From: Cystobacter fuscus
GTDB lineage: Bacteria > Myxococcota > Myxococcia > Myxococcales > Myxococcaceae
Assembly (NCBI RefSeq): GCF_002305875.1
Contig: NZ_CP022098.1
Span: forward strand, 3,224,001 to 3,288,000
Reading direction: 5' to 3'
DNA: 64,000 nucleotides
A program made the translations under genes and the position numbers. Each line of letters opens with the position of its first letter. Position 1 is the stretch's first letter. The notes below the pieces were generated by a model. It worked only from the letters and a program-made list of their open reading frames with translations, was not told the origin of the DNA and did not search any database. Positions 1 to 64,000 of the stretch are shown piece after piece.

Positions 1-2226
1 CCCCTTCTCGTCTTCGTAGTCCGCCCAGATCTTGAAGACGAGGCCGCGGTTGACGTGGAACTCATAGTCCTGGTCCTTCGGAGGGATGGACTCCAGCAGC
101 TCCACGGCCAGGCGGAGCGGCTCGTTCGGGTCCAGACCTCGGGCCTGGAGGGCGCGAGCCCGGCGCCAGAGGCTATGGACCTGCTCCATCCGAGCCCTGG
201 GCGGCTCGGGCACCTGGCGCATGGCGGTGCGTGCGGCGGAGAGGGCCTTGCCGAGGATCTCCTCCACGTCGCTTCCCCGGCTCATGCGGTACTCCGCCAG
301 CCGGTTGTAGAAGCGCGCCTCCAGCACCCGGGCCAGAGCGAAGTCGGGGTCTGCCTGGAGCGCGCGGGCGAGCGCCTCCTGCCCGCGGGTGAAGGCGGGC
401 ATGACGTCACCCTGGCCGTAGAGCTCCATCTCCATCGCGGTGTACTCGAGCCTCGCCAGGGCCCTGTGTACCTCGGGCACGCTCTCGCCCGTGGCGGCAG
501 CGGCGGTGTAGGCGCGGCGGCCGGCCTCGAAGTCGGCCAGTGCTTCCTCCCGGTGACCTTGGTTCCAGTGGCGGGTGGCCCGGGCCAGGAGGATATCGCC
601 TTGGAGCAGGGGTGCCTCGTAGAACCAGGGGAGGCTGTCCTTCATCGCCTCGAGCCGGGCGAGCGCGTCGTCCAGCCGATCCTCATGGAAGGCAAGCAAG
701 GCCGCCACGTACTCGGAGGAGGGGACGTCGGCGCCCTGACTCTGGCTCAGCAATTCCAGGGCGGGATCGCGATACTGGCGCTGGAGGTCCCGCCTGCGGG
801 ACTCTCGCTGCTCGGGGTTGCGCAGGCGCTCGGTCTCCTGGAGCTGATCCTGGTACAGGTGCCCCATCACGAGAGCCAGGGACCAGGCGACACGGGGTTC
901 GCGGAAGCCATTGCGCCAAGCGGTCTCCAGGTGCTCGCGCGCCAGGGCCTCGTCTCCTAGCGCCAGAGCGCCACGTCCCAGGGCATAGTGGCCAGGGCCC
1001 ACGGCCAGCGCGCCGGCCTCGTGGATCTCGGCCTCCAGCTCGCGCATGCGAACGCGGAGGGCCTGGCGATCGGCGCGGATGTCGTGGAGCTGGGAGAGAC
1101 CGGAGTAGCGGGCCAGGGACTCGATGCGCTCCAGGCGCTCGGTGAACCGGCGCGCGAGGCGCTCGCGCTGGACGGCCTCCTGGCGGGTCAAGCCTGCCCA
1201 ACCGAGGGCGAACACCACGGCCAGCAGGGCCACGGTGGACACGCTCACCACGAGCCGGTGCTTGCGCAGCCGCTTGCGCAGCCGGTACCCGAGGCGGGTG
1301 GGGCGCGCCCGTACGGGTTCGCCACGCAGGAAGCGGTCCAGATCCTCGGCCAGAGCCCGTGCCGAGTCGTAGCGGGCCGAGCGATCCTTCTCCAGACACT
1401 TGAAGGTGATGGCCTCCAGGTCCACCGGGATGTCCGGGTTGAGCGCGCGCGGAGGGCGAGGCTCGAAGGTGGCGATATGGTTGAGCACCTCCAGCGCGTT
1501 GTCTCCCGGAATGGGAGGCTGGTTCGTCAGCAGATGGTAGAGCGTGGCGCCCAGACTGTAGACGTCCGCGCGCCGGTCCAGCCGCGTCACCTCGCCCCTG
1601 GCCTGCTCGGGGGCCATGTAATGAGGAGTGCCAAGCACCGAGCCGGTGGCGGTGGCACCCTGCTCCCTCCAGTCTCGCGCCAGGCCGAAGTCCATCACGT
1701 ACGGCTTGAGGCGGCCGTCACTGGCGCGCTCGACGAGGATGTTGCCGGGCTTGAGGTCGCGGTGGATGAGGCCGGCCTGGTGGGCGGCGTGGACTCCCTC
1801 GGCGATCTCCCGGATCACCAGGACCGTCTGCTCCACGGTGAGCTGGCCCGCGAGCTGATGCAGGGGTTGGCCGTCCACGTATTGCATGGCGATGAACGGA
1901 CGGCCTTGGACCTCACCGACCTCATACACTTGGCAGACGCGCTCGTGCTCGACCCGGGCCTGGGCCCGCGCCTCGAAGAGGAGACGCTGGGTGAGCCTGG
2001 CGTCACCGCCGTGGACGAACTTGAGGGCGGCATGGCGGCGCAGGCGTGGATCATAGGCGAGGAACACCTGGCCCATGCCACCCTGGCCGAGGAAGCGCAC
2101 GCTCTGGTAGCGATCCCAGCCGGGGATGGGGAAGGCGGGAGTCTCCGTGGCCTGCTCACTCGTCGGAGGCTTCCCCAGGGTTGGGGCGCCCTCCAGGTGG
2201 GGTTCCGCTTCATGCTCCTCATTCAT
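1..2226 (-). CDS. Ser/Thr protein kinase with C-terminal repeat region, 3' part cut by the window edge
   Basis: A eukaryotic-type Ser/Thr kinase reads on the minus strand from an ATG at 2226 and stays open for 742 codons to the window edge, so its C terminus is not seen. The kinase domain follows a short acidic leader: glycine loop FLGQGGMGQVF, catalytic loop HRDLKPGN, DFG in YVMDFGLA, and APE in HYMAPEQA. A basic stretch (RLRKRLRKHR) followed by about 20 hydrophobic residues near residues 325-345 is a single membrane span. The distal part is alpha-helical and TPR-like by composition, as in many myxobacterial membrane kinases. A GAGG sequence lies about nine bases before the ATG. The substrate is unknown. 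Confidence 0.88.
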   Translation of the reverse strand, partial: MNEEHEAEPHLEGAPTLGKPPTSEQATETPAFPIPGWDRYQSVRFLGQGGMGQVFLAYDPRLRRHAALKFVHGGDARLTQRLLFEARAQARVEHERVCQVYEVGEVQGRPFIAMQYVDGQPLHQLAGQLTVEQTVLVIREIAEGVHAAHQAGLIHRDLKPGNILVERASDGRLKPYVMDFGLARDWREQGATATGSVLGTPHYMAPEQARGEVTRLDRRADVYSLGATLYHLLTNQPPIPGDNALEVLNHIATFEPRPPRALNPDIPVDLEAITFKCLEKDRSARYDSARALAEDLDRFLRGEPVRARPTRLGYRLRKRLRKHRLVVSVSTVALLAVVFALGWAGLTRQEAVQRERLARRFTERLERIESLARYSGLSQLHDIRADRQALRVRMRELEAEIHEAGALAVGPGHYALGRGALALGDEALAREHLETAWRNGFREPRVAWSLALVMGHLYQDQLQETERLRNPEQRESRRRDLQRQYRDPALELLSQSQGADVPSSEYVAALLAFHEDRLDDALARLEAMKDSLPWFYEAPLLQGDILLARATRHWNQGHREEALADFEAGRRAYTAAAATGESVPEVHRALARLEYTAMEMELYGQGDVMPAFTRGQEALARALQADPDFALARVLEARFYNRLAEYRMSRGSDVEEILGKALSAARTAMRQVPEPPRARMEQVHSLWRRARALQARGLDPNEPLRLAVELLESIPPKDQDYEFHVNRGLVFKIWADYEDEKG

Positions 2227-2319
2227 AGGGGGGCCCTCATGGGCCGCGCACCTTAACGCGCTTCAGGCGGGACGGGCCCGGTGGCGTGCCTTGTATCGGG
2301 CCGTGGGCTGACTCCAGGC

Positions 2320-3237
2320 TCAATCGAGGAACCGGCGTTGCCAGCGCTGGAGTTGGTCTCGCGAGAATCCGAACCAACCGGGTTGTTCCTCATGCAGGTG
2401 GGGTTCCAACGCTCGTGCGAGGAGATGGTACGCCCGCGCCGCGCCCATCTCCGGCCATTCTCCCAGCGACACCAGTACCTTCCTCGCGTCCAGCTCCTCG
2501 ATGGAGATGCCGGGATGCGCCAGCCGGGTTCGGAGATGTTCGCTTCCACCGAGCTGTTCGAGCAGGGACTGTCCGTAGAAGTTCAGCCAATAGGCTCCCT
2601 TCACCTTCGACCCCAGGGACATGGCGATGTCCACGTGGGGGATATCCATTCCCGGGTAGTCCATACAGTGCTCCCGGATGAACCGGGTGACGAAGTCCGC
2701 TTCCACGAGGTAGTTGAAGGCGAGGCTGGCGTAACCCGAATCGAAGGGGAGTTCACGAGCGAGTGCCTTGGCCAGTTCCTTCACGTGGGAGGGCCCGTGT
2801 GCTTCCAGGTACTCCGTGGGAAGCCAGAAGGAGACCGCGCTCACGAACCCCGGGAGATGGATGTCATCGCGCTCCCGGCCGAGATATTCGAAGTGAAAGC
2901 CTCCCGCCTCATTGGGCTGTTCTTGCAATTGAATGAGGCAGCCAGTGGGGGAACTCAAGTCCTCGCGGACGCGCGCCCAGCGTTCGTCGTTCAGGGGTTG
3001 GATGGCTCCTGCCCAGCCCTTGTGTTCCACCGGGTCGACGTCTCCGCCCATGTTCACGTACCAACCGAGATGGCCGGGCTTTATCGCGTCGAGGTAGAGG
3101 TTCATGGCGGCCGTGATGGCTCGTGAGAGTTCCTCGTGGGGACGCTTCATGAAGAAGCAGAGCAAGAGCCCCTCACGCAGCACGCATTGCCCATGGGGCC
3201 GGGTCTTCCGGAGGCGCGGGTAACGATCGCTCACCAT
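2320..3237 (-). CDS. DUF3396 (type VI immunity family) protein
   Basis: This 305-residue protein looks like the DUF3396 family, large in myxobacteria and often named type VI immunity family protein. Features that fit are the early FFMKRPHEEL segment, LGWYVNMGGDVDP, the aromatic-rich GFHFEYLGRERDD, and a C-terminal WLNFYGQSLLEQLGG segment. ATG 3237 is chosen over the internal ATG at 3150 because GGAG lies eight bases upstream and the family N terminus is then complete. No partner toxin gene is visible beside it; it sits between a kinase on the same strand and the divergent macroglobulin gene. Immunity function is inferred from the family only. Confidence 0.75.
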   Translation of the reverse strand: MVSDRYPRLRKTRPHGQCVLREGLLLCFFMKRPHEELSRAITAAMNLYLDAIKPGHLGWYVNMGGDVDPVEHKGWAGAIQPLNDERWARVREDLSSPTGCLIQLQEQPNEAGGFHFEYLGRERDDIHLPGFVSAVSFWLPTEYLEAHGPSHVKELAKALARELPFDSGYASLAFNYLVEADFVTRFIREHCMDYPGMDIPHVDIAMSLGSKVKGAYWLNFYGQSLLEQLGGSEHLRTRLAHPGISIEELDARKVLVSLGEWPEMGAARAYHLLARALEPHLHEEQPGWFGFSRDQLQRWQRRFLD

Positions 3238-3617
3238 GTCGAACTCCGGATGGGTGATCGAATGAGGGGATGCTACCGCATACCTTTGTCTGATGGCGGA
3301 GGGTTGATGCAGCGCAGGATCCTACCCATCCAGTTACGTACACTGCGTCATGCTGAAGCGATCCATGTGGCGGAGCTTTCCGGGGCTTTGGCGTCATTGA
3401 CCGCCCCCCAGGTGCCCTCCTAGGGTTGCCCCCAGGTCTCACCCGTCCAGTCTGGCCCCCGGATGCGTCCGTGGCCCGCTGGCCACCGTGTGGGCGCCCG
3501 GCCGCGCTGGGGACGTGCTCGGGCTCCCGTTCTTCCCTCCCATTCCTCTCAGCTCCCCCCACGCGGCCCCCCTGGCATGCCGCGTGAATCACTCGCCGCA
3601 CCCCTCTCGGAGAAACC
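3238..3617. other. Divergent intergenic region
   Basis: This 380-base stretch separates the DUF3396 gene from the alpha-2-macroglobulin gene, which point away from each other, so it should hold both promoters. I see no convincing gene, operator or terminator in it. The short open frames lack ribosome binding sites. Confidence 0.5.
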
Positions 3618-6600
3618 ATGAATCCGCAGTCCGTCCCCAAGCCTCTTCCATCCCGCGCGGGCAGATCGCGCTGGTTGCTGGCGGCGCTGCTCGTGAGCAC
3701 GCTCTCCGCCTGCAAGAAGGACGAGCCCCAGGCCCCGCCTCCCGCCACGAGCCCCACTCCCGGCGCTCCCGCCTCGGGCGAGGCCCCCCCGTCCGCTCCC
3801 AAAGCGGAGTCCCTCCTGCCCACCCTCTATGAGCTGGGCCCCCAGGGCATGCTGCCGCGCGAGGTGGTGATCGAATTCCCCCGCGCCGTGCGGCCCGATG
3901 ACCAGGAGGTCCGCAAGGGCACCGTCGTCACCGTCTCGCCCGACGCGCCGGGCCTGCTCAGCTTCAAGGGCCCCTCCACGCTCGTCTTCACCCCCCGGAA
4001 GCCGCTCGCCTTCAACACCACCTACACCGTCTCCCTCGACGCGCTGGAGTTGCAGGACGGCACCGTCATCAAGCCCCCCGCCTCCGGCAAGTGGAGCCGC
4101 ACCTTCACCACGCCCATCTTCGCCTTCCTGCGCCTGGCGCCCCGGCAGGTGGACACGCGCAAGGGCAAGGTGGAGGTGGATCTCGTCTTCTCCGGTCCCG
4201 TGGACCTGGCCAGCGTGCGCCGGCTCTCCTCCTTCTCCGTGGATGGCAAGGCCCTGTCCGACGTGAAGCTGCGCTCCCAGCCCAACAACCCCCATACCCT
4301 TACCGCCACCCTCGGCGGAACGAGCCTCCATCCCGGCGCCGAGGTGCGCTTCTCCCTCAAGGCGGGCCTGTTGCCCGCGGGCTCCAAGAGCGATCCCGCC
4401 GCCGCGGGCTCGGGCTCGTTCACGCTGTTCGTGGGCAAGCGCCTGGACATCACCAACGCCTATGTCCAGGAAGGCGCCACCGGGCACTACATCGAGGTGC
4501 GCTGCCGCGAGCGGGCCGGCGACGAGGAGCCCAGCCAGGAGGAGGGCGAGGAGGAGTACTACTACTACGGCAACACGGGTGACCGCTGCAGCCTGGACGA
4601 GGACTCGGCCGCGGACACCATCCACTTCAGCCCGTCCGTGGCCTTCTCCGTGTCTCCCTCGCGCTGGGGCTTCCGCATCCTCGGCGACTTCAAGCGCGGC
4701 ACCTACGCCATGACGATCGACGCGGGCGCCACCTCGAGCACGGGCGGCACGCTGCTGTCCACCTACGAGAAGTCCTTCTCCATCTCCGCGCGCAGCGCCC
4801 AGTTGAGCTTCGGCTCCACCGGCCGCTACCTGCCACGTTCCGCCTGGCGCAACCTCCCCCTCAACCATCTCAACCTGGACGCGGTGGAGCTCGTGGTGCG
4901 CCACGTCCCCCAGGAGAACCTCCTCTTCTGGATGAGCGATGACTCCCGGGAGACCGCCAACGAGCGCACCTCCAACATCATCGCGCGCAAGTCGCTTCCC
5001 GTGCAGGGCCCCCAGGACACCCTGGCCACCACCTGGCTGGACGTGGGCTCGCTCGTGCCCGCTTCCACCCGCGGGCTCGTGGAGATCACCGCCTTGGGCG
5101 GCTCCAAGTCGGCCGCCTCCCGCATCCTCCTCACGGACCTGAGCCTCGTGGCCAAGCGCGGCCTGGCCCCCAAGGGCTCCAACGCCAAGGAGGAAGTGTG
5201 GGCGTGGGTGCTCGGCATGGAGAACACCGAGCCGCAGTCGGGCGTCGAGGTGTCGCTCGTGAAGAAGAGCGGTCAGGTGGTGGCCCGCTGCACCACCGGA
5301 GGCGCGGAGGGCTGCAAGCTGTCGGTGCCGGTGGACACCCTGGACACCGCCGAGCCCTTCGCCCTGTTCGCGCGCAAGGGCGAGGAGTTCACCTACCTCA
5401 AGTACAGCGAGCTCCAGACGGAGATCGCCAACTCGGACGTGCAGGGCGAGCCGTACCGCGCGCAGCAGCCCTACCGCGCCTCCCTGTACTCGGACCGGGG
5501 CGTGTACCGCCCGGGTGACACCGCCCACGTCGTCGCGGTGCTGCGCAACCAGGAGGACGTGGCGCCCCAGGCGGGCGTGCCCGTGGAGCTCAAGGTGGTG
5601 GATCCGCGCGAGAGGGACTTGCGCAAGCTGACGCTCAAGACGAACGAGGCGGGCCTGGTGTCGCTGGACGTGCCCTTCGAGGCCTACCAGGACACGGGCG
5701 CCTACCGCGTGGTGCTCAGCGTGGCCGACAAGCAGGTGGCCACCTACGGCCTCAACGTGGAGGAGTTCGTCCCCGAGCGCATGAAGGTGACGGCCCAGGC
5801 GGACAAGCCCGGGTACGTGCAGGGCCAGGAGGTGCCGGTGACGGTGCAGGCCGCCTACCTCTTCGGCGGCTCGGCCGAGGGCAGCCCCGTGGAGGTGACG
5901 TGCCGCCTGGAGCCATCCGTCTTCCGCCCCAAGGAGAACGGCCAGTACGCCTATGGCGTGTGGCGTCCGGAGGAGACGGAGGCCAAGGGCAGCGTGCTCG
6001 GGCAGGTGAAGGGCGAGCTGGATGACAAGGGTCAGGTGACCGTGCGTTGCCCGGCGCAGCAGTCCGCGGGCGGCTTCAAGGGCCCCGCGCAGCTCGTGGC
6101 CCTGGCGAGCGTCTTCGAGGCCGGCAGTGGCCGCTCCACGGTGGGCTCGGCCAGCGTGCCCGTGCACCCCGAGCCCTACTATGTGGGCCTCCAGGCCAAT
6201 GTGCAGAAGGTGCACGCCGGCCAGCCCTTCACCGTCACCGGCGTGGTGGTGGACTGGCAGGGCGCGCCGTATGGCCAGCAGATCAAGCCGCTCGACGTGG
6301 AGTACCTGCGGCTGGACGAGGAGTACGGCTACTTCTACGACGAGGAGTCGGGGGAGGAGCGCTACCAGCGCCACCTGCGCGCCGTGCGCGAGGGCCGCAC
6401 CACCGTGAAGCCCGAGGCCGGCAAGTTCACCTTCCAGGTGACGCCCTCCACGGACTCCGCGGGCTACGTGGTGCGCGTGCGCTCCGGCGCCGCGCAGACG
6501 GATCTCCAGTTGGAGGGCCAGGGCCGCTACGCCTGGTGGGGTGGGGCCTCGCGGGTGGATCAGACGCCCCGTCCGGCCCGGCCCACCTCGCTCGCGCTGG

Positions 6601-9320
6601 AGCTGCCCGACGCGGCCAGGGTGGGCGAGGCGCTCGCCGTGAAGGTGAAGGTGCCCTACCGCGGCCGCATCCTCTTCACCGCCGAGACCGACGGCGTGCA
6701 GGCCGCCGAGTGGAAGGCCGTGGAGCCGGGCGAGACGACGTGGAGCTTCACGCCCTCGGCCTTCGCGCCCAACGTGTACATCAGCGCCTTCCTGGTGAAG
6801 GACCCCCATCTGGAGTCCGCCCAGGCCTTCATGCCGGACCGCGCCTTTGGCGTGGCCAGTGTGAAGGTGACGCCGGTGGACTTCACCCAGGCCGTCACCC
6901 TGAAGGTCCCCGGCGAGGTGCGCTCCAACGACACCCTGCCGGTGGACCTGGAACTGGGCGCGGTGGAGCCGAACACCTTCGCCACCGTGGCGGTGGTGGA
7001 CGAGGGCATCCTCTCGCTCACGCGCTTCGAGAGCCCGGATCCGATCACGGAGCTCTTCAAGAAGCGCGCCCTGGGCGTGCAGACGTACGAGACGCTCGGG
7101 TGGACGCTGCTCATTCCTCCCGCGGGCGCCAGCCGCTCCACGGGCGGTGACGGTGACGAGGGCGCCTCGGGCCGGGTGCAGCCCGTCAAGCCCGTGGCCC
7201 TGTGGAGTGGCGTGCTGCCGGTGCCGGCCTCCGGCAAGCTGCGCGTCCCCTTCCAGTTGCCCCAGTACCGCGGCGCGGTGCGCGTCATGGTGGTGACGAG
7301 CGGCCCCAAGCGCATCGGCCACGCCAGCAAGCAGGTGCTCGTGCGCGATCCGCTCGTGCTCCAGACCACGCTGCCGCGCTTCCTCAGCCAGGGCGACGAG
7401 ATTCAAATCCCCGTCTTCGTCACCAACCTGTCCGGCAAGGCGCAGGACGTGAAGGTGTCCCTGTCCGCGGAGAACCTCCCGGTGCCCGGCATGGCCATGC
7501 CCGCCGGCGCGCAGACCTCACCCCTGCAACTGCTCGGCAAGAGCGAGGGCCGGCTGCGGCTGGAGAACGGCAAGGCGGGCACGTTCGTCTTCCAGGGCAA
7601 GGCGGTGCAGGCGGTGGGCGCCGCTCGCCTCAAGGTGACGGCCGAGGGCGGGGGGCATACCTCGTTCGAGCAGCTCGACGTGCCCCTGCTCCCCTCGGGT
7701 CCGCGTGAGCGCAAGGTGCAGCGCGTGGAGCTGGCCGCGGGCACGCTGGACCTCGCGCCCCTGCTCCAGGGCTGGCTGCCCACGAGCGAGCGCTCCTCGT
7801 TCTGGGTGACCACCAACCCCTACGCCCAGTCCTTCCAGCACCTGTCCTATCTCGTGCAATACCCCTACGGTTGCATCGAGCAGACGACGTCCTCCACCCG
7901 GCCGCTGCTCTATGTCTCCGAGTTCGTCGACAGCGTGGACCCGGCGCTCACGGCCAACGCCAAGGTGGAGGACATGGTGCTCTCGGGCATCCGGCGCGTC
8001 TTCTCCATGCAGACGTCCTCGGGCGGCTTCGCCTACTGGCCGGGCCAGTCCGAGCCCGTCGCCTGGGGCACGGCCTACGCCACGCACATGCTGCTGGACG
8101 CGCAGAAGCGCAAGTACGCGGTGCCGCAGGAGCGGCTCGACGACGCGATCCAGTGGATGACGGAAGTCGCCAAGAACCCCGACCGGCTCGCGCACGACCA
8201 CTCCTCCTACGACGACGGCTCGGAGGCCTACGTGCACTACGTGCTGGCTCTCGCGGGCAAGGGCCAGAAGGCGCGCGTGCAGAAGCTCATCGACGAGCTG
8301 GGCGGCAAGAAGTTCTACAGCACCAACCAGCGCGCCGAGCAGGACTACCTCCTCAAGGCCGCGCTGTACCTGGCGGGTGACCGCCGCTACGAGAAGGACC
8401 TGCGCAACCCGGACGTCTCGGCCCTGAGCGAGGAGCGGTGGAACTCCTGGTCCTTCTATTCGGACCGGCGCCGGCGCGGCCTCATGCTGAGCACGTTCCA
8501 GGATCTGTTCGGCAATGATCCGGCGGGCGAGCCGCTCGCGCAGCGCGTGGCCGAGGCGCTCCAGAACGAGCGCAGCTCGTACTACACCACGCAGGAGCTG
8601 GTCTGGGGCATCACCGGTCTGGGCAAGCGCGTGGCGGGTGCGGCCTCCTCGTTCTCTCCGCCGGTGCTCACCGCGGATGGCAAGGAGCTGGCGCCCCAGT
8701 CGGTCCCGAAGCAGCGCGCGAGCGACCGGACGTGGGCGCTGGTGCGCGCGAGCGAGCGCAAGGGCCTCACGCTCAAGGTCCCGGAGAAGAGCGAGGGCAA
8801 GCTGTACCTGGTGCTCGCCAGTGAGGGCGTGCGCGCGGACGGCGTGTACCGCACCGGCGGCCAGGGGCTGTCCCTGACGCGCCAGTACCGCAACCTCGCG
8901 GGCGACGTGCTCGACGTGAAGGGCGGCCAGATGAACCTGGCGGACCTCGTCTACGTGGAGGTGATCATCAAGAACAACTCGGGCGAGCGCATCCAGAACA
9001 TCGCGCTGGTGGACCGGTTGCCCGCGGGCTGGGAGATCGAGAACGCGCGGCTGGGACGGGGAGGCTCGGTGGAGTGGGCCTCCGCGGACAACCAGTGGGC
9101 CGCGGACTACGTGAACCTCCGGGATGACCGCGTGGAGGTGTTCGGCGCGCTCAACCCGGGCGAGTCGAAGACGGTGGTGTACGCGGTGCGCGCGGTGACG
9201 TCCGGCGCGTTCACGCTGCCCCCCGTGGAGGCGGAGGCGATGTACGACCCCCGCATCTGGGCGCGCGAGGCGGGTGGCTCGGTGCGCATCTCCGGACCCT
9301 GGGCGGACTTCCTGCTCTGA
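3618..9320 (+). CDS. Bacterial alpha-2-macroglobulin lipoprotein
   Basis: A 1900-residue bacterial alpha-2-macroglobulin (YfhM-like), an envelope protease trap. The N terminus is a lipoprotein signal: a basic start, a hydrophobic core and lipobox LSAC, then a Pro/Ala-rich linker. Successive MG-type beta-sandwich domains follow (for example VYRPGDTAHVVAVLRNQ and LSLTRFESPDPITELF). The thioester motif YPYGCIEQ has its Cys near residue 1419, followed by the alpha-helical thioester domain (GGFAYWPGQSEPVAWGTAYA) and a C-terminal receptor-like domain. The presence of CxEQ means the covalent trap should be functional. The stop overlaps the ATG of the PBP1C gene by one base (TGATG). This pairing is conserved in many Gram-negatives and suggests peptidoglycan repair coupled to protease defence. 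Confidence 0.95.
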   Translation: MNPQSVPKPLPSRAGRSRWLLAALLVSTLSACKKDEPQAPPPATSPTPGAPASGEAPPSAPKAESLLPTLYELGPQGMLPREVVIEFPRAVRPDDQEVRKGTVVTVSPDAPGLLSFKGPSTLVFTPRKPLAFNTTYTVSLDALELQDGTVIKPPASGKWSRTFTTPIFAFLRLAPRQVDTRKGKVEVDLVFSGPVDLASVRRLSSFSVDGKALSDVKLRSQPNNPHTLTATLGGTSLHPGAEVRFSLKAGLLPAGSKSDPAAAGSGSFTLFVGKRLDITNAYVQEGATGHYIEVRCRERAGDEEPSQEEGEEEYYYYGNTGDRCSLDEDSAADTIHFSPSVAFSVSPSRWGFRILGDFKRGTYAMTIDAGATSSTGGTLLSTYEKSFSISARSAQLSFGSTGRYLPRSAWRNLPLNHLNLDAVELVVRHVPQENLLFWMSDDSRETANERTSNIIARKSLPVQGPQDTLATTWLDVGSLVPASTRGLVEITALGGSKSAASRILLTDLSLVAKRGLAPKGSNAKEEVWAWVLGMENTEPQSGVEVSLVKKSGQVVARCTTGGAEGCKLSVPVDTLDTAEPFALFARKGEEFTYLKYSELQTEIANSDVQGEPYRAQQPYRASLYSDRGVYRPGDTAHVVAVLRNQEDVAPQAGVPVELKVVDPRERDLRKLTLKTNEAGLVSLDVPFEAYQDTGAYRVVLSVADKQVATYGLNVEEFVPERMKVTAQADKPGYVQGQEVPVTVQAAYLFGGSAEGSPVEVTCRLEPSVFRPKENGQYAYGVWRPEETEAKGSVLGQVKGELDDKGQVTVRCPAQQSAGGFKGPAQLVALASVFEAGSGRSTVGSASVPVHPEPYYVGLQANVQKVHAGQPFTVTGVVVDWQGAPYGQQIKPLDVEYLRLDEEYGYFYDEESGEERYQRHLRAVREGRTTVKPEAGKFTFQVTPSTDSAGYVVRVRSGAAQTDLQLEGQGRYAWWGGASRVDQTPRPARPTSLALELPDAARVGEALAVKVKVPYRGRILFTAETDGVQAAEWKAVEPGETTWSFTPSAFAPNVYISAFLVKDPHLESAQAFMPDRAFGVASVKVTPVDFTQAVTLKVPGEVRSNDTLPVDLELGAVEPNTFATVAVVDEGILSLTRFESPDPITELFKKRALGVQTYETLGWTLLIPPAGASRSTGGDGDEGASGRVQPVKPVALWSGVLPVPASGKLRVPFQLPQYRGAVRVMVVTSGPKRIGHASKQVLVRDPLVLQTTLPRFLSQGDEIQIPVFVTNLSGKAQDVKVSLSAENLPVPGMAMPAGAQTSPLQLLGKSEGRLRLENGKAGTFVFQGKAVQAVGAARLKVTAEGGGHTSFEQLDVPLLPSGPRERKVQRVELAAGTLDLAPLLQGWLPTSERSSFWVTTNPYAQSFQHLSYLVQYPYGCIEQTTSSTRPLLYVSEFVDSVDPALTANAKVEDMVLSGIRRVFSMQTSSGGFAYWPGQSEPVAWGTAYATHMLLDAQKRKYAVPQERLDDAIQWMTEVAKNPDRLAHDHSSYDDGSEAYVHYVLALAGKGQKARVQKLIDELGGKKFYSTNQRAEQDYLLKAALYLAGDRRYEKDLRNPDVSALSEERWNSWSFYSDRRRRGLMLSTFQDLFGNDPAGEPLAQRVAEALQNERSSYYTTQELVWGITGLGKRVAGAASSFSPPVLTADGKELAPQSVPKQRASDRTWALVRASERKGLTLKVPEKSEGKLYLVLASEGVRADGVYRTGGQGLSLTRQYRNLAGDVLDVKGGQMNLADLVYVEVIIKNNSGERIQNIALVDRLPAGWEIENARLGRGGSVEWASADNQWAADYVNLRDDRVEVFGALNPGESKTVVYAVRAVTSGAFTLPPVEAEAMYDPRIWAREAGGSVRISGPWADFLL

Positions 9321-11683
9321 TGGCTCCGCGCCCCTCCAGCAAGAGGGCCCTCCAGGGGGCCCTCGCCGTGCTGTCCCTCCTGCTCGCCGCGCTCGCCGCG
9401 GCGTGGTGGGTGCCGCTGCCCGTGCGCCTCTTCGAGCAGCACTCGGTGGTGGTGGAGTACCGGGACGGCACGGTGGCTCATGTCTTCCTGGCGCCGGACC
9501 AGCGCTGGCGGGTTCCCACCGTGCTGGAGGAGGTGGACCCGGCCTACGTCCAGGCCCTGCTGGCGCTGGAGGACAAGCGCTTCGCGTGGCACCCCGGGGT
9601 GGATCCCCTGGCGGTGGTGCGCGCGGCGATGACGAACGTGCTCCGGGGGCGGCGGGTGTCCGGCGCCTCCACGTTGACCCTGCAACTGGTGCGGGTGCTC
9701 GAGCCCCGGCCGCGCACCTTCACGTCCAAGCTCGTCGAGTCCCTGCGCGCCGCCCAGCTCGAGCTGCGGCTGTCCAAGCGGGAGATTCTCTCGGCCTATC
9801 TCCAGTTCGTGCCCTATGGGCGCAACATGGAAGGGGTGGAGGCGGCGGCGCTGGCGTATTTCGGCCACCGGGCCACCCACCTGAGCGCGGCGGAGATGGC
9901 CACGCTCCTGGCGGTGCCGCAGAACCCCAACCGGCGTTTCCCCTCTCCGGCGAACGTGGTGCGGCTCCAGGTGGCGAGGGACTCGGTGGCGAGCCGGTTG
10001 CTCGACGCCGGGGCGCTGCCGCTCGGGCCGCCCGAGGCGCGGGTGGCGCCCGAGGCCGTGCTGGCGGAGGTGCGCGCCACGCCCCTGCCGTCGCGGCTCA
10101 TGCCCTTTCCCCGGGAGGCGCCCCACGCGGCGGCGTGGTTGCGCGCCCAGCGGCCGGGGCAGCTCGTTTTGCGTACGACGTTGGACGCGGGCGCGCAGCG
10201 GCTGACGGAGCGGGTGATGCGTGACGCCGCGCCCGGCTTGCGCGCCCACGCCATCCACAACGGCGCGGCGGTGGTGGTGGACCGGGAGCGCGCCGAGGTG
10301 GTCGCCCTGGTGGGCAGCCTCGACTTCTTCGACACCGCGCATGGCGGACAGATTCCGGGCTTCGCGATGGCGCGCTCGCCCGGCTCGGCGCTCAAGCCCT
10401 TCATCTATGCCCTGGCCATCGACGAGGGGCTGGCCGGGCCCGAGCAGCGCGTGGCCGACATCCCGGCCGCGTATGGCACCTATGCGCCGCGCAACTTCGA
10501 TGGGAAGTTCCAGGGGCTCGTGCGGCTGGAGAGCGCGCTGTCGCAGTCGCTCAACCTGCCCTTCGTGAAGTTGTTGCAGCAACTCGGGGTGGAGCGCTTC
10601 CTCGGCACGCTGCGGCTCGCGGGCGTGACGAGCCTGAACCCGGAGCCGGGGTATTACGGCCTGTCCGCGGCGGTGGGCGGCATCGAGCTCACGCCCCTGG
10701 AGGTGGCGGGCCTCTACCTGGCGCTCGCCGAGAACGGGCGGGCACGGCCCCTGAAGGTGCTGGCGGAGGACGCGCCCGGGGAGGCCCAGGAGATCTTCTC
10801 GCGCGGGGCGGCGTGGCTCACCCGGCGTGCGCTGTCCTTGAGGGATCGGCCGGACTTCCCGGCGCGGCGCCAGCTCACGGGGCTGCCGTCCCAGGTGCAC
10901 TGGAAGACGGGGACGAGCTTCGGCCACCGCGACGCGTGGGCGGCCGGCTCCGGGCCCCGGCACACCGCGGTGGTGTGGACGGGCAACTTCGACAACTCGC
11001 CCAGCGTGCACCTGGTGGGCGCGGAGACGTCGGGGCCCCTGCTGTTCGACATCCTCGAGGGGCTCGCGCCCCGGGGCCGCACCGAGGACCCCGACGTGGC
11101 GGTACCCCCGGAGCTCACCCAGGTGGAGGTCTGCGCCTGGTCGGGCCACCTGCCCACCGAGGCCTGTACCCAGCGCAAGCTCGTGTACGCCGAGCGCAGC
11201 CATGTGCCCACGGCGGTCTGTCCCTATCACCAGCAGGTGGAGGTGGAGGTGGCCACGGGGCTGGCGGTGAGTCCCGCGTGCCGGGCCGGGCGGCGCACCG
11301 AGATGCGGGTGTTTCTCTCCTGGCCCGCGAGCATCCGGCGGTGGCTCGACGAGCAGCACCGGCTGTTGCCCCAGCCTCCCGCCTTCGCGCCCGGGTGCGA
11401 GCCGGGCGGCGCGCGGCGGGCTCCCGAGATCATCTCGCCTGGACGCGGGCAGGTGACGCTGTTGATTCCCGGCCTCCCGGCGGATCAACAGGAGGTGCCG
11501 CTGGAGGCCGAGTCGGAGGAGGACCGCGAGCTGGCGTGGTTCGTGGACGGGGAGTTCCTGGCCTCGGCGCGAGCGGACGAGCGGGTGTGGTGGGCACCCT
11601 CCGAGGGCACGCATGAGATCGTCGTTTCGGACGATCGAGGGCTCAGTGCTCGACGGATCCTGAAGGTGCGTGAGCGGCGATAG
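9320..11683 (+). CDS. pbpC: Penicillin-binding protein 1C (bifunctional transglycosylase/transpeptidase)
   Basis: A 787-residue class A PBP of the 1C type. After an N-terminal membrane anchor (about residues 10-35) comes the GT51 glycosyltransferase domain with EDKRFAWHPGVDP and the GASTLTLQLVR segment. The transpeptidase domain has the active-site Ser in SPGSALKPF (near residue 353), the SQSLNLPF motif and KTGTS (near 527). A C-terminal BiPBP_C-like domain (ITLLIPGL-type strands, then LAWFVDGEF) completes the PBP1C architecture. Its start codon overlaps the macroglobulin stop, so translation is coupled. It acts in the inner membrane and periplasm in peptidoglycan polymerisation. Length and motifs are complete. 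Confidence 0.95.
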   Translation: MAPRPSSKRALQGALAVLSLLLAALAAAWWVPLPVRLFEQHSVVVEYRDGTVAHVFLAPDQRWRVPTVLEEVDPAYVQALLALEDKRFAWHPGVDPLAVVRAAMTNVLRGRRVSGASTLTLQLVRVLEPRPRTFTSKLVESLRAAQLELRLSKREILSAYLQFVPYGRNMEGVEAAALAYFGHRATHLSAAEMATLLAVPQNPNRRFPSPANVVRLQVARDSVASRLLDAGALPLGPPEARVAPEAVLAEVRATPLPSRLMPFPREAPHAAAWLRAQRPGQLVLRTTLDAGAQRLTERVMRDAAPGLRAHAIHNGAAVVVDRERAEVVALVGSLDFFDTAHGGQIPGFAMARSPGSALKPFIYALAIDEGLAGPEQRVADIPAAYGTYAPRNFDGKFQGLVRLESALSQSLNLPFVKLLQQLGVERFLGTLRLAGVTSLNPEPGYYGLSAAVGGIELTPLEVAGLYLALAENGRARPLKVLAEDAPGEAQEIFSRGAAWLTRRALSLRDRPDFPARRQLTGLPSQVHWKTGTSFGHRDAWAAGSGPRHTAVVWTGNFDNSPSVHLVGAETSGPLLFDILEGLAPRGRTEDPDVAVPPELTQVEVCAWSGHLPTEACTQRKLVYAERSHVPTAVCPYHQQVEVEVATGLAVSPACRAGRRTEMRVFLSWPASIRRWLDEQHRLLPQPPAFAPGCEPGGARRAPEIISPGRGQVTLLIPGLPADQQEVPLEAESEEDRELAWFVDGEFLASARADERVWWAPSEGTHEIVVSDDRGLSARRILKVRERR

Positions 11684-11760
11684 GCCCGCCACTGGCCACT
11701 CCCAGACGTTCTGCTCCGGTTCAGCGGGGCTCCCGTGTGGGGAGGCTCTAGCTTGGCGGC

Positions 11761-11997
11761 ATGAGACTCCGCTCACTTCCTCCCCTCGTGGCCTGGGGGA
11801 GCTTCGCGGTGACAACGGCCTCGTCCGCCTGTCCGGATTGCCCCACCAGCCGGTTGGTGCGGCGCGCGATTGTCGAGGTCGGGTTCGTGGACGCGCTGGT
11901 GATGGTGTGCGTGCCCTTCCTGATCATCGGCTTTCTCAGTGCACTGCTGTACCGCGTGGGCCTGACGGGATGGCAAGGAGAAGACCATGGTGGGTGA
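11761..11997 (+). CDS. Small membrane protein upstream of DUF2243 gene
   Basis: A 78-residue protein with an N-terminal signal-like hydrophobic segment, a CPDC motif (ACPDCPTSRLV) that could bind metal or form a disulfide, and a second hydrophobic helix (ALVMVCVPFLIIGFLSALLY). It overlaps the following DUF2243 gene by 11 bases, so the two are probably co-translated. No family is recognised. The CxxC followed by a membrane helix would fit a periplasmic redox or metal-related role, but that is only a guess. Confidence 0.6.
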   Translation: MRLRSLPPLVAWGSFAVTTASSACPDCPTSRLVRRAIVEVGFVDALVMVCVPFLIIGFLSALLYRVGLTGWQGEDHGG

Positions 11998-12490
11998 GGC
12001 ACGGCATCAAGGAGCGCTCCTCTCGGCGGGCGTGTTGCTCGGCACCGGGCTGGGCGGCTTCGTCGACGGAATCCTCCTGCATCAGATCCTCCAGTGGCAC
12101 CACATGCTCTCGTCGCGGCTGCCGCCCACGGAGCTGGTGCCGATGAAGATCAACATGTTCTGGGACGGCCTGTTCCACGCCTTCACCTGGCTGACGACGG
12201 TGATTGGGCTGGCCCTGTTGTGGCGCGCGGGCCAGCGCCCCGAGGTCCCCTGGTCGACGCGCACCTTCGTGGGCTCGCTGTCCATCGGCTGGGGCTTGTT
12301 CAACGTGGTGGAGGGCCTCATCGACCATCAGCTCCTCGGCATCCACCACGTCCACCCCGGGGAGGGGCAGTTGGCCTGGGACATCGGCTTCCTGCTCTTC
12401 GGAGTCCTGCTCATCGTGGGAGGCGGTGCGCTCGTGCGCGCGGGCCGTGACGACACCCTGCCGCGAGGCGTCGTCCCGCCCGTGCTTTGA
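11987..12490 (+). CDS. DUF2243 family membrane protein
   Basis: A 167-residue integral membrane protein of the DUF2243 family, with about four transmembrane helices. Typical family features are visible: GTGLGGFVDGILLHQILQWHH near the N terminus, WDGLFHAFTW in the middle, and WGLFNVVEGLIDHQLLGIHHVHP later. The many His residues near membrane boundaries suggest metal or haem contact; no biochemical role is established for the family. AAGGAG six to seven bases before the ATG is a good ribosome binding site. It is the second gene of a two-gene operon. Confidence 0.88.
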   Translation: MVGEARHQGALLSAGVLLGTGLGGFVDGILLHQILQWHHMLSSRLPPTELVPMKINMFWDGLFHAFTWLTTVIGLALLWRAGQRPEVPWSTRTFVGSLSIGWGLFNVVEGLIDHQLLGIHHVHPGEGQLAWDIGFLLFGVLLIVGGGALVRAGRDDTLPRGVVPPVL

Positions 12491-12547
12491 GGCACGGAAG
12501 GCCATCGCCGGAGTCCTCTGGCCGTGCGAGCGACCCGCCCGGCCTCT

Positions 12548-13429
12548 TCACTCGAGCGTCCGCAGGAGCGCATCCCGCTCCTCGGCGAGCTTCTTCGAGT
12601 TGATGGCCTTGCGGATGATGCGCGTGGCTTCCGGACGCACCTCGGCGTCGGTCAACCGGGAGAGCCAGTGCGCACGAAGCTCCTCCAGTTGCTGCCGCTG
12701 GGTGAGCTGCGTGGTGGCCAGCCACCGTTCGAGCTCGAGGACGACTCCCAACCGCGGGGGCGGGAGCTTCCCGGCATCGATGTCGCCGGGCTTCGGCGTG
12801 TACCTGCGTGCGACCCAGTCCTCTGGGAGGGCGCCCCACCGCTCGGCCTGGTTGCGCAGGCCCATCTGGACGTCGACGAGGAAGTCCTCGTTCCTCGGTG
12901 CGGAGAGCACGCCCTGGGCCGCCAGCCGCTCGCGCACGGCCTCGCGTCCGTGCGTCTCGTCGTGGACGAGGTCCCCCAGCTCGGCCTTTCCCCACACATC
13001 GAATGAGTGGTTGTGGTTGAAGATGGCGCTCTCGACGTAGGCATCGCCGAAGACGTAGGTGCCGAGCGGCTCGTCCTCGCCGAACAGCCGCCGGACACGG
13101 AGCTCCCCGAGCACGACGAGGTAGCCACTCGTGTAGAGCGTCTGCGCCATGAGGTTGCCGCGGACGAAGACGAGTCCACCGGGATTCTCCAGCCACCCGT
13201 CGACGTACAGGTCACCTTCGATGAACGTGGAGCCCTTGGGGTTCACGAGGCTGAGCGAGGGGACGCGGCCGCCCGAGAACAGCCCGGCGCCGCTGTTGTT
13301 GGAGCCGAAGGAGAGGACCTGGGGGTCGACATCCATGCCAATCCGGGCGCCGACACGTCGGAACGCCGTGTAGGGGCGCAGGTAGGCGGCGGCTTCGTCA
13401 GGGGACAACCAGCGCTGCGGGGGGAGCAT
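12548..13429 (-). CDS. Unrecognised protein with beta-helix-like repeats, possibly bactofilin-related
   Basis: This 293-residue protein has a central run of short strand-turn repeats (FIEGDLYVDGWL, LVFVRGNLMAQTL, LVVLGELRVRRL, TYVFGDAYVESA). The pattern resembles a right-handed beta-helix of bactofilin or polymer-forming type. The C-terminal third is charged and helical. ATG 13429 begins the conserved-looking part (LPPQRWLSPDEA), with GAGG about 11 bases upstream. The next frame just upstream (13554 to about 13440) has strongly GC3-biased codons starting at a GTG, so the real N terminus may lie there and a frameshift near 13440 may separate them. The much longer open frame running through to 15757 is antisense to another gene and is not one protein. 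Confidence 0.6.
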   Translation of the reverse strand: MLPPQRWLSPDEAAAYLRPYTAFRRVGARIGMDVDPQVLSFGSNNSGAGLFSGGRVPSLSLVNPKGSTFIEGDLYVDGWLENPGGLVFVRGNLMAQTLYTSGYLVVLGELRVRRLFGEDEPLGTYVFGDAYVESAIFNHNHSFDVWGKAELGDLVHDETHGREAVRERLAAQGVLSAPRNEDFLVDVQMGLRNQAERWGALPEDWVARRYTPKPGDIDAGKLPPPRLGVVLELERWLATTQLTQRQQLEELRAHWLSRLTDAEVRPEATRIIRKAINSKKLAEERDALLRTLE

Positions 13430-13672
13430 GGTGTAGGGTACCTCGGGAGGCTGTGTTGGCGCTCGGCGACGAGGGCCTCCGCCCGGGCGCGAACCTGGGG
13501 CGCGAGCGGCACGGGAGCCAGCGTCACCCCGAGGCGCTCGGAGAAGCCCTGCACGAGTGCTGCTGGAATATTGAAAAATCAATGAAGTCTGATATTTCCT
13601 GAATTGCACTCTTCGCCTGTATCCTTGTCGGCCGCACTGGAGTTCCCAGTCGCGGCAACAAAAGGAGAAGCG
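13430..13672. other. Divergent intergenic region, possible frameshifted N terminus
   Basis: This stretch lies between divergent genes. The half near 13560-13620 is AT-rich, with an inverted repeat AAATCA/TGATATTT that could be a promoter or operator. The half at 13440-13554 reads as GC3-rich codons on the minus strand and may be a detached N-terminal segment of the downstream gene. Confidence 0.35.
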
Positions 13673-15352
13673 ATGAAGAGCACCTCTAGACGTACTCAGC
13701 GGGCGGCGCGTGCCGCCCTCCTCCCGGTGTTGTTCCCCATGCTGTGGCTGGGGTCGGCTTGTGGCGAGCCGCCCCTGGACGACACGCGGGAGGAGCCCGT
13801 GGAGACCCAGGCGCAGGGTGCCTCGGACGCCAACCTGTATGACTCGTTCACCCGGGCCAACCACGACTCCCGCCTGTACAGCCTCGAGCAGGGCGTGCAC
13901 GCGTGGACCCCGAATCCCTATTGGGGCAGCGCCTGGGGCATCATGTCGGGCCGCGCGTACCTCTCCAAGGACGACGGCACCTGGATGGACCACTACGCCA
14001 CGGTGCCCGGCAGCGCGAACGTCCGGGTGATGGTGACGCTGGCCGCGCTGGGCGAGTTCTCCGGCCTCACCTTCCGCCACGTCGACCGCGGCAACTGCTG
14101 GAAGCTGGCGACGGACCTCGGCGCGCAGAAGTACTTCCTCACGAAGTACGTGGGCTACACGCAGTACTTCCCGCTGCAGATCGCGCAGGCGCCCGTCGCG
14201 GGGGACGTGCTCGAGGTGCGCGCGTCCGGCACCCGCATCGACGTGTACATCAACGGCGTGCACAAGGGCGGCGTCGACGACGCCTCGCACCAGTACGCCA
14301 CCCGCGTCGGCCTGCTCGCGAGCCAGGACAACCTCGCGCGCTTCGACGAGTTCAAGGTCTACACGCAGGGCACGCGTGACGCCACGCTGCAGCCCTTCAC
14401 CTCGAACTCGGTATGGAACCTGCCCATCGGCCAGGAAGCGGTGTACGCGAGCACCACGGACCCGGCGACGCGCGACTTCCTCGCCACCTGGTTCGACAAC
14501 CGGACCATCAACGCCTGGGCCAACTGGAACGAGTACTCGCACCCCATCAGCTTCGCGTCCACCACCGACCCGTTGGCGGCGGTGTCGGACTTCAACGACT
14601 CGTCGCGCAACGGCACCTACAACGTGCCCGCCACCGCTACCATCGCCAACGGCAGCGACAAGCACATGCACGTGGTCAACCCCTCGCGGACGTACATCGA
14701 CGAGGCCTGGGCCACCACGCGCCAGTCGACCACGGCGTACACCGTGGGGCGCCACCACAAGATTGACCTCTACGGCAGCGGCCTGGGCCCGCAGAACGGC
14801 GTGCGCGCCTACGGTGGCGCCGCGGTGGGCGGCCTCATCCGCGCGTGGGAGACGACGCCCACGCACCCGAAGTACACGGGGAAGATTCAGCACGCCATCG
14901 CCCTGGCCGTGGACCGCGCGCAGCTCTATTACAGCGGCGGGTCCAGCGGCTACGACTCCAAGGGCTACGGCACCGCGAAGGGCTACGTCTGGCCCGCCAC
15001 CGAGCAGGACTGGAACAGCGAGTGGAACTACAAGGGCAACGTCCCCATGGGGGCGTACTTCGCCATTCCGCCCTCCGTGGACATCAACGCGCAGGGGCTG
15101 ACGGCGGACGGGAAGATGGTGGCGCAGGCGCTCCAGGACCACGGCGCCTACGTGACGGACGCGACAGTGGGGGCGGTGACCTTCTACGTGGAGCCAACGG
15201 CGCCCTCGACCTTCGCGGCCAACCTCCGCAAGGACGCGGCGAAGCTGCGCTCGCTGCTGCGGCGGGTGACGAACAACAGCGCCGCCACGCCCAACGGCCC
15301 CGGCGCGCGCCGCGTGCCCATGCTGCCCGACCTGGCGACGCCCCAGCCCTAG
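13673..15352 (+). CDS. Large secreted lipoprotein with an N-terminal concanavalin-like domain
   Basis: A 559-residue lipoprotein starting at the ATG at 13673, preceded by AAAGGAGAAGCG. The open frame extends 23 codons further upstream without a ribosome binding site. A basic N terminus and hydrophobic core end in lipobox LGSAC. Residues about 50-230 form a beta-rich domain (YDSFTRANHDSRLYS at the start, RFDEFKVYTQG at the end) typical of concanavalin A-like/laminin-G carbohydrate-binding folds. The remaining 330 residues form a globular domain starting PFTSNSVWNLPIG, with conserved-looking YGGAAVGGLIRAWE and KIQHAIALAV segments. It resembles actinobacterial secreted proteins of unknown function. 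A carbohydrate-active enzyme or surface adhesin is likely, but no catalytic family is recognised. Confidence 0.75.
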   Translation: MKSTSRRTQRAARAALLPVLFPMLWLGSACGEPPLDDTREEPVETQAQGASDANLYDSFTRANHDSRLYSLEQGVHAWTPNPYWGSAWGIMSGRAYLSKDDGTWMDHYATVPGSANVRVMVTLAALGEFSGLTFRHVDRGNCWKLATDLGAQKYFLTKYVGYTQYFPLQIAQAPVAGDVLEVRASGTRIDVYINGVHKGGVDDASHQYATRVGLLASQDNLARFDEFKVYTQGTRDATLQPFTSNSVWNLPIGQEAVYASTTDPATRDFLATWFDNRTINAWANWNEYSHPISFASTTDPLAAVSDFNDSSRNGTYNVPATATIANGSDKHMHVVNPSRTYIDEAWATTRQSTTAYTVGRHHKIDLYGSGLGPQNGVRAYGGAAVGGLIRAWETTPTHPKYTGKIQHAIALAVDRAQLYYSGGSSGYDSKGYGTAKGYVWPATEQDWNSEWNYKGNVPMGAYFAIPPSVDINAQGLTADGKMVAQALQDHGAYVTDATVGAVTFYVEPTAPSTFAANLRKDAAKLRSLLRRVTNNSAATPNGPGARRVPMLPDLATPQP

Positions 15353-15610
15353 TGGCGAGGGGAACAGCGAGCCGACGAAGTCAATGAAGGCCCGCGGCTT
15401 GGGGAGCCGCTCGCGCCCGGGCGGCCACAGGAGCCAGTAGGCCCCACGCTCCCCCACGTGCTCGCGCAGGACGGCGACGAGCTGTCCCGACGCGAGCGCG
15501 GGGGCCACGACGCGCTCGGGCAGGTGGGCGATGCCCAGGCCATCCATGGCCACGAGCTGCACGGCCTCCGGGTGGTTGAAGACGAAGGTGCAGGGCACGT
15601 GCTCCCAGCA
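15352..15610 (-). pseudogene. C-terminal remnant of a LysR-family regulator
   Basis: On the minus strand about 86 codons match the end of a LysR effector-binding domain: AVQLVAMDGLGIAHLPE, then VVAPALASGQLVAVL, then WLLWPPGRERLPKPRAFIDF. The frame has no stop where LysR proteins normally end, and runs on antisense to the lipoprotein gene whose stop codon lies at the same point. Nothing upstream of about 15610 encodes a helix-turn-helix. It is a truncated relic left by a rearrangement. Confidence 0.6.
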
Positions 15611-15925
15611 CAACCGCAGGCGGCCCCTCCTGCTGGAAGGACGTAGCAGGGGAGTGGGCTCGTGGGGCAGCGCGACGGCTTGGGGCTCAACACCAGACCC
15701 GGTGGCTGGAAAAGGAGCTGTGAGTAGGCCCGACGACCCGTCTGAAGCCTTCGCCAACTACCAAGTACGGCGACGAACGCGCGAGCTACGGAGCCGCGTC
15801 GAGGTAGTCGCGAGCGGGCAGCCTCGCACCACAGAACGCAGGCGGCCCACGCGCGGGAGTTGGAGGCCCACATTCGGAGCGTGCGCCGCGCGATGATCTA
15901 CCATGTCTCGATCTGTGCAGGTGCG

Positions 15926-16120
15926 GTGAGCAATGTTGCAATGGTTGGCGTGATGTCTGACGAAATCAACCTCAACGCAGCGCGAGAGTTCGACATCGCT
16001 CTCAACCATCACCTTCAACGTAATCTCTCCGTTCCAGTAGTGTTTGTTGTTCTTTCGGTCATACCACCAGGGGCCATTCCCTGTCGTTGGGTCATGGCGC
16101 TGGAGCAGAGTATCATGATG
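15926..16120 (-). pseudogene. Possible C-terminal toxin-domain remnant
   Basis: A lower-GC minus-strand stretch encodes a His/Trp/Cys-rich segment (DPTTGNGPWWYDRKNNKHYW, later VDFVRHHANHCNIAH). The composition looks like the tail of a polymorphic toxin or secreted nuclease domain, with a frame that has no proper start or end. It lies directly against the left edge of the first 1.09-kb repeat (16136), which may have cut it. The identity is uncertain; it could be chance coding in AT-richer DNA. Confidence 0.3.
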
Positions 16121-16135
16121 AATCTTAGGACTCGA

Positions 16136-17224
16136 CGTCGCCTGGCGAGTGTGGCAGGCTCCTGTCCATGCCAGAGACAATTCACGTGAACGTAGACAAT
16201 TTCGCGCGCGCCGAGACCGACCGCATGTTCTACGATCTGCAGCGCGATGCGGGTGGAGTGAACACCTTCATGCACAATCGGGAGCCCACCCCCGTCGTTA
16301 GCAATGTGCAGACAGTCATCCGCCTCAATCGCGACACGCTGTATAGCTTTGCCGTCGTTGACATCTCGGCTGGCGCGACCCTGCACCTTCCCGCTGCCGA
16401 CGGCGACCGCTACATCTCGGCGATGATCGTGAACGAAGACCACTACGTCAACAAGATCTACCACGAAGCGGGCGCTTGCGAGCTCACGATCGGTTGCTTC
16501 GAGACTGAGTATGTGGTCGTCGCGGTTCGCATCCTGGTCGACCCCAACGACCCCGGCGACGTGGAGCAGGTCGTGAAGTTGCAGAATCAGCTGCGAATCG
16601 AGGCGGGATCCACGCGGCCCTTCCCCCAACCGGAGCACGTCGAAGCGAGCCGCAAAGAGACGAGTGATGCGCTGCTCGTCCTCGCGAAGGGTCTGAGCGA
16701 GTTCGACAAGACGTTCGGCAAGAAGGCTGATGTCGACCAGGTGCGCCACCTTATCGGTACGGCCGCCGGATGGGGAGGCCTGCCGAGCGAGGAGGCCTAC
16801 TACGTCGGCGTCGACCCGCGCCTGCCCGTCGGGTTCTATGAGCTCACGGTGGGCGATGTGCCCGTCGAAGCCTTCTGGTCGATCTCGGTGTACAACGCCG
16901 AGGGGTACTTCGAGCCGAACGACGCGGGCGTCTATAGCGTCAACAGCGTCACGGGCATCCGGGACAGCGACGGGTCGATCACTGTCCGGTTCGGCGAGGA
17001 CCGCGGGTTGCCCAACACCATCCCGACTCCTGAGGGGTGGAACTACCTCGTGCGTCTCTACCGTCCGGGTCCCGAGATTCTTGACGGGAGCTGGACCTTC
17101 CCGACGCTCGACGAGAAGAGTGGGCGGTAGGGGTACGAGCCATATTGGAGCACCTGGGGTTGTCATGGCACCCGCGAGCACGGGGGCCACCCCAGGCCGC
17201 GCCCTCAACCCGGTGAACGCTTAC
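16136..17224 (+). repeat. Direct repeat, copy 1 (about 1.09 kb)
   Basis: The segment from CGTCGCCTGG (16136) to GAACGCTTAC (17224) recurs at 21061-22140 in the same orientation. It includes a DUF1254/DUF1214 gene plus about 32 bases before and 94 bases after. Copy 1 is nine bases longer, by two codons at the N terminus and one internal codon. No transposase or terminal inverted repeats are associated. Confidence 0.9.
16168..17130 (+). CDS. DUF1254/DUF1214 domain protein, copy 1
   Basis: A 320-residue protein with an N-terminal DUF1254-like part (TPVVSNVQTVIRLNRDTLYS, VVDISAGATLHLP, RYISAMIVNEDHYV) and a C-terminal DUF1214 part (GFYELTVGDVPVEAFWSISV, ending in WNYLVRLYRP and DGSWTFPTL). It is shorter than the usual two-domain proteins of 400-500 residues and has no signal peptide, so it is a compact cytoplasmic version. 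The biochemical role of the family is not established. There is no clear Shine-Dalgarno before the ATG. A second copy lies at 21093-22046; by eye the two differ at about thirty positions, mostly in the first 175 residues. Confidence 0.85.
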   Translation: MPETIHVNVDNFARAETDRMFYDLQRDAGGVNTFMHNREPTPVVSNVQTVIRLNRDTLYSFAVVDISAGATLHLPAADGDRYISAMIVNEDHYVNKIYHEAGACELTIGCFETEYVVVAVRILVDPNDPGDVEQVVKLQNQLRIEAGSTRPFPQPEHVEASRKETSDALLVLAKGLSEFDKTFGKKADVDQVRHLIGTAAGWGGLPSEEAYYVGVDPRLPVGFYELTVGDVPVEAFWSISVYNAEGYFEPNDAGVYSVNSVTGIRDSDGSITVRFGEDRGLPNTIPTPEGWNYLVRLYRPGPEILDGSWTFPTLDEKSGR

Positions 17225-17254
17225 TCGGTTTTCTACCAAGAGGAGGTCTTGAAG

Positions 17255-18049
17255 GTGAAGATGAAGAAGATGCTCGGTTCAATCGCCCTTGCTGCTTTCA
17301 TGCCCATTGTGGCGATGGCAGGTTCAGACAGTGGCACCCTGGTCAGCAACCCCGCCGTGAATTCGGGGTTTGATTTCTACTATCCAACGGCTCTGTCCAA
17401 GCCGTTGAACGCTCTTCAGGTGGGTTCGCCCGTGAAGCTGCAAGCGCGCTTCGTGTGGGACGGCCCTGCCGGGCAAGCTGTCACTACTGCGCAACATGCA
17501 CTTGTTGCCTTCACGCAGAAGGGGGCTGCCAACAATTGGGTCAATGCGTCAGGCCAGCTTTTGTGGACACATGGGGTGGGAGCCTTCGTCAGCGAGCGTG
17601 GTTTGGCCATGGAACTGTGGTTCCGGAATGACCCCGGCGGCAACGGCGTGCAGGATGACCCGGGAGACTCCTACTTCTGGGATCAAACCAACGGGCGTTG
17701 CGCTTACATCGTTTCCGTGGGGCCTACCAACGGCTTGTGCCTCGCGTCCACGCCCAGCCCTGGTGGCCACCTCACACCCGCGAGCTTCACGCTGAAGAAG
17801 GGCGTTGCTTACTGGGTGCGCGTCAGCCTGGAGCGGGAAGCAAGCAACCCCGCCTGGGCGGTCCTGCGTGCCGAGCTCGTTGAAGAAACCTCTGGTGGTG
17901 CGGTGGTTGTGCAGACAGGCTCGGTCGGCTTCATGGTGGCCTCGTTCTTCCCATACAGCGGCCAGGTCATGGAGGCATCTGTTGCTCGCACCCCTGGGCC
18001 GGCTGGTGAGGCCATCACCCGCTTTGTCGCATTCGACTATGGCTTTTAA
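17255..18049 (+). CDS. Secreted protein of unknown function
   Basis: A 264-residue exported protein. The start is taken as GTG 17255, eight bases after AGGAGG; ATG 17261 in the same frame is equally possible. The signal peptide is MKKMLGSIALAAFMPIVAMA with an A-M-A cleavage site. The mature part is beta-rich with alternating hydrophobic strands (SPVKLQARFVWDG, GLAMELWFRNDPGG, AYWVRVSLEREASN), suggesting a lectin-like jelly-roll. No family is recognised. It starts only 30 bases past the end of repeat copy 1 and is followed by a strong terminator, so it is a monocistronic unit. Confidence 0.7.
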   Translation: MKMKKMLGSIALAAFMPIVAMAGSDSGTLVSNPAVNSGFDFYYPTALSKPLNALQVGSPVKLQARFVWDGPAGQAVTTAQHALVAFTQKGAANNWVNASGQLLWTHGVGAFVSERGLAMELWFRNDPGGNGVQDDPGDSYFWDQTNGRCAYIVSVGPTNGLCLASTPSPGGHLTPASFTLKKGVAYWVRVSLEREASNPAWAVLRAELVEETSGGAVVVQTGSVGFMVASFFPYSGQVMEASVARTPGPAGEAITRFVAFDYGF

Positions 18050-18062
18050 CCCATAGGCCTGG

Positions 18063-18098
18063 GAGCCAGGCGCATGCGGCTGTCCAGGCGCCTGGCTC
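18063..18098 (+). terminator. Rho-independent-type hairpin after the secreted protein gene
   Basis: An 11-base perfect stem (GAGCCAGGCGC paired with GCGCCTGGCTC) with a 14-base loop lies 14 bases after the stop at 18049, followed by TTGTGTGT. It has no long T-run, which is normal for high-GC genomes. Confidence 0.75.
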
Positions 18099-18355
18099 TT
18101 GTGTGTCATTGGAGGCCAAACTGGAATCTGGGCAGAACACGAAGATCGTGTTCCTAATCCTATTGAGATTTCCTACACGATGGAGCGGTGACGCGTGAGT
18201 CGGTGCCTGAGTATGCACCGGCTCAGGCAGCGAGCGCGAGCGATCGGCGGGCAGGAGCGAAGGTCCCTGCAAGCCGCGACGGTGTGCGGCGAGGGGGTCG
18301 GTCAAGAAGGCGAGCACATCAAGGCCTTGCAGCTTGAGGGAGGGGGAGGCGTCCC

Positions 18356-19255
18356 TCACTTCTTCGAGGGGATCATTCCGGGGGGGAAGGTGCTCGGGTC
18401 CGAGGGATTGACGCCCGACTTGAGGAGCGCCTGGATGTGCTCGCTGTTGGCCTCGCACAGGGGGAGGCTCGTCGAGGAGCGGACGATGAAGGTCTTCCAG
18501 GCCAGCAGCGCCCCATCCGGCATCTTCTGGGTTTGCAGCACGAAGTCGCTCTGTTGGTCGGGTGCCGCCACCTTGTCGTCGGTGTTGCGCGTGTCGCGTG
18601 CGCCGCGCGTGTTGTAGAGCGCCTGGGTGCGCAGGATGTCGTCGTTGAGCGAGTCCTCGAAGTAGAGCTGGGAGGTCACGCTCTCGACGCCCGCGACCTG
18701 GATGGTGAAATGGATGTGCACGGTCCGGGTCGGGTACCAGCCCGGAAAGCAGGTATTGAAATCCACCCGGCCCTCGGCGTTGGTCCTCTGCACGCCCCGG
18801 AACCAATGCGCGGCGCGAGCCTTCTCGTCATCCGCATTGCAGAGCGCGTGCTGATCGTCGCCCGAATACGTCCCCTCGGGCCCGGCATGCCAGATGTCCA
18901 CGCTGGCCCCCTCGACGGGCTGACAGCGCTCATCCAGGATCCGGAACGCGAGCCGCACGGGCAGCCCCGGGTGCCCCTCGCTGATGTCCTGGCGCACCTG
19001 GGTGTTCCCATGGCAGGGGCCCACGATCTGCGCGCACGTCAGCTTGCACGCCGCGCCTGGTTGGGAGGTGAAGGGATTGGGGTAGCTGCGCGCCCCGGTC
19101 ATCGCGGCGGTGCCTCCCGTGGCCCAGCCCCTGCCCACTGGCTTCACGGAGGGCTTCGCCCAGGCCAGGAAACGGGGAAGCGGAACCGCCACCACCGCCA
19201 GACCCATCGCGCCGAGGAGTCCCCGGCGCGTCATGCTCTTCGTCTTCGTGCTCAT
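18356..19255 (-). CDS. Tat-exported intradiol ring-cleavage dioxygenase
   Basis: A 299-residue protein of the intradiol (catechol/protocatechuate-type) dioxygenase family. The N terminus carries a twin-arginine signal (MTRRGLLGAMGLAVVAVPL), so it is probably folded in the cytoplasm and exported. The catalytic beta-sandwich has GLPVRLAFRILD, VDIWHAGPEGTYSG and WYPTRTVHIHFTIQV. The Tyr pair and the HxH provide the 2-Tyr/2-His Fe(III) ligand set of the family. The natural substrate, an aromatic diol, cannot be told from sequence. AGAGG precedes the ATG. It lies 27 bases downstream of azoR on the same strand, so the two probably form an operon controlled by the divergent LysR protein. Confidence 0.88.
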   Translation of the reverse strand: MSTKTKSMTRRGLLGAMGLAVVAVPLPRFLAWAKPSVKPVGRGWATGGTAAMTGARSYPNPFTSQPGAACKLTCAQIVGPCHGNTQVRQDISEGHPGLPVRLAFRILDERCQPVEGASVDIWHAGPEGTYSGDDQHALCNADDEKARAAHWFRGVQRTNAEGRVDFNTCFPGWYPTRTVHIHFTIQVAGVESVTSQLYFEDSLNDDILRTQALYNTRGARDTRNTDDKVAAPDQQSDFVLQTQKMPDGALLAWKTFIVRSSTSLPLCEANSEHIQALLKSGVNPSDPSTFPPGMIPSKK

Positions 19256-19282
19256 CGAAAGCCTCTGGAGTTCAGGTGTCGT

Positions 19283-19900
19283 TCAGCTCGCCGCGGCGCG
19301 CTCGATGTCGGGTTCGAGCCGGGCCAGGAATCCGTCCATCGTCTCCCTGCCCAGGTCGACCACCTTCGCGCCCCCGCCCGCGACCACCGTCACGTCGGTC
19401 ATGCCAATCACGTTCAGGATCAGGCGCAGGTAGCGCGTTGCGATGTCGCGATCCCGGATGGGCGACCCTTCGGTATACACGCCGCCCGAGGCGAGCAGGA
19501 CCGTCGCCTTCTTGCCCGTGACGAGGCCCTGCCCGTCGTGGCCCAGCGTCAATCCCTTGCGCACGATGTGATCCACCCACGCCTTCAGGGCGGCCGGCAC
19601 GTTGTAATTATAGACGGGCGTGGCGATGACGAGGTGGTCGGCGGCGAGCAACTCCGCGACGAGCGCGTCCGACAGTCGAAGCACGTCCTTCATCGCGGGC
19701 GAGTGCTGCTCGGGCGGCGTGAAATAGGCCTGGAGCCAGGGCGCGGTGACGAACGGGAGTTCGGTCTCCATGAGATCCCGCTCGACCACTTCGCCGCCCG
19801 GATGTGAGGCGCGCCATTCGGCGACGAAGCGGCGGGTCATGTGACGTGAAATCGAATGATCGCCACGCGGACTGGTTTCAATGACGAGAAGCCTGGGCAT
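19283..19900 (-). CDS. azoR: FMN-dependent NADH:quinone oxidoreductase / azoreductase
   Basis: A 205-residue flavodoxin-fold AzoR protein. The FMN-binding region is visible in [16 protein letters not shown] near the N terminus, followed by [19 protein letters not shown] and [12 protein letters not shown], all typical of AzoR. It reduces quinones and azo compounds with NADH through FMN in the cytoplasm. GGAG precedes the ATG. It is transcribed divergently from the lysR gene at 20017 and is followed by the dioxygenase gene, suggesting a small aromatic or quinone stress response unit. Confidence 0.92.
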
Positions 19901-20016
19901 CGGAGGTCTCCTGGAGAGAGGACGGGGGTTGCTTGAATGACGCCAAGCTACGCGCCATCTCTCCCTTGCGGGAGTGATGAAATCATGATGATGTCCATCG
20001 GCGTGGATGATGGATC
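19901..20016. promoter_or_regulatory. azoR-lysR divergent promoter region with palindrome
   Basis: The region between azoR and lysR holds an imperfect dyad (CATGAT ... TCCATC ... GATGGATCATG, 19984-20019) reaching the lysR start codon. This placement fits an autoregulatory LysR operator. No -35/-10 elements stand out. Confidence 0.4.
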
Positions 20017-21039
20017 ATGCTGAGCAACCTCACCCTGGATCAACTGCGCGTCCTCGTGACGATCGCCGACACGGGCAGCTTTTCCGCGGCCGGCCGTGAA
20101 CTCAGACGTGCGCAATCGGCGATCAGCCAGGCCGTGGCGACGCTCGAGAACCTGCAGGGAGTCCTGCTCTTCGACCGGAGCGGTCACCGGCCACGGCTGA
20201 CCGAAATCGGGCGCGTACTCGTCGAGCAGGCACGTCTGGTGTTGGCGAGCGCGACCCGGTTCGAGGCGGTGGCGGCGAGCACGCGCGCGGGGCTGGAGCC
20301 CGAGCTCGCGCTCGCGATCGATCCCCTGGTGCCGACGGCGCCGCTGATCGACAGCATTCGCGCGCTCAGCGGCACCTTTCCCGATCTCCCCGTCAGCTTC
20401 TCCACCGAGGGGCTCGGAGGCGCGGTGCGACGCCTGCGAAACGGTTCGGCCGCGCTGGGAATCTGCCTGCTCCTGCCCACCATCCCCGAGGACATCGCCG
20501 CCTCCCCGCTGCTGCGTATTGGATTGCAGGCCGTGGTGGCGCCCACGCATCCGCTCGCCACGCTCGGACGACCGGTGACGCGGGGAGACCTGGAGCCCCA
20601 TGTCCAGCTCGTCCTGTCGGACCCGATGGATGCCGGTGGCGCGAACTACGGACTCTTGAGCTCCAGGCTCTGGCGCTTCGTCGACCTCGGGCGGCGTCTG
20701 GACTTCCTGCTGGCTGGCTTTGGCTGGTGCCGGATGCCCGAGCACCTCGTCGCCGGCTCCATCGCCGCGGGGCACCTGGTGCCGCTCCAACTCGACGACG
20801 ATTCGACTCCAGCCGGAGGGCTGACCATCTACGCGGCCCACCGACGCGACCGCGTGCTGGGGGTCGCCGGCCGGTGGTTGCTCGACGAGCTGAAGCGCCG
20901 TTTGTCTTCGGATTCAGGCCCGGGGCCCTATCCCTCGGCGCCGGGCCGCCAGACCTCCCAGGTGGTCGACAGGGCCTCGGCGGCGTCCCGGGTGGCGCCT
21001 ACGACGAGGAAGGTGCCGCGCAAGCCCTCCACGAGCTGA
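20017..21039 (+). CDS. LysR-family transcriptional regulator with an extended tail
   Basis: A 340-residue LysR regulator. The N-terminal winged HTH is clear (LDQLRVLVTIADTGSFSAAG, then AQSAISQAVATLE), followed by the effector-binding domain (LEPELALAIDPLVP onward). It probably controls the divergent azoR and dioxygenase genes in response to an aromatic or quinone ligand. LysR proteins normally end near residue 300, about LLDELKRRL here. The last 40 residues are a basic Ser/Pro-rich tail running to within 21 bases of repeat copy 2. That tail is probably non-native sequence read because the original stop was lost when the repeat junction formed. Confidence 0.88.
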   Translation: MLSNLTLDQLRVLVTIADTGSFSAAGRELRRAQSAISQAVATLENLQGVLLFDRSGHRPRLTEIGRVLVEQARLVLASATRFEAVAASTRAGLEPELALAIDPLVPTAPLIDSIRALSGTFPDLPVSFSTEGLGGAVRRLRNGSAALGICLLLPTIPEDIAASPLLRIGLQAVVAPTHPLATLGRPVTRGDLEPHVQLVLSDPMDAGGANYGLLSSRLWRFVDLGRRLDFLLAGFGWCRMPEHLVAGSIAAGHLVPLQLDDDSTPAGGLTIYAAHRRDRVLGVAGRWLLDELKRRLSSDSGPGPYPSAPGRQTSQVVDRASAASRVAPTTRKVPRKPSTS

Positions 21040-21060
21040 TGGCCCGTACGGGGCACGGCG

Positions 21061-22140
21061 CGTCGCCTGGCGAGTGTGGCTGGCTTCTGTCCATGCAAAT
21101 TCACGTGAACGTAGACAATTTCGCGCGCGCCGAGACCGACCGCATGTTCTTCGATCTGCAGAGCGATGCGGGTGGAGTGAACACCTTCATGCACAATCGG
21201 GAGCCCACACCCGTCGTTAGCGATGTACAGACAGTCATTCGCCTCAATCGCGACACGCTGTATAGCTTTGCCGTCGTTGACATCTCGGCTGGCGCGACTC
21301 CGACCCTTCCCGATGCCGGCGACCGCTACATCTCGGCGATGATCGTGAACGAAGACCACTACGTCAACGAGATCTTCCACGACACGGGCGCTTACGAACT
21401 CACGATCGATCGCTTCGAAACTGAGTATGTGGTCGTCGCGGTTCGCATCCTGGTCGACCCCAACGACCCCGGCGACGTGGAGCAGGTCGTGCAGTTGCAG
21501 GACCAGCTGCGAATCGAGGCGGGATCCGCGCGGCCCTTCCCCCGCCCGGACCACGTCGAAGCGAGCCTCAACGAGACGCGGGATGCGCTGCTCGTCCTCG
21601 CGAGGGGTCTGAGCGAGCTCGACAAGACGTTCGGCAAGAAGGCTGATGTCGACCAGGTGCGCCACCTTATCGGTACGGCCGCCGGATGGGGAGGCCTGCC
21701 GAGCGAGGAGGCCTACTACGTCGGCGTCGACCCGCGCCTGCCCGTCGGGTTCTATGAGCTCACGGTGGGCGATGTGCCCGTCGACGCCTTCTGGTCGATC
21801 TCGGTGTACAACGCCGAGGGGTACTTCGAGCCGAACGACGCGGGCGTCTACAGCGTCAACAGCGTCACGGGCATCCGGAACAGCGACGGGTCGATCACTG
21901 TCCGGTTCGGCGGTGACCGCGCGTTGCCCAACACCATCCCGACTCCTGAGGGGTGGAACTACCTCGTGCGTCTCTACCGTCCGCGTCCCGAGATTCTTGA
22001 CGGGAGCTGGACCTTCCCGACGCTCGACGAGAAGAGTGGGCGGTAGGGGTACGAGCCATATTGGAGCACCTGGGGTTGTCAAGGCACCTGCGAGCACGGG
22101 GGCCACCCCAGGCCGCGCCCTCAACCCGGTGAACGCTTAC
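21061..22140 (+). repeat. Direct repeat, copy 2 (about 1.08 kb)
   Basis: Second copy of the segment at 16136-17224, in the same orientation and with the same end points (CGTCGCCTGG to GAACGCTTAC). The repeats bracket 3.8 kb holding the secreted protein, dioxygenase, azoR and lysR genes. Homologous recombination between them would delete or amplify a 4.9-kb unit. Confidence 0.9.
21093..22046 (+). CDS. DUF1254/DUF1214 domain protein, copy 2
   Basis: A 317-residue paralogue of the protein at 16168, starting at the ATG at 21093 (MQIHVNVDN). It has the same two-part structure, with RLNRDTLYSFAVV in the DUF1254-like part and GFYELTVGDVP plus WNYLVRLYRP in the DUF1214-like part. From about residue 170 to the end it differs at only a handful of positions, while the first half carries most of the substitutions. 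The open frame runs further upstream through lysR, but that part is out of frame with LysR and is not real. Function unknown. Confidence 0.85.
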   Translation: MQIHVNVDNFARAETDRMFFDLQSDAGGVNTFMHNREPTPVVSDVQTVIRLNRDTLYSFAVVDISAGATPTLPDAGDRYISAMIVNEDHYVNEIFHDTGAYELTIDRFETEYVVVAVRILVDPNDPGDVEQVVQLQDQLRIEAGSARPFPRPDHVEASLNETRDALLVLARGLSELDKTFGKKADVDQVRHLIGTAAGWGGLPSEEAYYVGVDPRLPVGFYELTVGDVPVDAFWSISVYNAEGYFEPNDAGVYSVNSVTGIRNSDGSITVRFGGDRALPNTIPTPEGWNYLVRLYRPRPEILDGSWTFPTLDEKSGR

Positions 22141-22147
22141 AGGCGTT

Positions 22148-22360
22148 TCAGCAGCCGGCCGAGGCCATGCAGAGCGCCGCGGAGGGGCACGCGACGGACT
22201 GACAGGACTGGGATTTCAAGATGCATGCGGCCCTGATGAGCTTGCACTGGTTGCTGTCCGGGGCCTTGGGGACGGCCCTCGCCTCCTGCGAGGAAAAAAC
22301 AAGGGCGCCCGTCAACCCCAACGTCAACCCGAGAACTCCCATCTTCAGCGTCTTCATCAT
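22148..22360 (-). CDS. Small exported six-Cys peptide (candidate ECF regulon member)
   Basis: A 70-residue protein starting at the first of two ATGs (22360), with AGGAGA eight bases upstream. A signal peptide (MMKTLKMGVLGLTLGLTGAL, cleavage near ARA) is followed by a 40-residue mature part with six Cys (residues 39, 46, 53, 58, 64, 70) and a Cys at the very C terminus. The signal peptide is nearly identical to that of the peptide at 22856, and the 5' leaders also match, so the two are diverged duplicates. A GTAACC-N16-CGTATG promoter lies upstream. It could be a metal-binding peptide, a disulfide-rich peptide or a modified RiPP. No family is recognised. Confidence 0.7.
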   Translation of the reverse strand: MMKTLKMGVLGLTLGLTGALVFSSQEARAVPKAPDSNQCKLIRAACILKSQSCQSVACPSAALCMASAGC

Positions 22361-22427
22361 GTCGTCTTCTCCTGTGGTGTTCGGACCACGTCCCGTTGCT
22401 CCCCGTTTTTCGGAGAGTCGCCTGTCC

Positions 22428-22454
22428 ATACGGAGAACTTCGTTTGCCGGTTAC
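22428..22454 (-). promoter_or_regulatory. ECF-type promoter P1
   Basis: On the minus strand GTAACC (22454-22449) is followed after 16 bases by CGTATG (22433-22428), about 70 bases before the ATG of the six-Cys peptide. The same two boxes recur at 22761, 23216 and 27093. The leader between promoter and gene contains a CTCCG/CGGGGAG hairpin shared with the other copies. Confidence 0.65.
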
Positions 22455-22760
22455 ATCGAAAACCAAGACGCCCCTGGTTTTCTAAAGACCACAATGATTT
22501 CAACGAATTGACGAGCCGAACGTATAGGAGGGAAGGGGGCCGTGTGGAGGGAGAGGGCAGGAGCCGAGGGGCCGAGGAGCACCTCCCGCTGTCCGCGGAA
22601 GTTGGTGGACTGCCTCGCGGAGCGCACCCCGAGCGAGCACTCCTCGAACAGCTCGCGCTCGGTGGGGGCGGGGCCCGGGACGAAGCGGGAGGGACTCGGC
22701 AGCGAGAGCAGGAATCGTCACCAGCTCGAGCGAGCTGGAGGACGGGAAATCCCACTCCGG

Positions 22761-22787
22761 GTAACCGAAAAAATGGAGTTCCGTATG
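22761..22787 (+). promoter_or_regulatory. ECF-type promoter P2
   Basis: GTAACC (22761-22766) and CGTATG (22782-22787) with a 15-base spacer, about 70 bases before the ATG of the four-Cys peptide. The leader contains GCGAAACGGGGAACGACGG and a CCACCGTCC segment, both recognisable in P1 or P3 leaders. Confidence 0.6.
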
Positions 22788-22855
22788 AAGAGGTAACTCC
22801 TCGCGAAACGGGGAACGACGGAATCCACCGTCCAGACGACATAAGAGAGCACGAC

Positions 22856-23080
22856 ATGATGAAGACGCTGAAGATGGGACTGCTGGGGTTGGCGTTGGGG
22901 GTGGCGAGCGCGGTTGTCCTTCCCTCGCAGGTGGCCATGGCCGACTCTGGCCCTGCCCCCGGGAATCCGCCGAAGCCCCCCTCCTCCGCCTGTCAGCTCA
23001 GAAAGGCCCTTTGCCTCATCGAGAATGCGGGCAACCCTCTGGGCGGCCTGATCTGCACGGCCAAGTATGGTAATTGTTAG
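22856..23080 (+). CDS. Small exported four-Cys peptide (candidate ECF regulon member)
   Basis: A 74-residue protein beginning MMKTLKMGLLGLALG, with a signal peptide likely cleaved after VAMA. The mature part starts Pro/Ser-rich (SGPAPGNPPKPP) and has four Cys (residues 46, 53, 67, 74), the last at the C terminus. Signal peptide and leader match the six-Cys peptide at 22148-22360, to which it is divergent, while the mature parts differ. A tandem ATG and GAGAG upstream mark the start. The shared promoter signature links it to the ECF factor at 23658 and the bufferin operon at 26722. Function unknown; metal binding or a post-translationally modified peptide are the main options. Confidence 0.7.
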   Translation: MMKTLKMGLLGLALGVASAVVLPSQVAMADSGPAPGNPPKPPSSACQLRKALCLIENAGNPLGGLICTAKYGNC

Positions 23081-23140
23081 CGACTCGCTCCAGTTCCTCG
23101 CGCAGCCGCTCCCTGCCCTGGCAGGTGTGCCTCCACGCGT

Positions 23141-23212
23141 CAGGCGTTGAAGGAGCTGCGCGAGCAGTACCGGGCCTTCGTTGCGGCATTTCGAGAGGCC
23201 GCGGCTCGGTGA
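23141..23212 (+). pseudogene. Possible C-terminal tail of a REP-associated (RAYT-like) transposase
   Basis: Twenty-three codons with high GC3 encode QALKELREQYRAFVAAFREA and end at TGA 23212. The segment looks like the helical tail of RAYT-like transposases as I remember them. Nothing upstream continues it. It is too short for a firm call. Confidence 0.25.
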
Positions 23213-23215
23213 GGT

Positions 23216-23243
23216 GTAACCGGAAAATGGGGGACTCCGTATC
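23216..23243 (+). promoter_or_regulatory. ECF-type promoter P3 with conserved leader
   Basis: GTAACC (23216-23221), 16 bases, then CGTATC (23238-23243). The downstream leader repeats features of the P1 and P2 leaders: CCCCGAAAGACGGGG can fold into a hairpin, followed by GCGACGG and a CCACCGTCC segment. It points toward the mini-ORF at 23312 and, 415 bases on, the ECF sigma gene. It is the only such signature upstream of that gene and may drive it. Confidence 0.55.
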
Positions 23244-23311
23244 GGTAGGTACTTCCCCGAAAGACGGGGAGCGACGGAAACCACCGTCCCCATTCCACGG
23301 GAGCACACGAC

Positions 23312-23362
23312 ATGATGAAGAGCGACGCCTTCTCCTTCGAGATCCAGCACCTCCGCCCCTGA
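23312..23362 (+). CDS. Vestigial 16-codon mini-ORF after P3
   Basis: The tandem ATGATGAAG start of the two Cys-peptide genes is preserved in the same position relative to promoter P3, but the frame then encodes only MMKSDAFSFEIQHLRP before TGA. The signal peptide and Cys-rich part are missing. It is probably the relic of a third peptide gene, though a leader peptide is possible. Confidence 0.35.
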   Translation: MMKSDAFSFEIQHLRP

Positions 23363-23381
23363 CCGGCGACGTCCAACAGCC

Positions 23382-23618
23382 TCAGCGGCTCCGGCCCGCG
23401 CTCCCCGTCTCGCGGCCGGTGGCGCATGCGGGCCGCAAGAGGCACCGGGCGCAGTTCTCCCGTACGGGCGTCGTGGGACACACGCCGCTCATGCCGTCAT
23501 GACAGAGGGCGAAGTCGAAGCGCACGGGAGCCTCGGCGTCGAGCACGCGCAGCGAGGCCGTCACCTCCTCGGCGGTGCGCCAGCTCAGGTCGTTGCGGCG
23601 GGTGAGCCCCAGATATTG
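23382..23618 (-). pseudogene. C-terminal fragment of a TIGR02757/DUF2400 protein
   Basis: About 78 codons with GC3 bias read on the minus strand as the end of a DUF2400 (TIGR02757) protein: YLGLTRRNDLSWRTAEEVT, then LDAEAPVRFDFALCHDG, and a Cys-rich end (ENCARCLLRPAC). The N-terminal two thirds are absent; the fragment starts just before the ECF gene. It separates P3 and the mini-ORF from the ECF sigma gene and shows that this junction is rearranged. Confidence 0.55.
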
Positions 23619-23657
23619 CCTTCGTTGCTGCCTCGCCTGGGGTAGAATGCGAGCCCG

Positions 23658-24266
23658 GTGAAACCCAAGTCTCCCCTGGCGCGTACCGCCGATGCACCGG
23701 CCGCTTCATCCTCCTCCGCCGGAGCATCAGACGAGGAATTGATGGCGCGCTTCTGCCAGGGTGATGCACGGGCCTTCGACGTCCTCTTCCAGCGCTATGC
23801 GCGGCCCATCCACGGCTACCTGGCGCGGATGACGGGCCAGGTGGCCGCGGCCGAGGACCTGTCCCAGCAGACGTTCCTGTCGCTGGTGAAGGCGCGCGGG
23901 CGCTTCCAGGAGGGCTCGCGGGTGAAGCCGTGGCTGTACGCCATCGCCACCAACGCGGCGCGCGACTGGCTGCGGCGCAAGCGTCCCGAGGAGCTGACGG
24001 ACGAGGGAGAGCTGCCCGCCCAGGTCGCCTCGGAGCACGGCGGCACCCGGGACCTGGGCCTGGAGAACGCCGTGCAGCGGGCGCTCGCCCAGTTGCCCGA
24101 GGGACAGCGCATCCCCATCGTCCTGCACCGCTTCGAGGGGATGGGCTTCGCGGAGATCGCCGAGTCGATGGGGCTGACGGAGTCGGCGGTCAAGGTCCGT
24201 GCCCACCGGGGCTACGCGCGGCTGCGCGAGTTGCTGTCCGCCCTCGAACAGGAGGCGAAGGAATGA
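23658..24266 (+). CDS. ECF RNA polymerase sigma factor (SigF/ECF16-like)
   Basis: A 202-residue ECF sigma factor from a GTG start at 23658. Region 2 is visible in FDVLFQRYARPIHGYLARM and AEDLSQQTFLSLVKARGRF, with WLYAIATNAARDWLRR next. Region 4 is LPEGQRIPIVLHRFEGMGF, then FAEIAESMGLTESAVKVRAH. Its stop overlaps the start of an NrsF-like anti-sigma gene by four bases (ATGA). That pairing is the hallmark of the SigF/ECF16 group, which in Caulobacter responds to metal and oxidative stress and controls bufferin-type genes. Here the bufferin operon lies just downstream and convergent. A 25-residue Ser/Ala-rich N-terminal extension precedes the domain; the ATG at 23742 is an alternative but would cut into it. 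Confidence 0.9.
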   Translation: MKPKSPLARTADAPAASSSSAGASDEELMARFCQGDARAFDVLFQRYARPIHGYLARMTGQVAAAEDLSQQTFLSLVKARGRFQEGSRVKPWLYAIATNAARDWLRRKRPEELTDEGELPAQVASEHGGTRDLGLENAVQRALAQLPEGQRIPIVLHRFEGMGFAEIAESMGLTESAVKVRAHRGYARLRELLSALEQEAKE

Positions 24267-25042
24267 GCGCCGAGTGCACGCGCGTGCTGGAATCCCTGGG
24301 CCAACCCCTCTCGCCGGAGCTCGCCGCGCATGTGGACGGCTGCGCCGGGTGCCAGGCCCTGCTCGAGGGCTTCGACGCACTGGAGTCCCTGCCCGTCCCG
24401 GGAGCCGCTCGGCCTCCCCCCGACCTGGAGCCGGTGCGGGCCGTTGCCCTGGAGGCGCTGGCGGCACAGCCCAAGGCGACTCCCTGGACGTCCGAGGCCT
24501 GGACGCTCGGGGGCCTGTACACGGGCATCATGGCGCTCGTGACGCTCGTCTTCGCGGCGAAGGACCTCTTGTGCAACACGGCGCCCCTCGGGGTGGTGGT
24601 GGGGCTGGCCGTCCTCCTGCTGCTGTCCATGGGTGGCGCGCTCTGGGTGGCGCTGGCACCCGCGCGGCGCCTGGGCTGGCGCGGGGTGGGCACCGGCGCG
24701 GTGGGCGTGGCGCTGCTGGTCGTGCTGGGCGGCTCGGGGCTCGCCAACCCCAACAGGGGCTTTGTCGAGGGGTGCGTCTCCTGCGTGCGCACGGGGGCGC
24801 TCTTCTCGCTCCTGCCCTTCGTCGCCACCCTGGGCATGCTGCGCCGCATGGCCTTCCACGCCGTCCGGGCGGTGGCCGCGGGACTGGCCGCGGGCGCGGT
24901 GGGCTTGATCCTCCTGCACGTGCACTGCCCCGATGGGAGCCCCGGGCACCTGGCCGTCTCCCATGTGGGGCCCTGGCTCGTGCTGGGCGCGCTCGCCCCC
25001 TGGGTGCGAGCCCATCTGCGCACCACCCGCCACGCCCCCTGA
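24263..25042 (+). CDS. NrsF-like (DUF1109) membrane anti-sigma factor
   Basis: A 259-residue integral membrane protein, translationally coupled to the ECF gene. The cytoplasmic N terminus has a zinc anti-sigma-like HVDGCAGC motif preceded by a Cys at residue 5. About six transmembrane helices follow (first around YTGIMALVTLVFAA). Loop Cys residues occur in DLLCNTAP, EGCVSCVRTG and LHVHCPDGS, the last followed by HLAVSHVG, which resembles the conserved His/Cys end of DUF1109 proteins. In the known SigF-NrsF pair, periplasmic Cys residues sense metal or oxidant and release the sigma factor. The combined ZAS-like motif and DUF1109-like core is less usual. It ends 34 bases from the convergent bufC-like gene, with a short GTCGCC/GGCGAC hairpin between. 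Confidence 0.8.
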   Translation: MSAECTRVLESLGQPLSPELAAHVDGCAGCQALLEGFDALESLPVPGAARPPPDLEPVRAVALEALAAQPKATPWTSEAWTLGGLYTGIMALVTLVFAAKDLLCNTAPLGVVVGLAVLLLLSMGGALWVALAPARRLGWRGVGTGAVGVALLVVLGGSGLANPNRGFVEGCVSCVRTGALFSLLPFVATLGMLRRMAFHAVRAVAAGLAAGAVGLILLHVHCPDGSPGHLAVSHVGPWLVLGALAPWVRAHLRTTRHAP

Positions 25043-25076
25043 GTCGCCTCTTCTCGGAGGGCGACGTCGGCTCGAG

Positions 25077-25820
25077 TCAGGGGGCCGCGAATCCGAGGAG
25101 CACGCCCGAGGCGATGAGCTCGGCCCGCGTGGCTTCCAGGTCCTCCACCGGGAGGCCCGCCTCCGCGGCGGTCGCGTCGAGTCCCTGCCCCGCGTGAACG
25201 GCCTTGATCACGTGCAACTCGAGGGCGCTGGCATTGCCCCGTCGGAAGTTTCCCTCGGGATCGCGCCAGAAGAGGACGAGGCTCGCGCGAGGCTCGGGAG
25301 CGTCCGCGCGCGCGGAGGGCTCGGCGTCCATCCATTCCACCAGATCATGGCGGTAGGGCCGCAGGTCCACCGTCGAGGCCAGACAGGGGCGTGGCCCCTC
25401 CTGCTCGCGATCCGGAGCGACGAGCACTTCCCACTCCCACCACTCCACGTCCGCCAGCTCTGGCAGCCACTCGGGCAGACCCTTCGCGGGTGCGTAGTGG
25501 GTGAGGAACTCCGGCAGGTGGGCACCATTGGCGTTGAGCTCGGCGGCGCGCATGGGGTGGGCGCGGTAATACGCCTCCACGAGTGCGGCCCAGCCCTCCT
25601 CTCCCTGGCGATCGCGCACCGCGCGCACGCAGTGCGGGTAGAGCCCCTCGAGCACCTCGAAGCGATGGCGTTGGCACATGCGCCCGTAGAGGGCCAGCCG
25701 CCGGGCATCCGTGACCTGTGCTTGCTCGGGTACGCCATAGAGGGCCTGGACCGCCTCCCGGTGCGAGGCCTCTCCCTGGAGAAAAGGCGTGATGGCGCCG
25801 AAGAACTCGCGCAGCTTCAT
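25077..25820 (-). CDS. DUF2063 bufferin biosynthesis partner protein (BufC/HvfC-like)
   Basis: A 247-residue protein whose first 90 residues are a DUF2063 domain (LREFFGAITPFLQGEA, LALYGRMCQRHRFEVLEGLY, WAALVEAYYRAHP). The C-terminal part (LVLFWRDPEGNFRRGNASA, then LHVIKAVHAGQGLDATAAEA) resembles the winged-helix-like domain of BufC/MbnC-type partners, which bind the leader of the precursor peptide and present it to the MNIO enzyme. It starts at the ATG at 25820, overlapping the DUF692 gene stop (25817) by four bases, so the two products are made together. It is the last gene of the operon. Confidence 0.87.
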   Translation of the reverse strand: MKLREFFGAITPFLQGEASHREAVQALYGVPEQAQVTDARRLALYGRMCQRHRFEVLEGLYPHCVRAVRDRQGEEGWAALVEAYYRAHPMRAAELNANGAHLPEFLTHYAPAKGLPEWLPELADVEWWEWEVLVAPDREQEGPRPCLASTVDLRPYRHDLVEWMDAEPSARADAPEPRASLVLFWRDPEGNFRRGNASALELHVIKAVHAGQGLDATAAEAGLPVEDLEATRAELIASGVLLGFAAP

Positions 25821-26662
25821 CGTGCGTCCTCCGGCACGCCAAGCGCCGCGTGGGCATGCGCGCGAGCGCGCTCCAGTTCGTCCAGGACTTCGTCCAGCGG
25901 GGGGAGGTCCTGGTCCCATTCCACCAGGGTCGGGATGAGCCGTCCGGCCCGCCGCAGCGTGTAGCGGTACAGCTCCCAGACCTCGTCGATGATGGGCCCG
26001 ATGTGCGTGTCGATGATCAACCCGTCGTCCTGCCGCGTGTGCCCCGCGAGGTGCAGCTGACGCACGCGCTCCAGGGGCATGGCATCGATGAAGGCGCGGG
26101 GCGCGAAGCCGTGGTTGACGGCGTTCACATAGACGTTGTTGACGTCGAGCAACAACCCACAGCCCGAGCGCTCCACCACGGAGCGGACGAAGGTCGCGTC
26201 GTCGAATTCGCCGCCGGGCATGTGCGCATAATAGGAGATGTTCTCCACGAGCAGCGGCGCGTCCACCCGTTGCTGCGCCTCGCGGATGCGGCTCGCGGTG
26301 TGCTCGACGGCCTCTTCACTGAAGGGCAGGGGCAGCAAGTCCTGGAAGTGCACTCCGTTGGCCGATGAGTAGCAGAGGTGATCGCTCCACCACGCGAAGT
26401 CCGTCTGCTGGCGAAGTGCCTCGAGGGAGTCGAGCAACGGGGCCTCGAGTGGATCCGGGCCTCCCAGCGAAAGACTCACGCTGTGGGACACCAGGGGCCA
26501 GCGCTCGGCGCACGCGTGGAGGATCCGGGCGCGCTCGCCTCCAAACCCCACCCAGTTCTCCGGTGTGACTTCCAGCCAGTCGATTCGTCTGTCCGTCGCG
26601 AGCAACTCTCGCGCGTAGGCGCGGCGCAGACCGAGACCAATGCCTTGGATGGAGGTGGGCAT
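25817..26662 (-). CDS. DUF692 multinuclear iron oxidase (MNIO), BufB/HvfB/MbnB-like
   Basis: A 281-residue DUF692 protein with the TIM-barrel motifs of MNIO enzymes: WLEVTPENW, SHSVSLSLGG, WWSDHLCY, LLVENISYY, LLDVNNVYVN, LHLAGH and LVEWD. The His, Asp, Glu and Asn in these motifs bind two or three iron ions. MNIO enzymes oxidise Cys side chains of ribosomally made peptides, giving oxazolone-thioamide in methanobactin and HvfA and thiooxazole in bufferins. Here the obvious substrate is the five-repeat Cys peptide encoded 59 bases upstream. All motifs are intact, so the enzyme should be active. It overlaps bufC by four bases. Confidence 0.93.
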   Translation of the reverse strand: MPTSIQGIGLGLRRAYARELLATDRRIDWLEVTPENWVGFGGERARILHACAERWPLVSHSVSLSLGGPDPLEAPLLDSLEALRQQTDFAWWSDHLCYSSANGVHFQDLLPLPFSEEAVEHTASRIREAQQRVDAPLLVENISYYAHMPGGEFDDATFVRSVVERSGCGLLLDVNNVYVNAVNHGFAPRAFIDAMPLERVRQLHLAGHTRQDDGLIIDTHIGPIIDEVWELYRYTLRRAGRLIPTLVEWDQDLPPLDEVLDELERARAHAHAALGVPEDAR

Positions 26663-26685
26663 GAGAGGGGGTTTCCTACACGACG

Positions 26686-26709
26686 GGGACCGCGGTTGCC
26701 CGCGGTCCC
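26686..26709 (-). terminator. Strong GNRA hairpin between precursor and MNIO genes
   Basis: On the minus strand a perfect 10-bp stem (GGGACCGCGG with CCGCGGTCCC) closes a GCAA tetraloop in the 59-base gap between the precursor and DUF692 genes. No T-run follows. It could attenuate transcription or protect the 3' end of the precursor message, so that precursor is made in excess over the enzymes. Confidence 0.6.
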
Positions 26710-26721
26710 TTGGAACCAGAA

Positions 26722-27030
26722 CTACTTCACGTCTTTGGTGGTGGCCGCGTCACCCTTGCAGGACTTCTCGGAGCCCTTGGCGGCCGCGTCACCCTTGCAG
26801 GACTTCTCGGAGCCCTTGGCGGCCGCGTCACCCTTGCAGGACTTCTCGGAGCCCTTGGCGGTCGCATCACCCTTGCAGGAGTGCTCGGAGCCCTTGGCGG
26901 CCGCGTCACCCTTGCAGGACTTCTCGCTACCCTTGGTGGTCGCGGCGGGCTTGGCCTTGGGGGCCTCGGCGAGGGCGGGGGAGGCGATGACGAGGGTTCC
27001 GAGCACGGCGCCGATCAGCTTCTTGTTCAT
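26722..27030 (-). CDS. Exported five-repeat Cys precursor peptide (bufferin/HvfA-like RiPP)
   Basis: A 102-residue peptide from the ATG at 27030, with GGAG eight bases upstream. A signal peptide (MNKKLIGAVLGTLVIASPALA) and a short Lys/Ala/Pro linker are followed by five tandem 13-residue repeats of consensus KGSEKSCKGDAAA (residues 33-97). Each repeat has one Cys in SCKGD; the second has EHSCKGD. It ends TTKDVK. Export signal, low-complexity Cys repeats and the adjacent MNIO and DUF2063 genes identify it as the substrate of a bufferin/HvfA-type system, thought to buffer copper in the periplasm. The SCKGD core differs from the EGKCG repeats of HvfA-like peptides. It has its own GTAACC/CGT promoter. 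Confidence 0.88.
   Translation of the reverse strand: MNKKLIGAVLGTLVIASPALAEAPKAKPAATTKGSEKSCKGDAAAKGSEHSCKGDATAKGSEKSCKGDAAAKGSEKSCKGDAAAKGSEKSCKGDAATTKDVK
26740..26934 (-). repeat. Five tandem 39-bp coding repeats in the precursor gene
   Basis: Five nearly identical 39-base units encode the SCKGD repeats. Variation is small (Lys to His once, Ala to Thr in linkers) and DNA identity is high even at silent sites, which points to recent expansion or homogenisation. Copy number is likely to vary between strains. Confidence 0.9.
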
Positions 27031-27065
27031 GGGGATTTCTCCGGGGATGAAGTGAGTCCCCGTAT

Positions 27066-27093
27066 CTGACGGGCGAGCGGGATTCTCGGTTAC
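27066..27093 (-). promoter_or_regulatory. ECF-type promoter P4 of the bufferin operon
   Basis: On the minus strand GTAACC (27093-27088) and CGTCAG (27071-27066) are spaced by 16 bases, about 36 bases before the precursor ATG. GTAACC with a 16-base spacer and a CG-starting -10 is, from memory, like the SigF promoters of Caulobacter, which fits the adjacent SigF/NrsF-type pair. Confidence 0.65.
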
Positions 27094-27183
27094 AGGCCTC
27101 CCTGTTTTTTTTTTTCGTGGGCGCTCGTGGTGGGCCGCCGCGCTACTCTGTTCATCAAAGCCCCTGCTGCCCAGGATTCCGCC

Positions 27184-27990
27184 ATGCCAAGCGATCGCAT
27201 CTCGAGTTCCGGCTCCCCCCACATCCGCACCACCAGTCCCGCGAGTTCCCCGCGCAGCAACTCCCCGACGCAACAGGCTGCGCAGAACGTTCCCGCTGCG
27301 CCTGACCTCTCCGCGCTCTTGAACCTGCCCAGCGTACCCACCACGGGAACGGAGAGCCCGCCACGCGACGCCTTCACTTCACAGCCGAGCGATGCCCAAC
27401 TGTTCGCGCGACTGACGGCCCTGAGCGCGTCGACCACGCACACGCCCACGCGGAGTAACGTCTACTCGACCTCGTCGTCCCCGCGGAACTCCGCGTCCTC
27501 CTCGCCAACGCAGGGATACGAAGACCTGGCGGCGCGCCTGGAAAGACTGCGCATGCCGCAGACCTCTTCCCCGCCCTCCACGCAACAGCTCTCGCTGAAC
27601 GATCTCTGGAAGATCAACGATAAAAAACTTGGAATCCGCTCTGGAGAAAACGCTACCGATGCCCGGAACGCGGCTTACTCGCTCGCGGCGCCCCTGCAGC
27701 GCGAGCATTTTCTCAGAGGCATGGACGAGTCGGCTCAGGCGCAATGGGCGAACGACCTCCGGGGCTCCATCCGGAAGATGCTGGACAGCCCCGACGCCGA
27801 GGGTCGTCACCTCATCCTCGCCACTCGCGTCGGCAGCGATCCAAACGCCGAGAGCTACAACGCCCCCGGTCATCTGAAGACGTTCCCCAAGGGGCAGGTG
27901 ACTGGCCAGGCGCTCGCGACGATCCCGCTGGCGGGCAAGAGCGAAGGCGAACTCGTGGCCTGGGTCATGAACCAGATCAAGGAGGGCTGA
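27184..27990 (+). CDS. Unrecognised protein with disordered Ser/Pro-rich N terminus
   Basis: A 268-residue protein from the ATG at 27184, with AGGA eight bases upstream; the frame extends to 27127. The first 130 residues are low-complexity and rich in Ser, Thr, Pro and Gln, without a signal peptide. The last 140 residues are globular and helical (LSLNDLWKINDKKLGI, LQREHFLRGMDESAQAQWAN, GELVAWVMNQIKEG). Codon use in the first part is less GC3-biased than in neighbours. A disordered N terminus with a compact C-terminal domain is typical of secreted effectors, but no family is recognised. It is divergent from the bufferin operon. Confidence 0.6.
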   Translation: MPSDRISSSGSPHIRTTSPASSPRSNSPTQQAAQNVPAAPDLSALLNLPSVPTTGTESPPRDAFTSQPSDAQLFARLTALSASTTHTPTRSNVYSTSSSPRNSASSSPTQGYEDLAARLERLRMPQTSSPPSTQQLSLNDLWKINDKKLGIRSGENATDARNAAYSLAAPLQREHFLRGMDESAQAQWANDLRGSIRKMLDSPDAEGRHLILATRVGSDPNAESYNAPGHLKTFPKGQVTGQALATIPLAGKSEGELVAWVMNQIKEG

Positions 27991-28188
27991 ACCCTACGCC
28001 CAGCGTATGCGTATAGGCAGGAGAGAGGCCACCACTCCATAGAGGCCGACCCCCGTATAGGTCCCCGGCTTGATGCAGAGAGTCTTTCCCGCATAGCGGG
28101 AGGCGGGTTGGGACCGGCCATCGATCCAGAGGTTGGAACGGGGTCTGCGGAGGCCGCGCGAGGTGCTCGACGGCTGGGGAGGCCCCCG

Positions 28189-31100
28189 TCAGGTGAGCGG
28201 GAGCTCCAGCGTGGCCACGGCCCCCTTGCCGGGGCCCTCGCTCTCCAACGCCAGCCGCCCTCCCAATATCTGCGCCGCCAGCGCGCTCGAGTGCAGCCCG
28301 AAGCCGTGCCCGTCCTTGCGCGTGGTGAACCCGTGCATGAACAGCTTCTGTCGCGCCTCGGGAGCGATTCCCACCCCATTATCCATCACCTGGATGCGCA
28401 CCTGCTTCCCGTCCGACGTCAGCCGCACGCGCAGGTTGCGCGCTCCCTCGGGGCATGCGTCCAGCGCGTACTTCGCATTGCTGATGAGGTTGTTGAGGAT
28501 CTGCAGCACCTTGTGCTTGTCCACCATCAACCGGGGCAGCGGTGCCAGCTCCCGACGAATGGTCACGCCGTGGCGCTCGAGCGCCGCCGTCTGGATGCGC
28601 AGCGCGTCCTCGACGAGCTGCACGAGATCGCACTCCTCCGTCATCAGCGAGGTCTTGGCGTAGGTCTGCTGCACCTGGACGATGGCCCGGATGTGCTCGA
28701 TGTGCCGCCCCATCGCGTCCATGTCGTCCACCAGGCGCGTCTGCTGCGCCATCAACTCGTCCGCCAGCCCCGCCAGATACTCCGGCAGGTAGCCTCCGCG
28801 CGCGTTGGAAGCCAGGAAGCTCGACAGGTCCTCACGGTGCTCCAGCAGCAGGTTCGTGGCCCTCTTCAACCGGCCCAAACGCGAGGCCCCCACCGCCCGC
28901 TGCATCATCTCCAGGTTGATGACGGCGCTGGTGAGCACGTTGCCCACGTTGTGCAGCACGTCGGAGGCCACCTCCGCCATGCCCACCGCCCGCGCCGTGT
29001 CCACCAGCCGGGCCTGGGCCTGCCTCAGCTCGCGCGTGCGTTCCTCCACCCGCTGCTCCAGCTCGTCATTGGCCCGGCGCAGCTCCGCCTTGGCCCGCTG
29101 CACGTCCGCGTACAGCCGCGCGTTCTCGATGGAAATGGCCGCCTGCGAGGCGATGTGGCCCAGCAACACCAGGCGCGCGGGGCTGAAGGCATGGGGGGTC
29201 AGGTTGTTCTCCAGGTACAGCACCCCGGCGACATGGTCCTGGCGCATCAGCGGCAGGCACAGCACCGAGCGCGCCCCGCCACGCGCCAGATATTCGTCGG
29301 ACGAGAACGCATGGGGCTGGGAGGCATCCCCGATGACCAGCGGCTCGCGCGTCCGCCGGACATAGGCCAGCAGCGTCCACGGAAGCTCCCGGTCCGGGCC
29401 TTCACCCGACAGCACGGCGAGCTCGCCGGGTGACGCACGGGAAGAAGCCACCACCGAGAGCGCATCCCCGCTCGGCAGCAGCAGCGCTCCGGACTGGGCG
29501 CCCGCGTTCTCGATGGCCGCCTGCATCAGCGTGGTCACCAGCCGCTCCAGGACTATCTCCCCCGAGATGGCCTGCTGGGTCTTGACCACCGTGAGCGCGT
29601 CGATGCGCGTCGAGTCCGTGCTGCTGGTGCTTTCACTCGCGACGCCCGGCCCGGAAACGAGGTGCGGCCACCGGGCCGCCAGGTGCTGGGTCTTGCCCGG
29701 GGCGCCCCACTGCTGGTACGCCGCCCAGGCCTCGCGCGCGAAGGTATGGGCAACAAGAGGCGCCTTGCGCGTGCGCCAGTAGTTCGCCGCCAGCTCGTTG
29801 GCCAGCCCCAGGTACTGGGTGGCGCCACTCTCCCTCGCGGCCAGGATGGCCTCCTCGTAGCCTCGTGTCGCCTCATCGGGCCGTCCCGCGAGGCGGGCCA
29901 GCTCTCCGGACACCATGCGCTCGGGGGCGCGGAAGCTCTCGGGGCAGTGCTCCGCCCACTCCGCGAGTTGCTCCCGGTGGCGCTGGATGGCCTCGAGGAA
30001 CCGTCGCTGCTCCTCCGGCGGGGCCTCCTCGAGGAGCGCGGCCCGGGTGAGCGCCCCGTAGAGGTGGTATTCCCGCAGGATGATGGCGCCGTTCATGGAC
30101 CACACGAATCCGGCGGCCTTCTCCGCCGCGTCGAGGGCCTCCGCGTAGGCGCCGCACAGGAAGCGCGACTGGAGCTTGATGATCCAGTACCAGGCTTGCG
30201 TGGGGCCCATGCGACTGGACGCCATTCGGGCCTCGAGGGTCTGCTCGTCGATGCCGTCCCCACCCAACGTGTCGAACCGGAGCGTGCGCCCTCGCAGCTG
30301 CCGCATGAAGCACTGATAGATGAGGAGCAGATCCAGCGGCCCCTGGAGTCCGGCCTTGTGCAAGAAACCGCTGCGCGAGAGCGACTCCTCGTACACGTCC
30401 TCCACGTTGTGCCCCATGGCGAGGCGGTTCCAGAGGCTCGTGGTGCCGCAGTAGGAGGCGTTGTTGAAGTCTCCCGTTTCGAGCCCATGGTGGAAGGCCG
30501 CGAGGAGGAGTTCCTGAACAGCGGGGAGAGGCCTCGTGAAGTAGGAGATGCACTGCAGGCTCAGGAGCGCGGTCGTCCGCTGGGCGCGCAGGTCGTACCG
30601 CTCGACGAAGGCGAGGGCGAGCTGACTCAAGGCATGGCCTTCCCGGTAGCGCTTGAAGAACGAGCCGGTCAGCACCCCGAACCAGCCGAATCCCAGCACG
30701 ACGGACTCCGTGAAGCCGTGGCGAAGGGTGAGGGAGACCATCCGGGACAGGAGGAGCAGGAGCAGGTGGTTGTCGGTGACGTAGGCCGTCCCGAAAAACC
30801 CCGCCAGGGCGCTCATCAGCACCTTCATGTCCGGGTCGGTCATGGGCGGCAGTTCGATGAGGCTCTCGATGGAGCGCTCTCCTATCAGCGCCCACGCCTC
30901 GTCATGAGCGGCCACCACCTCCTCCAAGGTGGGGTGCGGTGACATGGGCATGCCCAGCAGCGCCATGCATTCCATCATGCATTGGACGGCCTCCTGGGCC
31001 TCACCCGAGGTGAACCAGCTATCCGCCATCAGGCAGAAGACGGCCGCGGTGTCCGCGCGGGTCCGCGTCTGGGAGCGGAGTTCGTTCGCCAGCTCACGCG

Positions 31101-33483
31101 CCCTGACGGCGTTGCCCATCAGGAGCTCGCATCGGGCGTGGGAGAGCCGCACCTTGAAGGCCAGCGCGGGGTCCGTCTCCCAGGGGTCTCCTGGAATGAG
31201 CGCGAAGGCCCCCTCGAGGTAGGTCGCGGCGGGGTGGTGCGCGACCGCGGCCTCGGCCTTCCAACCCGCCTCGGCGTTCAGTCGTGCCACCTGGAGACGC
31301 TCCGCGGGGTCCTCGATCAGCTCCACCCCCGCGTTGAGCTGGCCCACCACCTCGAAGATGGACTCACGCACCTGCTCCTGGGACAGGCTCCGCAGCAGCA
31401 GCCGGCCGACGCGCAGGTGGGTGGCCTTGCGCTCCGCTTCAGAGGTGAGGAGGTGGGCCGCCTGCTGGATCCGGTCGTGGAGGAAGCGGTACTGCTCCGG
31501 GCCCGCGCGAACCAGCAGGCCTTCCTGGAGCGCGGGTTCCATCCCCTGCTCCACTTCCACCACGTCCACCAGATGCGAGAGGGTGCCCAACATCGGGAGC
31601 GAGAAGCCATTGCCCACGCAGGCCGCCAGGCGCAGCAGGTGCTGGGTCCCGGGGGGGAGCTGGCGCAGCTTGCCCACCAGGAAGTCGACGACGTTGTCCG
31701 AGTAGCCCCGGGCCCGGACGCCTTCGGCGTCCCATCGCCACCCTTGCCCAGGCGAGCGGACCAGCAGGCCGTCCTGGCTCAGCGTCACCAGGAACTGAAG
31801 GAGGAAGAAGGGGTTGCCGCCCGTCTTCTCATGCACCAACTCCGAGAGGGGGGTGACCACCTCGGATCCCGCGCCTGGCAGCATATCCGTCACGAGCTGC
31901 GTCACCTGTGCCAGGCTCAGGGGCTCCAGCCGGAGGTCGGTGACCCGCGCGCCGGACTTGCGCACCTCATCCATCACCGGCACCAGCGGGTGCGTGGGGC
32001 TCACCTCGTTGTCGCGGTAGGCGCCGATCCACAGCACCGGAGGTGTCTCCGGCTGGGACAGCAATTGCTTGATGAGCTGGAGGCTGGCCAGGTCCGCCCA
32101 CTGCAGGTCATCCAGGAAGACCACGAGCGGGTGCTCGGCGCTGGCGAACACCCCCAGGAACTGGCGAACCACGCGATGGAAGCGGTGCTGCGCTTCGCCG
32201 GGGGGCAGTTCCTGGAGCGGCGGCTGCTTGCCCACCAGCACCTCCACCTGGGGAACCAGGTCGGCGAGCGCCTGCCCCTGGCCTTCCCATACCTGGCTCA
32301 GCCGCTCACTCCAGTGCCCAATCTCCTCCTCGGTTCTCGCCAGCACCTGCTGCAGCAGCCTGCGGATGGCGTGCGCCAGGGTGGCGTAGGGAACGTTTCG
32401 CTGGAACTGATCGAACTTGCCGTCCAGGAAGAAGCCACGCCGCCGCACCACGGGCTTGTAGAGTTCGCGCACCACCGAGGACTTGCCAATGCCCGAGTAG
32501 CCACTGACCAGGAAGAGTTCCGGCTGGCCGCTGTGGACCATGCGCTCGAAGCCCTGGAGCAGGGTGGAGATCTGGGCATCGCGTCCGTAGAGCCGCTGCG
32601 GCACCTGGAAGTGGTTGGGCGAGTCGTGAGTACCCAGCGTGAAGGCTTCCAGCGGCGCGTTCTGGCGCAGCCCCTCGCGGCAGCGCTCGAGGTCCGCCTT
32701 CAGTCCCTCGGCGCTCTGGTAGCGGTCCTCGGCGCTCTTGGCCAGGAGCTTCATCACGATGGACGACAAGGCCGGCGGCACCTGAGCGTTCAGCGCGTGC
32801 GGAGGCTTGGGGTTCTGGGCCATGTGCGCGTGGAACCACTCCAGCGCGTCGCGCCCCTGCAAGGGCAGCTGTCCCGTCGACAGCTCGTAGAGCGTCACAC
32901 CCAGGGAATAGAAGTCCGTCCGGTGGTCCACCGCCCGGTTCATCCGCCCCGTCTGCTCGGGCGACATGTACGCCAGCGTGCCCTCGATGAGGTGCGTGGG
33001 CGCGGCGTCCAGGTGCTCGACCTTCTGGATCGTGGCCACTCCGAAGTCGATCAAGCGAGCCTCACCGGACGGCTCGACGATGATGTTGGAGGGCTTGATG
33101 TCCTTGTGGATGACGTTGCGGTCGTGGACCTCCGCCAGGGTCGAGGCCAGGGAGAGGGCCAGGCGCAAGAACCGGGTGACCTCGAACGGCTGCCCCACGT
33201 GCTCGGAGAGCACCTCTCCCTGCACCCGCTCCAGCACCAGCAAGGGCCGCTCGTGGAGCCGCTCACAGGCATACGGTCGGGCCACGCCCCGCACCTCCTG
33301 GAGCTGCCGCAGGATTCCGAACTCCCGGCGGTAGCGCTCCTGCTCGCGCGGCCCCGGCGAGTGCGCCATCGGGGTCTTGATGATGACCGGTAGCCCATCG
33401 GCCTCACGCACGGCATGGAAGAGCACGTTCGAGCCCGTGGCTCGAATCGTCCCCAGAACCCGATAGCCTGGGATGTCCAACAT
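28189..33483 (-). CDS. Hybrid Ser/Thr kinase - AAA ATPase - GAF - histidine kinase (1764 residues)
   Basis: A giant signalling protein starting at the ATG at 33483 (MLDIPGYRVLG), eight bases after GAGGGG; the longer open frame upstream is not needed. In order: a Ser/Thr kinase-like domain (VIIKTP, HKDIKPSN near 128 with Lys for Arg, DFG, SPEQTGRMNR); an AAA/STAND ATPase (Walker A GYSGIGKSS near 331, Walker B VVFLDDLQWAD near 456); a long helical repeat region; a GAF domain near 1330-1450; a coiled coil; and a histidine kinase with phospho-acceptor in DVLHNVGNVLTS and a complete ATPase (ILNNLISNAKYAL, MDNGVGIAPEAR, GHGFGLH). It is cytoplasmic, with no membrane span. Ligand and partner are unknown. 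It is paralogous to the protein at 55301-61873. Confidence 0.92.
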   Translation of the reverse strand: MLDIPGYRVLGTIRATGSNVLFHAVREADGLPVIIKTPMAHSPGPREQERYRREFGILRQLQEVRGVARPYACERLHERPLLVLERVQGEVLSEHVGQPFEVTRFLRLALSLASTLAEVHDRNVIHKDIKPSNIIVEPSGEARLIDFGVATIQKVEHLDAAPTHLIEGTLAYMSPEQTGRMNRAVDHRTDFYSLGVTLYELSTGQLPLQGRDALEWFHAHMAQNPKPPHALNAQVPPALSSIVMKLLAKSAEDRYQSAEGLKADLERCREGLRQNAPLEAFTLGTHDSPNHFQVPQRLYGRDAQISTLLQGFERMVHSGQPELFLVSGYSGIGKSSVVRELYKPVVRRRGFFLDGKFDQFQRNVPYATLAHAIRRLLQQVLARTEEEIGHWSERLSQVWEGQGQALADLVPQVEVLVGKQPPLQELPPGEAQHRFHRVVRQFLGVFASAEHPLVVFLDDLQWADLASLQLIKQLLSQPETPPVLWIGAYRDNEVSPTHPLVPVMDEVRKSGARVTDLRLEPLSLAQVTQLVTDMLPGAGSEVVTPLSELVHEKTGGNPFFLLQFLVTLSQDGLLVRSPGQGWRWDAEGVRARGYSDNVVDFLVGKLRQLPPGTQHLLRLAACVGNGFSLPMLGTLSHLVDVVEVEQGMEPALQEGLLVRAGPEQYRFLHDRIQQAAHLLTSEAERKATHLRVGRLLLRSLSQEQVRESIFEVVGQLNAGVELIEDPAERLQVARLNAEAGWKAEAAVAHHPAATYLEGAFALIPGDPWETDPALAFKVRLSHARCELLMGNAVRARELANELRSQTRTRADTAAVFCLMADSWFTSGEAQEAVQCMMECMALLGMPMSPHPTLEEVVAAHDEAWALIGERSIESLIELPPMTDPDMKVLMSALAGFFGTAYVTDNHLLLLLLSRMVSLTLRHGFTESVVLGFGWFGVLTGSFFKRYREGHALSQLALAFVERYDLRAQRTTALLSLQCISYFTRPLPAVQELLLAAFHHGLETGDFNNASYCGTTSLWNRLAMGHNVEDVYEESLSRSGFLHKAGLQGPLDLLLIYQCFMRQLRGRTLRFDTLGGDGIDEQTLEARMASSRMGPTQAWYWIIKLQSRFLCGAYAEALDAAEKAAGFVWSMNGAIILREYHLYGALTRAALLEEAPPEEQRRFLEAIQRHREQLAEWAEHCPESFRAPERMVSGELARLAGRPDEATRGYEEAILAARESGATQYLGLANELAANYWRTRKAPLVAHTFAREAWAAYQQWGAPGKTQHLAARWPHLVSGPGVASESTSSTDSTRIDALTVVKTQQAISGEIVLERLVTTLMQAAIENAGAQSGALLLPSGDALSVVASSRASPGELAVLSGEGPDRELPWTLLAYVRRTREPLVIGDASQPHAFSSDEYLARGGARSVLCLPLMRQDHVAGVLYLENNLTPHAFSPARLVLLGHIASQAAISIENARLYADVQRAKAELRRANDELEQRVEERTRELRQAQARLVDTARAVGMAEVASDVLHNVGNVLTSAVINLEMMQRAVGASRLGRLKRATNLLLEHREDLSSFLASNARGGYLPEYLAGLADELMAQQTRLVDDMDAMGRHIEHIRAIVQVQQTYAKTSLMTEECDLVQLVEDALRIQTAALERHGVTIRRELAPLPRLMVDKHKVLQILNNLISNAKYALDACPEGARNLRVRLTSDGKQVRIQVMDNGVGIAPEARQKLFMHGFTTRKDGHGFGLHSSALAAQILGGRLALESEGPGKGAVATLELPLT

Positions 33484-33797
33484 GAAGATGTCCCCTCGCG
33501 AGAAGCGGTCTGGACCTAGAGAATCGATATGACCGTACAGGCATGCCGGAAGGTCCAGGTTTAACACCGACCCCTGCTGGGACACCCCCATCTCCTGAGC
33601 CCTGAGCGCCCTGACCAGACCACAGCCCTTCGGTGTGCCTGGCAGGATGCTGGGTTCGCGAGCCCGGGTAATTGGTCCGTGGAAGGGAGCCCCCGCTCTC
33701 CTACACGGGCATGGGCTCCAAAGGGGTTCCAACAAAGACGTCAACATCGACGTGCACGTGCGGAAGATCCAGCGAACGGACGTAAGGGGCTGCGCGG
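33484..33797. other. Intergenic region without a recognisable gene
   Basis: About 310 bases between the hybrid kinase start and the decayed phosphotransferase gene. It should contain the kinase promoter. The kinase frame stays open through it but has no good start. I see no repeat or terminator. Confidence 0.4.
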
Positions 33798-34635
33798 CTA
33801 GGGCTGGATCTCGACGTACCCTTCCGTTCCATGCACGCGGATGCGTTGCCCATCCTGGATCAGCCTGGTCGCCTGCTCCACGCCGACGACGGCCGGCAAG
33901 CCGTAGATTTCACCCTCGGACGTGATGACCCGCGGTGGCGCCAGCTTCCGGTCTTCGCGAAGCTCCTGGAAGGTGAGATAGTAGATATCTTCTTTTTCAT
34001 GGATCACGTGGGCATGCACGAGCTGATTGGCTTCCTTCAGCAAGGCCTGCTTATAGAGGAAGTAGCGATTGACGATGCCGTATTTTGGGTATTCACGGTA
34101 GCCGATGAAGTTCCGGAGGCGGAGATGGCGTCGTGGGCTGCCTGTCCACCCTCCAACCGGGCCATGCCCTCCAAGAAGCCCTCATCCTTGGCATTTTGCA
34201 AGTATTCGACCACACGGACTGAGAGAGTGTGTCCGCGGCGTTCTTCTCGCCCAACCACGCCATCATCTTCTCGTTGATCCAAGACGAAGCGTTCATGGCG
34301 GCCATGATCACGCTGAAGCTCCGCGGTTCAAACAAGCTCTTCTTCAAGTGCTGAACGTCTTCCAGGATGAAATCCAGTAATTCCGTTCCGGATTTCGTTT
34401 GGATGTTCCGCTTCAGCGCTTCGATCGACGTCTGGCTGCGCGCGATCAAATCGGCGACGATCGCCGGATAGGCGGGTGGGAACCCGCGGGCGACAGACCT
34501 GGCTTGCCTTGAGCGGGACCCGGTGCTGGTGGATCCGCGGGCGACGGTTCGATGAAATCGCCCCGCTCGATGAGGGTCATGAGGGCGTCCTTGATGAGCG
34601 GAGCGGCTCCCAGGACATCCAACGGGACGCCCCGG
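33798..34635 (-). pseudogene. rph: Decayed rifampin phosphotransferase (rph) gene
   Basis: Reading from right to left, pieces in different frames match the C-terminal half of rifampin phosphotransferase: AAPLIKDALMTLIERGDFIE, then IARSQTSIEALKRNIQTKSG, then AWLGEKNAADTLSQSV, then VEYLQNAKDEGFLEGMA, then VIREKEDIYYLTFQEL-like and YGLPAVVGVEQATRL. Several frameshifts separate them. Near the end, sequence jumps from VITSEGEI directly to YGLPAVVG, deleting the segment that carries the catalytic swivelling-domain His (normally GGLMTHGA). The N-terminal half is missing: the homology stops at the MITE/IS junction at 34636. The gene cannot make an active enzyme. Confidence 0.82.
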
Positions 34636-34727
34636 CTAGTACTTCTTGGTCACTCCCCCCGGGCCTTCGGCGATCATCCGAGGGGAATCTCCCTCGAAGC
34701 GGGCTCGAAATGACCAGGTAGTACTAG
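34636..34727. mobile_element. MITE-like element of about 92 bp
   Basis: A short segment has imperfect terminal inverted repeats: CTAGTACTTCTTGGTCA at the left and, in complement, CTAGTACTACCTGGTCA at the right. It encodes nothing. Both ends are CTAG, and its right CTAG is also the left boundary of the IS1182-family element. The outer flanks read CCCGG on the left and CCGGG beyond the IS on the right, so the original target was probably a palindrome centred on CTAG. Confidence 0.55.
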
Positions 34728-36477
34728 AACACCGACCGATTTGATTTTTTAGTAAAATCAGGGATTTACGTGAGGGGGTGGACAACAGGGGCTGAATTTG
34801 ATCAGGTCGGCACATGACCTTAGCCGTCAGTCCGCCGAAGGTGACCGGAGAGATAGCTCGATGGACTCCTCCGCGGGAGTTGAACGAGCAAGAGCAACAG
34901 ATTGTCGAACGGATGAGCCGTAACGGCAAGCTGTTCGCTTTTCTGCGTCTGAATCGGCACAAGCTGATGGATGAGGCTTTTCAGGCGGAACTGGCCTCCA
35001 TGTACCGCCAGACAGGAGCAGGGAAAGTGGCTATAGCACCCGGGCTGATGGCAATGGCAATACTCTTACAGGGATACATGGGAGTGTCGGATGCCACCCT
35101 GGTGGAACTGACGGTCTTCGACTTGAGAGTGCAGATGGTGTTGGGCTGGTTGGGTCACAGCGAGCCGGCGTTCTCCCAGGGCTCGTTGTATGAGTTTCGT
35201 CAGCGGCTGATGAGAAACCAAATGGACCGGCGCCTCCTGGAGAAGACAGTCGAGGTGGCGCGGGAACAGAAAGAGTTCGGTGAGCGAAAGCTCAAGACGC
35301 TGTTGCGAGTGGCGATTGACTCAAAGCCACTGGAGGGAGCTGGCCGGGTAGAGGACACCATCAACCTGGTAGGACACGCAGCGCGCAAGGTGATGATGTG
35401 CGTGGCGAAGCTGCTGGGATGTTCCAAGCAGCAGGCCTGCCGAGAGGCGGGTATTCCCTTGTTGTTGGAAAAAAGTATCAAGAAGGGATTGGATGTGGAC
35501 TGGAGCGAAGCGGGGCAGAAAAAGAAAGCGCTGCAAGCCCTGCTCGAGCAAGTGGAAAGCATGATGTCCTGGCTAAGAAAGAATCTGGCAGAGGAGATGG
35601 AAGAGGAGCCTTTGAGGGAACACGTTCAGACTCTCGAGCAGATTCGCAAGCAGGACCTGGAGCCGGACCCAGAAGGAGGAGGTGTCCGCGTTCGCCAGCA
35701 AGTGGCGGAAGAGAGACGAGTGTCGGTAGAAGATGGGGAGATGCGTCATGGACGCAAGAGCAAAAGCAAGCGCTTCAACGGATTCAAGCAGCATGTGGCC
35801 ACGGCGCTGGACGAAGAACTCATCCTGGCATGTGCTGTGACGCCCGCCAACCGACCTGAAGCGGAGGCAACACCGGCGCTTGAGAAGGACATGGAGAAGC
35901 AAGGAGTGAAGATTGACGAGTTACACATAGACCGGGGGTATATCAACAGCAGTATCGTGGACAGCGTGCTCGAGGAGGGAGGGGAAGTGCTGAGCAAGCC
36001 GTGGAAGGCACGCAATGGGGAGTTGTTCGCGAAGTCAGACTTCAAAATAGATATGCGAAGCCGGACCATCACGTGTCCGGAGGGGAAGACAATGCGCTTC
36101 GAACTGGGAAAGACAGTCGAATTCGCGACAAAGGACTGTGAGACTTGTCCATTGCGCGAGAAATGTACACAAGCCCAGATAGGACAAGGACGGACTGTGG
36201 CAATCAGTGAAGATGAAGCGCTCCAGCACAAGTTGCGCAAATTAATGAAGACACCTGCTGGGCGAGAGCGACTCAGGAAGCGAGTAGGGGTGGAACATCG
36301 ACAAGCCCATATAGCGCGACGACAGGGGCGTCGTGCGCGCTATCGGGGCGTGCGTAAGAACGTCTTTGATCTACGACGTGCGGCCAGCATCCAGAATTTG
36401 GAGACATGGCAACGCCATCTAGAGTTGTCCCAGCAGCAGGTGGGATGATGTGGTTTTTAAATCGGTCGGTGTTCTAG
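34724..36477 (+). mobile_element. IS1182-family insertion sequence (about 1.75 kb)
   Basis: The element is bounded by perfect 19-bp inverted repeats, CTAGAACACCGACCGATTT at 34724-34742 and its complement at 36459-36477. The outermost CTAG may be a duplicated palindromic target. It encodes one intact transposase. Lower GC and different codon use from the neighbours mark it as acquired. It is inserted directly beside a MITE-like element and the broken rph gene. Confidence 0.85.
34814..36448 (+). CDS. IS1182-family transposase
   Basis: A 544-residue intact DDE transposase. The N-terminal DUF772-like part (LASMYRQTGAGKVAIAPGLM, then ILLQGYMGVSDATLVEL) is followed by the catalytic core. Candidate catalytic Asp residues lie in VAIDSKPLEG and LHIDRGYI. 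HGRKSKSKRFNGFKQHVATA is a family hallmark, and a Cys-rich zinc-like segment (TKDCETCPLREKCTQ) comes before the C terminus. It starts 72 bases inside the left inverted repeat. No frameshift is seen, so the element may be mobile. Codon use is clearly less GC3-biased than that of the host genes. Confidence 0.93.
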   Translation: MTLAVSPPKVTGEIARWTPPRELNEQEQQIVERMSRNGKLFAFLRLNRHKLMDEAFQAELASMYRQTGAGKVAIAPGLMAMAILLQGYMGVSDATLVELTVFDLRVQMVLGWLGHSEPAFSQGSLYEFRQRLMRNQMDRRLLEKTVEVAREQKEFGERKLKTLLRVAIDSKPLEGAGRVEDTINLVGHAARKVMMCVAKLLGCSKQQACREAGIPLLLEKSIKKGLDVDWSEAGQKKKALQALLEQVESMMSWLRKNLAEEMEEEPLREHVQTLEQIRKQDLEPDPEGGGVRVRQQVAEERRVSVEDGEMRHGRKSKSKRFNGFKQHVATALDEELILACAVTPANRPEAEATPALEKDMEKQGVKIDELHIDRGYINSSIVDSVLEEGGEVLSKPWKARNGELFAKSDFKIDMRSRTITCPEGKTMRFELGKTVEFATKDCETCPLREKCTQAQIGQGRTVAISEDEALQHKLRKLMKTPAGRERLRKRVGVEHRQAHIARRQGRRARYRGVRKNVFDLRRAASIQNLETWQRHLELSQQQVG

Positions 36478-36667
36478 CCGGGCTTCAGTGTGAGCCCGCT
36501 GCAGGGGCGCTGGACGGCACCTGACACCGCCCCGCCGGTGGCTGGCCACACGGGCGGAAGCGGTCTTCAGGTCAGGGCGGGACTCAATACAGGGTTCGCA
36601 AGGCGGCCGTGACGAACAGGGGCAAGCCGTTCCAGGAGTGAAGTCCGCTCCGCGCGGGACTCCGAGT

Positions 36668-37035
36668 CTACTGCCCGCCCTCCTGGCGCTTCGCCTGCCG
36701 CCGCCTGCGGCGTACGAAGAAGAAGGCACCCGCCAAGGGCAGCAGTATTCCACCGCCCACCATCGCGAGCGTGCGCAGCCGCCAGGTCCGCACCGGCGCG
36801 GAGCTCTTCGGGTGCCGCAGCCGCTCGAAGTCCGGCTCCGGGCAGCTCTGGCCGAACCGCGACATCTCGGGGACGAAGGCTCCGCGCTTCACATAGGTGT
36901 GCCAGAGCCGCTGGACCCGCTCCGGCTCGGTTTCCCAGACGAATCGCGCCACATGGCAGAGGAGCGCCGCGTAGGCCTGGCTTCGGGGGGCACCAGCTCC
37001 GCGGCCTTCTCGGCCTGGTCCGCCGCCGTGGAGCG
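36668..37035 (-). pseudogene. C-terminal fragment of a membrane protein with a frameshift
   Basis: On the minus strand about 120 codons encode the end of a TPR-like membrane protein: YRSTAADQAEKAAELVPP in one frame, then after a C-run AYAALLCHVARFVWETEPE, VQRLWHTYVKRGAFVPEMSR, and a final membrane helix (TLAMVGGGILLPLAGAFFFV) with an Arg-rich tail. The frame change near 36985 falls in a run of C and looks like a one-base deletion. The upstream part is replaced by foreign sequence from about 37035. Function unknown. Confidence 0.5.
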
Positions 37036-37042
37036 GTAGTGG

Positions 37043-37486
37043 ATGCGGCGGTGCATGGCTGGTGATTGGAAGGTCTGTACCGAGATAGCGAACTGCGCCA
37101 GCGACATGAACGGCGTGACCGGCGCCGAACTGCTGATCGCGCTGCCGAGCGAAGTGCGGATCGTGTCGCTGCAATCGGGGACGATCAACAGCTATTGGAT
37201 CGGCAGCCAGTACGCGACGCTGCGCGACGGTGTGCGCGACTTCGACGGCGTCGCCGGCAACGAAATCGCGATGGCCCAGGGCGGCAACGGCAATCTGCTG
37301 ATCCTGCGTCCACGCGCCGGCTACCTGCAGACCATCAACGGCGCCGGAACCTTCGGCAGTTCGTGGACGCTCGTCGACTACGTCAATCTTGATGGCGTGG
37401 CCGGTGACGAGATCCGGGTCCGCTCCAACACCAACAACCGCATCTACCGCGTCTACCCGCTTTCGGGCACGGTCAGCGCGGAGTAA
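37043..37486 (+). CDS. FG-GAP/VCBS-like repeat protein fragment, probably foreign
   Basis: A 147-codon frame encodes three related repeats around DMNGVTGAELLIAL, DFDGVAGNEIAMAQ and NLDGVAGDEIRVRS. These are Asp-rich calcium-binding turns of the FG-GAP/VCBS beta-propeller type. There is no signal peptide or proper start, so this is the C-terminal piece of a longer secreted protein. The codons (frequent GAA, GCG, GATC) look more like a Lysobacter-type gammaproteobacterium than the rest of the window. A perfect palindrome follows the stop, so the end of the gene and its terminator came together. Confidence 0.55.
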   Translation: MRRCMAGDWKVCTEIANCASDMNGVTGAELLIALPSEVRIVSLQSGTINSYWIGSQYATLRDGVRDFDGVAGNEIAMAQGGNGNLLILRPRAGYLQTINGAGTFGSSWTLVDYVNLDGVAGDEIRVRSNTNNRIYRVYPLSGTVSAE

Positions 37487-37500
37487 CCGGGTCCGGGGCC

Positions 37501-37528
37501 CAGGGGATGGTCGGCCGACCATCCCCTG
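37501..37528. terminator. Perfect 28-bp palindrome
   Basis: CAGGGGATGGTCGG is followed immediately by its exact complement, 15 bases after the FG-GAP frame stop. It can form a strong hairpin and probably acts as a terminator. As a cruciform-prone site it could also be a recombination hotspot. Confidence 0.6.
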
Positions 37529-37531
37529 CGG

Positions 37532-37591
37532 CGGAAGGGTGTCAGACGATTCGTAGGAGACCGGAAGGGTGTCAGACGATTCGTAGGAGAC
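37532..37591. repeat. Two tandem copies of a 30-bp unit
   Basis: The 30-base unit beginning CGGAAGGGTGTCAGACGATT occurs twice without a gap (37532-37561 and 37562-37591), and part of it (GTGTCA/TGACAC type) echoes near 37610. It is non-coding and lies between the foreign fragment and the alcohol dehydrogenase gene. Confidence 0.85.
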
Positions 37592-37636
37592 GAGATGTCG
37601 GAACGAGTCCTTTGACACCTTCCCCGGGGGTGGCGC

Positions 37637-38692
37637 TCAAGGCCGGATGGCGACCTTGATGACGCCCTCGCGCCGCTCGCCGAAGAGAGCATAGGCATTC
37701 CGGATATCGTCGAGCTTGAAGTGATGCGTGAGCAGCGGTGTGAGATCCACCCGCTTGCCGCGCACCATCTCCATCAGCCGCCGCATGCGCTCCTTGCCGC
37801 CAGGACACAGCGTGGTGACGACGTGGTGGTCCCCCAGGCCCGCAGTGAAGGCGTCGTAGGGCAGCTCCAGCTTCCCCGCGTACATGCCCAGGCTGGAGAG
37901 GGTGCCCCCGGGCCGCAGGCAGCGCAGTGCGTTCTCGAAGGTGCCCTGTGTCCCGAGCGCCTCGATGGCCACGTCCGCGCCGCCTCCGGTGAGCCGCTTC
38001 ACCTCCCGCACCACATCCACCTGACGGTAGTCGAGCACCTCGTCCACGCCCATGCGGCGCGCCATCTTCAGGCGGTTCTCGTCTCCATCCACGCCGATGA
38101 CGAGGGCTGCGCCCATGAGCCGGGCCCCGATGGAGGCGCACAACCCGATGGGCCCCTGGGCGAACACCACCACCGCGTCGCCGAGGCGCACCTTGCCGGA
38201 CTCCGCGCCGCTGAAGCCGGTGGAGGCGATGTCCGCCAGGAGCACCACCTGCTCATCCGTCAGCTCGTCCGGGATGGGAGCCAGGTTGGCCTGGGCCGAG
38301 GGCACGCGCACGTACTCGGCCTGGACGCCATTCAGGGTGTTACCCAGGCGCCAGCCGCCGAGCGCCTCGTGGCCGCCGCCGTGTCCGCACTGCGAGAGCA
38401 GTCCGCAGAGGCAGGCGCGGCACTGGCCGCACGGAGTGATGGCGCCCACCAGGACCCGCTGCCCGGCCTGATAGCCCTCCACGCCGGGGCCCAGCTCCTC
38501 GATGACTCCCACGAGCTCATGGCCGATGACCAGCCCCGGCTTCACCGGGTACTCGCCACGCACGATGTGCAGGTCCGTGCCACAGATGGTGGTGAGCGTC
38601 ATCCGCACCACCGCCTCACCGAGGCCCGTCTTGGGGTGCTCGACCTCTTCGATGCCAAATTGATTCACACCACGAAAGACGTTGGCCCGCAT
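37637..38692 (-). CDS. Zinc-dependent NAD(P) alcohol dehydrogenase (medium chain)
   Basis: A 351-residue medium-chain dehydrogenase from the ATG at 38692, nine bases after AAGGAGG. Catalytic zinc ligands are in TTICGTDLHI and VIGHELVGVIEELG. The structural zinc site is represented by CGQCRACLCGLLSQC. The nucleotide-binding fold has VVVFAQGPIGLCASIGARLM. The sequence resembles isopropanol/secondary-alcohol dehydrogenases, so it probably interconverts a small secondary alcohol and ketone, or an aldehyde, in the cytoplasm. The gene is intact although it lies among remnants. Cofactor preference cannot be assigned. Confidence 0.9.
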   Translation of the reverse strand: MRANVFRGVNQFGIEEVEHPKTGLGEAVVRMTLTTICGTDLHIVRGEYPVKPGLVIGHELVGVIEELGPGVEGYQAGQRVLVGAITPCGQCRACLCGLLSQCGHGGGHEALGGWRLGNTLNGVQAEYVRVPSAQANLAPIPDELTDEQVVLLADIASTGFSGAESGKVRLGDAVVVFAQGPIGLCASIGARLMGAALVIGVDGDENRLKMARRMGVDEVLDYRQVDVVREVKRLTGGGADVAIEALGTQGTFENALRCLRPGGTLSSLGMYAGKLELPYDAFTAGLGDHHVVTTLCPGGKERMRRLMEMVRGKRVDLTPLLTHHFKLDDIRNAYALFGERREGVIKVAIRP

Positions 38693-38843
38693 GGCTCGCT
38701 CCCTCCTTGAGGCGCGGGGCACATGGTGACACCGCACCTCGTCGTCCCCATCCGTCCCGGAGGAGGGATCGCGCCCTTCCGTACAGAGCCGGCCCGTGCA
38801 CCGTCGGGCGGCACACGTCCCCCTGCCTCCGCGGACGATGGAC

Positions 38844-39165
<322 letters not shown>

Positions 39166-39181
39166 CTTCTCTGGCGGACAC

Positions 39182-39358
39182 TTACCAGATGTACTGGTTG
39201 TAGAGCAGGCCAGATGTATGGGCAACCGAGCCCGTCGCGGAATGCGAACCGTAGATGGTTTTGATGTCATACTGATGCATCTCCGCCGCCTGAATCAGGT
39301 AAGGCCCCAACCGTTCCGATTCCTCACAGCTCGCCTGGGACTTCTTCCTCTCGTCCAT
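39182..39358 (-). CDS. Small hypothetical protein (58 residues)
   Basis: A 58-codon frame from the ATG at 39358 to TAA, with GGAG six bases upstream. It begins MDERKKSQASCEESERLG and contains YLIQAAEMHQYDIKTIYG and LLYNQYIW at the end. There is no signal peptide or membrane segment. Codon use is less biased than in neighbours. It may be a true small protein or part of the remnant zone. Confidence 0.4.
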   Translation of the reverse strand: MDERKKSQASCEESERLGPYLIQAAEMHQYDIKTIYGSHSATGSVAHTSGLLYNQYIW

Positions 39359-39426
39359 GCGTGCTCCTTACTGGCACCACTTTCAAGGTCATGTGGAGGG
39401 TGCTACCATAGCGGTCAGGTGGGAAG

Positions 39427-39669
39427 GTGGACGCCCACCTGGGCGGAGGTGGGTCCGGAGAATCGGACGACCAAGAGGAATTCCTCGCGCCCATCCGCGG
39501 AGGAATGAACGTGGCCTTGAATGCAATTGTGGAGCGGTTCACGCAGCGCAGTCCCGTCACGGATCCTCGGGCAGCCAAGAAGAAAGTGAAGAAGGGCTAC
39601 GCTCCGGGGGAGGCAGTGCGCAAACACGTGGCGACAGCGCGTGTGCTCAAAGGAGAAAAGCTCTCCTGA
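39427..39669 (+). pseudogene. IS4-family transposase remnant
   Basis: An 80-codon frame holds the N-terminal signature of IS4-type transposases (GGMNVALNAIVERFTQRSPV) joined directly to what looks like a Lys-rich C-terminal tail (AAKKKVKKGY, VRKHVATARVLKGEK). The whole DDE core is missing, so this is an internally deleted relic. No terminal repeats were recognised. Confidence 0.6.
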
Positions 39670-39869
39670 GCTGGGAAGAAGCCGAGACACCCAAGAGACC
39701 AGACAACCCCAAGAGCGTCCAGTGATGGGCGCTCCATTGAATGGCTATGTCCTGATAGAGGACCAGGCCGCCTTGGTCCGCCACTCCTTCCCTGGTTGAC
39801 CTTCTAGAAGAAACACCTGCCATCGACCTTGAAAGGGGTGGCATTCACCGCCTCGGGGAGGGACGTGCG

Positions 39870-40601
39870 TCAGAAGTCCTTCCGAGCCCGGGTCAGGGTG
39901 AACTCCTCATGCGTGGGCGCGACAGGGCCTGTCTTCTCCACCAGCCACGCGGGTGCGCCTTCCGGCAGGTAGAAATCCTCCTCGAATGGCGACAGCCCCA
40001 GGTGATGCAAGTACTCCTTGAGCATGTCGAAGGTGAATCGGTCCCTCACCCGGCGCGCCTGGTATTGCTCCACCTTCTCGAAGGGGAAAGGCTCGCCGCA
40101 CTGGTCGAAGACCCAGCGGCCCCCGTCATTGGAGGCGCTCACCGCGCGCACGGTGTTAATCCACGCCGTCTGGTGCGGGCCGTACACCTCGAGCATGACA
40201 GCACCATAGCGACCACCTTGGCTCTTGCGGAGGGTGTGGGGCACCGCGACCACACGCAAGCCACGGCAGCCCAGCGTCCGGGCCATGACCGCCATGGCGC
40301 TCGCGGCATCGGTCCCCCCCCGCGCGTTGTCGACGTACCCCGTCCAGGCGCCGCGCGTCGGCATGAAGAGGTACCGCCGCGGCTCCGGACTGGTCAGGGG
40401 AAGCAGGGCGGAAAGAGCCTGCTCCAAAGTGCCCGAAACGGGGCGTATCGCCACGGCGATGCCACGGGGCGCCCCCAGCGCGCCCTGCCACGCCGCGAAG
40501 GAACGGGCGGCGTGCTCCGCATCGGTCTCCATAAACCCCAGCTCCGAAGTGACGGGCGCCCAGCGGTCATCCAGCAGCAGTCCCTTCATGTTCTCGGTCA
40601 T
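39870..40601 (-). CDS. Hypothetical protein, possible immunity partner
   Basis: A 243-residue soluble protein with no signal peptide. GAGG lies eight bases before the ATG at 40601; an internal ATG at 40589 is an alternative. Segments such as LLLDDRWAPVTSELGFMETD, RYLFMPTRGAWTGYVDN and FPFEKVEQYQARRVRDRF give no family I recognise, though the general look resembles immunity-type proteins. It starts 17 bases after the stop of a small frame that resembles a toxin tail, and that one overlaps a lipoprotein gene. The order lipoprotein, tail, soluble protein suggests an effector-immunity cassette, which is inference. Confidence 0.6.
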   Translation of the reverse strand: MTENMKGLLLDDRWAPVTSELGFMETDAEHAARSFAAWQGALGAPRGIAVAIRPVSGTLEQALSALLPLTSPEPRRYLFMPTRGAWTGYVDNARGGTDAASAMAVMARTLGCRGLRVVAVPHTLRKSQGGRYGAVMLEVYGPHQTAWINTVRAVSASNDGGRWVFDQCGEPFPFEKVEQYQARRVRDRFTFDMLKEYLHHLGLSPFEEDFYLPEGAPAWLVEKTGPVAPTHEEFTLTRARKDF

Positions 40602-40618
40602 CAGGTGCGCCTCGCCCG

Positions 40619-40813
40619 TCAGGGCACGATCAGCCGGATGATCTCCGCGTTCGAGTCGTTGGAGATGGCTCGCGACTGGTGGGCGGGGCCACGGCCCGAA
40701 ACGGGTGTGTCGTATTCGACATGATAGCGGCGGCCGTTATAGTCGAACTGCAGGTCCGGTCGATTGATTCCCACTCGCTGACGGGCATCCACGTTGAGCT
40801 GCTGCTGATTCAC
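40619..40813 (-). CDS. Small protein resembling the tail of a restriction-endonuclease-like toxin domain
   Basis: A 64-codon frame starting at a GTG that overlaps the lipoprotein stop by four bases (GTGA). It has no signal peptide. The sequence RPDLQFDYNGRRYHVEYDTP followed by GRGPAHQSRAISNDSNAEII looks like the final strands and helix of REase-fold toxin tails found at the end of polymorphic toxins. Most of such a domain is absent, so this could be a toxin truncated by deletion and now reached by coupled translation, or a distinct small protein. Confidence 0.45.
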   Translation of the reverse strand: MNQQQLNVDARQRVGINRPDLQFDYNGRRYHVEYDTPVSGRGPAHQSRAISNDSNAEIIRLIVP

Positions 40814-41349
40814 CCGGATATTTCTCGCTTCAGCATCCCCCGGGTCAACAGCACGTTGACCGTGGCCAGCACCAGGGTGTTCTCCATTCCCCGCTGACGC
40901 GCTGTCGTCTCGAAGGAGTTGGCCAGAGCCTGCCTCAGCCTCCGGGAACCCGGCCCGTCGCCTGGGCCCAGCAATTCATCGATGAAGCTCCACCTGGGGA
41001 CGCAATCCGGCAGTTCCACCGCCGCGCACCGCGGGGAGACGACCTGATTGGCGACATAGACCCCAGCAGCCTTGAACTCCGCCTCGATGATGCCGAAGAG
41101 CCGCACGGCCTGAGCACTCCCTGGCTCCTCTTTGTCCTCGGCACGCGAGAGCACGTAGACGTGCTCCAGGTGCTTGGGGCGGCGCACCAGCAGGACATCG
41201 GCGTTGGGTCTCAACTGGCCGTCCTCGAGATACAGCGAGAAGGCGAACGGAGGTGGCTCCTCCTCCAACGGTGGGAGGGGCACATCGTCGTGACAGGCGG
41301 TGGCCAGGGAGATCAACGCCAGGGCCAGCAGGGGAGCACGCAAGCTCAT
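40810..41349 (-). CDS. Lipoprotein of unknown function
   Basis: A 179-residue lipoprotein with a typical signal (MSLRAPLLALALISLATAC, lipobox ATAC) and a Pro/Glu-rich linker after the Cys. The mature domain includes RPNADVLLVRRPKHLEHVYV, SAQAVRLFGIIEAEFKAAGV and two Cys (VSPRCAAVELPDC) that may pair. No family is recognised. Its stop overlaps the following small frame, so the two are coupled. It is divergent from the anchored protein at 41497. Confidence 0.65.
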   Translation of the reverse strand: MSLRAPLLALALISLATACHDDVPLPPLEEEPPPFAFSLYLEDGQLRPNADVLLVRRPKHLEHVYVLSRAEDKEEPGSAQAVRLFGIIEAEFKAAGVYVANQVVSPRCAAVELPDCVPRWSFIDELLGPGDGPGSRRLRQALANSFETTARQRGMENTLVLATVNVLLTRGMLKREISG

Positions 41350-41496
41350 AGGTGTTCAGGCTCCCATTCGCGCCAGTCCAGAGGAAGGACATGGTACGAA
41401 GGCTGTCGTCACCATCACCATTTGAGTGAGGGCTCCCGTTCTGACACGCTCATTCATGCGCGCGTGGAGTCCTCACTGCCGCCCGGGAGCACTGGC

Positions 41497-43101
41497 GTGA
41501 AGCTGTGGCCTTTCGTGGTCGTTCTGGTGGGCCTCGTTCTGGGAGGCACCGTCTACATCCTGGTCGCTCCCGAGTACGGAGCGTCCACGCGGTCCGGCAG
41601 GGAGCTGCCGCGCCTCCCTCTCGATCGGATCGCAGCACCCTTGCCGCCGCGCTTCGCCGGTCCACTGCCCTCGCGGGTGGAGGGCTTCCACCACGAGTTG
41701 GAGAAGGGCCCCCCGCTCTCCTATGTGCGCGCCCGCTTGCTGGAGGGTGATCAGGAGATGGGGGCGAAGTTCCTCTCCGTGCTCCGTCAGGCGGCAGCTT
41801 CGGCGCGGAGCCTCGATGAGCTCTGGGGGACTTATGGGGTGGTCCTGGGACTCGGTGACCACGGCGATGACAAGCCTCCGGACGACATGGGCTTTCTCAA
41901 AGGGGTCCACGACGAGGGCGTGCCGTGCGCGTGGCTGAGGGAGCGGTTGGCCGACGCCACCAAGGAACACCCGCTCCTCACCGAGCTGCTCTGGCGCAAG
42001 CTGGTGCGCTGCCCGGGGAGCGAGACAACAGCCCTCTTCGCCCGAGAGGACGCCCCCATCACGTGGGTGCTCGACCACCACGGCCTCTTCGACTCCCCCC
42101 GCTTCACCCCTGCCCTCGAGAGCGCAGTCCGCCGCATCTTGAATCAGGGCCGGGAGGAGCTGTTCGTTACGGCCATGTATTGGCTCTCACGCTACCAGGA
42201 GCCCATGGCCCAAGGACTCCGCGAGGAGTTGTGGCGCCGGGCCAGCGGTGAGGTCCGAGCGGAGTGGGAGCGGAAGGAGGCCATGAAGGACGAGCTCGCG
42301 CGGTGGCGGGAGGAGGAGCAAGCGTGGAAGTGCCCTCCCATCCCCAACCGACCCGAGGGCGTCGATGCGTTGACAGTCCAGCGGTGCCTGGAGAAGTGGG
42401 TCGCGAGCAACTGGGCGGCGACCGCTCGCTTCGCCATGTCCGCCTCCAGGTCTCCCGAGCTTCTGGATGCCCCCAAATCCCTCGCCACCGTCAGGAATTT
42501 TTCTTCTCTCGCGGAGATGAAGGCCTGGGCGCGAGAGCGGAAGCTGGTGCCCGCGGCAACACCCACGCTGGAAGATGAGCCGCGAAGCCTCTACTTGAGC
42601 GCCATCATGCGTCAGGCTCGGCGAGCCTTCATCATCAACCTCGCGACGAGGACCTTTCCCCGCCGGCATGACGAGTTGCTGGTGACGCTGGCCTGGAAGG
42701 TGCGCCCAGAGCTGGCCGAGGTGGTGTTTGAACAACTTCCTCCGAAAACTCCCCCGGCCGATCTCTTCCAGCCGCCCTCGAGCGACGAGTACACGCTGAG
42801 GGCCTACGCGGACGGGCAGCGCTTCTCGGTCAAGGCCCGCAACTCGCACTCGTTCGAGGACATTGGCGCAGTGGTCGGGCTGCTCAATCAGGTGCTCGAA
42901 TCCAGGGGGAGCCCTCATCGCTTCGCGGTGCTGGACTCACAGGTCTCCGAGGTCCAGGTCGTGTTCGGACCGGAGGCGGCCCTACGGGAGGCGGATGCTC
43001 GAGGGTTGTGGCGCCTGGGGAATGGGAGAGAGGTGCTCGTTCAAGCAGAGGCGCTGAAGGAGAAGAACATCCGGCGCCTCCTCGGCGAGATCCCCTTCTG
43101 A
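41497..43101 (+). CDS. Membrane-anchored protein of unknown function
   Basis: A 534-residue protein starting at GTG 41497, seven bases after GGGAG; the upstream open frame is antisense to the lipoprotein gene and is not used. An N-terminal signal anchor (LWPFVVVLVGLVLGGTVYIL) is followed by a large, mostly helical extracytoplasmic domain (LLEGDQEMGAKFLSVLRQAA, LLTELLWRKLVRCPGSETTA, EELFVTAMYWLSRYQEPM) resembling HEAT-like or TPR-like repeats. The C-terminal 150 residues are mixed alpha/beta. The family is not recognised and neighbours give no clear hint. Confidence 0.65.
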   Translation: MKLWPFVVVLVGLVLGGTVYILVAPEYGASTRSGRELPRLPLDRIAAPLPPRFAGPLPSRVEGFHHELEKGPPLSYVRARLLEGDQEMGAKFLSVLRQAAASARSLDELWGTYGVVLGLGDHGDDKPPDDMGFLKGVHDEGVPCAWLRERLADATKEHPLLTELLWRKLVRCPGSETTALFAREDAPITWVLDHHGLFDSPRFTPALESAVRRILNQGREELFVTAMYWLSRYQEPMAQGLREELWRRASGEVRAEWERKEAMKDELARWREEEQAWKCPPIPNRPEGVDALTVQRCLEKWVASNWAATARFAMSASRSPELLDAPKSLATVRNFSSLAEMKAWARERKLVPAATPTLEDEPRSLYLSAIMRQARRAFIINLATRTFPRRHDELLVTLAWKVRPELAEVVFEQLPPKTPPADLFQPPSSDEYTLRAYADGQRFSVKARNSHSFEDIGAVVGLLNQVLESRGSPHRFAVLDSQVSEVQVVFGPEAALREADARGLWRLGNGREVLVQAEALKEKNIRRLLGEIPF

Positions 43102-43174
43102 GCCACGACGGCTCTACTCCCCCCCCCTCAACCCGAACCTGCCCCATCCCGATCTGGTCCAAAATTGGTCCGCG

Positions 43175-43777
43175 TTGGGAGCCGTCAGGTCCGCCAACAC
43201 CCGGCGCCTGCCTCCACAGCCATATGCACAGGACATTGCCAGTCGCTATGGGACGGTGGAGCAGGGCATCCAGTTGCGCCTGGAGAAGGAGCGCAATGCG
43301 CTCGAGTCTGCGCAGGAGGCCGCTGGCGTGTCCGAGTTCTACCGCGTGAAGAACGTCGCGGCGAACACGGATGGCTCCATCCTGGCGGTCGAGGTCACCT
43401 TCGCTGGTGCCGACATCGGGAAGAACATCACCCTGGTGCTCGAGGAGGGGGCCTACCGTATCGACGCCATCGGCACGACCGACGTCTCCCTGATGGCCTG
43501 CCCCGGCAGCAAGGACTTCCGGGTGTACAACGCCAGTTCATTTCCTCATGCCGTGTCTTGCCATTCTCCGCTTGTGGACCACGCCGGGTGCTCTGGCAAC
43601 TCGCGTAACTTTTCCCCCCAGGAGAACACGCTCATCAGCTGCCCCAGTTGGTGCGGGTGGGTTGGCGGCACGCGCTTCAACGTGAGCGGCTACTCCCTCC
43701 CGATTGACTGTGCCTACAATCTGGTGGGTTGGGACCTGTATATCGGCGGAACGCGAACCTGCCAGAACCCCTGCTAG
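43175..43777 (+). CDS. Cys-rich protein, possibly missing its N terminus
   Basis: A frame of about 200 codons from a TTG at 43175. Its first 25 codons look non-coding and it lacks a signal peptide and ribosome binding site. From YAQDIASRYGTVEQGIQLRL onward it looks real: a helix, then beta-strands (ILAVEVTFAGADIGKNITLV), then a domain with eight Cys in the last 100 residues (VSCHSPLVDHAGCSGN, LISCPSWCGWVGG, GTRTCQNPC at the end). The Cys content suggests an exported disulfide-rich domain. The gene may be a truncated version of a secreted protein. Confidence 0.45.
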   Translation: MGAVRSANTRRLPPQPYAQDIASRYGTVEQGIQLRLEKERNALESAQEAAGVSEFYRVKNVAANTDGSILAVEVTFAGADIGKNITLVLEEGAYRIDAIGTTDVSLMACPGSKDFRVYNASSFPHAVSCHSPLVDHAGCSGNSRNFSPQENTLISCPSWCGWVGGTRFNVSGYSLPIDCAYNLVGWDLYIGGTRTCQNPC

Positions 43778-43880
43778 CGGCAACGGCAACCCGCAGGCAG
43801 GCGCCACCGCGCAGAAGGCCGTCTATCAGGCCTGGCTCGGCGCCCCCTGGGAGGAGCCCGGGTAGCTGACGGGAAGCCGC

Positions 43881-44231
43881 CTAGAACGCGCCCAGCAGCC
43901 AGACCTTCAGAAAGAGCAGGACGAGCCCCGAGGGGACCGCGAGCACGAACGCCAGTCCGTGCATCTTGAGGAGGCCGGACATGCTCTCGCGGCGGAGGCC
44001 GAGGCTGGAGATTGCCACGTACGCCGCGACGCTGCACCACATCAGCGCCAAGGCCACCCCATTCAGGTCGATCGTGGCGCCGCCCGAGGAGCGGAACATC
44101 GAGAACGAAGCGATCACCGCCAACATGAGGACCACGCCCAACAGCACTCCATGCACCAGGACACGCTGCTTCGGGTCCTGATTCTCGGAGTCGGAGTCTC
44201 CGGCCAGTTCTTCCGTGGTGTTCTCGGACAT
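43881..44231 (-). CDS. Small membrane protein
   Basis: A 116-residue protein from the ATG at 44231 (MSENTTEELAGDSDSENQ). An acidic cytoplasmic N terminus is followed by three hydrophobic helices: VLVHGVLLGVVLMLAVIASF, GVALALMWCSVAAYVAISSL and GLAFVLAVPSGLVLLFLKVW. No family is recognised. The frame extends upstream to 44369, but that part is basic and unlike the rest. Confidence 0.6.
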   Translation of the reverse strand: MSENTTEELAGDSDSENQDPKQRVLVHGVLLGVVLMLAVIASFSMFRSSGGATIDLNGVALALMWCSVAAYVAISSLGLRRESMSGLLKMHGLAFVLAVPSGLVLLFLKVWLLGAF

Positions 44232-44552
44232 CGTGGAGCGGAGTCTACACGAGCCGGTGCACGCTCCCCAACGGGTACACCCCCGCCAGCCGACCGGAGA
44301 GGCTCCCGCTCCAGAGGAGCGCCATGCCGCCCGACGCCTCGCCTGCTGCAAACGCCACCCCACCGCCACTGGCGTATAAGAAGGATGGGAGGCCTGTTGA
44401 GGGAGTGGGCTGGTGCAGAGAGGTCTCGCGTATAGGCGGAATGGGGGCGATGTGGAGGGAGGGGGCTGGAGCCGCCGACGCCCTCTCCCATCACATCAGG
44501 CAGCGCGACCAGGCCCTTCACGCAGTGCCTGTGCCATCCGACGGGCGGAGGA
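44232..44552. other. Intergenic region downstream of the NRPS operon
   Basis: About 320 bases between the small membrane protein start and the P450 stop. It should hold the promoter of the membrane protein and the end of the NRPS transcript. I see no clear hairpin, and the short open frames are unsupported. Confidence 0.4.
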
Positions 44553-45752
44553 CTACCAGGTGACCGGCAATTCGTGGGCGCCGATCAGGTTCTCGTCCTT
44601 CTTGAAGCGAATCTGCTCCAGGGGTGCAGCCAGTCGCAGGTTCGGGATGCGCCGGAACAGGGTGTGGAATGTCACCTCGAGCTCGATGATGGCGAGCGTG
44701 CGACCCGTGCAGAGGTGGATGCCGTGGCCAAAGGCGAAATTGCGATAGGGCTCGCGGTGGACGTCCAGGCGGTCCGGCTCCGGGAAGACTGTCTCATCGC
44801 GGTTGGCCGAATCCGGTTGGGCGAGGACGCCTTCTCCGGCGCGGATGAGCTGGCCACCGATGGTGACATCTTCCGTGGCGGCGCGTTGCCGCCCCATATG
44901 AGAGACGGTGACGTAGCGCAGGAGTTCCTGGACGGCGGCGGAGAGTGCGTCTGGCGTCTCCAGGGCGCGGAACCTGTCGAGCTGGTCCGGGTGGAGCAGC
45001 AGGGCCAGCACGCCCATTCCCACCATGTACCCGGACGGTCCGTGCCCGGCGTAGAACAGCGCGTGGAACATCGCGGTGGCGTCCGGCACGCTCAGCCTTC
45101 CCGGCTGCACGTGCTCGGCCACGACGCGACCCACGAGCGTGTCGGTGGGCTCGCGCAGGTTCTCCTCCACCAGCCGTCGGAAGTAGGTATCCAGCTCGTC
45201 CAGGGCCTTCTCGGCCACCTCGCGCGACGAGGCGCGGGAGCCAATCGTGCGGCTGATGACGTGCAGGCGGTCGGCGTCCTCTCGGGACACGCCGAGCAGA
45301 TCGCAGATGACACGCATGGATACGGGAAGCGCGAAGGCGGAGATCAGGTCGGCCGGCCGGGGCCCGGCCAGCATCGCGTCGAGGACCTCGTCGACGGTCT
45401 GCTGGATTCTCGGGCGCAGGGCCTCCATCCGTCGTGGTGCGAACTCCGGTACGAGCATGGCCCGCTGCGCCCGGTACTCCGCCTCGGGAAGAAACGGGAA
45501 GGGGAGGGGCCGACTCTGGCGGGCCGCGGAGGCGGGCGACGTGTGAGGAAACCCAGGCAGCGAGGAGTCCAGGCTCAGCCTCGGGTCACCCAGCGCCGCG
45601 AGGACGTCCTCGTAGCGGGTGATGAGCCACGGCGTGTTGCCGTCCCACGTGCGAACGGGGCACACCGGAGCCTCCTTCCTCAGTCGCTTGTACTCGGGGG
45701 GAGGGTCCAGGGGATGCTGCCAGTCTTTGGGCAATGGATAGGAATCGGTCAT
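44553..45752 (-). CDS. Cytochrome P450 of the NRPS operon
   Basis: A 399-residue bacterial P450 starting at the ATG at 45752, which overlaps the stop of the C-T protein by four bases. The haem-binding motif FGHGIHLCTG has the Cys ligand near residue 344, and the ExxR motif is ELLRY. The I-helix reads FYAGHGPSGYM. The usual acid-Thr pair after AG(x) is replaced by Gly-Pro-Ser, so oxygen activation must differ or the enzyme does something other than ordinary hydroxylation. Its place after a protein ending in a carrier domain suggests that it acts on a carrier-bound amino acid or peptide. It is the last gene of the operon. Confidence 0.92.
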   Translation of the reverse strand: MTDSYPLPKDWQHPLDPPPEYKRLRKEAPVCPVRTWDGNTPWLITRYEDVLAALGDPRLSLDSSLPGFPHTSPASAARQSRPLPFPFLPEAEYRAQRAMLVPEFAPRRMEALRPRIQQTVDEVLDAMLAGPRPADLISAFALPVSMRVICDLLGVSREDADRLHVISRTIGSRASSREVAEKALDELDTYFRRLVEENLREPTDTLVGRVVAEHVQPGRLSVPDATAMFHALFYAGHGPSGYMVGMGVLALLLHPDQLDRFRALETPDALSAAVQELLRYVTVSHMGRQRAATEDVTIGGQLIRAGEGVLAQPDSANRDETVFPEPDRLDVHREPYRNFAFGHGIHLCTGRTLAIIELEVTFHTLFRRIPNLRLAAPLEQIRFKKDENLIGAHELPVTW

Positions 45753-47259
45753 CGTGATGCTCCAGTTCGCTCGAGCCGAGCGGCGGCTCCCGCCGCGGTG
45801 GGGTTCTGGTACAGCTCTCGCAACCCAAGGTCGCGCCCCAGCTCGGTACGGACTCGGGCCGCGACGTCGATGAGTTGTAGGGAATGGCCGCCGAGGCGGA
45901 AGAAGTCGTCGTGGGGGGCGACCGCTGTGACCCCCAGCACGTCGGCGAAGATGCGGGTGAGGCGCTGTTCGGTCGTGGTGTGAGCCGGCCGCAGGCTCGA
46001 CAGAGGCACCTCCGGAGCCGCGGCGCGCAGGACCTCCTCGTACGAGGTCAGCAGGTCGTCGATGAAGGAAGCGTCGAACAGGCTCTCGTCGAACTCGGCC
46101 CAGACGGTACACGTGCCGTCGCCGCGGTCCTCGACGCGAAGGGTGAGCTCGAACTTCGCCGTGGGGAGATCCCACCGTGGCTCGGTGACCGTGCAGCCAT
46201 GCAATCCCAGCACGCCGGCCGTACCGGTCGGATGGTAGGCGAAGTTGACCTGGACGACGGGCGACCGCGTCGGATCTCTCGGGGGTGCGAGGTCGGCGAC
46301 GAGCTGCTCGAAGGGCAGGTCCTTGTGGGCGTACGCGGCGGCCGTGGCCTCGGATACCCGCGCGAGCAGCTCGCGGAAGGTCGGGTTGCCGCGCAGGTCG
46401 ACCTGCAACACCACGGTGTTGACGAAGAAGCCGAGCACTCGCTCGACCTCGGGCAGGTCCCGGTTGGCCACGGCCAGGCCCAGCAACACCTGTTGCCGGC
46501 CCGCGTGGCGCCCGAGGACGACGCCGCAGGCGGCGGACAGCACCGTGAACACCGTCTGCCGCTCGGCGCTCGCGAAGGCATGTACCGCCGAGGTGAGCTC
46601 GGCGGAGAGAACCCGGTGCATGCGCCGGCCTCGTCCCAGCGCGGGGCGGGGCGAGACCAGGTCGAGCACGAGGGGAATCCCGGACAGTCGCTGCCGCCAC
46701 CAACGCGACAACTCCGCGCGCCGCGCTTCGGTGAGTTGCTCGCGCTGCCAGTCCGCCCAGTCCACGTACTGCACGGGAAGCTCGGGAAGCGTCGTGGGCG
46801 CTCCGGTGACGGCCGCCTGATAGGCGATGGCCAGTTCCTCGAAGAAGACCTGCTGCGACCAGCCATCGGCCACCAGCAGGTGAACGAAGAACACGAGGAG
46901 GTGCGTCTCCGGCTCCACCCTGTGCACGGCGAGCCGCAGCAGCGGCCCGTGCTCGAGGTCGAACGGCTGGGACACCAGGGCTTCGGCGTGACGCAGCGCC
47001 TCGGCTTCGGTCGCCACGTCCACCACCCGCATGTCCCCCCGGGCCTGCTTCAACACGTGCTGGTGCGTCCCGAGTGGGAAGACGGTCCGCAACGGCTCGT
47101 GCCGGGCCACCAGCGCCTCCAGGGTTGTGCGCAGGTGCTCGGTGTCCAGCGGCCCCGTCACGCGGAAGCAGCGGGCCGAGCTGTGCGCGGCTCCCGTCGG
47201 GTCGACCCGGTGCAGGAAGCACAGGCGCTGCTGTGCGAACGACATGGGAAACGCGTTCG

Positions 47260-47263
<4 letters not shown>
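45749..47263 (-). CDS. NRPS condensation-like plus carrier didomain protein
   Basis: A 504-residue protein starting at the ATG at 47263, overlapping the upstream NRPS stop by four bases. Residues 8-430 form a condensation-type domain (AQQRLCFLHRVDPTGAAH, PELPVQYVDWADWQREQL, VLGFFVNTVVLQVDL). The catalytic HHxxxDG motif is HLLVADG, so the second, catalytic His is replaced by Leu. The C-terminal carrier domain is complete, with its Ser in FFRLGGHSLQLID near residue 461. There is no adenylation domain. The degenerate domain may release or cyclise the product, or serve as a docking platform for the following P450, as the X domain of glycopeptide NRPSs does. Confidence 0.9.
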
Positions 47264-52404
<5,141 letters not shown>

Positions 52405-52679
52405 CGATGTCTCCTGCGGGTCATCTGGAGCGCGACTGCCGCGGCGAGCATCGACCCGGCGGTCTGGTTGGGCGCGGACCGTAGTAGCACGCGGGCTCTG
52501 ACCGGCGCCGAGCGTGTGGCTCGGGCAGTGGTCTACAGCCCTATCGTCACGGTTCTTGCGCATGAGAGGGAGGGGGCCCTGTTGAGGGTTGAGGGACTTG
52601 CGGGCGGGCCTGTCCAACGGCTGCAACCGCGCTACCACGCCGTCCTGCCGGCGGTAGCGCCGCGTCCCGAGGCGGCGCC

Positions 52680-53444
52680 TTACGTCCGGGTAATCGACAC
52701 GCCGCCGTCCACCAGCGTCGCCGTGCCCGTGACGAAGGAGGCGTCGTCGGAGGCCAGGAACAGCACCGTCCGGGCCAGCTCCTCGGGCGTGCCCACCCGC
52801 TTCAGCGCGTGCAGCCCGGTGACGAACGTCTTCGCCTCGGGCGTGGCGTTCGCCGCCTGGTACATCGGCGTCTCGACCGCGCCCGGCAGCACCGCGTTCA
52901 CCCGCACGCCACGCGGTCCGTACTCGGCGGCCAGCGCCTGTGTCAGGCCAATCAGCCCGGACTTGCTGGCGGAGTAGGCGGCAGTGCCGGGGAAGGCGAA
53001 GCTGTACCCGACGAAAGTCGAAGTGAAGATGATGGAGCCCGCGCCCTGCTTCACCATCGGCCCGAGCTGGTGCTTGGCGCCCAGGAAGGCGGCGGTCAGG
53101 TTCACCGCCAGCGCGTCGCTGAAGCCCTTCTCGGAGACCTCCGTGCTCGGCCCGCCCTCGCCGAGGACTCCCGCGTTGTTGAAGGCGATGTCCAGCTTGT
53201 CGAACCGCTGGAGTGCGAGCGCCACCAGCGCGCGGGCGTAGTCCTCCGAGCGGACGTCACCGGCCAGGGCAACGGCCTCGCCTCCGGCCGCGGCAATCTC
53301 CGCCACCAGCGCGTCCAGCTCCTCCTTGCGCCGCGCGCCCACCACCACCTTGGCGCCCTCGGCCGCGAACAGCTTCGCCGTGGCCCGCCCGATGCCCGCG
53401 CTCGCGCCCGTGATGATTGCGACCTTCCCGTTCAACCGTTCCAT
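52680..53444 (-). CDS. Short-chain dehydrogenase/reductase
   Basis: A 254-residue classical SDR with the NAD(P)-binding motif TGASAGIGRA, NNAG in DIAFNNAGVLG, the catalytic Ser in IIFTSTFVG and the YSASK active site, ending with the usual VTGTATLVDGG. It is a cytoplasmic NAD(P)-dependent oxidoreductase of unknown substrate. It lies divergently from a LysR gene with a dyad between them, which suggests regulation by it. It is also 275 bases upstream of the NRPS start on the same strand; cotranscription is possible, but the gap suggests that the NRPS has its own promoter. Confidence 0.92.
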   Translation of the reverse strand: MERLNGKVAIITGASAGIGRATAKLFAAEGAKVVVGARRKEELDALVAEIAAAGGEAVALAGDVRSEDYARALVALALQRFDKLDIAFNNAGVLGEGGPSTEVSEKGFSDALAVNLTAAFLGAKHQLGPMVKQGAGSIIFTSTFVGYSFAFPGTAAYSASKSGLIGLTQALAAEYGPRGVRVNAVLPGAVETPMYQAANATPEAKTFVTGLHALKRVGTPEELARTVLFLASDDASFVTGTATLVDGGVSITRT

Positions 53445-53544
53445 GTGCCTGCTCCCGTCGAGGCCCGCGGCGAGACGCCCGGGCCGATGGGAGAGATGTA
53501 CTCATCAGCATTTGTTGGAGAAATAGGCTGAACCTGCTTTGCTC

Positions 53545-53561
53545 ATTCAGCTTTCCTGAAT
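53545..53561. promoter_or_regulatory. LysR-type operator dyad
   Basis: ATTCAG-CTTTC-CTGAAT is a perfect 6-bp inverted repeat with a 5-base spacer. It has the T-N11-A form of LysR boxes and lies 15 bases before the lysR start, in the region divergent to the SDR gene. It probably mediates autoregulation and control of the SDR gene. Confidence 0.6.
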
Positions 53562-53576
53562 GATTGGAGCCTGCGC

Positions 53577-54488
53577 ATGGACCGACTGCGTGCCTTCGAG
53601 GTCTTCACCACGGTGGTCCAGCGCGGCAGCTTCACCCGCGCGGCGGACGCACTGGACACGTCCGCCGCCAACGTCACCCGCTACGTGAACGAATTGGAGC
53701 GCCATCTCGGCACCCGCCTGCTCCACCGCACGTCGCGCCATCTCTCGCTCACGGAGAGCGGTCAGGCTCTTCACGAGCACGTGCGCGGCATCCTCGACGA
53801 CGTGGCCGAGGCCGAGGCGCTAGCCTCCGCGAGCACCGTCCAGGCGCGCGGCAGGTTGCGGCTCAACGCGCCGCTGAGCTTCGGCATCCTCCACCTCGCG
53901 CCGCTCTGGCCCCGCTTCATGGCCCTCCATCCCGACGTGGAGCTGGACGTCTCCCTGTCCGACCGGGTGGTCGACCTCGTCGAGGAGGGCTACGACCTCG
54001 CCATCCGCATCTCACGCGGGGGCGCCGCCGCCAGCCAGGTCACTCGCCGGCTCTCCACGTCGCGCAACGTGGTCTGTGCCGCTCCCGCCTACCTGGCGCG
54101 CGCGGGCAGGCCCAAGCGCCTGGAGGACCTCGCCGCGCATGTCTGCATCGCGTACAGCAACTCGTCGATGGCGGAGGAGTGGCCGCTCACCGACGCGGCC
54201 GGCAATACGCGCGTCGTGCGCATGCGCAGCGTGATGCAAGCCAACAACGGCGACACCGTCCGAGCCGCCGCGCTCGCGGGCCGTGGGCTCATCTGGCAGC
54301 CCACGTTCCTGATTGGCGATGACCTGCGTGCCGGACGTCTGGTGCGCGTGCTGCCGGACCATGCGCTCCCGGACATCGACATCCTCGCCGTGTATCCCAG
54401 CCGTCGGCATCTCAGCGCCAAGGTCCGCCTGATGATCGACTTCCTCGCCGAGCAGTTCCGGGGCACGCCCTCGTGGGACAGGACGTAA
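53577..54488 (+). CDS. LysR-family transcriptional regulator
   Basis: A 303-residue LysR protein of the type that controls divergent SDR genes. The HTH is visible in LRAFEVFTTVVQRGSFTRAA and SAANVTRYVNELE, with LFHRTSR-like LLHRTSRHLSLTESG next. The effector domain starts at GRLRLNAPLSFGI and contains DLVEEGYDLAIRI, as in the CrgA/DsdC-like branch. GGAG precedes the ATG by about seven bases. The protein is full length. Confidence 0.93.
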   Translation: MDRLRAFEVFTTVVQRGSFTRAADALDTSAANVTRYVNELERHLGTRLLHRTSRHLSLTESGQALHEHVRGILDDVAEAEALASASTVQARGRLRLNAPLSFGILHLAPLWPRFMALHPDVELDVSLSDRVVDLVEEGYDLAIRISRGGAAASQVTRRLSTSRNVVCAAPAYLARAGRPKRLEDLAAHVCIAYSNSSMAEEWPLTDAAGNTRVVRMRSVMQANNGDTVRAAALAGRGLIWQPTFLIGDDLRAGRLVRVLPDHALPDIDILAVYPSRRHLSAKVRLMIDFLAEQFRGTPSWDRT

Positions 54489-54497
54489 CCCGCGCGG

Positions 54498-54749
54498 ATG
54501 CGCGGCACCCTCCGCGCTGAGACAGGCAAGCCCAAGAAGGTGGCCAAGGACGCCGCCTGGCAGCGCCGCCAGCTGTCGGTGTGCCCGGGCCTCACCTGTA
54601 TCTGGCAGGTGTCCGGCCGCAACCAGATCTCCTTCGAGGACTGGATGTACCTGGACATGCAGTACATCGACCACTGGAGCCTGAAGGACGACATCAACCT
54701 GATCCTCAAGACGGTGCCCGTGGTCATCATCGGCGGCGGTGCGAGCTAG
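54498..54749 (+). pseudogene. C-terminal fragment of a bacterial sugar transferase
   Basis: The frame encodes the conserved end of an undecaprenyl-phosphate sugar phosphotransferase of the WbaP/WcaJ/EpsZ type: LSVCPGLTCIWQVSGRNQI, FEDWMYLDMQYIDHWSL, then LILKTVPVVIIGGGAS. The membrane part and the catalytic Asp-Glu region are absent, so only about 70 residues remain. Its stop is two bases from the convergent NUDIX stop. It is a relic of an exopolysaccharide gene. Confidence 0.78.
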
Positions 54750-54751
54750 GC

Positions 54752-55135
54752 TCAGGGGTTCATCCGCAGCCACTCGAGGGCCACCTGCCGCGCGAGCTCC
54801 AGGTTCTGGTTGATGTTCTCGGCGAGCTGCCCCAGCTCCTCGTTGGACACGCGGAAGAAGGCCGCTTTAAACCTCCAGTCGGGCTGGCCAGTGCGCACGC
54901 TCGCGCCGTAGGTGTCCAGGCTGACGGCCGTCTCCTCCAGGAACTCCCGGCGGGCACCCTGCTCGACGTCCTCCTTCCTCTCGAGCCTCCCGCCCGGGAA
55001 GGCCGGGCCTCCCGCTCCATTGAGGCGCACGGGAGCGTCGACCGGCGCGCGACTGAAAAACGCTCCATGCGTGTTCTTCTGGAACATGAGGAAGCGGCCT
55101 TCCTCGCTGTGGACGATGGCATAGACCTGGGGCAT
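54752..55135 (-). CDS. NUDIX hydrolase
   Basis: A 127-residue protein from the ATG at 55135 (MPQVYAIVHSEEGRFLMFQK), with GAGG a few bases upstream. The NUDIX box is GGRLERKEDVEQGARREF followed by LEETA: the Gly, the first Glu and REFLEE are conserved, and the Gly near the end is replaced by Ala. It hydrolyses a nucleoside diphosphate linked to another moiety; the substrate cannot be told. It may have entered with, or survived next to, the sugar-transferase relic. Confidence 0.85.
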   Translation of the reverse strand: MPQVYAIVHSEEGRFLMFQKNTHGAFFSRAPVDAPVRLNGAGGPAFPGGRLERKEDVEQGARREFLEETAVSLDTYGASVRTGQPDWRFKAAFFRVSNEELGQLAENINQNLELARQVALEWLRMNP

Positions 55136-55300
55136 GGGAGCCTCTTCGAGGGGGATGTGAAGTTCACCCCGGGGTGGAGGGGCGTCCCCGGTTTTGTGAG
55201 CCCCGCGCGCTGTCCTCACGTCCTGCCAATGAGCAGGCCCGGGCCGAAGTAGGTGCTGCAAGACCCCAGTCAATGCGTATTCCGGCGAAGTGGAGCACCC

Positions 55301-58300
55301 CTAACCGGTAACGCCGTCCTCGCCCGGGGCTGATGGAGTCCCGGACCACTTCAGCGAGGACGCGTCCCCGGCCGCCTTCGACAACGGCGTTCGTTGGCTC
55401 CCGCTGGCGCTCCGAGGGAACTCGACGAAGAAGGTCGTCCCCACCCCGGGCTCGCTCTCCAGCCAGATTCGCCCGGCGTGTGCCAGGACGATCTCCCGCG
55501 CGATGAAGAGCCCGAGGCCGAGCCCACCGTAATTGTGCGAGGCCGCGCGTTCGAACAGCTCGAAGATCCTCGACTGGTCCTCCTTGGGAATCCCGAGCCC
55601 GCGATCCTCGACCCGCAACAGCGCCTTGTCTTCCTCGCTCCACACCTTCATCCGGATGGGGTGACGCGCTCCGTACTTCATGGCATTGGTCAGCAGGTTC
55701 GTCACCACCTGCTCGAGGCGAAACCTGTCCCACTCTCCAACCACCGATAGCTCGAGCTCCAGTTCGAGCGTGCAGCCGGCTTTCTCGAGCTGCTCGGCGA
55801 GGCGCTCCGTGACCTCTCGCGCGACGGCGGAGAGGTCGGTCTCTTCCAAGTGCAGCTCGAGCCGCCCCGTGTTGATACGGGAGACGTCGAGGAGCTGATC
55901 GACCAGTTGGACCAACCGCTTCATCTGGGCACCGAAGGTGGCGAGCATGCTCGCCACCTTGCAGCGGAGCTGCGGCTCCAGGAGTTGATGGGCGAGGGCG
56001 AGTTCCACCTGCCGGGCGCGCAGCCCCATGGAGGTCAGGGGGGTCTTGAGTTCGTGCGAGGCGATCGACAGGAACTCGTCCCTCACGCGAATGGACTCCT
56101 GGGCCTTGCGGTAGAGCAGGGCATTGTCGATGGCGAAGGCCGCTCGGCGTCCCAGCTCCTCCGCCAGGGCCAGGTCGGCCGGACCATGGACCCGGCGCGA
56201 CCGCGTGGAGAGCAGTGACAGCACGCCGAGGCAACGCCCCCTCGCCCAGAGCGGCACGCAGATGAAGGATTGGCCCTCCAGTCCCTTCAGTGCGTTCCAC
56301 CGCGCCTCCTCCGGAATGGGCTGCCCCAGGAGCCCGCGCCTTCCCGGGAAGGCCTCCGGCTGGCCGGTGCGGAGCACCTGATGGGGGCCGGTCGAAGCGT
56401 TGGCATCCAGGGGATGATGATGGAGGAACTCGCGCACGCGCTCGGCTCGAGCTGGGACGACATCGGCCACCGCCACCGGCCGGCGCTGTCCGCTCTCGTG
56501 GAGCGCGAAGACGATGCACAGCTCGGCCAGCCTGGGCACCGCGAGTCCGGCGATGCGCTGGAAGGTGGTTTCGTAGTCGAGCGAGGTCACCAACTCCCTG
56601 CTGGCCTCGGCCAGGAAACGCTCCGCCACTTCCATCCGCTTCCGCTCGGTGATGTCCGTGGCGATGGTGCAGATGGCGTGGGGGGCCTCGGCCGCGTCCG
56701 CGAGGGGAAACTTGACGGAGAGGTACGTATGCGGGCCGTCTGCCTGGTGCACCTCTTCCTCCCATTCCAGCGGCCTGCCCGCTTCGAGCACCTCGAGATC
56801 ATGGGCGCGGGACTGCGCCGCCCGCTCCTTCGGAAAGACCTCGCCGTCGCGCTTGCCGATGAGCCGTTCCGGCTTGATTCCGAAGAGGCTCTCGAAGCGC
56901 CGGTTGACCAGGAGGAAGTGCCCCTGGGTGTCCTTGATGGAGACGAGCGCGGGAGTGTTGTCGATGATCGACTGGAGCTGGTGCTGGCTTCTGCGCAGCG
57001 TCTCCTCCGCCTCCTTGATGTCGGTCACGTCGCTGACGACGACGACCCCGCCTCGCGGGGTGCCCTGGTCGTCCTTGAGCGGGCGGGCGGACACGAGCAG
57101 CCACGTCCCCTCCGGCTTCGTGGAGTGGCGCATGAAGAGCTCCACCCTGTCCACGGCCTCGCCCCGGATGGCCCGGGCGAGCGGCAGCTCCTCGGATGGA
57201 TAGGGGGTGACCTGGTCGTGCAGATAGATGCCGTAGTACTCCGACCATTGCCTGAGGGGCGTGTCGGTCAGACCGATTCCCAGGACCTGCTCCGCCGCCG
57301 GATTGAAGAGCACGAGCCGTCCGTGCTCGTCCGCGACCACCACGCCCTCTCCCATGTTCGTGAGGATGGACTGGAGGAGTTGCCTCTCGGCGTGGAGCGC
57401 CTGCTCGGAGCGGGCCAGCGCCGCCGCCCGCTCCGAGGCGGCTGCCTCCGCCCGCTCGCGCTCCCTGCTCTCCTCCCGCACTTCGGAATAGAGCCTGGCG
57501 TTCTCGAGGGAGATGGCGGCCTGGGCGGCCAGCAGATCGAGCGTCGCCATCCGGTCCTCGGAGAAGGCGTGGCTCGCCAGATCGTTCTCCAGGTACAGGA
57601 GCGCCACCAGCGCTCCCTGCCTCAAGATGGGCAGACACAGCGCGGAGCGAGGCAACCGCGAAGCGCCGGAGCCGTCCACGCCGAACAGCGCCGGGGCGGA
57701 CGAGTCCCCCAGGATGAGTCGCTCCCGGGTCCGCTTCACGTAGTTGACGACGGCTTGGGGCGGAGCCCAGGCCGAGGGCCCCGGAGGGAAGAGCCGGACC
57801 ACGACCTCTCTCTTGTCGAGCCGCGCCTCGGCGCTGATGGACAGGTCCTCTCCCCGGCGCAGCATCAGCAAGCCCCTCTCGGCACCCGCCTGCTCGATGA
57901 GGACGCGCATCAAGGTCTCCAGGAGCCGCTCCAGCACGATCTCACCGGAGATGGCCTGCGAGGCCTTCATCACCGAGAGCAGGTCCAATTGTTCCGTACG
58001 CGCCGTGACCGTGGCGGTGATGGGGAGCGCCGGCCGCTCCAGCAGGTTCGGGTAGCGCTCGTCCAGCGTCCGGACCTTCCCGTCGGCCCCCCAGCACTCG
58101 TAGCAGGCACGGGCCTTGCGCAGATAGGTGTAGGCGAAGTCCTCGAATCCCCGCTGGAGATAGAACCGGGCGGCCAGCTCGTAGGAGAGGCCCTCGTTCT
58201 GGGTGAAGCCGTTGTCCCGCGCCGAGCGGATTGCCTCCTCATACGAGTGCATGGCCTCCAGGTCCCGGCCAAGGAGGCGGGCGATCTCCGCCGACACCAG

Positions 58301-61300
58301 CGCATGGGTGTTGGAGAAATTCTCCGGACAGTTCGCCGCCCACTCCTGGAGCTGCCGCTGGTGGGTGGCGAGCATCTCCAGGCGACGCGCGCGTTCATCG
58401 GGAGGAACCCTGTCATGGCAGGCGGCCAGGGAGAGCGCGGCGTAGAAGTGGTAGTCGTGAACCTGGATGAGTGAGAGGATTGCCCACAGGCGCTTCTTCG
58501 CCCGGGACGCCGCCACGAGGGCCTTCTCGTAATCGTCTGACATGAAGAAGGCCTGGAGCTCGAGGATGTGGTACAGGCAGACCCTCATGCTCAGCCGGTT
58601 CGCCGACGGCTGGACCTCGAGTTCCTCCCGGTTGATGCTCTCACCCGTGGCGGTCGAGAACCCCTGGGTGAGGCCTCGCATGCTCCGGATGAAGCATTGA
58701 ATGTTGACGAGGGCCTCTTCGACATCCTGGAACCTGGCCTTGCGCACGTAGTCCAGCCGCACCTCGGTCTCGCGATAGACCTCGCTCAGTGGAACTCCCT
58801 GGGAGAGTTGCGCCGCGATGACGTTCTCGCAGCCGTAACAGGAGATGGTGACGTCACCCGTTTCGGTGCCTGTCTGGAACGCGGTCTGGAGATAGCCGAA
58901 ATCCTCCCGGAGCGGACGGCACCAGTGGGAGATGAACGCCATGGCGTGATTGACCTTGGCTTTGTATGCGAGGAAGTGATGTGTGTCGACGAGGTCGCAG
59001 GCCAGCCTTCCGAAGCGGTAGCCGTCCTCGTAGCGGTGGAAGGCGGAGCCCAGGATGAGGCCGAAATAGGCATAACCGTGGGGCGAGGCGTCGGTGGTGC
59101 CCTGGCGAAGGCTGATATTCACCATGTGGCACAGGTGGAGGTAGTACAGGTTGTGGTCCGTGAAGTAGGCCGGGGCGAACAAGGTCGACAGCACCCGCAT
59201 GACGGTCTGTACCTCGGGGTCCATCACGAGGGGCAGACCGAAGAGCTCCTCGATGTGACGGCCGCCCAGGTTCGCCCAGACCTGCTCGTATTCCGCCTCG
59301 ACCTCACTCCAGTCCGGATGGGGGGTCATGTGGATGCCAAAGAGCGCGAGACACTCCAGGGAGAAGTCGACGGCTCTCGCGTTCTCCGCTCTGGTGACAT
59401 GGAGTTCGATCAACACGCGATAGACCATGGCCTTGTCGGCCCGCGTCCGGGCCCGCTCGAGGACCCCGATGAGCAGCCGCTCCGCCTCTTCGATGCCGCC
59501 ACTCAAGAACTCACACTCCGCCAGCTCCTCGTGCAACGCATACGTCAGCGCGTATTGGTCTTCCCAGCAGCGCTCGGAGAGCAGCATCACGCCGGCGGAC
59601 AGGTACTTGATGGCGGAGCGGTAGGCGGTGGAAGCCTTGGCCTTTCTTCCGGCCTGGAGGTTGAGCGCCGCGAGCCGCTCCTTCTCCTCGAGCGAGACGA
59701 CTCCGGAGATACCGCGGTTGAGCTGGTCCACCACGTCGAAGATCCTCTCCTCGATTTCCGCTGGTGAGAGCTGGGCCAGCAGGAGGCGGCCACTTCGCAG
59801 GTGTACCGTGCTTCGTTGGTCCTCGGGGATGAGTGAATAGGCCGCCTGCTGGACCCGGTCGTGAAGGAATCGATAGGAATCCCCGATGCGCAGCATCAGC
59901 CCTTCCTTGACGGCTTCCCACATCTCCCGGTGGAGCTCCTCCTCCGCTTGACCGCGAATCACCGCGAGCAGCCGCGCCTCGATGTGGTCGCCGATACTGG
60001 CGGTGAGCATCAACACGTTCTGGGTAGTCACCGGGAGGCGCTTCAGCCTCGCCACCATCAGCTCGACGACGTTGTCCGTATAGCTCTTGGCGCGAATCCG
60101 GGCGATGTCCCACCGCCACACCGCCGCCGTTCGATCCAACTCCACCAGACCCTCCTGATAGAGCATCGTCAGGAATTGGGTGACGAAGAAGGGGTTTCCC
60201 TGTGTCTTCTCCTGGATGAGCCGGGTCAACGGATGGGTTTGGAATGGCTCCTGATGCAGGGTGTCGGCGACGAGCAGATTGAGGTGCTCGAGCGAGAGCG
60301 GCGAGAGGACGAGCTCGTTCACGACCGCCCCCGCCTTGCGGATCTCGCTCAAGGTCAGCATCAAGGGGTGGGAGGAACTGACCTCGTTGTCCCGGTAGGC
60401 TCCAATCACCAGGAGGTGCCGGGTCTCCGGATGGGTGATGAGGTGTTGGATCAGCCGGAGGCTGGCGGCATCGGCCCACTGGAGGTCATCCAGGAAAAGA
60501 GCCAACGGGTGCTCCTTCCGGGTGAACACCCCCAGGAACTTCTGGAAGACCCGATGGAAGCGGTGCTGCGCCTCGAGCAGCGGCAGTTCCTGGGTGGGTG
60601 GCTGCCCGCCGATGATGAGTTCTATCTGGGGAACGATGTCGACGATGAGCTGCCCATCGAGCCCCACGGCCGACTGGAGCCGCTGTCTCCAGTCGGCGAT
60701 CCGCTCTTCGTCCTCGGTCAGGAGTTGCTGCACGAGTTCGCGGAAGGCCTGGGAGAGCGTGGCGTAGGGGGCGTCACGTTTGAACTGGTCGAACTTGCCC
60801 GAGAGGAAGAGCCCCTTCGCCTTCGCGAGGGGCCCGTACAGCTCGCGCACCAGCGAGGACTTGCCGATGCCGGGGTATCCCGAGACGAGCATCAGCCCGG
60901 GGGCTCCGCTGGAGACGACTCGCGCCAAGGCGTCCATCAGCGCGGCGACCTCCTCCTCGCGGCCATAGAGCTTCTGCGGAATCAGGAAGCGTTCCGAGAC
61001 ATCATGCGCACCGAGTGGAAAGGGCGCGATGGAACCCCGTGCCTTCCACTGCTCGAGACACCTCTCCAGGTCGGACATCAGCCCCAGCGCGCTCTGGTAG
61101 CGCTCCTCGCCCATCTTGGACATCAGCTTGAGGACGATCCGGGAGAGCACCTCGGGGACCGCGGGGATGATGTCGGAGGGGCTCGGTGGAGACCGGGCGA
61201 CGTGGCAATGGACCCAGCCCAGGAGATCCTCGGCGTGGAAGGGCAAGGTGCCGGTGAGCATCTCGAAGAAGGTGACCCCCAGCGAGTACAGGTCGCTGCG

Positions 61301-61873
61301 GTAGTCGACGGCCCGGTTCATCCTTCCCGTCTGCTCGGGAGACAGGTAGGGAAGAGAGCCTTCGATGAACCGGGGGTTCTGCACTCCCTGGTACTCACGG
61401 GGGAGCAACGAGGCTCCTCCGAGATCCGTGAGCTTCACCTCTCCCGTGTCGGGGTGGACGAGGATGTTGTGGGGCTTGATGTCCCGGTGGGCGACACCGT
61501 GGCGATGGAGCTCGGCGAGGGCCTGGGTGATTCGGGTGGCGAGTTCGAGGAAGCGCCCGGGCTCCATGGGAACGCCGAGGAAGTGCGCGAGGGGATGGCC
61601 ACCAAAGTCTTCCAGGATCAGCACCAACCGATCCCTGTTGCGCTCCAGACTATACGGCCTCACCGCCGCCGCGCCCCCCACCCGCCTCCCCATCTCATAC
61701 TCACTTCTCAACCGCTCGAGGTCTCGGAGGGTTGGATGCTCGGTGCGAGGCGTCTTGAGGATGACCGGCCGCCCATCCCGTTCCCGTAACGCGCGGAATA
61801 TGACGGTCGAGGATCCTTCCCGAATCGTTTCGGTGACGGTGTATCCCTGGAGGACCTGCGGACCGAGCGGCAT
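55301..61873 (-). CDS. Hybrid Ser/Thr kinase - AAA ATPase - GAF - PAS - PAS - GAF - histidine kinase (about 2190 residues)
   Basis: The start at ATG 61873 (MPLGPQVLQGYTVTETI) matches the start of the paralogue at 33483; an ATG 11 codons upstream is possible and neither has a clear Shine-Dalgarno. Domains: kinase (VILKTP, HRDIKPHN near 128, DLG instead of DFG, SPEQTGRMNR); AAA/STAND ATPase (GYPGIGKSS near 328, FLDDLQWAD near 461); a long helical region to about 1320; GAF1 (1324-1457); PAS1 (1500-1615); PAS2 (1628-1745); GAF2 (1757-1928); HisKA with FLSIASHELKTPLTS near 1941; and HATPase (EQVVTNLLTNAMKYG, VEDRGLGIPKED, GGLGLGLFIAREIV). The histidine kinase is a canonical type, unlike that of the paralogue. 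It is soluble, probably integrates several small-molecule or redox inputs, and has no cognate response regulator nearby. Confidence 0.92.
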   Translation of the reverse strand: MPLGPQVLQGYTVTETIREGSSTVIFRALRERDGRPVILKTPRTEHPTLRDLERLRSEYEMGRRVGGAAAVRPYSLERNRDRLVLILEDFGGHPLAHFLGVPMEPGRFLELATRITQALAELHRHGVAHRDIKPHNILVHPDTGEVKLTDLGGASLLPREYQGVQNPRFIEGSLPYLSPEQTGRMNRAVDYRSDLYSLGVTFFEMLTGTLPFHAEDLLGWVHCHVARSPPSPSDIIPAVPEVLSRIVLKLMSKMGEERYQSALGLMSDLERCLEQWKARGSIAPFPLGAHDVSERFLIPQKLYGREEEVAALMDALARVVSSGAPGLMLVSGYPGIGKSSLVRELYGPLAKAKGLFLSGKFDQFKRDAPYATLSQAFRELVQQLLTEDEERIADWRQRLQSAVGLDGQLIVDIVPQIELIIGGQPPTQELPLLEAQHRFHRVFQKFLGVFTRKEHPLALFLDDLQWADAASLRLIQHLITHPETRHLLVIGAYRDNEVSSSHPLMLTLSEIRKAGAVVNELVLSPLSLEHLNLLVADTLHQEPFQTHPLTRLIQEKTQGNPFFVTQFLTMLYQEGLVELDRTAAVWRWDIARIRAKSYTDNVVELMVARLKRLPVTTQNVLMLTASIGDHIEARLLAVIRGQAEEELHREMWEAVKEGLMLRIGDSYRFLHDRVQQAAYSLIPEDQRSTVHLRSGRLLLAQLSPAEIEERIFDVVDQLNRGISGVVSLEEKERLAALNLQAGRKAKASTAYRSAIKYLSAGVMLLSERCWEDQYALTYALHEELAECEFLSGGIEEAERLLIGVLERARTRADKAMVYRVLIELHVTRAENARAVDFSLECLALFGIHMTPHPDWSEVEAEYEQVWANLGGRHIEELFGLPLVMDPEVQTVMRVLSTLFAPAYFTDHNLYYLHLCHMVNISLRQGTTDASPHGYAYFGLILGSAFHRYEDGYRFGRLACDLVDTHHFLAYKAKVNHAMAFISHWCRPLREDFGYLQTAFQTGTETGDVTISCYGCENVIAAQLSQGVPLSEVYRETEVRLDYVRKARFQDVEEALVNIQCFIRSMRGLTQGFSTATGESINREELEVQPSANRLSMRVCLYHILELQAFFMSDDYEKALVAASRAKKRLWAILSLIQVHDYHFYAALSLAACHDRVPPDERARRLEMLATHQRQLQEWAANCPENFSNTHALVSAEIARLLGRDLEAMHSYEEAIRSARDNGFTQNEGLSYELAARFYLQRGFEDFAYTYLRKARACYECWGADGKVRTLDERYPNLLERPALPITATVTARTEQLDLLSVMKASQAISGEIVLERLLETLMRVLIEQAGAERGLLMLRRGEDLSISAEARLDKREVVVRLFPPGPSAWAPPQAVVNYVKRTRERLILGDSSAPALFGVDGSGASRLPRSALCLPILRQGALVALLYLENDLASHAFSEDRMATLDLLAAQAAISLENARLYSEVREESRERERAEAAASERAAALARSEQALHAERQLLQSILTNMGEGVVVADEHGRLVLFNPAAEQVLGIGLTDTPLRQWSEYYGIYLHDQVTPYPSEELPLARAIRGEAVDRVELFMRHSTKPEGTWLLVSARPLKDDQGTPRGGVVVVSDVTDIKEAEETLRRSQHQLQSIIDNTPALVSIKDTQGHFLLVNRRFESLFGIKPERLIGKRDGEVFPKERAAQSRAHDLEVLEAGRPLEWEEEVHQADGPHTYLSVKFPLADAAEAPHAICTIATDITERKRMEVAERFLAEASRELVTSLDYETTFQRIAGLAVPRLAELCIVFALHESGQRRPVAVADVVPARAERVREFLHHHPLDANASTGPHQVLRTGQPEAFPGRRGLLGQPIPEEARWNALKGLEGQSFICVPLWARGRCLGVLSLLSTRSRRVHGPADLALAEELGRRAAFAIDNALLYRKAQESIRVRDEFLSIASHELKTPLTSMGLRARQVELALAHQLLEPQLRCKVASMLATFGAQMKRLVQLVDQLLDVSRINTGRLELHLEETDLSAVAREVTERLAEQLEKAGCTLELELELSVVGEWDRFRLEQVVTNLLTNAMKYGARHPIRMKVWSEEDKALLRVEDRGLGIPKEDQSRIFELFERAASHNYGGLGLGLFIAREIVLAHAGRIWLESEPGVGTTFFVEFPRSASGSQRTPLSKAAGDASSLKWSGTPSAPGEDGVTG

Positions 61874-62113
61874 ATCAAGACGGTAACAACTCTTCCTGAG
61901 CACCATGCCGCGGTGGGCGTGCCGTTGCCCAACAGGGAGGGTCTCGTGCAGGGGGTCCCATCCTCGCGCCCCGCCTGGTCGTGAGCACTCAGGTCCGGGA
62001 CACGGCCATGGGAAGAGTCCGCAGGCGCTCGCGTTCCTCGGAGGAGAGCGGATCCTCCCCGCGCAGGAAGTGCTCCAGATGCCTCACTCACTCGCCCGCA
62101 TGAAACGGCGCGG

Positions 62114-62340
62114 TCATTGGGGGAACCCGGGGATGCCTTCTTTCGCCAGCGCGCGCTCCACGGCCGGGCGCGCGAGCACGCGGCGGGCGTGTGCGCTCCA
62201 GGCTGGCAGTCTGGCCACGTCCTCGCCGATGAGCGCGGCCCAGCGCCAGAAAACCAGCAGATACGGGTCCACGATGCTGTAGCCACCGGGCACGGCCCAG
62301 TCGCGTCCGTCGGCCAGGATGCGCTCGAATGTGGGGAGCG
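62114..62340 (-). pseudogene. C-terminal fragment of a glutathione S-transferase
   Basis: About 75 codons on the minus strand encode the helical C-terminal domain of a GST: YSIVDPYLLVFWRWAALIGE, then LPAWSAHARRVLARPAVERA and a final GIPGFPQ. The thioredoxin-fold N-terminal domain with the glutathione site is absent. Homology ends where the divergent LysR remnant begins, so one deletion removed the start of both genes. Confidence 0.7.
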
Positions 62341-62346
62341 CTCGGT

Positions 62347-62967
62347 ACCTCCACACCGTCCGTGGTTCGAACGCTGGCGGCGCTGGAGGCGCAGCTCGGC
62401 GTGCGGCTGTTCAACAGCACCACGCGGTGCGTGGCACTGACGCCCGAAGGCCAGCGCTATCTCGACGACACACGCGGTGTGCTGGCCGCCTCATCGCTGG
62501 TGGCGCTGCCGCTGACGACACTGCGTCACGTGGTGGTGGCCAGCCCGGCCTTGCTCGCGGCACACGGCGCGCCGACGCATCCACGCGCGCTGCGCGGCCT
62601 GCCCTGCGTGCGCATATTGCCCCACGGCAGGGTCGGTTGGCATTTCGTCGACGCTGACGGCGCCACGCTGCGGGTGCCGGTGGAGGGCGGTTTCGACGTC
62701 AATCACATCGCCACGGCGGTGGAAGCCTGCGTGGCGGGGTTGGGCTTCGGTCAGTTTTTGTCGTACCAGGTGGCAGAGCCACTGCGTGCAGGGCGACTGC
62801 GCCTGGTCCTCGCCGACTTCGAGCAGGCACCGCGGCCCGTGCATGTCGTCTATCCCCACGCGCGACTGCTGCCGCTGCGCACCCGGATGTTCGTCGATGC
62901 GCTGCGGCGGGCGCTGGCTGGATTTGATCCGCTGGCGGATGTACCCGTGACGCGCAGGTCGGTTTGA
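62347..62967 (+). pseudogene. LysR-family regulator remnant
   Basis: The frame begins inside the HTH of a LysR protein (STPSVVRTLAALEAQLGVRL, then TPEGQRYLDDTRGVL) and jumps to the middle of the effector domain (LRHVVVASPALLAAHGAP, LCHH-free RALRGLPCVRIL, AVEACVAGLGFGQFLSYQVA). The first 20 or so residues and roughly 75 internal residues are missing. The ends of the divergent GST and LysR genes are fused, so this is a deletion product of a typical GST-LysR divergent pair. Confidence 0.75.
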
Positions 62968-63032
62968 TCGGCGAGGCGCTCGTCGCCCTGGATTGGATGG
63001 CAGGTGCGAGCCTGACCCCGGCGCGAGCACCA

Positions 63033-63068
63033 CCCCAGGGCGCCTGAGGCAGGGCGCCCCGCCTGGGG
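63033..63068 (+). terminator. Hairpin after the LysR remnant
   Basis: CCCCAGGGCGCC and GGCGCCCCGCCTGGGG pair with a small bulge and a loop of about eight bases, 66 bases after the LysR remnant stop and before the sensor gene. It is GC-rich and lacks a T-run. A terminator is plausible. Confidence 0.4.
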
Positions 63069-63224
63069 TACGCCCGGTCTCTCGCTCTCTGGGGTCCCCG
63101 GAGTTCTGGACGTGTCCAGCACTCGGGCCTACACATCCGGCACTCCCTCCTGGCGGGCAATTCCCCCACCCGCTCCAGGGGGGAATTCCCGTGGCGGGAC
63201 TCGTGTCAGTGCCGCCAGCTCTCC

Positions 63225-64000
63225 ATGCCTCTCCCTCCCCGCTCCCGTGCTCCGCTGGCCCGCTCGACGCTCATCAAGATGGGCGTGCGTATCGCGGTGG
63301 TCATCGCCCTGACGACCTTCTTCAGCTACCTCCACATGTTCCACACGCTGCGCACCGAGGCGCTCGCGCAGCTGGAGCAGCATGTCTCGGAGCGCAGCCA
63401 GCGGGAGGAGGCCATCTTCCTGCTGGCCGAGGACAACCTCGCCGTCCTCAGGAAGGCCCTGGGGGATCGCATCCGGACCCTGGGCCCAGGGGACGTGGGC
63501 GCGCGCTTCGACAGTCTGTTCGTGCGGCTGCCCGACGGCTCGGTCCGCAGCCGTCCCGAGAGCTTCGATGGCACGAGGGCGCCAGGCGTCTTCGTCCCCC
63601 GGGGCGTCACCCTCGACGAGGACCTGCGCCGCTGGTTGCTGGCCTCCTATGACGTGCTCTCCTGGTACGGGCCCGCCTTCCACGTCCGCTTCACGGACAC
63701 CTTTGTCACTCTGCCCGGGGGGCCGATCATCCTCTACTGGCCCGAGCGCCCCACCTGGGTCCTCGACGCCGAGCCCGGTTTGATGGTCACCGATCTGGAG
63801 TACTTCGCCACCAGCCTGCCCAAGAACAACCCGGAGCGGCGGACGATCTGGTCCGAGCTCTACCTGGATACAGTCAGCGGCAGATCGATGACCTCGGTCA
63901 CCGCTCCCCTGGACCTCGACGGCCGGCATGTCGCGGCGCTCAGCCAGGACGTGCTCATGGAGGAGCTGAGGGCCCGCACCGTCAACGACCACCTGCCCGG
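63225..64000 (+). CDS. Membrane sensor protein, 5' part (cut by the window edge)
   Basis: An open frame from the ATG at 63225 to the window edge (258 codons). A basic start is followed by one membrane helix (MGVRIAVVIALTTFFSYLHM) and a large extracytoplasmic domain: the helix AQLEQHVSERSQREEAIFLL, then PAS/Cache-like strands (FDSLFVRLPDGSVRSRPES, GPIILYWPERPTWVLDAEPG, SVTAPLDLDGRHVAALSQDV). This layout is typical of the sensing part of a membrane histidine kinase or diguanylate cyclase. The output domain lies outside the window. The start is uncertain because no Shine-Dalgarno is obvious. Confidence 0.7.
   Translation, partial: MPLPPRSRAPLARSTLIKMGVRIAVVIALTTFFSYLHMFHTLRTEALAQLEQHVSERSQREEAIFLLAEDNLAVLRKALGDRIRTLGPGDVGARFDSLFVRLPDGSVRSRPESFDGTRAPGVFVPRGVTLDEDLRRWLLASYDVLSWYGPAFHVRFTDTFVTLPGGPIILYWPERPTWVLDAEPGLMVTDLEYFATSLPKNNPERRTIWSELYLDTVSGRSMTSVTAPLDLDGRHVAALSQDVLMEELRARTVNDHLP

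Follow-up and report, generated by a model that had tools for sequence, protein, structure and literature searches.

The question raised by a condensation domain without its second histidine

What can a condensation (C) domain do when the residue held to be catalytic is missing from its core motif? This question is raised by a small gene in the window, by which we mean the whole 64,000-nucleotide stretch of the Cystobacter fuscus genome analysed here (contig NZ_CP022098.1, positions 3,224,001 to 3,288,000). The gene encodes a couplet made of an altered C domain, here called C*, and a carrier domain, T3, and it lies between the genes for a two-module nonribosomal peptide synthetase (NRPS) and a cytochrome P450 (Table 1). 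C domains share the motif HHxxxDG, in which the second His is the residue held to be catalytic. At this place C* has Leu129, and the first His (H128), the Asp (D133) and the Gly are retained.

A sequence-only reading of this region had pointed to the missing His, to the intact C domain of the neighbouring NRPS, to the lack of an adenylation (A) domain in the couplet protein and to the P450 directly downstream. It had proposed a role other than condensation, be it P450 recruitment as by X domains, product release, cyclisation or another reaction on the carrier-bound peptide. All four observations held up. Pfam and a domain scan found no A domain in the C*-T protein, so T3, whose Ser461 is present, has no A domain in its own module, and Pfam found no thioesterase in any of the cassette proteins.

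Table 1. Features of the three-gene cassette (positions in the window; residues are those of the C*-T protein)
Feature	Position	Strand	Evidence or detail
Three-gene cassette (NRPS, C*-T, P450)	44553..52404	-	7.9 kb
NRPS, A-T-C-A-T, no thioesterase	47260..52404	-	Pfam, domain scan
Carrier T1 (LGGHS)	50530..50745	-	
HHVVHDG, intact motif of the NRPS C domain	50059..50079	-	both His in 12/12 cassette copies
Insertion of about 30 aa in the NRPS C domain, before its last strands	49210..49314	-	12/12 copies
Carrier T2, unusual LGMHS (motif 47416-47442)	47308..47523	-	12/12 cassette copies
C*-T couplet gene	45749..47263	-	ATG start, 504 aa; ORF and Pfam; ATGA overlap with both neighbours
Condensation domain PF00668 in C*-T	residues 4-433		Pfam, 258 bits
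HLLVADG core motif of C*	46862..46882	-	residues H128-L-L-V-A-D133-G
Carrier T3 of C*-T, PP-binding PF00550	residues 433-496; 45776..45967	-	Pfam; Ser461 (phosphopantetheine) in GGHS
Cytochrome P450, 399 aa	44553..45752	-	PF00067, 76.8 bits against a cut-off of 22.8
P450 I-helix motif AGHGP	45036..45050	-	acid and alcohol replaced by Gly-Pro

The NRPS probably starts at the TTG at 52404, as inferred from an upstream GGAG and from the end of homology; the longest open reading frame begins with a GTG at 52638. The loop that holds the insertion in its C domain is 47 residues long in 14 of 14 cassette C domains and does not exceed 22 in the other C domains where it could be measured (n=58). The GMHS of the second carrier, T2, was not seen in any of the T domains surveyed from outside the cassette (n=285, of which 36 have no recognised motif). 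The protein ends in a short tail, IKRLPRA (47263-47283, minus strand), that is similar in most copies and may possibly serve in docking to C*-T.

Among the cassette copies the code of the first A domain (A1) is nearly constant (DAFVMTGVAK and close variants) and that of the second (A2) is variable; read at the usual code positions, neither code could be assigned to a nameable amino acid. With A1 nearly constant and A2 varying between strains, the codes suggest a family of related products that have one residue in common and differ in the other.

The leucine is fixed across the copies of the couplet

The C*-T protein is present in 27 of 195 genomes of the phylum, from 5 of 90 genera, in a total of 28 copies (E values up to 1e-110). 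Leu stands at the place of the second His in all 27 full-length copies (HLLVADG in 18, HLLAADG in 8 and HLLTADG in 1), with CTG or CTC as the codon wherever codons were read (nine further copies). The loss of the His is therefore real, and a sequencing error at this codon is ruled out. The full-length copies contain no internal stops and all have the carrier Ser of T3 (GGHS in 26, GGQS in 1). Upstream of C*-T an NRPS ends in 27 of 27 cases, and a P450 lies downstream in 26. The exception, genome G146 (locus L234), has the NRPS and C*-T without a P450 downstream, and no P450 orthologue was found elsewhere in that genome, where the best identity is 33 % among the matches listed. The couplet has thus been retained at least once independently of the P450.

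Two peptide patterns were also scanned against 84,980 genomes of bacteria and archaea, a search that misses relatives with neither peptide and possibly leaves out near relatives of the window's own copy. Of the 184 relatives, the 80 best were kept, from 78 loci; 13 of these have 70-96 % identity, all of them myxobacterial and overlapping with the 27 copies from the phylum, and the others are at or below 39 %. We also surveyed 292 domains of the C superfamily, drawn from the window's own genome and from GTDB loci, with 30 of the 292 from cassette loci. Leu is found in 14 of 14 cassette couplets and nowhere else in this set. The second His is missing from five other domains (Q in one, S in one, A in two and G in one), which are cases of other letters or poor alignment, and it is present in all 144 domains labelled LCL by their position, 12 of which come from cassette loci.

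One explanation for a C domain without this His would be the decay of a lost module, leaving a remnant with no role. A second cassette copy in genome G003 (locus L081, contig C70) would fit such decay: about 169 residues of C*, the motif among them, are missing in frame, and the carrier and the P450 are still there, although an assembly fault is possible. Against decay, the 27 other copies are full length with open frames, and dN/dS over the C* domain is 0.25-0.52 against eight divergent copies (dS about 0.5-0.65; the L082 row and the near-identical L032 row are left out of this set). By this measure of its codons, the C* domain is under purifying selection. The dN/dS values and the open frames speak against decay as the main reading, and we consider it very unlikely.

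C* is LCL-like and its active site appears remodelled

Phylogenetic placement, the check that the sequence-only reading had proposed, puts C* among the LCL domains and beside the C domain of the cassette NRPS (C1). Pairwise identity of C* to non-cassette domains does not exceed 42 %, with the top values for LCL domains, and mean identity is 35 % to LCL (n=132), 25 % to DCL (n=16) and 25 % to E-like domains (n=9). A FastTree phylogeny of 158 domains gathers the couplet domains in one group (support 100) that lies among LCL domains next to cassette C1 (SH-like 95). With IQ-TREE and 58 domains the couplet group is recovered at 100/100 and joins cassette C1 at 87/95, a value short of the tool's threshold on a join where both branches are long; this reading leaves out one L091 row that belongs to another NRPS than the cassette's. 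The trees hold no fungal release domain and no X domain sequence. C domains that are active with a shifted His were not found near C*. Since C* groups next to cassette C1, it probably began as a copy of the cassette NRPS's own, LCL-like C domain and lost its His afterwards.

The predicted fold of C*-T has a mean pLDDT of 88.8 with 69 input sequences (61 when only 11 close sequences were supplied). It matches the PCP-C didomain 8g3j (Z 44.8, 32 % identity) and, nearly as well, the X domains 4tx2, 4tx3 and 6m7l (Z 40.6-42.1, with 4tx2 at 42.1), so that the fold does not discriminate between LCL and X domains. The fungal release-domain structure TqaA is not among the 50 matches listed in either fold comparison, which says nothing either way.

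To what extent has the domain changed? In 58 other C domains, conservation reaches 95 % or more in 45 alignment columns, 31 of which are kept in all 11 couplets compared. H128 and D133 are present in all 69 domains, and His129 in 58 of 58 non-couplet domains. The changes Trp15 to Cys, His129 to Leu, Ile130 to Leu and Met240 to Thr are found in 11 of 11 couplets, and residue 135, the Trp that follows HHxxxDG, is relaxed to Trp, Cys or Ala. The changes at Trp15, Ile130 and Met240 rule out Leu129 as the sole altered conserved place. A small set of fixed changes, several of them in or near the motif, together with a conserved core, indicates that the active site of C* is remodelled rather than broken, with the core mostly kept.

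The LCL-like character of C* in tree and fold would also suit a domain that still condenses. T3 would then be loaded in trans by A1 or A2, and a tripeptide would be released by a thioesterase from outside the cassette. Precedents are described for both parts of such a scheme: one A domain serves two carriers in mannopeptimycin synthesis (PMC8949500), and a C domain with HQxxxDM is active, mutation of the second His not always abolishing activity (PMC11546977). We nevertheless think continued condensation distinctly unlikely, given that Leu is fixed in 27 of 27 copies whereas all 144 domains labelled LCL have His, and that the cassette has no thioesterase.

Far less likely still is a dehydrating or other substrate-modifying C domain of the CmodAA type. 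Some members of that type are described as lacking one His, and corallorazine-type clusters also have a P450 (PMC11342130). The [K/R]SVLLAAH signature, matched by 4 non-cassette C domains, is found in 0 of 27 couplets at up to two mismatches, and AmbE CmodAA (7r9x) matches the predicted C* fold with Z 39.3 and 23 % identity, below 8g3j.

The P450 lacks the usual proton-relay pair

The cassette P450 has the heme Cys loop FGHGIHLCTG and an ExxR motif (ELLRY). All 12 cassette P450s read [AT]GHGP at the I helix and thus have neither the acid nor the alcohol of the proton relay. At the place of the Pro, P450s of the same genome have Thr in 24 rows and Ser in 1 (the alignment has 25 rows, drawn from 30 loci among 63 matches, and two of the rows are apparently the same gene). 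The best solved relative is CYP105Q4, and the three alignments listed for solved P450s show an ordinary AGHETT I helix. CypX, which acts on cyclo-Leu-Leu, is described as having an unusual Pro where the conserved alcohol would stand (PMC7731078). This likeness between the sequences is a lead, not proof. Against TIGR04538, an NCBIfam family of cyclodipeptide-synthase-associated P450s, the cassette P450 scores 102.3 bits, far below the curated cut-off of 500.

With a P450 behind C*-T in 26 of the 27 copies, the couplet might be a presentation platform, where C* would shift the dipeptide onto T3 and bring in the P450 there in the manner of an X domain, the ring closing spontaneously later. X domains are described as likewise without the catalytic His (PMC6565677, PMC8949500), and they are among the matches of the predicted C* fold. 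In addition, a fungal A-T-C-A-T synthetase is described to form a diketopiperazine without any couplet (PMC11942691). If such a synthetase cyclises unaided, C*-T is perhaps dispensable for cyclisation, and a platform gains weight.

Other evidence speaks against recruitment of this kind. The motif has Leu and not the Arg of X domains, and the carrier comes after C* and not before it. X-domain partner P450s have PxDD at the start of the F helix. After LLGV, the 12 cassette P450s read PYDD in one case, SRED, PHDG and PRED in two each, and PHDS, SYDD, SQDD, SHDD and PHED in one each, so that strict PxDD is found in 1 of 12, by pattern and not by structure. Finally, genome G146 retains C*-T without an orthologous P450. 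The X-like recruitment proposed in the sequence-only reading thus fits poorly, and we regard a presentation platform as an unlikely, if still serious, explanation.

The cassette appears to be a mobile unit

The three genes are the only content common to all 12 copies from 11 genomes, in a comparison of flanks that used crude ORF and codon-bias gene calling. The end of C*-T meets the start of the P450 in 11 of 12 copies. The end of the NRPS meets the start of C*-T exactly in 8 of 12, and the other 4 alignments stop 1-6 residues short; from these alignments the gene overlaps within the cassette look kept. Flanking genes mostly differ among copies. Some are common to pairs (the window and G003, G001 and the second copy of G003, G030 and G010), G046 and G032 also have some in common and are from two genera, and a hybrid-kinase family is present in four of the cassette loci. 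The SDR and LysR neighbours in the window were considered as part of the unit and rejected, being common only to G003, the closest relative among the copies compared.

In Pyxidicoccus caerfyrddinensis (locus L082) the DNA is 96.9 % identical over 44548-52433 of the window (megablast), and the rest of the window has no match outside this block in the 21.8 kb of L082. The rpoB genes of the two genomes are 90.9 % identical, and a cassette closer than rpoB points to transfer between genera. For the congeners G002, G001 and G003, identities of rpoB and of the cassette are 96.2 and 72.5 %, 98.2 and 76.4 %, and 98.8 and 98.8 %, respectively. Taken together, these comparisons make it most likely that the cassette moved between genera as a unit, with ends that lie about at the ends of the three genes. 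The three genes alone being shared and having been transferred, the cassette is likely sufficient for a product, and with so few genes it can be expressed whole.

Elsewhere in the window, about 8 kb from the cassette, an open reading frame at 34814-36448 (plus strand) resembles a transposase gene. Two very large genes at 55301-61906 and 28189-33747 (both minus strand) presumably encode hybrid Ser/Thr-kinase, ATPase and histidine-kinase regulators. The protein of the former has 74 matches in its own genome.

A proposed best explanation: dipeptide hand-over and diketopiperazine release

The fixed Leu, the absence of an A domain and of a thioesterase, and purifying selection make a non-condensing role likelier than a condensing one. 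Of the roles suggested in the sequence-only reading, release or cyclisation is the best match, since the cassette read as a whole reproduces GliP's domain order, A1-T1-C1-A2-T2-C2-T3 (PMC9030297). Genome G146, with the NRPS and C*-T but not the P450, also counts in its favour. Cyclisation of the dipeptide by GliP is described as catalysed by its terminal C-T3 couplet (PMC11610984). By analogy we tentatively favour, while stopping short of calling it probable, the reading that the cassette is a self-contained pathway in which C*-T takes over a dipeptide for diketopiperazine release and the P450 oxidises it.

According to this reading, the NRPS, whose domain content is observed, would build a dipeptide on T2, and the separate C*-T protein would dock there. 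C*, no longer joining amino acids, would pass the dipeptidyl group to the A-less T3, or hold the dipeptide in a position from which the dipeptide's amine can close the diketopiperazine ring, or both. The missing His would suit an intramolecular reaction that has no acceptor and needs positioning, not a base. The P450 without the usual proton-relay pair may then oxidise either the T3-bound dipeptide or the released ring. Release without a thioesterase would follow from the cyclisation itself.

Several observations weigh against hand-over and release. C* falls among LCL domains, albeit in trees without a fungal release domain. Fungal release C domains are described as keeping the His in HxxxDxxS (PMC11546977), unlike C*. 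The second copy in G003 appears to keep its carrier and P450 although the C* motif is lost, and the P450 score far below the TIGR04538 cut-off does not suggest that family.

A more specific version would cast the cassette as a bacterial equivalent of the fungal GliP, divided between genes and moving horizontally. In it, a duplicate C domain without a base would act as transacylase or cyclisation chaperone, the dipeptide would sit on an A-less carrier, and a P450 free of acid and alcohol would oxidise it before or during diketopiperazine closure. We put this forward as speculative and rather doubtful in its entirety. If true, it would show how a dipeptide can leave a bacterial two-module NRPS that has no thioesterase.

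What the second His of C domains does is described as a matter of continuing debate (PMC11546977). A whole clade without this His, a domain under selection and an intact paralogue in the same pathway form a natural pair for testing that role.

Comparison with known systems

C* shares with LCL condensation domains the C-superfamily fold and the place in the tree, and differs from them in having neither the second His nor an A domain in its own module. The Cy domain motif DxxxxD is not seen in C*, which reads HLL[VAT]ADG.

The cassette has the same A-T-C-A-T-C-T order as GliP, with a last carrier that is likewise A-less. GliP is fungal and a single polypeptide, whereas the cassette is bacterial and spreads the order over two genes. 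The HxxxDxxS of GliP-type couplets is not found in C*. The sole His of the C* motif stands five residues before the Asp and is therefore the first His, not the second.

The X domains of glycopeptide-antibiotic synthetases are likewise LCL-related, have the second His replaced and work beside a P450. They read HRxxxD, against HLL[VAT]ADG in 27 of 27 cassette couplets. An X domain follows the carrier that bears the peptide, whereas C* opens its protein, with T2 on the preceding one. Their synthetases also differ from the cassette with respect to the thioesterase, which the cassette is without.

HtmB2-CT of the hangtaimycin synthetase (PDB 8z0q) is the second-best PDB sequence match of C* and is 31-32 % identical by structure. 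Like C* it departs from HHxxxDG, with both of its His replaced (aligned PWGIFDG), and unlike C*-T it sits in a large PKS/NRPS line. No function for it was found in the hangtaimycin papers searched. CypX (CYP134A1) has the Pro for the I-helix alcohol in common with the cassette P450, a likeness of one residue; its pathway is that of pulcherriminic acid in Bacillus.

Two named clusters were considered and set aside. The coralinone cluster (CorA, A-T-C-A-T-KS-AT-ACP-TE) is, as described, a different gene set, and the corallorazine cluster, as described, does not have the cassette's gene set. No description of the three-gene cassette was found among the matches listed in the open-access literature, at the level of titles and abstract openings. 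The families of all its parts are known; what is new is their combination, in which a two-module NRPS is followed by a C-T couplet without the His and by a P450 with Gly-Pro.
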